Of a stretch of 64,000 nt of DNA, positions 1 through 64,000 are shown piece by piece. The DNA lies in the NCBI RefSeq assembly GCF_964355755.1, contig NC_092679.1, positions 868,001 through 932,000 of the forward strand, written 5' to 3'. Every line of letters begins with the position of its first letter. Position 1 is the stretch's first letter. The translations under genes and the position numbers were made by a program. The notes beneath the pieces were generated by a model that was not told the origin of the DNA, ran no database searches, and was given only the letters and a program-made list of their open reading frames with translations. Source of the stretch: Antedon mediterranea. Its lineage: Eukaryota; Echinodermata; Crinoidea; Comatulida; Antedonidae.

Positions 1-592
1 ATTATTGTTTTATTTTTGACTTGCTATTCATTTATCAAAAAGATTAACGATTTTCCAAACTCTTTATTGAGCTAAAATCATCTGTAAATCTGGTGCTCAG
101 CAAGCATTTGTTTAATATATACTTTAATTTTAATTATTTTATTCGGTTCTTCATAAAAACACCAGAAAGATGAATATCAAAACTCATTAACCTAATGAAC
201 CTAATTACTGGTAATTTTTCTGACAATGCGGAAGTTGATAACATACCCTCCAATTATCTTTGTCATTCCAGGATTATTATTAGATTGTATTATTTATAAG
301 ATTAGTATGAATAATATTGGAAGGTTAGTAATAATTTCACCATAATAATTGTAGTACAGGATTACTATTCAAAGCTTCGTAAAAAACATTTTTGGTTTTT
401 TAAACTTGTGTATAGTTTGTTGACTACCTTTTGTTATGTAATGTGTGTAGTTAGCAATATAAGGGAAATGAATTACATATTTTATAGGTTTGATATATTA
501 TTTAATATTAGAAATTTATATTACTGTATTATAATTATTTCCTCCAATTAATATAACCTAGAACCTGTTAGAAGCCTTTAATTTGTCTATTT

Positions 593-830
593 TTGACTTT
601 CCTGTCCCCTTTTTTCCACTCTTGTTTGGTCTTTATGTCTTCATATTTTTACTTTTTTTCCACTCTTGTTTGTTCTTTATGTCTTCATATTTTTACTTTC
701 CTGTCCCCTTTTTTCCACTCTTGTTTGGTCTTTATGTCTTCATATTTTTACTTTCCTTGCCCCTTTTTTCCACTCTTGTTTGGTCTTTATATCTTCATAT
801 TTTTACTTTCCTTGCCCCTTTTACACTCAC
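593..830. repeat. Pyrimidine-rich minisatellite
   Basis: Four imperfect copies of a T/C-rich unit containing CCACTCTTGTTTG. Copies of that core start near 616, 660, 715 and 770, giving spacings of 44, 55 and 55 bp. Open frames here in all three plus frames are a by-product of the low-complexity sequence. Confidence 0.85.
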
Positions 831-1061
831 ATGATTATTAATACACATTATTGGATGTTTTGTTCAACATTTTTTATACTTAAATAGGATTAAAATGTGT
901 CCTTTCTCTGACCCCTTGTTGCTTTGTCTCAAGGTGTTAACCTATTAGATCCAACTCATAACTTGCATTGTATTTTCTTCCAACACTATTTAGGTATTTC
1001 GAATAACAAGTTATACCTTATGAGAATATTTTACTTGTTATCACCAGATAAATATCTATTT

Positions 1062-1117
1062 TATATTTTGTTGACAACATTATGAACCCGGGTTCGTAAT
1101 GCTGTCAACAAAATATA
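1062..1117. repeat. 56-bp near-perfect palindrome
   Basis: Two 28-bp arms meet at a central CCCGGG with no loop and differ at only two positions. It could extrude as a cruciform or be a very short foldback element. No flanking direct repeat is obvious. Confidence 0.8.
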
Positions 1118-2266
1118 CATTATCTTGTTGCTACCACAACAAACATAAAAAGACATTCATAATTATGAGATGTTTACATGGTACAGTAGTTACAATATAG
1201 TAGAAGGTCATTTGTAACCCAATGCACCAGCTTTTTAGTTGATTGAATCATGTTAATAAGTTTCTCATCTTGTAATTCAATTAATTAAAATCTTGTATAA
1301 TATTTCATGTATTATTTTATAATCAATACTGTACTGTGACCGTGACCCAGTGTTTTGTGTGAACAATGAACTGGGATCGGGTTACAGATGTTCAAATGGC
1401 ACGTCAGAGGCACCGATTTGTTCTGCATAATAGCAAGTAATTTGACCTCTTTTTCCACTCCTTACTACCTACAAGAAACATTTTAGTAATGTATGAGCAA
1501 ATCGGTTGCTTGGGTACATTAACAGAAAATACCCGTATTGAGAATGTCGAGTACAGAAGAAGAAGGTTGTTATGGATGTCAAGCTTGATAAAATGACTTG
1601 AAGAAAAGGAAGTAAAACATCAGGAGGTGGAGCTACTGGAGAGAGAGAGAGCAAGCAACAGATAATTATGATGGCTAATGGCAGACAGACCTAGAGCAAT
1701 TGCATCTCACAATTCAATTATTTGTAGCTAGAAGGATTTTATAGACTTGGTCCTTCTCGCAACCACTTCACCATCTTAAACTGACACCCTTCTCATTTGA
1801 CGTCATTGACACATTCACACAATCTTCATAATATTAATATCTAAGGTTTCAAAGGTCAAAAATGCTTTTTTCCTATTAGGTAAAATAGATGATTTAATAT
1901 TTGGTTTCCATTGCGGTGAATTAGCATATTAATGAGAAATCATTCTGGTTGATCATGGTATTGACAACAAATATGTTCAAATTATTCAAGATATATCAAA
2001 CAGATGTTAAGAAAATTATAAGATTGATAACTGCTTATCCACGTTCACAACTGTATATGTTGTAGTTTATTTCAGAATTGTAACCTTTAAATTGTTCCTA
2101 CTTTATGTCCTCAATAGCATTTTTTTAAAGTAATATCCTCTTGGTGCATGAACAGGCAGTTGGAGGAAATAGGTTGAGGCTAATTGACCCCCCTGCCCCT
2201 CATTCTCATAAAGAATAGGGACTTTCTTTCTTTCTATCTATTTAGTTTATCTTTGTTGTTTCTTAA

Positions 2267-2473
2267 TTGACATCCACACCCACACCCACCCACACACACA
2301 CATACCCACACCCACACATACCCACACACACCCACACACCCACCCACACACACACATACCCACACACCCATCCATACCCACACACACACACACATACCCA
2401 CACACACCCATACCCACACCCACCCACACATCCATACCCACACACACACATACCCACACACACACACACACAC
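2267..2473. repeat. CA-rich microsatellite/minisatellite (CACACC/CATACC mix)
   Basis: About 200 bp of interrupted (CA)n and CCCACA/CCCATA units on the plus strand, purely low complexity. The open frames across it on both strands are artefacts. Confidence 0.95.
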
Positions 2474-3269
2474 TTTATTTCTGCTATGTTAAACTGCACC
2501 TGTCATAATATGTAAATTTCCCGTTCGTTTGTTTCTATTATTCCCTTTTATTGTGTTGCGCTTGTCGTTCTTTTCATTCGTGAGCGGTAATCCTATGCAC
2601 ACCTTTGTAATACACCAGACAGGCCAGTGACAGGCCAGTGATGTAAGTTATTTGCTTCCTTTGATTACTCTCTTTAGTTTAGTTTAATACCATATTTGTA
2701 CATTTTGTTAATTTAACCTGAATACATTTTAGTTCTTTACTGTATTATTTTGTTACATTTTCAGTTTGAACCAAAATAAATCAATTGTGAAGTTCCTGGT
2801 TGGATGTTTTTTTGTATACCGATTTACATACGACGCTACGAGCGTTACACCCACAATATAATATAAATTAAGTACTAACACACACCAATAACATACAAAA
2901 CATTAATAGACTTTCTCACATTTAATCATATTTATATGTGTTATGTAACCATTGATTGATACAACATTAAGCTAATTAACTACATTACTAAACTGGCTGC
3001 ACTTTCTTTAAAATGGACACTTTTATACTCTTTTGATCCTACTCTTTTCAAATTTCAGTGGAAGATATGGGCAATTAATAGCACCCCACAAACTATAACC
3101 CCACCCCTCCGTATACCTTTCTTACTCTTTATTCCCCCCCCCCCACCCCATATCTCCATATATCTGTAGTTTATTCAATTCCAACCATGACTGAAATATG
3201 AATTTCTATCATACAAAATGCCTTTTTCTCTGAATAGGCTTCTGAAGTATATTTGAAACTCTACAAATA

Positions 3270-6200
3270 TTATAATTTTGGAACTGAAAGTGTACTAAAG
3301 TATTTACTAGCTTGGAAAGCACAATCAACTCCGATGTTATAGACGGGATGAACTGGCATCTGAAAGTAAACAATTGTAATGTATATGTTATTAGATTTAT
3401 ATAATTACATTGCACATGAACCCAAATAATCTACTGTATAGAGACATTTTCAAATACATTTGTTCAACGTGCACATTATGCTAATCTCCTGAATTAGAAT
3501 TTGGGAAAGTCTTGTCTTTTACATTCTATTGTGGCTTTCAATCAATGAATGCTTCTCTGAAATGAATAATAGATATTGATAGAAATTAATCCGTACTACA
3601 AACAACTCAGTAAGCCTAAGCCTAACAACCAGTAGACAGTCAATGGTAGCCTATGGTGCTTTACTGACTGTAAACCAATTGTGTTTTAATTTGCTTCGTA
3701 TTAACACACTAGAGCATTACTCAACATGAATCAATACTGTATTTAGAAGGAAACACTATCACTCAGGTGTTTGGTGGCAGCAGATAACAATCTTCAGTAA
3801 CTATGCATTTCATCATCATTTTAGATAATAATGGCATTTTATTTTTTTTGCTGAATTTAGTTATTATTATTATTTATCAATTGTCATCAGAAACCATACA
3901 TTGATTCATCTTTCTTAATTTCAGATGTCAGAATTATTGCAGCAAGATCTACTACAAAATTTGAAATATTAAGTTGTAATTCAGTAAATAATAATCATTT
4001 TGGAACCTGTTTATCTTCACTACGGTAACTCAACATTGTTTTAAACTATATATCATAACATACCAGTTCATTGGAACAGTCTCCCAAAACGCTTGTTGTT
4101 GCTAAGTTACCACCAGCAAAATGCTGGGCAACAGATAAGCCACTGAGACAGTAACAGGTGTGGTAGAAATCACGGGGTCTGCAACAATATCAATCATTAA
4201 TGTAAAAAATAACATACAGTTTAAAAGTTTATAAAATATCAATCATTAAAATGTCAGTTTGCTTCTATAAGATAACATATCATAGAGTATATCCTAACGA
4301 GTAAAATCCCAAGGGACTTTGGTATGAAAGTTAGTAAAACTGAGAGGGTTGGATTATACTGGGATAACTTAACAATGAAATTTAGCATCAATTAGGGAGT
4401 GGGATTATATTCAAACATGGGCTTATATTTGGTCATATACATTATACTTTAAGCCATAACAATTTATTTTAACATTCTTATATTTTATTCAATGGAAACC
4501 AACAGAGATTACCGCCATTAACAGGTTTGATACAAACAAAGCCACGACGGTTTAAAGCACCTTGATTGGTCCTAACATTGATCAAGGACTTCTCCAGTCC
4601 AGTGCCCACCTTGACCAGAGGAAAGGCATAAGCCAATACGTCTGAGGCAGATATTAGATGTTTGGATATTAGTTTATTAATAGATATAAATTTGAAAATA
4701 TGTCTAAATGTCATTGATATCACACCAGATGACAATATGTAATACACACATGGATGTAATTATAAGATCGGATTCCTATATATCCAATATCTAGCCTTTA
4801 ATTATGGCATTTTAATCACAAGTACATAGCATTTCACTTATAATAATAATAATGTTTATTTTTTTACTATTTTCAGTGACAAGGTTTTTCATGTGTATTT
4901 TTACATTCAAACCACAACCAACCATGCTTAGCATTCAGAGTACTTCAGTGTGGTGTGTATCAGAGTTTTTTTATATGTATTTAAAAACAAAACATTTTAT
5001 ACAGTGCTTAGAAGAAACTGGTTCTTACTTTCCTGGCTTGTCAACTAAGCCACCATGAACATTCTGGCAACATATAAGTATGTACTCTTGAAGAGCATCT
5101 AGAAAAAAACAAATATATTTGAAAAAGAATTTATTAATAGGCATTACCATGTATAATTGTTTTAGGCTCTGTCTAACACTATCAAACTATTTTTACAAAA
5201 AAAATGTGATGTGATGGTAGTGATATGATTATATATATGGGCACATCACATTTTTTGTTACATAAAGTTTGACAGTGTAAACAGAGCTTTAGACATTTCA
5301 ACACATTTAGTTGTCAATGACTGTGTATGTTTGTGTATGTTGTAAGCTTACTTTGATCAAACATCCAGCATCGTGTGCTAACAGCATTGTCCCCATGTCC
5401 ATTTAGTATTTTATGCACTAAAGGAAAAACACCCCCTTGCCACAATGAATAACAACCATCAACGTGTTTATTTGTTCTTCCTTGGAAACCGCCTTCAAAA
5501 CTCATTTGTCGATTGGACAACCATCTCTGCAAAAAAATAATTTAATTTAATCATAATATAAACATACCATAAAACTATTATATATTAATAAAACATTAAA
5601 CATGTTACGTTTTAGTTTTCATCACAATTTCACCTGGTCATCAGTATTTCGGTCACATTACTAAAATAAAAATTGGCATGCCTTGTATACTTACAACTAG
5701 AGCTTCAACATCACACAATCTATCATGTCCCATTAGCACCAATGCTGCCACCGCACAGAATGTATAACCACCATGGGCTTCCATACCAGGAACGCCGGCA
5801 AAACCGCCCTCATATGTCTGACAACTGAAATATACAATTTCAGAAACCACATAATGTAAGTAGTATAACCTTTTACATTACCTAGACAAACTCCAGATTT
5901 TACTAGGCAATTTTGATTTGATAAATGTTAATACCATACATACGAAAACAAACACAGATAATAACAAACAAACTCAATCATTTGTATGGTACCAGGGATA
6001 GCCCTCTAAATTCCTAAAAGGAGATTTACATCCCGAAGGTGTCCCCAATATATTATATATATGGTATATACAATTGATTTCACCTTGCAATCCATTCTGG
6101 TGTGCCCTCAAACATCTCAGATGTAGCAACATTTGTTAGCCTTGCTGCAACAGCTGCACAATAAGCACCTCTGAAAAAAATAGGGACAAAATCGTATAAT

Positions 6201-9200
6201 GAAAATCAATTTCAATTTGGAAATACAAGGTTGATTCAACATTTAGTTCATTTTTTTATTAGAAGATTATTATAAGAAATACCAGTCTAATAATTCATAA
6301 TATCAGCTTGCATAGATTATCCTTTAAAGACCCATACTTCTTTGACTCTACATGTATTTTTTTTGTAGGAGGTGCAGCATTTTTTTTAGGAATTTTTGTA
6401 TCTCCTCCATCAAAATTTATTTCAATATATTATATTTTAAATGGAAATACAATGAATTGTTCCCCCTCCTCCTCCTCAGCAGTCTGTAAGTCAGTCTCAA
6501 ATGTGTTGTGATTTTACCTGACATCAATTTCTCCTCCTTCATGCATAATAAAGCCACCATCTGCTGACCTCATTCTCATCAAAAAACCTGCTAACTTTTC
6601 CCTAAAATTAAAAAAAGAACAAAGTACTGAATAACCTATTATAGTTTGTTTAAGTTGTATTTACAATTTGCAGTATATGTGCAGTATATGTGCAGTATAT
6701 GTGCAGTATCTATGCAGTATATGTGCAGTATCTATGCAGTATATGTGCAGTATATGTGCAGTATATATGTTTTAATTATCTGTGGATACTGTTTTATTTT
6801 ATAAGGGTTTTGTCAATATGTTTTTGTCAACATTCTCACCTATTGACTACAGAATATGCTTCTTTTGTTCCTATTGTAGAAAGTGCCAAGACAGCAGCAT
6901 ATGTGGTTGCTAAATGCGCATATTGGCCAGGTCCACCTGTAATTTAATATTCAAATAACATGTGATAAGATTTATCCTAAAATGAATGGCTGGTAACAAA
7001 TGTTCAGAAGATGTGTTAAAAATAAGATTCATAAGTTAAAATAAGTTATTTCACAAAATGAAATTGAGTAGATAAACTTTGATGATACCTCCAAAACCAC
7101 CACCTGGATGTTGACATTTTCCAATAAATTGTGCTACTCTACAAAATACAAAACAATATTCGGTTCAAGAACAAAAGGAAAAATTTAACATTAGATAAAT
7201 TAAAATGAAAAGAAAATACATAAAAATATACAGTATCTCATATAAATAAATGATAAAGACGCTAGTAAATTAACAACTGAACATTTTATTGCACTACAGG
7301 CTGTTTCATGAGTATGAACTCAATCTTCAGGTGCTTGGCTCTGAATGATAGTCACTTGTGAATACAAAAAGCTATAATGAAGTTGTAAGGCAAACTGTTT
7401 ATGTGAACAATAGTATGCTAATTAGCAAGTACAACACATCTCTATTTCCTGGACAGTCTATTGTTAACCAAATTCTTATTATCTAAATTACTGATACCTT
7501 AATAGAAACTTTCTCCTATGTCTACATGCACTGACTAATTCGTTCCTATGGTTAAGTGAGCTGGTTTCAGGCTTGCTTATGATACAGTATCTATATATTC
7601 TATATCTTTTATTCTGTTATCAGATGGATAAAGCTTGGTTCCCACTAGAACGTAACGCAAGGACGTAAACGTAACGCAATCGTTTTAACCAATGACAAGC
7701 GAAGTTATAGACAGTTAGCAATCACAAGTGAATAAGCCATCGCTTGTGATTGGTCAATTCACTTGCGTTGCGTTACGTCCTTGTGTTGCGTCACTAGTAG
7801 TGGGAACCACGCTTAACTAATTCAGGTTTGTAACTACTGTGGAGTAGCTTTGCATCAGACTGTTGAATAATTGGTCAGATGTTTTGCCCTACTCTTTTTG
7901 TACTTTATACTTTTACATTGAGAACACTCGCTAGGCTAGTTATCTGGAGGTTGTGGGTTTCAGTCCCACGAGTCAGAGTATGGCAAAATATCCAACCAAT
8001 TAAGTCAGGTTTAAAACTACAGCCTAAAAAAAATTGTTTTCCCCTCTCACCATTTCTTATTTATTGGTAGTTTTATACTTACTGCGATGCATATTCTTCT
8101 GAAATCTTCTCTCCTAGAAGTTCTAAGCTGTGTAAGATCCAGTAACAGAGCCAAGGTTTGCTAGCATCCAGGCACTCGTAAGATTCTGAAAGGTGCTTCA
8201 ATCCCTTGTTCAGGTAGCCTAGATGCTTTTCACGTTCAAGTTTTGGTCTGAAAAACATTGATTGATATATTGATTGATTAATTGATATACAAGTGTATTG
8301 TAGAAACTTTTTCATATTCGTACTGTTCAACTACATTTCAGATAATAATAAATAATAATATTTTTAAATTATTACCTGGTTTTGTTGTTTTTGATGTTTA
8401 CAGAATAATTATTAATGAATTATATGTGAAATGTAAATAAGCTAAGTGGCCATAATGACACCTATTCCATATGAATATGTTGTCCATGTATATACATGGT
8501 TTTCAAAATACAGGTCTTCAATATTTTACTAAGTTTCAAACATTTCTACAAAAACGTCATACATTTTACTTATACAGTAATTATCCTTAAAATAATTCCT
8601 TGTCTTACATTTTATTTGAACCAGATATAAATGTTTGATAAACTTCACCAACTGATGCTTCTACTTTTTCCTGCAATAATAAATAAATTAAAATCAAGAC
8701 AAACGTAACAAAACCAAGGAGAAAACATACATTTGTTAAAAGGTGGTAATCCCTACCTAACTAGGCTAGTGCAGTGGTGGCATTGTTTAGTAGGTGATCA
8801 CATAAATGATGTGATCGACCTATCTAGGCTTACTCAGTAGAGTAGGCTACTGCCTAGGGTTACAGTGAGTGAGCCTCGAACCTCTGCCGATGTTATGGCT
8901 ACGTAATTACGGTTCCACTGTCTTAACCACTCGGCCACTCACTCACTCACGCCTCAATTTTTGACAATTAAGATGTTATTAACAATATTGACGATTCTAG
9001 CGGCAGAAATGAAAAATACATATTTTGTCTTTTTTGGCGTTTCATGATTTTGGGCGTTCCATAACCGGCGGCCGAAATGATCAGACACCCTGCCTAAGAC
9101 TAAAGTAGCCTCCCTTATAACTTATATAATGTAGGCCTAGCTAGTAGCTAGTAGGCCTAGCCTAGGCTAGTAGTAGTACTACTACTACTAGCCAAAAAAA

Positions 9201-9366
9201 GGCGTATGAAGACACATGTTGCACAGATTACGTCATATATAAACATTCATTTGATTATTATATTATTCATTACCTGTTCTAAGCTAGAATTAGTATGATA
9301 ACCATCTGCTTTTGAACGTTCTTTTTTCATTTGCTCAAAGTTTTCAATACACCTGGGCGCTGCCAT
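3270..9366 (-). CDS. FNTB: Protein farnesyltransferase subunit beta, 12 exons, complete
   Basis: Catalytic beta subunit of protein farnesyltransferase, which with the alpha subunit transfers farnesyl to the cysteine of C-terminal CaaX boxes in the cytosol. Exons in coding order: 9274-9366, 8609-8670, 8083-8247, 7089-7138, 6840-6936, 6518-6601, 6084-6170, 5695-5824, 5352-5526, 5029-5098, 4064-4178, 3270-3359. All have GT-AG borders and matching phases and sum to 1218 bp (405 aa; the human protein is about 437). Family hallmarks are YECLDASRPWLCYW-like [13 protein letters not shown] in exon 3, the GGF/GGFGG-type repeats of the alpha-alpha barrel, and the zinc ligands Asp279, Cys281 (VDGCYSLWQ) and His344 (FYHTCYC). 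Rat numbering is a constant 18 higher, so Arg184, His230, Arg273 and Lys276 match the diphosphate-pocket residues R202, H248, R291 and K294. The start [10 protein letters not shown] is the first ATG after the promoter. The usual Arg231 position is Ser213 here, at an exon junction. Confidence 0.97.
5164..5291 (+). mobile_element. MITE family 1, copy in FNTB intron
   Basis: Begins with a GGCTCTGTCTAACACTATC-like end and closes with the inverted partner ...GTGTAAACAGAGCTTT. The internal part carries the family core (GTGATGTG, TAGTGATATGA, GGGCACATCACA). Same family as copies at 24718, 30521, 33364, 53588, 55456, 62057 and 62704. Confidence 0.85.
6671..6769. repeat. 11-bp tandem repeat (CAGTATATGTG)
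   Basis: About nine copies of an 11-bp unit, some reading CAGTATCTATG, in an intron of FNTB just downstream of the exon at 6840-6936 in the direction of transcription. Simple tandem array with no coding value. Confidence 0.9.
7630..7816. mobile_element. MITE family 2 (GGTTCCCACTAG ends) in FNTB intron
   Basis: Terminal inverted repeats AAGCTTGGTTCCCACTAGAA and TAGTGGGAACCACGCTT, followed inward by repeated CGTAACGCAA motifs and their complements. The two halves are largely complementary, so it could fold into one long hairpin. Related elements lie at 22281-22422 and 35205-35382. Confidence 0.85.
7885..8010 (+). mobile_element. tRNA-like SINE fragment
   Basis: Holds a T-arm-like GTGGGTTTCAGTCCCAC with a five-base stem (about 7955-7972) and an upstream weak A-box-like segment. 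It is flanked by an inverted pair (AATTGGTCAGATGTTTTGCC and its degenerate complement). Too irregular for a functional tRNA; most likely a decayed SINE or foldback. Confidence 0.35.
8862..8948 (-). mobile_element. tRNA(Ser/Leu)-like element or pseudogene
   Basis: On the minus strand the A box reads TGGCCGAGTGGTTAAG, the typical D arm of class II tRNAs, and the B box reads AGAGGTTCGAGGCTC. The ends GTGAGTGAG and CTCACTCAC can pair as an extended acceptor-like stem. No clean anticodon stem is visible, which favours a tRNA-derived SINE head or tRNA pseudogene in FNTB intron 1. Confidence 0.5.
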
Positions 9367-9673
9367 CTTGTTATTTTTTTTATGATACCGCCCTCAATAT
9401 ATTTATTGTTTTGTTGATATGATGTGTGGCGCGTGTGTATGTTGGGGCGGGGCATCTTTAATTTACATATCATTACCTATGCAAGGTCCCTCGGTAGCGT
9501 ACGGTGACCTTTTTCAAATTTTGTAAACAAGTCAAAAAGCACGTCGTGTTGTTGTGTTTGTGGAAAAAGAGAACAGAAATTACGTGGTGTTTGTCTTGAA
9601 ATTGCGTGTTGTTTACGGCTGATACTCTTATAAAACAACCGAGGCATTTCATATCGAAAATACGTTTCATTTG
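9367..9673. promoter_or_regulatory. Shared promoter region of FNTB and the 10037 gene
   Basis: The FNTB start at 9366 (minus) faces a probable 5' non-coding exon of the plus-strand gene, which ends at 9673 with donor G/GTAAGT. The stretch is locally GC-rich, with a GGGGCGGGGC box near 9443-9452, and has no clear TATA box. That suggests a CpG-type bidirectional promoter. Transcription start sites cannot be placed from sequence alone. Confidence 0.5.
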
Positions 9674-10036
9674 GTAAGTATTAAGTGATAGTAAAGATTG
9701 TTTAGAATGGAGGTTCTGTTGTTCAAAACAATGAAACGTGCGACCAGCATATTGTCCCGACCCACCCGTACCTCGTAGTAGAGATACTGACTACAATTAC
9801 AACTACTGACTGATAAGCAAGGTATAGAAATAATCTACTTTCTATACTATATATTGAGGTACCTGTAACACTGGTCTATTTTAGTACATATGCATGTACA
9901 TTTGTTTTCGTTTTACAATAATTTGTATTGTACAACTGAAGACAATTTTTGTTATATAGGTTTATTTATAATTGTTTTCTTTTTTCCTCCTGTGTTTTTT
10001 TAGATTGTTTAATGTACGATCACGTCTAAAGGCAAT

Positions 10037-12893
10037 ATGTCTTTATCTGACACAGAAGTAGAAGTAAACCATCAGAACAGCAATGGAAGCCCAGGAAAAA
10101 AGAAAAAGAAATCAAAGATATCTTTAATAATACCAAATTTTTTTAGGTCTAAAAGTCAACAAGATGACAGTGTTGATGAAGGGGGACTGAGTGATGATGA
10201 AAAATGTGGCAAAATAGAAGACGATGAGCCATCAGAAATGGATGTCGACGTCAAAGAAGAATCAACATCCAACCGTATAACAATACCTGGAAGCAATTCT
10301 GGTGCTTGCTCGGCTCCAATTTTACATGAACCAGTCTGGCCTATGACCCCACCAGAGTCTGTCCATCCATGCCTACGTATCGGTCACCGACGAAGGAGCA
10401 CAACAATTTCAGAAGGAGAGAATTTAGAAGAAAAAGTATGTATGTCTAGATGTCGCCATGTTACTTTCTCGCCAGATACCATTGACCCTCCACCGAGGTC
10501 AAGCAGTTATTGCAAGTATCTTGAATCTAAGTCGTCATGTCCTATCAGAAATCTGAAGCATGAGAAACACAAACAAAAGATGGTAGGTTAAAAAACAATG
10601 ATTTTGAAAGAATGTCTATGAATGTATATAAATATAATAATCAATTGAATTGTCAGAAGTGTTGGTATTTGTTTTTGTTTTATTTCTTTCTAACCTCTTA
10701 AATTCTAAATTATTTTTATCTCTTTATGACTAAACTTTTCTATTGTCCCACAAAACATGAAAAATGAATAAATAAAATTAAAAAAAAGTTGAATAGACCA
10801 TAAAGTTAATTTACTTTTGCTGAAAAAAACTTGAAAAAAAATATTGATTTCGCTTATAAAAAAACAAAATAAATATATTATTTTTTCAAACTTGTCAGCT
10901 CAGACAATTCAAAATTATGTTGTCATCTAATGATGTTTAAACAATTTTTGCAATTCCTTTATATTTTATAATCAAACTGCAATATAGGTGAAAGGTTAAT
11001 ATTTTTAAGTACATAAAGTTTAGTGCCTGTTTTTGTGCAGGTCTGCCATGAGCATGATGTGTTGTTTGGGCATATACCTTGTAACCTATTCAAATCATTT
11101 TGGTTAAGTGTTGTTTAAACATTATTTATTGACATTATCAAACACAATCATAAATCAATCAAATAGCAGTGATTGTGCAAATAAGTCTTTCCAATGATAT
11201 CATTTCATGGTTTGTTTGTGTTTACGTTTGTAACAAGCGACATAACAGACAAAAAATATTTCCATCAAAATGACCCAGTGTCAGTATACTACTGTTGCTT
11301 AAACTTTTCTGCTCATTTTGGTAGAAATTTAACATTTCTCTTGTATAGAGTTTTTTTCTACCTCAGTGTTACATTTTCACTTCTATTCTACCATCTACTA
11401 AATTTTATTTATGCAAATAAGTAGTTAATTAAGAAATCAATACTAAAGTATTAAGAAAGCAGTTTTACATTGTTTCATAGTTTCACATTATTATTATACT
11501 TGTTGTCATTATTATCTTTACTTTTTTTATCTTTATTTTACTTTATATATTTTGTATGTTTGTATTGTATTTTTATGTGATGGATTGTGTCTGTCATGAA
11601 TTTCTGCAAAAACCAAATCAATCTGATACACATTGTAGGATATGGGTCATAGGTCAACTGCATTGTAGATTTATTGTGTAAACAAGACCTTGATCTCTAT
11701 CTTGACCTTGTAATCTAAAGTTCTTTTATACTTTGAACCTTAAAACAAGCTAAACACTATTGGTGCAAAAAACTGTTTCATTTCTTTTCATTTATTTTGT
11801 CAATTGAAAACACGATAATATAATACAATACTGTACAAATAAACATAAAAAAACCCACGGATGGTGACAGGGTTGAACAAATTAATGCAAACTTAATTGC
11901 TGTATGATTTTTTTCTGCTGTCATGGAGAACTTCTTGTTCAAAGAAAATAAACGAGTTAGTATAAAACAAGCAAACCACTCATAAGAAATGTTTTAACTT
12001 TCTTCTTTGAAGGAAATAAACAAGTTAGTATAAATGAGTGTTTGTTCACTCTAGGAAATGAAATTTATACTAAACAAAAATAATTCCTTTGAGGATTAAA
12101 ACATTGAAATTTGAAACTGTTCACTGTACTATAAAGATATGGGAACAAAAGATTGCTAAAAAATGAAACCAATTTCAATTGTTGAATGTACAGTCACCGG
12201 ATAAAAAGACAAAACCATACAAAACTACACTTTGTTTACCATAGAAAATTGTTTGATGGAATGACTATCAAAATCAAGCTTTCTGTAGCCCAAAATGAAA
12301 TGATATTCTGAATGTGAACTAACAAAACAACATTATAATCTTTCTCTACCTTCCTTCCTGAACTCAATACAACCTTGATATCTAATAATACAATTCATGC
12401 TTTCTGTGTCATCTGCTTGACCCTTTATTCTGGTTTTCCATATGTTAAGTATTTCTAACAGGTAAGCATTTGACAAAAGGATTTAGAACTTATGTATAAA
12501 ATTCTTTATATCAAACCAATGGTACAAATTACGAAAATATATAAGATAGATAAATACCTTCTTGACGGTTTCACAAACAACTTCTTCATTTGTTTGATAT
12601 AAAGAATTTTATACACATTGTTAACAAACCAGATGAATACAATCATAGATTTAGAACTTATTTTGTTAAAAATATAAGTCTTTCTTTATATCATACAAAA
12701 TTATGGTCTATGTCTGACAACAATGATCTTGTTATTCTTGATTACAAAAAAAATTCATTATTTAATAGAACCATTCTTTTTTTTTTTTTTTTTGCAGTTT
12801 CAGTTAAAAAAAGTGAATTTGAGTGATTTCCTATCAACCAGCCACCAGCGAAGTCCGTTGACATTCACTATGTCATGTGATATGATGTTTTAA
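10037..12893 (+). CDS. Unrecognised 213-aa basic/acidic protein, two coding exons
   Basis: I do not recognise this family. A 5' non-coding exon (ending 9673) joins an exon starting at 10004, in which an in-frame TAA at 10010 precedes the ATG at 10037. Coding exon 1 runs to 10582 (182 codons, donor GTAGGT). It has a lysine-rich patch GKKKKKSKISLIIPNFFRSK at residues 20-39, then an acidic serine-rich stretch, a PVWPMTPP proline segment, a basic GHRRRSTTIS site and CRHVTFSPDTIDPPP. RRRST and FSPDT look like phosphorylation sites. The probable last exon is 12798-12893: after a long T-rich tract and TGCAG it reads FQLKKVNLSDFLSTSHQRS then 12 more residues and a stop. Its phase matches, but the 2.2-kb intron and the join are inferred. 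No membrane segment or catalytic motif is seen; a nuclear or cytosolic disordered regulator is only a guess. Confidence 0.6.
10583..12797. other. Intron of the 10037 gene, no exon recognised
   Basis: AT-rich sequence without a convincing exon. It contains a pair of related segments near 11940-11975 and 12005-12045 that share a TAAACRAGTTAGTATAAA core, and a long hairpin at 12494-12614. Confidence 0.45.
12494..12614. repeat. Inverted repeat with two perfect 23-bp arms
   Basis: The arms at 12494-12516 (beginning GTATAAAATTCTTTATATC) and 12592-12614 are exact reverse complements, separated by 75 bp. A GATTTAGAACTTAT segment precedes the left arm and recurs directly at about 12648. Probably a short foldback element. 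Confidence 0.85.
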
Positions 12894-13603
12894 GGGTGAT
12901 TGGTCAATTTGATACTGTGTAATTAATTTGACTGAACAATTTTATCATGCCGTACATTAATGCCCGCTGGTGGCGCTTGTACAGAAATAGTATCATTATC
13001 AATATAAAAAAAAACACTCTAGAGGTATCAACAAGAACAAACCAGGGTGGGACAACTTGTTGATGATAGCATTGAAAATTGTGCTCTTCCATTTTATTGT
13101 CTTTTATGTCTATTGATACATTCGTTAGGGGCCCACTTGTTAAATGTTATAAATCAAACAAGGCTATCAACATCAGTAACTGTACATGAAGTATAGTCAT
13201 GTCCCGGAACCACTCTATAGCCACCACGGATAGACTTCTTCATATCAGTGCTTCTATAAATAATGGATGACTTTTGGGAGCTGGAATGCTGGTAGACCAA
13301 ACCCAGTACCATTTCGATCATTTGGGAATTTCTCCCCAATAATACCAGCTTTAAGTATTTAAAATACAAACTTTGTTTTGATACTCTATGAGAGTAAAAT
13401 TGTATTTCAATTTAAATATTCTTGTCTTGAAGCATTTATATCTGAATCAGGGAAATGTAAATGTTGTCTGAATGAAGATGATCTGTCCTCAAGATACAAT
13501 ATATTGTAAATATAGATTAAGAATTTGTAATATATATGTAACTTTAAGTACAGTTTGGCCGAGTGCATGCAGATAAACTTCGCCTGGAGGAAATTAATGG
13601 ACA

Positions 13604-13770
13604 TTGATTTGATCATATCATTATTGATTTGATCAATCAGATCATGCATTGATTTGAACATATCAGATTGTGTATTGATTTAACCAATCAGATCATGCAT
13701 TGATTTGACCATATCAGATCGTGTATTGATTTTACCATATCAGATCGTGTATTGATTTGATATAATCAAT
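13604..13770. repeat. Minisatellite of about 31 bp (TTGATTTGACCATATCAGAT)
   Basis: Five or six degenerate units alternating between ATTGATTTGACCATATCAGAT-type and GATCAATCAGATCATGCAT-type versions. Simple tandem array. Confidence 0.8.
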
Positions 13771-13854
13771 TGTATAAATTATGTCTAGATGGGGATTTGG
13801 AATATCTCAATGTAGAGTACTGTATATCAGTTTTAGACATAAATATTTTAGGGT

Positions 13855-13972
13855 TAAAGCCAATTTACACAGACGAGCCGTAACGGTAATGAAAATGTTT
13901 TACATTCTACGTAGGACAACCTACGCGTTTTTCCGCCTACCGTTACCACTCGTCTGTGTAAATTGGCCTTTA
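13855..13972. mobile_element. MITE family 3 (CAATTTACACAGACGAG ends)
   Basis: Near-perfect terminal inverted repeats: AAGCCAATTTACACAGACGA at the left and its complement at the right, followed inward by GTAACGGTA and TACCGTTAC. Total about 118 bp. Related copies lie at 30829-30964 and 50168-50331. Confidence 0.85.
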
Positions 13973-14159
13973 GTGTCTTCCAGTATAAGTTAAGGTATGT
14001 TAAGCAACTCTTTCATGTATCGTTTCATGTATGTAATGTGCTACTAAGGTATTCATAGTTTAGTGAGTAAAGTACAATATATAGAAAGTCCTTCTATTAT
14101 TTGTACTTTATTAAATGTACTGTATTATACAATTTATTGTAAACAGGTCATAGTTATTT

Positions 14160-14311
14160 AAAAAAATAAATGTTAACTTTTTGGTTAAACCAGTTGACAA
14201 GTACTTGCTTGCTACGTTTCAGCTACTTTCAGTAGCCTTGGTCACGCAAATGACGTAGTAAGTAAGTACTTGTTAACTGGTTTAACCAAAAAGTTAACAT
14301 TTATTTTTTTT
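14160..14311. mobile_element. Foldback MITE with about 55-bp arms
   Basis: The left arm starts AAAAATAAATGTTAACTTTT and the right arm is its reverse complement over about 55 bp with few mismatches. A short central spacer contains CTACTTTCAGTAG. Confidence 0.85.
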
Positions 14312-14475
14312 AATATCATTTGAAACCAGATAAAATTTTTTGAGAAGGTCATACAGTAGTTACTAATTCTAAAATGATTGGCACTTGTTTACAATGAGTT
14401 GATTTAATTTATGCAGATTAAACTAAAATTAATTTTGATATAAATATTAATAATAAATACTCTATGCTAAGGTTA

Positions 14476-14603
14476 ATATATATTGATATATATTGATATA
14501 TATGATTGATATATATTGATATATATGATTGATATATATTGATATATATTGATATATATTTTATATATTGATATATATGATTGATATATATTGATATATA
14601 TTG
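14476..14603. repeat. TTGATATATA simple repeat
   Basis: Tandem TTGATATATA/TGATTGATATATA units over about 130 bp. Low complexity, in the 3' flank of the C1orf198-like gene. Confidence 0.9.
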
Positions 14604-14921
14604 CTTGAAAAAATAAATTACTTAAACCTTGTAAACTAAAGTATAAATAAAAATTAAAAATATCAGCATATTTTAAACACAAAAATAGTGACAGACAAAC
14701 ATTTGAGTAAACATGATTTGAATGTTAACATATCATTCTATCTGAATTTTGTAATAAAAATTAAGATTGTGAAGAAGATTGTAAATTGTTAGATATTACT
14801 AATTGTAACAATGTGCACAGAATTATCCTGATGGTTTTGTATTGTTTTCTCCAGACATACAAATTTGCCGATTACTGTTCTTTTAGCCCGTTTAATTTCC
14901 CCACAGATAACAACTGCCGTT

Positions 14922-17340
14922 CTACCAGTCTAGTAAAAAGTTATAAGCATCTCCACTTGCCTCTGCAGGTACATTGGCTGGATTATCCTGAGAATGATGA
15001 ATAAATAAACATTTTTATTTTACTTAATATTGGATCGAGAAAGGAAACAGGTTAATATTCAGGAACAGAAGAAGGTATTCAACAAGCTTAACTACTATCA
15101 GTAAGAATATTTTAAAAGTAAATCAAACAATTGATTATGAATAGTAAAAGAATTCACCTCAAAATCTGTAAATTTGAGAGGTTTATCATCTTGTGGCGAA
15201 GAGTCAAATGTAAACTCTGCCATATCAAGTTCTGCCGCAGGTTCTGCCACTGGAAGGTTTTGCGGAGCAGGACCTCTTGCTGCTGGTGTGTTCATCTCAG
15301 ACGTAACACCATTGGTACGTGCGTTACCCTGAAATGTTGGATTCTCATTCCATGAGGTAGGTTGCTGGGTAACAACCCTCATTTTTGGTTCCTCATTCCA
15401 TGTTTGGTTACCATGATAGGGGGAAGCTTTTTTAGGCAGTAGTGAGTCTGTGACAGAGGGAAAATCTATCGATAACGGTGATGGAGGAGAGTCTTTTTTC
15501 TGTGGTTGAACTTTAATCTTTGAGGATTCACGCTTTGGCGATGTTGATCCTTTCCTGCCTTTTTTCGAAGATTTTGGCGATTTCTTTTCTCGTTTTGGGC
15601 TCCTTTGTTTTCTATCTGAAGGTGTAGATGATGAAGATTGTAAATCTAATTTTAAATGTTCTTGGACGCTTCGGGCACGGTATGCACTTGGAGCAACATT
15701 TCTTGATTCATCGATGAGGTTTTCTCGTGAACATGAGCTAGTGTTTGTCCAGTCATTGGCAGATGATGCTGATGTGGTAGTTACAGTTAAGTCTTTGCTA
15801 AAGTCTGTTAATATTGAGTCTTCTAATCCGCCATCGATTGTTGTCTCCTCCTTCCAGCCAGAATCCAGCAATTCATTCTCCCGTGGCAATGTTGTTTCCA
15901 TGTTTTCTTTATTTGGAAGAGGAATTTTTTGCTGGCACTGTAAAGAAAAAAACAGAATAGAAACATTATTATTAACATTTAACATTTGTTACAACGATAA
16001 GGATATGTTTCTTAGTCTATACAAATCTTTAGTCCGCCCTATCTTAGAATTTAACTGTTGTGTCTGGGCACCTCATCAAATTGGACTGATTAAGAAAATC
16101 GAGTCGGTTCAACAAAGAGCTACCAAGTCATTTTCAGAATTAAAACATTTGGCTTATCCATATAGATTGAAGTTTTTGGGTTTACCTACACTGGAGTACA
16201 GACGATTAAGAGCGGATATGATCCAAATCTTCAGAATTATAAATGGTTTGACGTTATAGAATGCAGGAAGTTTTTTACATTTGTTGATTGTCATGGAACT
16301 AGAGGTCTCTATACAAGTTATATAAAAACAAGTTTAGGCTTAATTCCAGGAAGTTTTCCTTCAGTTGTAGACTCGTGGAATAATAGCTTACCATCTAATG
16401 TGGTAAAAGCTCCAAATTTAAATCTATTCAAGTCACTCCTCAATGATAATTGGAAGTCCCTTGACTGCAAGTTTACTTTTTCACATTAATATAAAAACTT
16501 TGGAACATTGTGTGTACATCCGGAGCCCTAAACATCTATATTTTGGTTATAAGAAGACAGGAAGGGTCATATAAGCTATATTTAGCTTTCTAACCGACCC
16601 ATAACATCAAGCAAGTATCAAGCAAGTATTATAATACAACTGTTTGCATTGCATTTATTAAATGCATAGGCCTAGGCCTATAAAGTTTTTGGCTACAACC
16701 TACTGGTGTTTCCCACGTGAAAGGGGCAGAAAATTCATCTCTCCACGTTAACATCTGGAAGAAAATATAAAAATAAATTGTTTAGTTTTACATAATTCAA
16801 TATTTTAGGTATTATCCTGACTGTGTAATAAATATTAGGCCTAGGGCCTAGAGGCCTAATTAATTATCATTTGGGTTTGGCTAGCTATAGGCCTAATCAA
16901 AACAAACACTTACTGTTCCTTTACTCTGAGACCCATCATGATCAGTGTGATGTACCATTTTCTGTCCTGTTTTCACCTGCCATTTTAATACATCATCCGG
17001 TCTATCATCTGAACCACCACCACCCAATTGAATTTGGTATTTTAGGGCTAGCTTTGGATCTATAAACCAGTCGTTCAGGCGTTCGTCCTTTTCGTCCTGG
17101 TTCAACCTTTCCCATCTGTCATACCCGTATTCTTCGATCTTTTCTCGCTTTTCTGTTACTATATTTTGGGCAAGAGAACTGATCGAGGAAAAGTAATCAT
17201 CACAGATCTTTTCTATTTGCATTTTCCAACGATTTAGTTCCTATATCAACCAAAAATTGAAAAAAAAAGAAATAATTAGAATTCAGATCATGTCAACACA
17301 CACAAAGTGGAAGATGACTCACTAGATCCTCCTCCTTCAT
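14922..17340 (-). CDS. C1orf198: C1orf198/DUF4706-like protein, 5 exons, 413 aa
   Basis: Homologue of the uncharacterised vertebrate protein C1orf198; molecular role unknown. Exons in coding order: 17323-17340, 16914-17240, 16704-16754, 15158-15937, 14922-14987. All junctions are phase 0 with GT-AG borders and sum to 1242 bp. The start codon is preceded directly by an in-frame TAA; the first exon codes only MKEEDL. Family signatures are YFSSISSLAQNIV and the following basic/acidic helix with RWERLNQDEKDERL (residues 20-60), LTWRDEFSAPFTWETP in exon 3, and the last residues DAYNFLLDW, which mirror the conserved FDFLDNW-type tail. Between them exon 4 codes 260 mostly disordered residues, with a Lys/Ser/Pro-rich block (SPKREKKSPKSSKKGRK, near residue 215). 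It is longer than the roughly 327-aa human protein because of this middle. A LINE fragment sits in intron 3. It is divergent from WDR43. Confidence 0.88.
15975..16620 (+). mobile_element. 5'-truncated non-LTR retrotransposon (LINE) 3' end, decayed
   Basis: Reading in the plus direction the first part codes the end of a reverse transcriptase: SLYKSLVRPILEFNCCVWAP, then IESVQQRATKSF and LGLPTLEYRRLRADMIQ (to 16259). After a frame change, 16262-16489 codes FPSVVDSWNNSLPSNVVKAP and FKSLLNDNWKSL to a stop, the usual C-terminal segment of jockey/CR1-type elements. A short 3' UTR with repeated ATCAAGCAAGTAT follows to about 16620. It is antisense to and inside an intron of the C1orf198-like gene, starting about 40 bp from that gene's 15937 splice acceptor. 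Non-functional remnant. Confidence 0.88.
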
Positions 17341-17685
17341 TTACCACCAAACATAGAGGGCGTTAATCAAAGAACTAAGTTATTCTCAGAGAAAGAACGT
17401 TTGTTTTGTAAATTTAGCCTAATTAAATTTGAATTGAAGGTTGGAAGAGTGGTCAATACTTTCCTCCAGCAGAGCAGCCATAAATAGATAATCACAATGA
17501 TTTTGTTTTACATTTATTTGTGTATGGCCAAAGATTATATAGCGCCGCGTAGCGGCGCTATACAATCTTTGGTATGGCTACTCTCCCACTGAAAAATGTT
17601 TTTGAACACACTGTTCATTGAAATATTCAGCGATTTAAAAATAACTCATGAGCATGCGCATTAAGCTACACGTGGGGAACGGAAC
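17341..17685. promoter_or_regulatory. Bidirectional promoter of C1orf198-like and WDR43
   Basis: Only 345 bp separate the two divergent start codons, so both genes are probably served from this stretch. It has no TATA box at a sensible place and contains a 45-bp GC-centred palindrome (17528-17572). An in-frame TAA at 17662-17664 lies just upstream of the WDR43 ATG. Confidence 0.6.
17528..17572. repeat. 45-bp palindrome in bidirectional promoter
   Basis: Arms of 21 bp (CCAAAGATTATATAGCGCCGC and its complement, one mismatch) with a 3-bp centre. The core GCGCCGCGTAGCGGCGC would form a very stable hairpin. It may be a solo foldback element that landed between the two genes. Confidence 0.85.
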
Positions 17686-20600
17686 ATGGCGGCGACGAAA
17701 AGTTGCGTGCTGTCACCAAATGGTAGCTATTTAGCTGTTTCTAGCCCAGATGGTAGGCTTACAATTTGGGATACAATCACTGGTAGCCCAAAACAAATAT
17801 ATACCCCAAGTTCACATTTGTCGGCAACGTGTACATGTATTTCTTGGAGTTCTATAAAGCCCGAAATTGAGGTACGTATTCAGTTTAGCCTGAAAGCCAC
17901 ACCACCACCACGCAGAAGCGGAGATTGTTCATGACATGATGCGGGCGCTTCGCTTTATAAATATGGTTTGTTGGCGTAAACGTTGGCGGTCGGCCTAGAA
18001 ATGTTACTGAGCATGGCCACGTGTTTTCAAATGCTTTAATTAAGGTTTGTGTCAGTTATATTTATCAAAACATTAAAAGTTCATGAAATATTAATCTTTA
18101 TCTATTTTTTCAGGGTGGTCCAAAAAGGAAAAGGAGAAAGTCAATAAAATTAAAAAACAATGAAAAGGAAAATGAAATTATTGCCATGGGAACATCAAAT
18201 GGCAGTATTTTGTTGTACAGTGTAACAAAAGGAGATTTATTAAGTAAACTGGTAAGTTGTTTAAAATAAGTAAGAATGTTTTAATCAATAAAAATATATT
18301 TGTGAGTATTTTTTGTATGTAACTACTAATACTATACTGTATTTCATATACTGTGTTGTTTTCAGGATTGTGGTCATGATGATACAGTAAATGACTTGTG
18401 TTGGCACCCAAAGGAGGACACCTTGTTTAGCTGTTCAGATGACCAGTACATTGTCCAGTGGAATGTAAGGGATGGAAAAGTTAAATGGTAGGTTTAGGTC
18501 AAAGGTTGAATGCTAGGTTTAGATAAATATATTTATCAGTTATCAACAGGTGCATATGAGGATGAAATATGGTTACTGTTTGTTTTCCTCACAATATTTT
18601 ATTATTCATCTTTTATTTCATGAAACAATAATGTCTTCTTTTCAGTAAGTGGAAAGCTGATAAGAACTCTGTAACTTCAATATGTATTAGTCCTTGTGGT
18701 AACATCATCATCTCAGCTGGAAGAACTATCCAAGTGTGGGATGTACAATCAAAAGTTGTATTGAAGGTGAGCTTTGTAGCACAAGTAAGCTAGTAAAGTC
18801 ATATGTGGTACACCATGGGGTTCCAAATAAAGAATGCCTTGATTGTTATTATACTACAACCAAGACAATCTTAACAACAGGATGATCTCCAGAGATCAAA
18901 GGGTTTATCTGTGGCTGCGACACAATCAGTTCCACAACCCTAAACAGACACGGCGTGCCATGGGGAATATGTACATAGTAATTAGTACAGTACTGTTGGT
19001 ATTTGTTACAGCCAGAAATAAGATCAAAGGACTGTTATGAGTTGCTATCATGCCAAGGCGAGCTCTGTCCTAGTGCAACTGCCTTCTGAAGTTGAGACAT
19101 TCATTTCTATTTGGCAACCACATGGTATACTGCAACCATACATATCTTATAAACAATATTGATCAAACATGCTGTTTACTATTTTCCTCGGCCTTTTCCA
19201 ACTACAGAACAGATTTAGTATTGCCTTCCCGCTTAAATCATTATAAAAAAAAGAATGATCAAATTTCTCTCTTTTTCCAGAAATTTACAGGTCATGCATC
19301 ATCGGTTAATAGTCTGCAAATGGTATCCTATAGCAACAGAAGTATCGACGAAGATGATATGTCTGTTCTGGAGTCAGTTGACGGATGTTACTTTATTTCA
19401 ACGGCGGTTGGGGATAGAATTGTAAATGTATGGTACGTACATTGTTGACAACATTTGGTTTGGAATAGTAACCTAAGTTAATAGGGAGTTTTCGCAATCT
19501 TCTGATAACGAAAACGGATATGTCATGCACACATATTCGTTTTTTGTAAGCCAGTAAAAATCTGTTTCGCATGGCAACGAAATATTGAGGGCGCTGTCCA
19601 AAATATGACTGCGGTAAATTTGAGCGAAGCGCAGGTACGTGTTGCTTGGCTGCCTAGGCCTAGCGTAACATCAAAGCGAGTGAGGACTTTAAAAATTGCT
19701 ATTTATCAAAATTGACCTGGCATTTTAGTAAATTACTTTCAATAAATCTATAATTATATTATAATCATGAGTCATTCCTGATTCAAATGCAAAATGTGCA
19801 AAATAGATTAAAAACTATACTCGTTTTGTAGTTACGAATATGACTGGTGATATTCTTCAACACGAATACGCTTTACGAATATGAAATGGGGATCAGCTCA
19901 AAAGTTTCACAAATGTGTGACGTTTTCGTTATTGTATTCGTAAGGTTGCGAAAACTCCCTAATTAAAGCAATCTACAAAAGCCTTGCCAACAATCAATTG
20001 TATTGTTTTAATTTGTTTATATTCTACTAGAAAATTGTAACAATACTAGCTCAGGGCTGCAAATTAACTTTTTTACTTGGTAGCACTATCAAATTTGTAT
20101 GATGGCTCATAATAATTTTTGGTAGCACCACCAATTTTTTTAGTAGCACCTTTTCATCGACAACAACCCCCTTCCCTCAAACCCCATCCGCGCAGATCCG
20201 TTTTTAGTTTAGTTGGGGGGGGGGGGGAGGTATAAAAATAAAAGGGGGGATTTTTAAGTAATTATAGGTTGTTTCAATCGATTTCTGAGCACATAAATTG
20301 GGTTATGCACATTTTAGGCACTGGTCCTGATGCGCCACTTATATTTACGCAAGATTTATTCTTTTTACGGTACGGAAAGAAATTACTGCTTTGTATATAC
20401 GCGTAAACTTTCGTAGCCTACGCGTAAATAGACCGTAGGTCATTGTTCTCTACTGCAATTTACAAAGTATTGTTCGTTGCCTACGATGTATTGTTTATGA
20501 TAATATCTACGCGTCGATACACCAATGTCATCGCCTTTAGGAGCATGAACAATGGAAACAAACATGTATTTGTTGGCTAATTAAAATCCTAGTAGAAGAC

Positions 20601-23600
20601 GTTAATTTTTGTAGCCGCCCTACACATCGGTTTTCCTAATTTGGCAGGACATCCGCCGACGAGACGACATCGGGCCCGAGGCCCTCAACTCACGCAGAGA
20701 GAGTTTCGGCGGCCTACATGATTCAATCCGGCCATTCAATCCTACCTTGGTTCCCGCCTTGGTTTAGCGAATTATAAAAACAACAACACCTTGGCTAGGA
20801 CGCAAACAAAATATATGCAAAATAAATATATATTCCATGTTAAGATTTAACATAGGCCTTTGTAAATTATTATTACGATAAAAGGCCCGACCAGAATTTG
20901 GAGGGGAAAAACGTGCGAATCGTAGGAACAGTTTATAGAGCTGTATTACGTTTCATGTGACGCAAAATTCAGGTACTCTGTTTTGTAGCCACGTGGTAAA
21001 ACAGAGTATCGCGTTTCATGACATGTGACCAAAAAACTAGGTCTGTATTAATTACGATCTTCTGTCGGCAGTCTTTTTGAGCGACCGATTGAACGTTCTG
21101 ATACTATATTTAGAATGAATTGTTTACGATCTTTTTGTTTGCATGTTTTTGGATCGACTGGACGTTCGCTATATTATTTTTATTAGTTGGCATAGTTCAT
21201 TGTGTTGGATCGTGTCTCGTATACGTTTACATTGTAGGAAATTTATATTCACCGTTGTTGAGAGTAAAAAAACACACACGAATGAAACATTTACGAATAA
21301 AAAAATATTATATTATATATTTCTTAGTAATGTACAAATTGGTCCTCCTCCGCCAGTCAAAATTAACACATTAAATAATAATTTTCACACCTTGTTACTT
21401 ACTATAGAACATCGTGAGGTTGTTTATCGTAGCCTGTTTTATCTACGAAGCTACTTCGTAGGAAAAGCTGCGGTATTTTCTTTGATATATAATTTTCGCT
21501 AATCAGAATCTGGAATAAAGTATTAAATCTACTGATAAACAATACTGCTGTTTAATCTATATAATGAATAGATATTATTATATATATCATTAATTTCGTT
21601 ATTTAGTAATCATGATATAACCATTATACTGCCTAAAAAATGCTGATGGCTGCGCGGCGACAATCCTTAGTATCTGCCGCGCCCGCCCTGGCTAACTTCT
21701 ATGTACGGCGGTACAATTGTTTTTAGGTGATTTTTCCACGAGGTTTGTGTCGTCCGCGCGTCACACTGTGCTGTGTATTTGGTGTCCTTTTGTGTGATTG
21801 GGTAAGGCAGCATACAATAAATGGACGAACTTCCAATCACAACGAGTGTAAAATGTTTAGGGGCTTTGTACGCTTGAATGAACCTGACTCCTTTGCGGCG
21901 GCGGTGACTAGTGGAAACTCCTGAGCCTTCCGTAGAGTAGAGAGAGATTAAATTACAACACAGTTAAATAGGGAAAACACACCTGACTTCAATTTGAAAC
22001 AACTCGCACAAGCAGACGATCTTGTCGCGCTATGCGCGACCTATTCTGTTGCTTTAGTCGCAAACAGAAAAATTAGGTCGCAAATGCGACCAAATACCCC
22101 TTAATTTGCAGCCCTGTAGCTATGAATTTTGTGTTATGTAATCGTATTTGGCCCATGATGACAAACCGTGCACCACTCTGATTCAGTTCTGATGGATAAA
22201 ACCACAACCACAAATTGTCTGAGGTCATAAGTAAATGTAAATAAATTGTGTAAGATAGTAAACATCCATGTAAGAGTACTAAAGCTTGATTCCCACTAAA
22301 GCGCAATGTAAGGGAATAGTATAGACCAATCAAATCCAAAGGATTATTCAAAATGTCACTTGTGATTGGTCAATTGGCTTGTGTTACGGCTTATGTTGCA
22401 TTCTAGTGGGAACCAGGCTTTAGTTGTCTATTTTAACATCCTTTTTCTTGTTAGGCAAATACAGGCAGCTTCTCAGAACAAGTCATCAATAGTTCAGTTC
22501 ACATTGCCTGATGAGCCAACTCAATTAAGCATTTCACAAAAATCGGAGACAGAGCCTGTAAGTAAATTGCTTCATAAATTACTCTTTTAAAACATTAGCC
22601 CATGATGACAAACCGTGCACCACTCTGAATCAGTCTTGACTGATAAAACCACTACCACAAATTGTCTGAGGTTACACAGAAAAATATTAGCAAGATTTAA
22701 CAACGAAATGCAACAAATATGGCACTGGCAACCATTTTATTTTGATCATTTTCTTGTTTTTCAGAATATCTTTTTATCAGTTTTAACCAAATCAGGTCAG
22801 GTGTACATATTTGACCCAATTTTAAACGGGTAAGTCATAATCGTAAACTTCCATTATGATATACAATACATAAAGTCACACACATAACATAACGTTATTG
22901 TAATTTGTGTGTTTATAACGTATATGTTTATATTTCTTTATTCAGAAGAAGCAAAAAGCCATTGACACACAGGAGTACCATACAGGTGGTTACAGAAGGA
23001 AAGCAGAGTGAAATGCCAAAACCTATTCCAATCATGTGTACCATGTTTTACAATGACCCAGAGCAGCGAATGATGCTTATTCACGGTTCATTTATCAAAC
23101 CAGTATTTGAAAATGTTGTAAGTGTGAATAATAAATTATATATTCATGTTTAACTGTTTGTATGTCGTGAGGTAATCAAATCCTTTTGAACATTTAAAGG
23201 TGAACATCTTATCTTGCAATTCATCAAAGTTCAATAGATCTATATCAGAATTAGTTGGTGTTTTAAGCACATACTAAGATGAAAGCATTGATGTTACATT
23301 ATGAATGATCTCTCTCGAAATGTTTTCCTTCATTCTGACATTACGCTTTCCATAATTTGTTTCCATATTTTTCGGTTTTGGGCAGTATGGTTTGTTATTA
23401 TGCTAAAGTCTAAATTTTTTCCTTTTTAATCTGTTTTTATTTGGTTTATCCAGTTATCTTTCGGTCTTTTTACTTTCTTTTATAAATAATACTTATTTAT
23501 AATTTTGTTGTTAGATTTTTAGCAGCGGAGATGTGTGCTTAATAAGAGATGATCCTTCCATATCTCAGATTAGTCAAGATAAAGTAGCAGATAAAGTAAG

Positions 23601-26171
23601 TATTAAGTTGCAATATAGTATCTACTTAATCCTTTAGCCCATGATGACAAACCGTGCACCACTCTGAATCAGCCTTGACTGATAAAACCACTACCACAAA
23701 TTGTCTGAGGTTACACCATTTAAAGGATATAATTGTTCACTGATTGTATTTGTAATATAACTGATCTGTAAGTAATCTATGATATATTTTTCGTTTTAGA
23801 TTCGCAAACCTTTGACCTCCGAGGAGGTGACCTTACTTGCACCTGGTAACATGGCTCCTACTGGTCCATCACAAGATACAAACTCGAACAATTTAAAACA
23901 ATCCAAAAGAAAATCACTAAGAACCGAGGTAATTTATGTAATTTGTGAGGTTTTTCTCTCATTAATTGGACTTTGTATCTGTATATCCACTGTCAATTTA
24001 TATATCTTTTATTTATCATCTTCTAATGTATTTTCTTTGCGTGGTTTGCAGCTGTCCTTAGCAGAACGTATAAATACAATGGAGATTGCTCAAGCAGTTC
24101 CAGAGACATCAACGTCTCAACAACCAAAGACAGAATCTCTTGCAGTGCTGCTAACGCAAGGTCTTCAAAGTCGAGATAAGGACATTTTAAGAGTAAGTAA
24201 TCATGATGCCAAAACAATCTGTTTTTGAGCTAATAATCTTAACATAATTATAACAATATAGTATCTACTTAATCCTTTAGCCCATGATGACAAACCGTGC
24301 ACCACTCTGAATCAGCCTTGACTGATAAAACCACTACCACAAATTGTCTGAGGTTACACCATTTAGGGCTAGTGTTGCCCGAAAGCTCTACTAATTTTTC
24401 TGTCTGTTTTACTTTATTTTGTATCTCCATTGAGATCCAGCCACTGATACCCACAGCATTGTCGTTATTTTCAGTAATTTGCCTTTGGATTTATATAATT
24501 ATAACACACGGTTGTATACATTTTCACACAGTTTATTTATTATTTTTTAGACTTAACTAAATTCCAATTCTTTTTGTTTTCTTTTCCAGCGTGTTTTTAG
24601 ATACAACAAAGAAACTTTAATCCGAAATACAGTGAGAAGGTTACCGGTTCCATTGGTTATTCCACTTTTGCAAGAGTTGGCCGTACGACTTAATACAAAT
24701 CCAGAAAAGTTAGTCTAAAGCTCTGTTTACACTATCAAACTAGCTGGTGTGCTCAAATATAGTAGTAGTAGTGATATGATGTCATGTCCATATATAGGCA
24801 AAGAACATTTTGTTGTCACATAAAGTTTGATAGTGTAGACAGAGATTAATAAAGTGTATATGGTGCTGAGCCTGTTGATTCTTTAATACTTAATTCAAAC
24901 CAGAAATCCGTAAGACATTTTTCTTTGATTATAGAGGATGTTTTAAACATTAATGTTGTATTACAGTGAAATATTGCATTATTCTTAAAATTCCACATTT
25001 TTTATTATTATTTTTCATAGTGGTCAGAATTGTGTGGTGTGGACAAAGATTGCCCTAAAGATGCATACATCATACCTGATGACTTGCCCGGACCTTGTCC
25101 ATCTGTTGTCCAGTCTGTACGAGATGATCAACTCTCGCACTACCATGTCCAGCAGGTTGTCCAAGCTACATGGTAAACTTGACCTTATGTTGACTCAGGT
25201 AAAATGATTCAATATCTTTTTTTTATCCAACACAAAAAAATTAATTTGCGATGCGAAAAAAAAGTACATACTAAAATAGGATCTGTTTGATTAGTATTCT
25301 GGTCGGAGGTCAGTCACCTCTGTGTTAGTGTTCTTGTTTTCCATGAACCTGAATCCTGTCCATTGCTGCAATGTGTGTTATACTACACTAAACTTTATTT
25401 GGCACTATACATAGTTGACTCTCTAGTTAACATTAACTCTATGGTGTTTCTGACTTTTTAGATCATGGAACAAACAGAGGAGAAAGAAGAGAGTGACTTT
25501 ACCCAATCATCTGCCCTTTTGGTTTATGAGGGTGAGTACTAATACATTAATGAATCCTTGTATTTTTGTTTGTATTGTAATAAGCATGTAGTGGAACCCC
25601 TATTAAGAGGACACATTCAAGATCCAACATGTCCCCTTAATATGGGTTGATCGTAATGTTAAAACATATATTTGCCTTCATTTGTTTCACAGGATAGTGT
25701 CCCCAAATATGAGTGTCCCACAGGAGGTGTTCTACTTTATAATTATGTTTTGTTGAATTAAGTGCACACTTTAAACCATTAGAAAGCAATACGTTTTTGT
25801 TTGTTTTAGAATCTTCTGACGAAATGGAAAATGTCATTGAGGATGGCCTACAGAGTCGATCAGATTCAGAGGTAACATTTTATTATAAGTACTCTAAATA
25901 CTACACTGCACACTAAATTTAATCTTGCTCATTTTGAATGTCCAATTTTAGTCGTATTTAAATCTAAATGTACTAGGCTTATGATTATTATTTCTTACTT
26001 GTTTAACAGGGAGACTGGGAAGAATTAGAAGAATCTGATATGGAAGTTCACCAAAATGAAATGGATAGTGATGGAGATGAGGGAGGAGGAGAAGAAGAGG
26101 AAGAAGAAAATGATACCAGCAGTGCAGAGGAGGAAGACGATGAAGTGGCTGCAAGTGATATGAGTGATTAG
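17686..26171 (+). CDS. WDR43: WD repeat-containing protein 43 (Utp5 homologue), 16 exons, complete
   Basis: Nucleolar factor of the t-UTP part of the small-subunit processome, acting in pre-rRNA transcription and 18S processing. Exons: 17686-17871, 18114-18251, 18366-18487, 18646-18766, 19281-19432, 22455-22557, 22765-22829, 22946-23117, 23515-23595, 23800-23928, 24052-24192, 24590-24708, 25021-25198, 25462-25531, 25810-25871, 26010-26171. Total 2001 bp, 666 aa (human about 677), with splice borders and phases in agreement. N-terminal WD repeats are visible as SPDGRLTIWD, HDDTVNDLCWHPKEDTLFS, DDQYIVQWNV, SPCGNIIISAGRTIQVWD and GDRIVNVW. Residues about 448-565 form the Utp12-type helical domain (LAVLLTQGLQSRDKDILR, then RRLPVPLVIPLLQELAVRL). 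The C-terminus from about 570 is highly acidic (GGGEEEEEENDTSS). The ATG follows an in-frame TAA (17662). A possible AATAAA polyadenylation signal is at 26309. Confidence 0.96.
19479..19964. mobile_element. MITE with TTAA target site, in WDR43 intron 5
   Basis: The ends are TAGGGAGTTTTCGCAA and its inverted copy TTGCGAAAACTCCCTA. A second inverted pair, AACGAAAACG/CGTTTTCGTT, lies just inside. TTAA flanks both ends, matching the target choice of piggyBac- or Kolobok-type transposases. No coding sequence inside. Confidence 0.75.
20052..22116. mobile_element. 2.07-kb TIR DNA transposon (hAT-like ends), non-autonomous
   Basis: Perfect 16-bp terminal inverted repeats CAGGGCTGCAAATTAA at both ends, directly flanked by TAGCT on each side (20047-20051 and 22117-22121), so a 5-bp target duplication. 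CAGGGCTG-type ends resemble hAT elements, although most hATs duplicate 8 bp. The inside has a poly-G run (about 20215-20227) and several TACGCGTAAA motifs. I found no transposase-like frame. It occupies most of WDR43 intron 5. Confidence 0.85.
22151..22228. repeat. Dispersed GCCCATGATGACAAACC repeat, copy 1
   Basis: About 78 bp starting GCCCATGATGACAAACCGTG and ending near TTGTCTGAGGTC. It is the most diverged of four copies in WDR43 introns (22151, 22597, 23611, 24254). Confidence 0.8.
22281..22422. mobile_element. MITE family 2, copy in WDR43 intron 5
   Basis: Ends AAAGCTTGATTCCCACTA and TAGTGGGAACCAGGCTTT are inverted repeats. The inner sequence shares TCACTTGTGATTGGTCAATT with the copy at 7630-7816. 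Confidence 0.8.
22597..22677. repeat. Dispersed GCCCATGATGACAAACC repeat, copy 2
   Basis: Same unit as 22151-22228, inside the short WDR43 intron between the exons ending 22557 and starting 22765. Confidence 0.85.
23611..23721. repeat. Dispersed GCCCATGATGACAAACC repeat, copy 3 with extended flank
   Basis: Includes the 5' extension ATAGTATCTACTTAATCCTT and ends GGTTACACCATTTAAAGG. CCTTTA and TAAAGG at the borders are complementary, hinting at short inverted ends. Nearly identical to copy 4 at 24254. Confidence 0.85.
24254..24365. repeat. Dispersed GCCCATGATGACAAACC repeat, copy 4 with extended flank
   Basis: Essentially identical to 23611-23721, including the upstream ATAGTATCTACTTAATCCTT, so the two copies are recent. 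Confidence 0.85.
24718..24847 (+). mobile_element. MITE family 1, copy in WDR43 intron 12
   Basis: Inverted ends AAGCTCTGTTTACACTATC and GATAGTGTAGACAGAGATT, starting only about 10 bp after the 24708 splice donor. The core TAGTGATATGATGTCATG is present. Confidence 0.85.
25590..25745. repeat. TAGTGGAACCCCTATTAAGAG repeat in WDR43 intron 14
   Basis: Contains GGAACCCCTATTAAGAGGACA at the left and GTGTCCCACAGGAGGTGTTC at the right, degenerate inverted ends. The same family surrounds the nested MITE at 55411-55727. Confidence 0.55.
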
Positions 26172-29100
26172 CAAATATATATTATATATAAATTTAAGAT
26201 TTTTTTGGACTATAGAACGGAAGGTGCAGAACAAAAGACTGAATTCAGAGAGCACTGTAAGGCAACACGAGTTGCTTTACTAAATTTAAGCTTAATTTTA
26301 AACATCTTAATAAACTTGTATAGTTATCATGTTACCATTGAAAACGTATCTATGTATTATGTTTTTTGTTCATATAATTGATATATTTAATACAAATTTC
26401 TGTATTCTGTTTGCAAGATTTTTAACCCCAAAAATTCCCTAACTAAAGCTGCTTTCACATTGGGCTGGAGTCGTTCCAGCGCCGTGAGGAAAATATCACA
26501 AGCGTTAAGCATGCCTTCACATCGAGCACGAATTTGGTTATCTGTTGGCAAGCTAACCAATACACTTTGCTGTATTTTGGTTACAGAATAAGTTGAACGA
26601 ACCCCTTGGGTTTAAAACAACTGGTATAAGAAAAGATTTCACACGATTTTGTTTTAGCAAGTGGCCTTATACAGACAGTTTAGTGACACCCCCCCCCCCC
26701 CCCATATCATTTAAGAATAAGGAATAAATCAAAAATAGTCATTGCTTTGTTTATTTTTCATCATGGAAATACAACATTTTGTTATAGAATAAAAAAATGT
26801 TGAGAATGTATCATTTTAACAATGATGTCCTATGTATTTTAACAAATTATGACTTGAAAAATTACATTTTGTGTAAAAACTAGTGTATAACAAGAAAGAA
26901 AAGAAAACTAGTGTATAACAAGATAGCTTACTTTGTATAAATTGATTAATGCTGAAATTAAATAAGAAAATTCAGTGTACAGCTGACTACCCAACAGTTA
27001 TTAGTTCCTTGTAATTTGTGTACATCATTGTGCAAATAAATGTATAATGTTTATGTTGTGCTCTTGAGAACAAGAGGAAGGCACCAGCAACCCTTGAATA
27101 CACAGCCTTCTGTCAAGTGAATACAAGTTGTAATTCAAACACATGCTTAGATATTCAACTTATATTATGTATACTGCTCGCTCCCCCTCTAGGAAGTGGA
27201 AGTTGGTTACCATTATTGAAAATGCTTGACATTCATAAAACTAAACCGGTTTCACAGTGTCTTAGATGATTAATAACATTTTAAAGTATAGAGTTCATTT
27301 GAGGGAGGTGCTTATTCAAGGGATAGGTTTAATTTTTAATTAAAGTTTTAATAATATGGTGACATTTATAATCAAATATAGATATGAAAAGTGGTACAAA
27401 AAGAATAACAAATGCTTGGTAAATTGTAGATAATAGTGCAATGAATTCTACTACAAATAGCATAATTGTGTTATTATAAATATAATACAATATTGTGTGT
27501 ATTATAAATGTGGAAGGGCGTTTATTAGATAGTTGGGTTGGGGGTGAGGGGAAGATTATTATTCAAATTGATGTTTTATTGGAGAGGCGTTTATTCAAAT
27601 AAATACCATCCTAATAATTAATACATTATTTAATTTAAACATCTTTTGAAACTAACTTCCACGACAGAGTGGGAAAGAAGACATTTCAGACGGCTTGCAA
27701 CATGGGCAGACATCCATCCCGGTCCTAAATAGCATAATTGTGTTATTATAAATATAATACAATATTGTGTGTATTATAAATGTGGAAGGGCGTTTATTAG
27801 ATAGTTGGGTTGGGGGTGAGGGGAAGATTATTATTCAAATTGATGTTTTATTGGAGAGGCGTTTATTCAAATAAATACCATCCTAATAATTAATACATTA
27901 TTTAATTTAAACATCTTTTGAAACTAACTTCCACGACAGAGTGGGAAAGAAGACATTTCAGACGGCTTGCAACATGGGCAGACATCCATCCCGGTCCTAA
28001 ATAGCATAATTGTGTTATTATAAATATAATACAATATTGTGTGTATTATAAATGTGGAAGGGCGTTTATTAGATAGTTGGGTTGGGGGTGGGGGGCAGAT
28101 TATTATTCAATTTGATGTTTTATTGGAGAGGCGTTTATTCAAATAAATACCATCCTAATAATTAATACATTATTTAATTTAAACATCTTTTGAAACTAAC
28201 TTCCACGACAGAGTGGGAAAGAAGACATTTCAGACGGCTTGCAACATGGGCAGACATCCATCCCGGTCCTAACGGGACACAGATAGCCTACAGTTATTCC
28301 TGCCAGCTTACTCGATAAAACTCGGCTATCAGGATTTCACTCGATAAAAAAAAATCTCCATATGTAATTTTATAATACTATTCCCCACAACATATTCCAA
28401 TTTATGGCGTATATTTATTTGATCTTTATTAATTTGCAGTATAATTTTTATTTTTTAACAACTGTACCTTCACACATACGCGCGGCCATTCCTAAAATAA
28501 ACAAAACACTAAAATGGCTATATCCACTATAACGGCCAACTCAGTTGAAAAAACCATGTTGTTGCAGGTGAACTCATTGTGAACCCGGAAATTACTTTGA
28601 CCGCGTAGAATTGAAATTGAGTTGAAAATCTACCGTTGAAATCATAAATTTTGTTAAAAAACTCTTTATAATATCTTCCTATGATAGAAATATGGAACAA
28701 TATCGTAATAGTGAAAACTAATTTTATCAAATTTACATTTCACGGTACATCAGAGATAGATCAGGTAGGTATCAAAGTTTTTCCATTGTGCTCGCCTGTC
28801 AGAATTAACTATAATTTACAGTATATTATGTCATTGTTTTTGATATTAAAAATGAATCTGTTGACTATAATTCAGGAAAATGGAAGCCAATACTAGTAGC
28901 AGCTTTTGAATGACAAGATACAGTATTAGATAATTATCGCATTTCAATAACGATTCCACGTGTTAATCGAGTTAATTTGAATATTCAAGAGCAGTGCTAC
29001 TCAGTCATCCAATCAGAATTGAATATAATGACGTAATACATTTCTGCAGTAGAAAGAGGGAGCTATTCTTCCAAAATAAAAATAGAAAAATGGAATTTCC

Positions 29101-29415
29101 AGTTGTTGTGTCTGCATTTTTTCGCCAGAAACGCAACAACGTCATTGCAATTTCTAACCAAAATTGTTGAATAAAGTAAGTATTTATTGTGTATTTATTC
29201 AATATTTTTACTCTCCGAGCATTGAAATAAATGGCGCCTGAAATAAATTGTAATTTCAAAGTTGTTTTGTCTTCCGTCTTCTAAACAGGCATCCAACCTG
29301 GGCTCAACTCCTGTGCAACTACCAACCTGCTGGACAGCGTAGCATCGCCTACAACAGCAGACGGAATTCGTGTCGGTAAACCCTCACCAGCCTGGCCTAG
29401 AGCGTAGACGTAAAT
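26172..29415. other. Region between WDR43 and the TIR-like/death gene
   Basis: Contains the WDR43 3' UTR (AATAAA at 26309-26314), a poly-C run near 26689-26703, AT-rich sequence and the 272-bp triplication. An acceptor-like TTCTAAACAG at 29279-29288 may start the exon that carries the next gene's start codon. No other exon recognised. Confidence 0.5.
27457..28272. repeat. Three tandem copies of a 272-bp unit
   Basis: The marker AAATAGCATAATTGTGTT recurs at exactly 272-bp steps (CATAATTG at 27461, 27733, 28005). The copies are almost identical; the third differs at a few bases (GGGGTGGGGGGCAG). Each ends in GACATCCATCCCGGTCCTAA. The near-identity points to a recent duplication. Confidence 0.95.
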
Positions 29416-32400
29416 ATGCCAGGAGAAAAAAAACAGTTGGACAAGAAACTGGGCATTGGTATGTATACAATTTAAAGAGAATCACTGACATTATTTGTAT
29501 AAAATATATGCTTTCAATTAATTTTATTTGCGATTTTTTTTTCAGTTTAATATTATCATTTGATGCACTAGTTTAATTAAATTCATGAACAAATTCATGT
29601 TTTCAGACAACTGATGCCTCCCACTAATAATAATATCTCAACAGAATTAAGAAATTGAACTAAAAATGTAGGCCATACAGATTTCTGTTGAACACAATGA
29701 TTTTAAAACTTACCGTTTGAATAAAAGAAGAACTAACCAGAAAAAGTAAACTACACTTAACGTTACAGTGCCAATTTACCCCAAATACATAGTAACGGTT
29801 TTCGTCCAACAAAAAAATAAAAAAAAGCATTCTCTCATCATGTGATCAATGAAAATTATGATTCCTTAAGCTTATTTATAAACTTACAGACCATGAATGC
29901 TACTAAGTGTATCCAAAAAAACGAAATATAATCTCAAATATATTACACAAATATATTACACAAAAATGTGTTAATGTCAAATGACACAAAGGGTCAAATT
30001 CCTGCACAAATGTATATTATATCTGGAATGAAACATTTAGTGAATATTAATATAATATACAAACTGATTACAGTAGGCTATCTTTGATTTCATTCATGAA
30101 CCTCATCCCCAACTCCTTTTGAAAGTGTTGAAATATAAACTTATGTTTCAGTTTCAATCCTCCATTGTGAAAATTCACCTGATGACATAAAGTCATTGGC
30201 AAAAAAGATTGATGAAAAGCTTCAACCAGAACGTGCATCAAAGTACCGTCGGAACAAAGTCTCATTCGGTAGGTTGAGTACATTTCTTTGGTTCTTACAT
30301 CTAGTATCATTTCACAATATCTTTTAAAAGTGATGTTCTATTTTGTTGATCCAACCTAAAAATAAAGAACTAAATTATACAACAAATTATCTTTTGTAAA
30401 TGCTCTTCTCTAGTAGGTTGATTTATTTGGATATGATGATAATAATGATAATGATAATCTTCCATCTTCCATACTGGATATTTAAAAAGTAGTTTTCTAG
30501 GCATAAACCTACAGAATATGCTATTTTATGTGACTACAAACTTTGTGACAACAAAATGTGATGCCTATATATGGACATGATGATGTCATATCACTACGAT
30601 ATTTGGGCACATCACACTAGTTTGATAGTGTAGACAGAGCTTAAAGATTGTTTACTTTTTATAGACAAACTGATTGAACAAGTTGAAGCACTAGAAGGAT
30701 GGGGAATTTGCATTATCTCACAAAATGTTCTACAGTTTCTAAGGAAAAGTACAAAGGATACTTTACAAAACTTTCAGGGTAAGAGATTGCTTGGCTATTT
30801 GTAACTTGGATGGTAAAAGTTGCCCTTTTAAGGCCAATTTACACGGACGAGCAGTAACGGTAAGCAGAAAACCACATGCTTGTTCCACGTAGAATAGATC
30901 CATTCTGAGGAGCAGATTTCCGCTCAACCACCTGTCTGCTCCACGTTTTGTGTAAATGATCATAAAGAAATAACACAGATTCTATATTTTTATTTTCCAT
31001 TCACCACATTCCGTTACTCTAATACACCTGAAAAATTGCCTTTACATGTGTATATATTGTAGTTTGTAGATACTGAATTTTGATATTAATTATTACAGTA
31101 CTCCATTTTCACTTGTAGAAAGTTTAACAAAAAAAAGAGATGGATATCCATTGATTGTTTGCCTCAGACTCAACGTGAAGGATGAAGAGGTGCGTGAGTT
31201 TCTACCAAACACGTGGCTGTTGGACATGAACGCTGATTTACTCTGCAATGAGATTTACAAGCTTTGGTTTGGAAATACAGCTTATGTCGATGAAAATGGA
31301 TTTCATGATGATTATGATCAACAGATCAACTCTGGTAAGGGTTTACATTAATTTTTTACAGTTACTGCAGGATTACTGCAGTATTCAAATATTTTAAAAT
31401 TTTGCACATGGACGAATAAATAAATAAGATTCAAAATCAAATCAGATTTCTTGAATTCTAATTTTTTGATTACAATATTTAAATGTTGTGCTCATAGTTT
31501 GAGGGAAAATGTTGAGTAAATGTAATTTGTTTGACTTGACTGATAAAATTGTTCATTTAATAAAGATGTTTTTTTTTTTGTTGCAGTTCACATAATACAT
31601 GCTGGTGAAAATAAGCAATTCTTACATGATTTAAGTGATGCTTTGGAAGATGAAGTTAATCCAGAAAACAGCTGTGAGTTCAGACGATTCTACAGACCAG
31701 GTATTACGATCAACTCTTTGATTTTACTACAGTCAACTATTCCAATACCAGACAGTCTGACCAAATGTTACATGTTTATGTCTCGTCATGTTGTATTTTT
31801 GTGAGGGTCCCTAATGATCATCTTCGGCTGGATGGCCCACCCCGTAAGGTATTCTTGAAATAATTAAATAAATAAAATCAATAAATGTATGTTTTTCTGG
31901 AAATGGAATGTATTTTTAATTGTAACAATGAATCTGGGACCTTTTGGACCTCAAGAAAAGTGTTGTTTTGGGAAAGTTTCTATTTTTCGGTATTAGGAGA
32001 GTTGACTGCACTGTAGGACAACAAACCTGGTACCTGTAGTTTGTTGGATATCTCAAAGTGCACATTGATGATATGTTTTCTAAATCTCAGGAAGCAAGAT
32101 AGCAGAACTAATTTTCAGTGATTTGGAGGCGTTTGTTGCGGGTGATAATCAAGATAAATGCATGGTGATTATAAGCGATCATCTCATTAAGGCATTGGAT
32201 CAATCTGAGACACACAAGGACAAAATTAAGAAGCGTAAGTTTTAGCCAAAATAAACAATACAGCATTGAAAAGCTTAACTAGGACAAATAGAGAACAGTG
32301 ATTGTTCTTCTTGTTTAAAAAATGTTGTTATATGCAATGTTAAATTAATAAATGTTAAATGTTTGTTTCTTTTAAATTTTTTTACAGTTCTCTTTCGGGA

Positions 32401-35400
32401 TTACGCTACACAAATTCCAAATTTTGTTCTTCTGGAGATGACGAGTAACAACATCTTCTCTGATCAATCTTTTATTAAAATCAAAGTGAAGTACAATGAT
32501 GATGATTTACAGTCAATTGCAAAGAAATCTCTTTCTATTTGGTGTAGAGGTAGATCATTATTTTATTTTATATTAATATCACAGATTGAAGCATCCAAAT
32601 AGGAAACTATTGGGATTACATGCTAACCAAGCTATGCAATCTGTTAGCATTGTCCCTACTAACTGCACAGTAGCTTCATATTAATGCCAACTCAGACATA
32701 CAACGAGGCTTGACGAAACGTTGTGACTCGTTGGTGCTGTCTGAGTAGAATCCCGACGAGATGAGTCGTATTGAGATAACGTTGGGCGTAGTTTTTAGGT
32801 CGTCGGGAGAACTTTAAACATGTTTAATTACGACGCTTTGTGAGTTAACCTTATTGCACAGAAAGACCATTGGCAAAGTTGATATACTATTTGTATAGGA
32901 TGTTATTAAACCTAAGAAGGTTTAAAATCTTACAACTAAGTAAGTGCCATAGCTCTGACACTTTGCTACAAAGCAATGGCTTAAGGTTGTCTTTATCTTC
33001 TCTTGAAGATAAACACAGTAGAGCTGACAAAGATTTTGTTAAATTCCATCTAAATTTGTTTTTATTTTTCCAGTTTTTTTACACATAGTCATCTTTTAAA
33101 ATGTAAATCTCATTTTACTACTATTATTTAAGCATCCTTCTTTAACATTAGTATCATTAACATATAGAATACGACTAGCACATTACATGTATGAGAGGAT
33201 GCAACCTATACAAGTAGTTCTCTTTTCCTTCTTATTAAGGTAAGGATGTACTTATTTTCAGAGCCAAGATTCAAGTCAGAGCCAGAGGAGTCTGAGTATT
33301 ATTCTGGAGGAACGCGCCCTGATATAAGTCAGGCTAATGAAGAAGATACAGGTGATGATTATAAACAAAAAGAAATGTGATGTGCCCAAATTTGGTAGTG
33401 ATATTCCCAAACATGGTAGTGATGACATCATCATGTCCATATATGGGCGCATCATACATATTTTGTCACATAAAGTTTGATAGTGTAAACAGAGCTTAAG
33501 ATTGATGTTACACATTCAAACAATTTGTTTCTATAGGAAAGTGTGTTCCATCCCATGCCAACGAGAAACAGGGTCCAATGAGTGGACTTGTAGTCAACAA
33601 CTTGACATCCATGGAGAAATCTTTTAGTGAAAGACAAACAGAACAAGGCAAAGCTGAACACCAAATTAACTCACAAGAAATTGAAACAATTCGACACGAA
33701 ATTGTTAAGCTGGATGGAAAGCCGATAGAGCAAGTAGATGACATGCACATCAGGTCGGAAAATCCTGTGGATCTTCAAAGCAATCCACCACAAGGTATGT
33801 AATTGGAATATGGTTGAACAACGCTCTTTTAAAATTTGGGAATATTATGGAGCAAATATCAAATTATTATTTCAGCTCAAAGGTTTATAAGGAGGTATAA
33901 ACTACAAATACAAAACTAAAAAATGGATTCAAGAATTCAATTTTCTTGGGATTCACAAGATTTGTCAATATTTTTTTTAGATTACCAGCCAGAAAACCCA
34001 AACGCTGTAAAAGGAAAATTTGTTCTAAATTGTTCCAACAACTCTCTAAGTATGAACGAAGGTATTCGTAGAGCTCAGGACATCTCTTACAATAAAGATG
34101 TCAGAAACAAAGACCACAATAATGAAGTAGCAGACAACAAGATGCCCAAGCCAGAACCAAGACATGTGGGGAGTGAAGCCCTGCAGAGCTCATTGCCCAG
34201 CGCTGCAGCACTCTCCACAGGTATTGCTTACAAGGAAGAGTCAATTGATTATGTGCCATCAGCTAGTGGCAAGAAAAGACACATCAGCGAAGATGGAATG
34301 AATTCTGTTTCAATGAAAGGTAAGTTTCTGCTTCCTTCTCAGGCTCTCAATTACATTCAAACAAATTGCTTGTCCTTATATATTCCACGTTTTTTCTCCT
34401 CAGAAGTTGAAACCATGAATGAATGTGTATCTTTGCCGCTGAATCAAAACCAACAAATTATAAACGATGATTCTCATTCAGGTATACTTAACTCATATTA
34501 TCTTCCTCCATTAATGAACTTAGTGAGTACCTGTGGCCGTATTCACCAATTACACTTAAGTGAAATAGTATTTCACTTGACCTAATGAATTTTTAAATAT
34601 TTCCCTTAAATTTAGATAGAAGATTTTTTTTTTTAAAGTTAAGTGTGAATGATGAATAAGACCACTGAGGTCTATAAATACCAACCTACCAACCCAACAC
34701 TATACTCATATTAGGTGCTTCCACCCAGTAACATAGTGGTACTAGTGCTGAACAATGTTCATTTTCTTTACAGGCCCAACCTCATTACCATCTAATCTTA
34801 ATTGGAGAACAAACAGACAAGGTAAGTTTTCCCTTTTTTTAATTTTCTTTTTTTCATCGTTATTATTCAAAGTTAAAAAATTCAACAACTTTTATTGTCC
34901 AATAATAATTTATACAAAATGAGTTTGTTTGATATACTACAGAAAGACAATGACGGTCCGAAAAATAACACAAATAAGCAGTACTTAGCCTACTAAGCCT
35001 AATAAGCACAGTCATTGTATGTTTAAACTTTATTTTTGCAATTCTAGTAAATATGTCAGAATCAAGAGAATCTTTGAAGAAAGGTTAGTAAAATTATCCA
35101 CTAAATCCGTAGCTTATTTATTTACTTTTATTTATTTACTTTTATTTATTTACTGTAAAGAAGATAACCTGTGCAGATTCTTCATTAAAAAAGTAAGCTG
35201 ATATTAAAGCGTGGTTCCCACTAGAACGCAACGTAACGCAGCAATGTATCGACGCAAAGTGCTGTATTGCATAATCACAAGTGGTTTTAACATCGCAGGT
35301 TTGATTTCACGTAGGCGGGGGCAAACACAATTATTAAAAGGGCATTTGCGTTAAGTTGCGTCGCTACTGGGAACCAAGCATAAGTGGTCCTCTATAAATT

Positions 35401-35871
35401 CAAACAAAATACATGTATACAACAATGTAAAACATGAAAAAACAACAGCAAAGCAATATGTATGTGTGTGTAGACGCAATCCGTTGCTCATCTGTGTTGT
35501 CACTTCATCCTTTCATTACCATCAGCATTGTATTTTTTACAATATTCATGAATTTCTTTATTTCATCAGTTTTCAGCCCAGACACTCTGGCTGGTTTACA
35601 GGTTCAATGTCGCAAAGACCTGATAGATAGACTGGATCTCCCGATTCCTTGTGTTCACGATTGGCGTAACTTGGCTGGTCACTACGGTGTATGCAATTCA
35701 ACTATCCATGTATGGAGCGGTAAAATGCCTGTCGTTAGCGCATCTACCGCACTTTTCGATTGGTTGCAAGCGAGTAAGCCGGAATTGACCGTGGCACAAT
35801 TTAAGAATGACCTGCACACCTTCAGAAGAAGAGATGCAGTAAAAATCTTGGAGAATTATGGCTACAATTAA
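29416..35871 (+). CDS. Two tandem TIR-like domains plus C-terminal death domain, 14 exons, 686 aa
   Basis: Probable intracellular adaptor. Exons: 29416-29458, 30152-30268, 30665-30778, 31119-31334, 31587-31700, 32091-32234, 32388-32549, 33262-33351, 33537-33794, 33981-34319, 34404-34481, 34774-34821, 35048-35083, 35570-35871 (2061 bp). An in-frame TAG at 29398 supports the start. TIR-like 1 is about residues 14-163: strand VSILHCEN, helix SPDDIKSLAKKIDEKL, strand GWGICIISQNVL, then PLIVCLRLNVKDEEVREFLP. TIR-like 2 is about 164-303: VHIIHAGENKQFLHDLSDAL, box-2-like RRFYRPG, KCMVIISDHLIKA, PNFVLLEM. Equivalent exon borders in both show internal duplication. Arrangement and the EEVREFLPNTW segment recall BCAP/BANK1 TIR domains, but no DBB or ankyrin region follows. 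Residues 304-586 are polar and disordered. The last exon (about 587-686) is a death domain (LIDRLDLP, HDWRNLAGHYGV, ALFDWLQASKPELTVAQF, RRDAVKILENYGY). The short exons 11-13 are least certain. Confidence 0.83.
30521..30643 (-). mobile_element. MITE family 1, copy in intron 2 of TIR-like/death gene
   Basis: Right end GATAGTGTAGACAGAGCTTAA is intact; the left end is worn (ACAAACTTTGTGACAAC). The core is in reverse orientation (GGACATGATGATGTCATATC). It ends about 20 bp before the 30665 exon. Confidence 0.8.
30829..30964. mobile_element. MITE family 3, copy in intron 3 of TIR-like/death gene
   Basis: Left end GGCCAATTTACACGGACGAG with GTAACGGTAAGC inside. The right end CCACGTTTTGTGTAAATGATC is a degenerate partner. 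Confidence 0.7.
31755..31885 (+). mobile_element. SINE/LINE 3' tail fragment
   Basis: GAGGGTCCCTAATGATCATC, then GGCTGGATGGCCCACCC and a TAAATAAATAAA tail. The GAGGGTCCCTAATGATCA core also ends the SINE at 63418-63672, so this is the 3' part of the same or a related family, in intron 5 of the TIR-like/death gene. Confidence 0.6.
33364..33499 (+). mobile_element. MITE family 1, copy in intron 8 of TIR-like/death gene
   Basis: Core ATGTGATGTGCCCAAATTTG and right end GATAGTGTAAACAGAGCTTA present; the left inverted end is missing. It starts about 12 bp after the 33351 donor and ends about 38 bp before the 33537 exon, so it fills most of the intron. Confidence 0.8.
35205..35382. mobile_element. 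MITE family 2, copy in intron 13 of TIR-like/death gene
   Basis: Ends AAAGCGTGGTTCCCACTAGA and CTACTGGGAACCAAGC are inverted repeats. Inner CAACGTAACGCA matches the family. Confidence 0.8.
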
Positions 35872-37369
35872 AGTAATTATTAATCTATCTTTGTCATCAC
35901 AATCAATATATCATCATCAAAAGTTCAAGTTCAAAAAAACATTTATTTGTTCAACAATGGCATTATACAGTATAATATATAGGTGTGTACATAAATGAAA
36001 ACATTGTAATAAGCCATCATTTGGGGTCTTCTCTAGAAGAAATCAAGTTTCATGTCTCGAGAAAGACCCCAGAAACAATACACATTACATTTAAACTAAT
36101 ACAATTTACTACTATAATAATAAATAAAAACAAAAACGATGAAATAAAAATGTTAACATATTGCATGTTGTCACCATCATCATCACCTTTAATTTGTTTT
36201 TGTTTACATCTGAATTACATTTATTTCTTGACGTTCAAACTTTTTGTCTTTCTTTCCTTAGAAAATCCAAGAAACAGTTATCCATTATGTATGGCCTTTA
36301 GGCCAAATATTGAAATAGGGCACATTTGATGGTGTCTATTGCCAAGTAAATAGGGCAAATAGGGCACATTTTAATGTCTATTGCCCAAGAAATAGGGCAA
36401 ATAGAGCACATTTGATGGTGTCTATTGCCCAAGTAAATAGGGCAAATAGGGCACATTTTAATGTCTATTGCCCAAGTAAATAGGGCAAATAGGGCACATT
36501 TTACTGTGTCTATTGCCCAAGTAAATAGGGCATAATTGCCCAAGTATGTATATATTTTTCAAGATGTAGCAAACTAGTTGATTAAAACATAGAATTGTTG
36601 TTTCAGTATGATTGTATCATCTATATGGTATTTACAATGTTTGGTATTTAAAATAATTGATATATTTATTTAACTGCATGAGACTTCTATGTACAAATAC
36701 TAAAGACCCAGAAACTAATTGGTTACAAACTTGAGATATCTTTTTGTTTTACAAAGAATATCTAGAAAAAATCAAGATAGATCTGTTACCATGTAAATGG
36801 CAGTGAGGTTTAATAACTGTCTGTAAAAAAAACAGCAAGAATCTCTAGTTATGATTTGATATCTTTAGCATCTACGGTGTTCAAATTCATTCATTCATTT
36901 ACTCATTTATTTTGTATAGTACATGATCCATATACAAAGAGAAAAACATTCCAACCAGAAAATTAACAATATTTTCCACAAAGACAACCTAAATGTTAAT
37001 TTGCATCAAAATCATGGAAAGTTACAATTTGTCTCTTTTGAAAATTTATTTTATTCTTGTTAAAAAAAACATTTGTAAATTATAGCCTAAATAGATTTTA
37101 ATTAATTTACAATTGAGGAGTACTTCTTGTGTAGTGATATAAATAAATAAATCAAAATATTAATTGCATACTTATAACTATATATTCATTAGTTAATATG
37201 TATAATTATTAGGTGTTATCTGTTTAGACAATAAAATAGAAATGCGTTGTTTTTGTATTGTTTACAGCATTACTACCTATCTTTAGTTTTGTATGAAAGA
37301 TAAGTCTATATTTAACCCATTTCAACGACAAACAATTCTGAGAAATTTGCGCTATTTTCCCTGAAGATG
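35872..37369. other. AT-rich region after the TIR-like/death gene, no gene seen
   Basis: Probably contains that gene's 3' UTR. The only structured feature is the 44-bp tandem array at 36310-36545; the rest is AT-rich without recognisable exons. Confidence 0.5.
36310..36545. repeat. Minisatellite of about 44 bp (AAATAGGGCAAATAGGGCAC)
   Basis: About five units containing AAATAGGGCAAATAGGGCAC, then TTTGATGGTG or TTTTAATG, then TCTATTGCCCAAGT. Alternating unit versions suggest a two-unit higher-order step. The minus-strand open frame is an artefact. Confidence 0.9.
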
Positions 37370-40300
37370 TCCATAGTACAGGGAAATTTATTTTGTGAAA
37401 AATGGCCAAAATATCAAGTTTTTAAAATTCAATTATCATGCAATAAAATTGCTCTATATGATCATATATTGCTTTTATCATCACCTTGTAGTACCATAGA
37501 CACCAGTTTTATCGAAAAATAAAAGGGTCGAAAAATGGCCAAAATATCAAGTTTTTAAAATTCAATTATTATGATATAAAATTTCTCTATATGATCATAT
37601 AATGCTTTATCATCACCTTAAAGTACCATAGACACCAGTTTTATCAAAAAATAAAAGGGTAGAAAAATGGCCATTTTTAGAAAAAATCCCTGTACTATAG
37701 TACAGGGATTTTTTCAAAAAATGGCCAAAATATCAAGTTTTTCAAATTCAATTATTATGATATAAAATTTCTCTATATGATCATATAATGCTTTATCATC
37801 ACCTTAAAGTACCATAAACACTGGTTTTATCGAAAAATAAAAGGGTCGAAAAATGGCCATTTTTGGAAAAAATCCTTGAACTATGACTTAGGCAGAAACA
37901 CAAAAAATATAGTATATTGATATAAGCAGTGAGTTAGGCAGGAAAACTAAAAAAAATTATCACTTAGACACTTTTGTTATGAGGCTGTCAATATCATCTA
38001 TATACAAAAAATGCTACCTTTAAGTAACAAAATTTAATAGCATCAGCTCTTCAGATTAAAATTAACACTGAGGATTTTAGAAAAGGAAAGTAGCAATAAA
38101 AGAGAAAGAATTTGTAACAAATGGGTTAAAAAATATACTATAAAAATGTATTTCTTATTTTATTTAAAAAATCATGAGTCTCCTCTCCTTAATTGCCTAA
38201 GTCACACAGCTGACTTAGGCAGAAACACAAAAAAACGATCTGAGCATGTGCAAATGTATATAAAAGCACTCAGATAATGTACAGAGGGCAGTATAATGAT
38301 ATAAGCAGTGAGTTAGGCAGATCATAAGTCCGCTCTCCTTATTAATTGCCTAAGTCACACAGCTGACTTAGGCAGAAACACGAAAAATATAGTATATTGA
38401 TATAAGCAGTGAGTTAGGCAGATCATAAGTCAGCTCTCCTTAATTGCCTAAGTCACACAACTGACTTAGGCAGAAAACACGAAAAATATAGTATATTGAT
38501 ATAAGCTTTATCATCACCTTATAGTACCATAGACACCAGTTTTATCGAAAAATAAAAGGGTAGAAAAATGGCCATTTTTAGAAAAAATCCCTGTACTATA
38601 GTATAGGGATTTTTTCTAAAAATGGCCAAAATATCAAGTTTTTCAAATTCAATTATTATGCTTTTAAATTGCTCTATATGATCATATATTGCTTTATCAT
38701 CACCTTATAGTACCATAGACACCAGTTTTATCGAAAAATAAAAGGGTCGAAAAATGGCCATTTTTGGAAAAAATCCCTGTACAGGGATTTATTTCAAAAA
38801 ATGGCCAAAATATCAAGTTTTTAAAATTCAATTATTATGCTATAAAATTGCTCTATATGATCATATATTGCTTTATCATCACCTTATATAGTACCATAGA
38901 CACCAGTTTTATCGAAAAATAAAAGGGTCGAAAAATGGCCATTTTTGGAAAAAATCCTTGTACTATGACTTAGGCAGAAATACAAAAAATATAGTATATT
39001 GATATAAGCAGTGAGTTAGGCAGAAAAAAAAAAATTATGACTTGGACACTTTTGTTATGAGGCTGTCGATATCATCTATATACAAAAAATGCTACCTTTA
39101 AGTAAGTTAGGCAGATCATAAGTCAGCTCTCTTTAATTGCCTAAGTCACACAGCTGACTTAGGCAGAAAACACAAAAAATATAGTATATTGATATAAGCT
39201 TTATCATCACCTTATAGTACCATAGACACCAGTTTTATCGAAAAAAATAAAGGGTAGAAAAATGGCCATTTTTAGAAAAAATCCCTGTACTATAGTACAG
39301 GGATTTTTTCCAAAAATGGCCAAAATATCAAGTTTTTCAAATTCAATTATTATGCTTTAAAATTGCTCTATATGATCATATATTGCTTTATCATCACCTT
39401 ATAGTACACCATAGATTCCAGTTTTATCGAAAAATAAAAGGGTAGAAAAATGGCCATTTTTAGAAAAAATCCCTGTACTATTGTACAGGGATTTATTTCA
39501 AAAAATGGCCAAAATATCAAGTTTTTAAAATTCAATTATTATGCTATAAAATTGCTCTATATGATCATATATTGCTTTATCATCACCTTATAGTACCATA
39601 GACACCAGTTTTATCGAAAAATAAATGGGTCGAAAAATGGCAATTTTTGGAAAAAACCTTGTACTATGACTTAGGCAGAAATACAAAAAATATAGTATAT
39701 TGATATAAGCAGTGAGTTAGGCAGAAAAAAAAAAATTATGACTTGGACACTTTTGTTATGAGGCTGTCAATATCATCTATATACAAAAAATGCTACCTTT
39801 AAGTAACAAAATTTAATAGCATCAGCTCTTCGGATTAAAATTAACACTGATGATTTTAGAAAATGAAAGTAGCAATAAAAGAGAAAGAATTTGTAACAAA
39901 TGGGTTAAAAAAAATACTATAAAATGTATTTCTTATTTTATTAAAAAAATCATGAATCTCCTCTCCTTAATTGCCTAAGTCACACAGCTGACTTAGGCAG
40001 AAACACAAAAATCGATCTGAGCATGTGCAAATGTATATAAAAGCACTCAGATAATGTACAGAGGGCAGTATAATGATATAAGCAGTGAGTTGGGCAGATC
40101 ATAAGTCAGCTCTCCTTAATTGCCTAAGTCACACAGCTGACTTAGGCAGAAACACAAAAAATATAGTATATTGATATAAGCAATGAGATGACTTAGACAC
40201 TTTTGTTATGAGGCTGTCCATATCATCTATATACAAAAAATGCTACCTTTAAGTAACAAAATTTAATAGCATCAGCTCTTCAGATTAAAATTAACACTAA

Positions 40301-42890
40301 GGATTTTAGAAAAGGAAAGTAGCAATAAAAGAGAAAGAATTTGTAACAAATGGGTTAAAAAATATACTATAAAAATGTATTTCTTATTTTATTTAAAAAA
40401 TCATGAGTCTCCTCTCCTTAATTGCCTAAGTCACACAGCTGACTTAGGCAGAAACACAAAAAACGATCTGAGCATGTGCAAATGTATATAAAAGCACTCA
40501 GATAATGTACAGAGGGCAGTATAATGATATAACCAGTGAGTTAGGCAGATCATAAGTCAGCTCTCCTTAATTGCCTAAGTCACACAGCTGACTTAGGCAG
40601 AATGCTACCTTTAAGTAACAAAAGTAACAGAATGCCTAAGTCACACAGCTGACTTAGGCAGAAACACGAAAAATATAGTATATTGATATAAGCAGTGAGT
40701 TAGGCAGATCATAAGTCAGCTCTCCTTAATTGCCTAAGTCACACAGCTGACTTAGGCAGAAAACACGAAAAATATAGTATATTGATATAAGCTTTATCAT
40801 CACCTTATAGTACCATAGACACCAGTTTTATCGAAAAATAAAAGGGTAGAAAAATGGCCATTTTTTAGAAAAAATCCCTGTACTATAGTACAGGGATTTT
40901 TTCCAAAAATGGCCAAAATATCAAGTTTTTCAAATTCAATTATTATGCTTTAAAATTGCTCTATATGATCATATATTGCTTTATCATCACCTTATAGTAC
41001 CATAGACACCAGTTTTATCGAAAAATAAAAGGGTCGAAAAATTGCCATTTTTGGAAAAAATCCTTGTACTATGACTTAGGCAGAAACACAAAAAATATAG
41101 TATATTGATATAAGCAATGAGATGACTTAGACACTTTTGTTATGAGGCTGTCCATATCATCTATATACAAAAAATGCTACCTTTAAGTAACAAAATTTAA
41201 TAGCATCAGCTCTTCAGATTAAAATTAACACTGAGGATTTTAGAAAAGGAAAGTAGCAATAAAAGAGAAAGAATTTGTAACAAATGGGTTAAAAAATATA
41301 CTATAAAAATGTATTTCTTATTTTATTTAAAAAATCATGAGTCTCCTCTCCTTAATTGCCTAAGTCACACAGCTGACTTAGGCAGAAACACAAAAAACGA
41401 TCTGAGCATGTGCAAATGTATATAAAAGCACTCAGATAATGTACAGAGGGCAGTATAATGATATAACCAGTGAGTTAGGCAGATCATAAGTCAGCTCTCC
41501 TTAATTGCCTAAGTCACACAGCTGACTTAGGCAGAAAACACTTTTGTTATGAGGCTGTCAATATCATCTACATACAAAAAATGCTACCTTTAAGTAACAA
41601 AATTTAATAGCATCAGCTCTTCAGATTAAAATTAACACTGATGATTTTAGAAAATGAAAGTAGCAATAAAAGAGAAAGAATTTGTAACAAATGGGTTAAA
41701 AAAAATACTATAAAATGTATTTCTTATTTTATTAAAAAAATCATGAATCTCCTCTCCTTAATTGCCTAAGTCACACAGCTGACTTAGGCAGAAACACAAA
41801 AAACGATCTGAGCATGTGCAAATGTATATAAAAGCACTCAGATAATGTACAGAGGGCAGTATAATGATATAACCAGTGAGTTAGGCAGATCATAAGTCAG
41901 CTCTCCTTAATTGCCTAAGTCACACAGCTGACTTAGGCAGAAAACACTTTTGTTATGAGGCTGTCAATATCATCTACATACAAAAAATGCTACCTTTAAG
42001 TAACAAAATTTAATAGCATCAGCTCTTCAGATTAAAATTAACACTGATGATTTTAGAAAAGGAAAGTAGCAATAAAAGAGAAAGAATTTGTAACAAATGG
42101 GTTAAAAAATATACTATAAAATGTATTTCTTATTTTATTTAAAAAATCATGAATCTCCTCTCCTTAATTGCCTAAGTCACACAGCTGACTTAGGCAGAAA
42201 CACGATCTGAGCATGTGCAAATGTATATAAAAGCACTCAGATAATGTACAGAGGGCAGTATAATGATATAAGCAGTGAGTTAGGCAGATCATAAGTGAGC
42301 TCCCCTTAATTGCCTAAGTCACACAGCTGACTTAGGCAGAAACACAAAAAATATAGTATATTGATATAAGCAGTGAGTTAGGCAGATCATAAGTCAGCTC
42401 TCCTTAATTGCCTAAGTCACACAGATAGTACAGGGATTTTTTTAAAAAATGGCCAAAATATCAAGTTTTTAAAATTCAATTATTATGCTATAAAATTGCT
42501 CTATATGATCATATATTGCTTTATCATCACCTTATAGTACCATAGACACCAGTTTTATCGAAAAATGGCCATTTTTAGTCGCGTGGACGCGACTCTATAG
42601 TTCACTATGTCGGTCGGTCGGTCTGTCGGTCGGTCCGGCATCACTATGCGTTTTAGCACGCGACTTATGGCTGTTGGCCTTGTTAGCAAAAATCCTTGTA
42701 CTATAGTACAGGGATTTTTTTCCAAAAATGGCCAAAATATCAAGTTTTTAAAATTCATTTATTATGTTATAATATTTTTCTGTATGATCATATATTGCTT
42801 TATCATCACCTTGTAGTACCATAGACACCAGTTTTATCGAAAAATAAAAGGGTCGAAAAATTGCCATTTTTGGAAAAAATCCCTGTACAT
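37370..42890. repeat. Composite palindromic satellite array, about 5.5 kb
   Basis: Built from three interspersed modules. Module A (10 copies) contains ATGGCCAAAATATCAAG, CACCAGTTTTATCGAAAAAT and, in several copies, the perfect palindrome CCTGTACTATAGTACAGG flanked by AAAATGGCC-type inverted arms. Module B (17 copies, last truncated) is a hairpin GCCTAAGTCA / TGACTTAGGC around a six-base loop. Module C (7 copies) starts CTTTTGTTATGAGGCTGTC (37971, 39049, 39750, 40200, 41134, 41541, 41947); the last three are a regular 407-bp direct tandem. Order and number of modules vary, as expected from unequal exchange between palindromes. No coding potential. Confidence 0.92.
42577..42688. mobile_element. 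GC-rich GTCGGTCGGTC insertion in the satellite
   Basis: A GC-rich segment with TCGCGTGGACGCGACTC at one end, GTCGGTCGGTCGGTCTGTCG in the middle and GCACGCGACTTATGG near the other end. It interrupts a module A unit: ...CATTTTTAG stops at 42578 and the unit resumes ...AAAAATCC after 42687, with TTAG on both sides. The 3-4-bp duplication and ACGCGACT/AGTCGCG sub-ends fit a small non-autonomous DNA element. Confidence 0.65.
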
Positions 42891-45456
42891 TTTATGTGCT
42901 GTAATTACAAACTATTTGTCAATATACAGTCCATTCATTTTTTGGTAAAAGCCACCAAATTATATCCATTTCTGAATTAAATTATTTTCATTATATTCCC
43001 AAGGTTTGGTGTGAAAAAAAAACAGCCAAGGAATACTTGTTGTGTAGGTTTATTGCTACAGTAGTGATCACAACAAATGCAAAAAAAAATATCTCTTAAA
43101 ATAATAACATGCATGTGCTAAATCTTGAAAATGATCTCATTGACAAACTGCAAGCAAGGATAGTGTTTGATGATTATGACATCATCATTATGACATCATC
43201 AACATGACATCATCATTGACATCATGACATCATCATTATGACATCATCATTATGACATCATAATCATGACATCATAATCATGACATCAGCATTATGACAT
43301 CAGCATTATGACATCATAATTATGACATCATAATTATGACATCATCATTATGACATCATCAACATAATTAAATTAACTGATGACTCTCATTCATTTCCAT
43401 CTACACTTAATTAAAATTTAAATATTTTACAAACTTCATTTGTTAAAAAAAAACTTAAATTACATATTTTGTACATACAAAAGGCACCAAGGGTTGATTG
43501 GTTGGTTCTTATCACAGATCCCCATAGACACTAATTTGTAATGTATCCATGGTAATGAAAATAACACGTCTATTTCATTAGATTTATAAAAACAATAATA
43601 TTCTTAGTAAGAGACTATAAGTAAATAGTTAATATCTTGTTTTGATATTTTTAAATTTCTACAAACAATAATTTCATAATTATAATAATAATATATCTAT
43701 CTTTTTATATCCACTGTGTTACTTTTAAAGTATACAATGAAATCACTTCTAACAAAAATTGGCAATTCATATGTTTTCATGATCAGAAATATTACTTCAA
43801 ATTTAGGCATTAAAGAATGTTAATTTATACATTAATAAAAATAAAGTGTATCTCTTAGGAACAGCATAGTAGGCCTACTGTACATGATGCATACGTACAG
43901 CAAATGAATATAAAATCTACATAAAGTACATACTTGAATGCTGGGCAATGCTTCTTAACATTTCCCACTTTTACTGCAGTTCTACAGTATTTTACCACAG
44001 TTGCTGCAGTATTTTCTTTTAATACAGCAGGTAGTTGCCATACATCAATCAAGTTGTTCTTCTAAATATTTTAGTAATCTTCTTAATAGAAATATGATTA
44101 TAGTATTAGTAGTTGGACGGATAGGCCTTCTGCTAGCAAATTTTGGATTTTAAATATTTGAATAAGTTTCAATTTGCTATAAAATATCTACTTTGTGCTT
44201 TAACGATATGTTATCCTTCTATGTTAAGACAGAAACTAATTTTGTGCACCATTAACTATTGAATACTAGGTTTTAAACCAAATTATGAACATCTAAAGGT
44301 TTTATTATCATCATATTATGCTGTTCACTCCATATTTACAAACATTATTTCTTGTATGGGGAATGAACATTAATAAATACAAGGTGACATTATTCACATG
44401 GAATGCTGCTGCTGCCCTCAATCCCAAATTACCACCCCCATGGCAACCATGGTAAACAATCTTTATACATTAAAAACACAATCAATTTTTGTACATTTTG
44501 TGATGTAAACAAAGATATTGTACCCTTACACAAAAACTGTATAATTCAAGTACCACCACAATTTCACTATGAAAATAAATATATAAGAATTACTTAAGAA
44601 CATAATGTACAATATATTTGTTTTTTGTTTAATAAGCAGCTGTATTTGTGAAAAATAAAGAAATGGATGAGAAACAACTTAAGTTCCTTTTAGCTGATAA
44701 CACACCATACCAATATCCATGAGCGTGTGGTAAGTCACATTCAGAATAAGCCTTATATGATATGACAAGGCTTGGTCACCCCTCTATGAAATGAGCTTTA
44801 AACTTGGCAGCTACAATGTATCTCTGTGCACTAACAATTGCATGCTGGGAAGAGGTGTCTGAATCGGCTTCATTGTTGTTATGGCAGTACACGTCTTTTG
44901 TTGCTAAGTAACAGCATACTACATATCATCACAGACTAGTTAATCTTCTTGTTACCACAGCAACTGTTCCATTAAACAAAGAATAATATTTTAATAATAA
45001 AAATTTCTTTTGGTCACAAGAATAATTACAATCAGTGATTGGTCCCACATAACGATAAAGTAGAATTTTTCTTGATAACGTTGAATTCAAATGTCATTAT
45101 AGTGAGATTCGCTATCTCACCCATAATTTCTCACTTCCGTTGCCACTATTTCAAAGATATTCTGGATGAAAAACACAAAATCTGGGACAAGCTGAGAGAT
45201 ACGATACGTCCTTCATTACCTTTACTCAAACTTGAACCAAAAGGTATCAATATAAAAAGAAGGACCAACTTTAAAATATACAAACATTTCCGTAAAAGAC
45301 AAAGTTGTAAAATTCTGTATACTTTAAATAAAATATGCTATAAAATAAAAATTGGTTTGAAAACATAGTTTATATATGGCGGCGGCAGGTGTGTGTACAA
45401 GAAGTCCATGTGATGTTGATAGGTGGTTTGAATACAAGCGAGTGTCAAACATAAGA
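42891..45456. other. Probable Jagged 3' UTR and flank
   Basis: Apart from the TGACATCA array (43155-43375) it is AT-rich with no recognised exon. Part must be the 3' UTR of the minus-strand Jagged gene, whose stop is at 45457. I could not fix the polyadenylation site. Confidence 0.45.
43155..43375. repeat. ATGACATCATCATT tandem array
   Basis: About 14 degenerate units of roughly 15 bp, each with TGACATCA. Located about 2.1 kb downstream of the Jagged stop codon. Confidence 0.92.
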
Positions 45457-62575
<17,119 letters not shown>

Positions 62576-62703
62576 CTAAAAAACACAATATTTAACTTTG
62601 AATAAATTAAAAATGTACAAATGATTATGAAATGTACACACTATAAATGTAAGTTGTGCTGTGCCTAGAAAAGCTGCAAAAAGGACACAGCGATTGGACA
62701 GCC

Positions 62704-62836
62704 TTAAACTCTGTCTACACTATCAAACTAATTGTGATGTGTTCAAATTTGGTAGTGATGCTTAAATATGGTAGTGATATGACATCACAAAACATGTTTT
62801 TGTCACATAAATTTTGATAGGGTAGACAGAGCTTTA
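62704..62836 (+). mobile_element. MITE family 1, copy in Jagged intron, upstream
   Basis: Ends TTAAACTCTGTCTACACTATC-like and GATAGGGTAGACAGAGCTTTA. A shortened core with TTTGGTAGTGATGC and TATGGTAGTGATATGACATC. Confidence 0.85.
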
Positions 62837-63417
62837 CATAAAGTGTAACTATTAACAGTAACAAATTGCATTTATCAATAAAGCATTAGTTCAGCTTGTG
62901 TTCTACAAAAGCCAAAATGTGTTCAACTGAAATTGAAAGTTGGGAAGCAAGTAAATGATTGATTTTGCATATTTTGTGTATTCCCTGTAGAAATTACTAA
63001 GGGGTCATTTTCATTCCAAATATTTACTTTTCAAACTATTCACATCATTTCCAGAGATAACTCAAAATATTCCCAACATTTTCTAATTTCAAAACCCCCT
63101 TAAGGTTGCTGCCAATAGTGTTCATCATAAATGTTTGGGGTTTTCATAGTCAATGATGACAAGAAAATGTCTGTAATAAAATAACAACTTTTCCCTGAAT
63201 ATTGACTGTATTTCTGCTAAATTTGTGCTCCCAACAAACTGTTTAAACCTGTGGGTGGCTATTGTCGAAAAACATCAACATTCCCAAAATGCAATGCGCT
63301 CAGTTTTTCAACTTTTCCAGTTATTGAACATTTTTGACTAGAGAATTGAAGTTTATTCACATAGCTAATTAATCAGTTATTATTTTGTGGCAGAAACAGG
63401 ATCTAGTTCATCAGTCA

Positions 63418-63672
63418 CTGGAGTGGAGTTGTGGTTTGGTGGTTATGATGCTTGGCTACCACTCCAAGGGTCCTGGGTTCAAATCCCGTCACATGTCAGT
63501 CTTTTTTCTAAGGACCAAATTACTCCACTCCCGAAGACTTGTAATAAGACTTTGTTTATGTAGATCATCTTGTGTATATGTTTGTCTTGTGAACCTCTGA
63601 GGGTCCCTAATGATCAGCAATAGCTGGATGGATCACCCTCATTAAATGTGGTAAAAAAAAAAAAAAAAAAAA
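63418..63672 (+). mobile_element. tRNA-derived SINE, nearly full length
   Basis: Head with A-box-like GTGGTTTGGTGGTTATGATG and a good B box GGGTTCAAATCCCG (about 63476-63489). The body ends in GAGGGTCCCTAATGATCAGC, AGCTGGATGGATCACCC and a 19-base A tail. Sense-plus, inside the Jagged intron. The tRNA origin is inferred from the boxes. Confidence 0.8.
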
Positions 63673-64000
63673 TCTCAAATCAAAAGTGCCTATGTATGAA
63701 CTATGATGATGACTGTATGCTGCATTCATTTGCCCTTTGTTTTACATCCATCTATTAAACTTCAACCATGCTCAATGTCTCTGTCATCAGGTCAAGGATT
63801 CTTTAATTCATATATTTTTTAATTGTATCATAAGCTAAAATTATTTACAACATCTGTGTTTCTCCTCATAAACTGTACATAATATGAGATATTGACACAT
63901 AATAAAATAACATTCAAACTTCATAGTTGTAATGTTAAATGCAATTTGGAATTCGTTTGTCCATTGTCTAGCCACCAGGCAGCTTTAAAAAGTCACACTT

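Follow-up and report, generated by a model that had tools for sequence, protein, structure and literature searches.

The stretch of DNA under study, referred to here as the window, spans 64,000 nucleotides (C10:868001-932000 of a 354-Mb genome assembly) and contains, on its plus strand at 29416-35871, a gene of 14 exons that join in frame to encode a protein of 686 amino acids. The splice sites are canonical GT/AG, 13 of the 13 introns lie in phase 1, and an in-frame TAG at 29398 precedes the ATG at 29416; the splicing was inferred from the sequence together with a conserved paralogue, L024, which is described below. Exon 1 (29416-29458) supplies the start codon and a short N-terminus (MPGEKKQLDKKLGI), and a first exon like it (MAGQHELGS) also lies ahead of the module in a paralogous array. 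The following exons encode two TIR-like modules. Module 1 (residues 15-163) comes from exons 2-4, of 39, 38 and 72 residues, with exon 2 (30152-30268) providing its first third, exon 3 (30665-30778) its middle and exon 4 (31119-31334) its end and a short spacer. Module 2 (residues 164-303) comes from exons 5-7, of 38, 48 and 54 residues, where exon 5 (31587-31700) runs from the putative strand A to a BB-loop-like region (LEDEVNPENSCEFRRFYRP), exon 6 (32091-32234) forms the middle with KCMVIISDHLI as the candidate strand C, and exon 7 (32388-32549) completes the module (NFVLLEM ... SIW).

A linker of 283 residues (304-586), polar and rich in Ser, Glu and Asn, separates the modules from the C-terminal domain. 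Its larger part, from exons 8-11 (33262-33351, 33537-33794, 33981-34319 and 34404-34481), is probably disordered, and it is followed by the short exon 12 (34774-34821) and the 12-residue exon 13 (35048-35083), both of which are kept in L024. TRAF6-type PxExx[DY] motifs at residues 311 and 396 of the linker were considered and set aside as being at chance level, with 38% of shuffled sequences having at least one. Exon 14 (35570-35871) encodes a death domain and the stop codon. Two of the introns hold related pieces of an interspersed repeat in opposite orientation (30540-30650 and 33370-33500), and similar pieces are found at 55.3-55.5 kb of the window and in L026, part of the array mentioned above.

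The initial annotation had proposed that the two N-terminal segments share their exon borders, and this was borne out. The inner introns are equivalent, falling first after ...YRRNKVSF in module 1 and ...FRRFYRP in module 2, then after ...TLQNFQ and ...DKIKK, and all of them are in phase 1. A global alignment of the two modules gave Z = 4.0 over 1000 shuffles, with an observed score of 28 and a best shuffle that was higher, at 33, so that the direct similarity appears weak but non-random. The best explanation is that the two modules arose when a phase-1 cassette of three exons was duplicated.

When the genome was searched with each half of the gene, a second locus was found on the same chromosome, 11.5 Mb away (L024, C10:12393501-12403000). 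Its model has nine exons and 569 amino acids (L024:1382-4940 and 8097-8835, or C10:12394882-12402335), and it carries module 2, the tiny exons 12 and 13 and the death domain, with their order and borders as in the window gene. Between the two genes, dN/dS is 0.35-0.39 in module 2 and 0.31-0.44 in the death domain, and both ends of the gene are under purifying selection. The duplicated module and the death domain are thus parts of one conserved gene. Module 1 and the linker exons 8-11 are absent from the L024 model. In place of module 1, three exons upstream of module 2 encode a DUF4559 domain (E 3.4e-18), which we take to be the CXorf38-type HEPN family. The region keeps the R-x4-H motif (RNSLSH) and the Zn-ribbon cysteines. 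HEPN domains of this type, into which a Zn ribbon is inserted, are probably active, have been suggested to play a role in defence against RNA viruses, and in amphioxus and cnidarians are found joined to death domains and NACHT (PMC3710099). DNA similarity between the two loci takes in the final 23 bases of exon 4 in the window gene (window 31312, L024:3540), and the simplest reading is that the ancestor of L024 already had module 1, which would later have been lost, with the HEPN exons placed upstream. The L024 intron between the module 2 and death-domain exons houses a Penelope-like retroelement ORF (L024:5490-7541; reverse transcriptase E 2.4e-9, GIY-YIG 0.0008). L019 (E 4.2), a candidate for a further relative on C7, was discarded as an apparently unrelated ORF.

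In a third locus, C10:1.194-1.224 Mb (L025-L027), copies are arrayed in tandem, and the module has yet another partner. Copy A (L025:1919-4459) runs in frame from a short first exon into module 2, then through a small linker to a domain of the Ifi-6-16 (ISG12) type, for a total of 290 codons including the stop, again with all introns in phase 1; the Ifi-6-16 Pfam matches in two of the array copies reach E 5e-19 and 7e-20. Copy B, with its damaged frame, looks like a pseudogene. In copy C the last of the three module exons is missing, and in a fourth unit Ifi-6-16 is present but the module is not. The module belongs to a family whose partner domains are interchangeable.

The assignment of the last exon to the death domain, as had been suggested from its sequence, was confirmed. 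Exon 14 alone matches Pfam Death (PF00531) with E 9.5e-5 and 22.9 bits against a cut-off of 22.6, and in the full protein the score is 20.2 bits, slightly below that cut-off. An AlphaFold model, for which four contiguous homologous exons were the input, has a pLDDT of 88.7, a pTM of 0.79 and six helices (11-21, 31-37, 42-50, 57-68, 74-83 and 87-95). The best structural neighbour is 3mop_K, presumably IRAK2 (Z 12.6, 2.2 A over 91 residues), followed by Pelle/Tube (1d2z_A, 12.5), MyD88 (6i3n_A, 12.1) and IRAK4 (2a9i, 11.7). Foldseek gave modest E-values, the best being 0.085, with a probability of 1.00. Every one of the leading fold matches is a death domain, with CARD and DED relatives lower in the ranking. 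The Myddosome (MyD88/IRAK/Pelle) structural class is favoured for the modelled domain rather than proved, since the p100 and p75NTR death domains also reach Z 11.3, within 1-1.5 Z of the top matches, and a gap among death sub-families of less than 1-2 does not fix the partner class.

That the modules are TIR-like, another proposal of the initial annotation, drew statistical support from module 2 and from the joint profile of the family, and none from standard profiles or from module 1 alone. Neither module matched the TIR, TIR_2, TIR_3 (PF01582, PF13676, PF18567) or SEFIR profiles above cut-off; the best score in the family was a sub-cut-off TIR_2 match, in register, with E 0.094-0.12 (array copy B and a consensus). 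Searches of Pfam, PDB sequences and PADLOC with single modules and with alignments gave no TIR assignment, and the PDB matches of module 1 to the PARP1 BRCT domain (E 0.33) and to a P450 were weak and judged to be due to chance. The SEFIR family, which the initial annotation had named beside TIR, fell away, as there was no PF08357 match and a SEFIR profile from the same genome scored at chance. The comparison was then made with 28 TIR domains from the same genome. Against these, the joint module profile scored 26.2, higher than 200 of 200 column shuffles (maximum 21.9; reverse 11.4), with an alignment that spans helix A, strand B, the BB loop, helix B and strand C. For single sequences scored with a TIR HMM, few shuffles did better than window module 2 (5 of 920), array copy C (4 of 886) or array copy B (14 of 922), all three in the same register, while the L024 module (29 of 947) and array copy A (177 of 950) ranked less well; as several queries were tested, these ranks are not single-test probabilities. 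Module 1 alone showed no TIR signal against the TIR domains of the genome. However, the known BCAP TIR of the same genome, used as a control, fails the shuffle test too, so the null result is weak evidence against a TIR identity for module 1, whose status would follow from its homology to module 2.

A Box-2-like stretch is present in module 2, L-E-x8-C-x2-R-R-F-Y-R-P-G (LEDEVNPENSCEFRRFYRPG), and can be set beside that of a TLR-type TIR of the same genome, L-E-D-Q-R-N-F-K-L-C-V-D-Y-R-D-F-I-P-G. Box 2 is defined as RDxxPG, and an acidic helix-A residue 12-14 positions before the Arg, along with a strand-B Cys, has been stressed (PMC7075850). Compared with that box, module 2 has RR in place of RD and is one residue longer, and the likeness is suggestive only, because the Pro-Gly is lost in the paralogues. 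The human BCAP TIR is just 12% identical to that of TLR2 (PMC5241739) and, as the BCAP TIR of this animal also fails the shuffle test, the failure of profiles is not decisive. Since module 2 and its relatives beat shuffles in the correct TIR register, the modules are likely divergent TIR-like domains, on statistical rather than structural grounds, and module 2 appears closer to ordinary TLR-type TIRs than to BCAP. A SARM1-like TIR NADase would have its catalytic Glu in helix C, within WCxxE. The family alignment shows neither a WC nor a column in which Glu is fixed, and without a catalytic Glu an NADase role is unlikely. The genome carries dozens of TIR-encoding exons, including a cluster of about 18 at C3:5.55-5.66 Mb that are probably from Toll-like receptors, and a cluster of intron-split TIR_2 genes at C11:5.62-5.66 Mb.

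Taken with the death domain, these features make it reasonably probable that the gene encodes a Myddosome-like cytosolic adaptor or scaffold, in which duplicated, divergent and non-catalytic TIR-like modules are combined with a death domain of the MyD88/IRAK/Pelle class at the C-terminus. The TIR-like modules would most likely dock onto a TIR-containing partner once it is activated, or onto each other. The death domain, carried by the flexible linker, could then seed an assembly of death domains through which the signal would reach kinases of the IRAK/Pelle type or partners of the FADD/caspase type. Both the partners and the direction of signalling in this scheme are borrowed from the known biology of MyD88. 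In molluscs, Tolls that carry tandem TIRs give stronger signalling than those with a single TIR (PMC4929906), a precedent for why the duplication might be kept.

The initial annotation described the modules as BCAP/BANK-like, and a rival reading would make the protein a PI3K adaptor of the BCAP/BANK/Dof type with a doubled TIR. A general TIR pattern is indeed present, and there is a weak global alignment of modules 1 and 2 to the human BCAP TIR (Z 2.9 and 2.6). Against this, the TIR_3 profile misses both modules and yet finds one clear gene in the genome, a single exon on C6 (L028, C6:9677105-9677419, E 4.4e-6). This gene scores Z 6.8-7.7 against the human BCAP TIR, is followed by the YxxM-type motifs YYMEM, YLPM and YMDM, and is probably the BCAP/BANK/Dof homologue of this animal. 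Moreover, hhalign of the window modules against a profile of human and own-genome BCAP was at chance level, and in the full 686-residue protein there was no Pfam match to DBB or ankyrin and no YxxM motif. The BCAP/BANK/Dof reading of the window gene is thereby mostly refuted and seems extremely improbable, and with it went the claim of kinship in the original proposal of a lineage-specific adaptor, of which the other part stands in that the family is probably specific to the lineage.

Other readings are less favoured. The modules might be some other small alpha/beta (Rossmann-like) or new fold, making the protein a death-domain adaptor with an interaction module of another kind, as could be argued from the lack of profile matches in Pfam, PDB and PADLOC and from a TIR signal that is weak and confined to helix A to strand C; but the order of strands and helices and the Box-2-like stretch fit TIR, and several family members score above shuffles in the TIR register, leaving this reading rather unlikely. 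It is unlikely, too, that the protein is an inhibitory or decoy adaptor that binds TIR or death partners and blocks Myddosome assembly. The modules are very divergent and have no catalytic residues, and negative regulators such as BCAP are known among TIR proteins (PMC5241739), but the death domain is full-length and under purifying selection, which fits an active assembler at least equally well. A more mundane concern is that neighbouring TIR-like and death genes were wrongly joined or that the gene is a decaying copy, given that the model was built from sequence and that the L024 model lacks exons 8-11. The open frames, the dN/dS well under 1 in both parts and the conserved order and borders in L024, from module 2 through exons 12 and 13 to the death domain, make such a false join or decay very improbable, and uphold the initial view that a doubled module lies upstream of a death domain in a single gene.

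The preferred reading, a Myddosome-like adaptor, places the protein among several known systems without matching any of them. It resembles MyD88 in having a death domain of the same class (6i3n, Z 12.1) and TIR-type modules in a soluble protein; MyD88, however, has its death domain N-terminal to one canonical TIR, whereas here the modules come first and the death domain last, there are two modules rather than one, they fall below profile detection, and the linker is long. Like BCAP, BANK1 and Dof it would be a soluble adaptor whose N-terminal module is of TIR type and very divergent, but it lacks their TIR_3 match, DBB domain, ankyrin repeats and YxxM motifs, and the genome has a separate BCAP homologue. 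The HEPN-death proteins of the CXorf38 family (PMC3710099) are closer to L024, which likewise has HEPN and a C-terminal death domain but with a TIR-like module in between, while the window gene has no HEPN and a second TIR-like module instead. A TIR duplicated within one protein is also seen in mollusc Toll-2 (PMC4929906), although these are transmembrane receptors without a death domain. Lineage-specific combinations of TIR and death folds are described among the amphioxus immune genes, where the TIR partners, in the portions of that account covered here, are NACHT, NB-ARC-WD40, SAM and Laminin, with no combination of tandem TIR-like modules with death, or of TIR-like with Ifi-6-16 (PMC2575513). 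Among the main texts in the part of the literature covered, neither tandem TIR-like modules with a C-terminal death domain nor TIR-like with Ifi-6-16 was found. Domain shuffling of this kind is common in invertebrate immunity (PMC2575513), which limits the surprise, and the HEPN and Ifi-6-16 relatives raise it. The gene is best regarded as a variation on the TIR/death adaptors already known, from a shuffled family that is probably specific to the lineage.

If the preferred reading is true, this would be a death-domain adaptor wired opposite to MyD88 with its receptor-side module doubled, from a family that swaps the partner domain for an RNase-type or a membrane-type domain. It would then offer a clear example from nature of how the wiring from pathogen sensing to cell death can be changed module by module, and would point to a TIR-like family missed by current profile libraries. 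A bolder suggestion, which we hold only tentatively, is that an undescribed, fast-evolving TIR-like family has spread in this lineage as a phase-1 cassette with interchangeable death (assembly), HEPN (likely RNase) and Ifi-6-16 (likely organelle or membrane effector) outputs, and forms a modular antiviral or cell-death system.

Elsewhere in the window, an exon on the minus strand at 16896-17240 matches DUF4706 (E 1.8e-15) and is part of a conserved neighbouring gene. At 45460-47369, also on the minus strand, a cysteine-rich segment that has no Pfam match is accompanied by a transmembrane/cytoplasmic exon, and together they resemble what we take to be the end of a Jagged/Serrate-type Notch ligand. 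A long, coding-frame-like minisatellite at 55818-57188 has a 27-base unit (NIDEACRAT), with several frames open on both strands.
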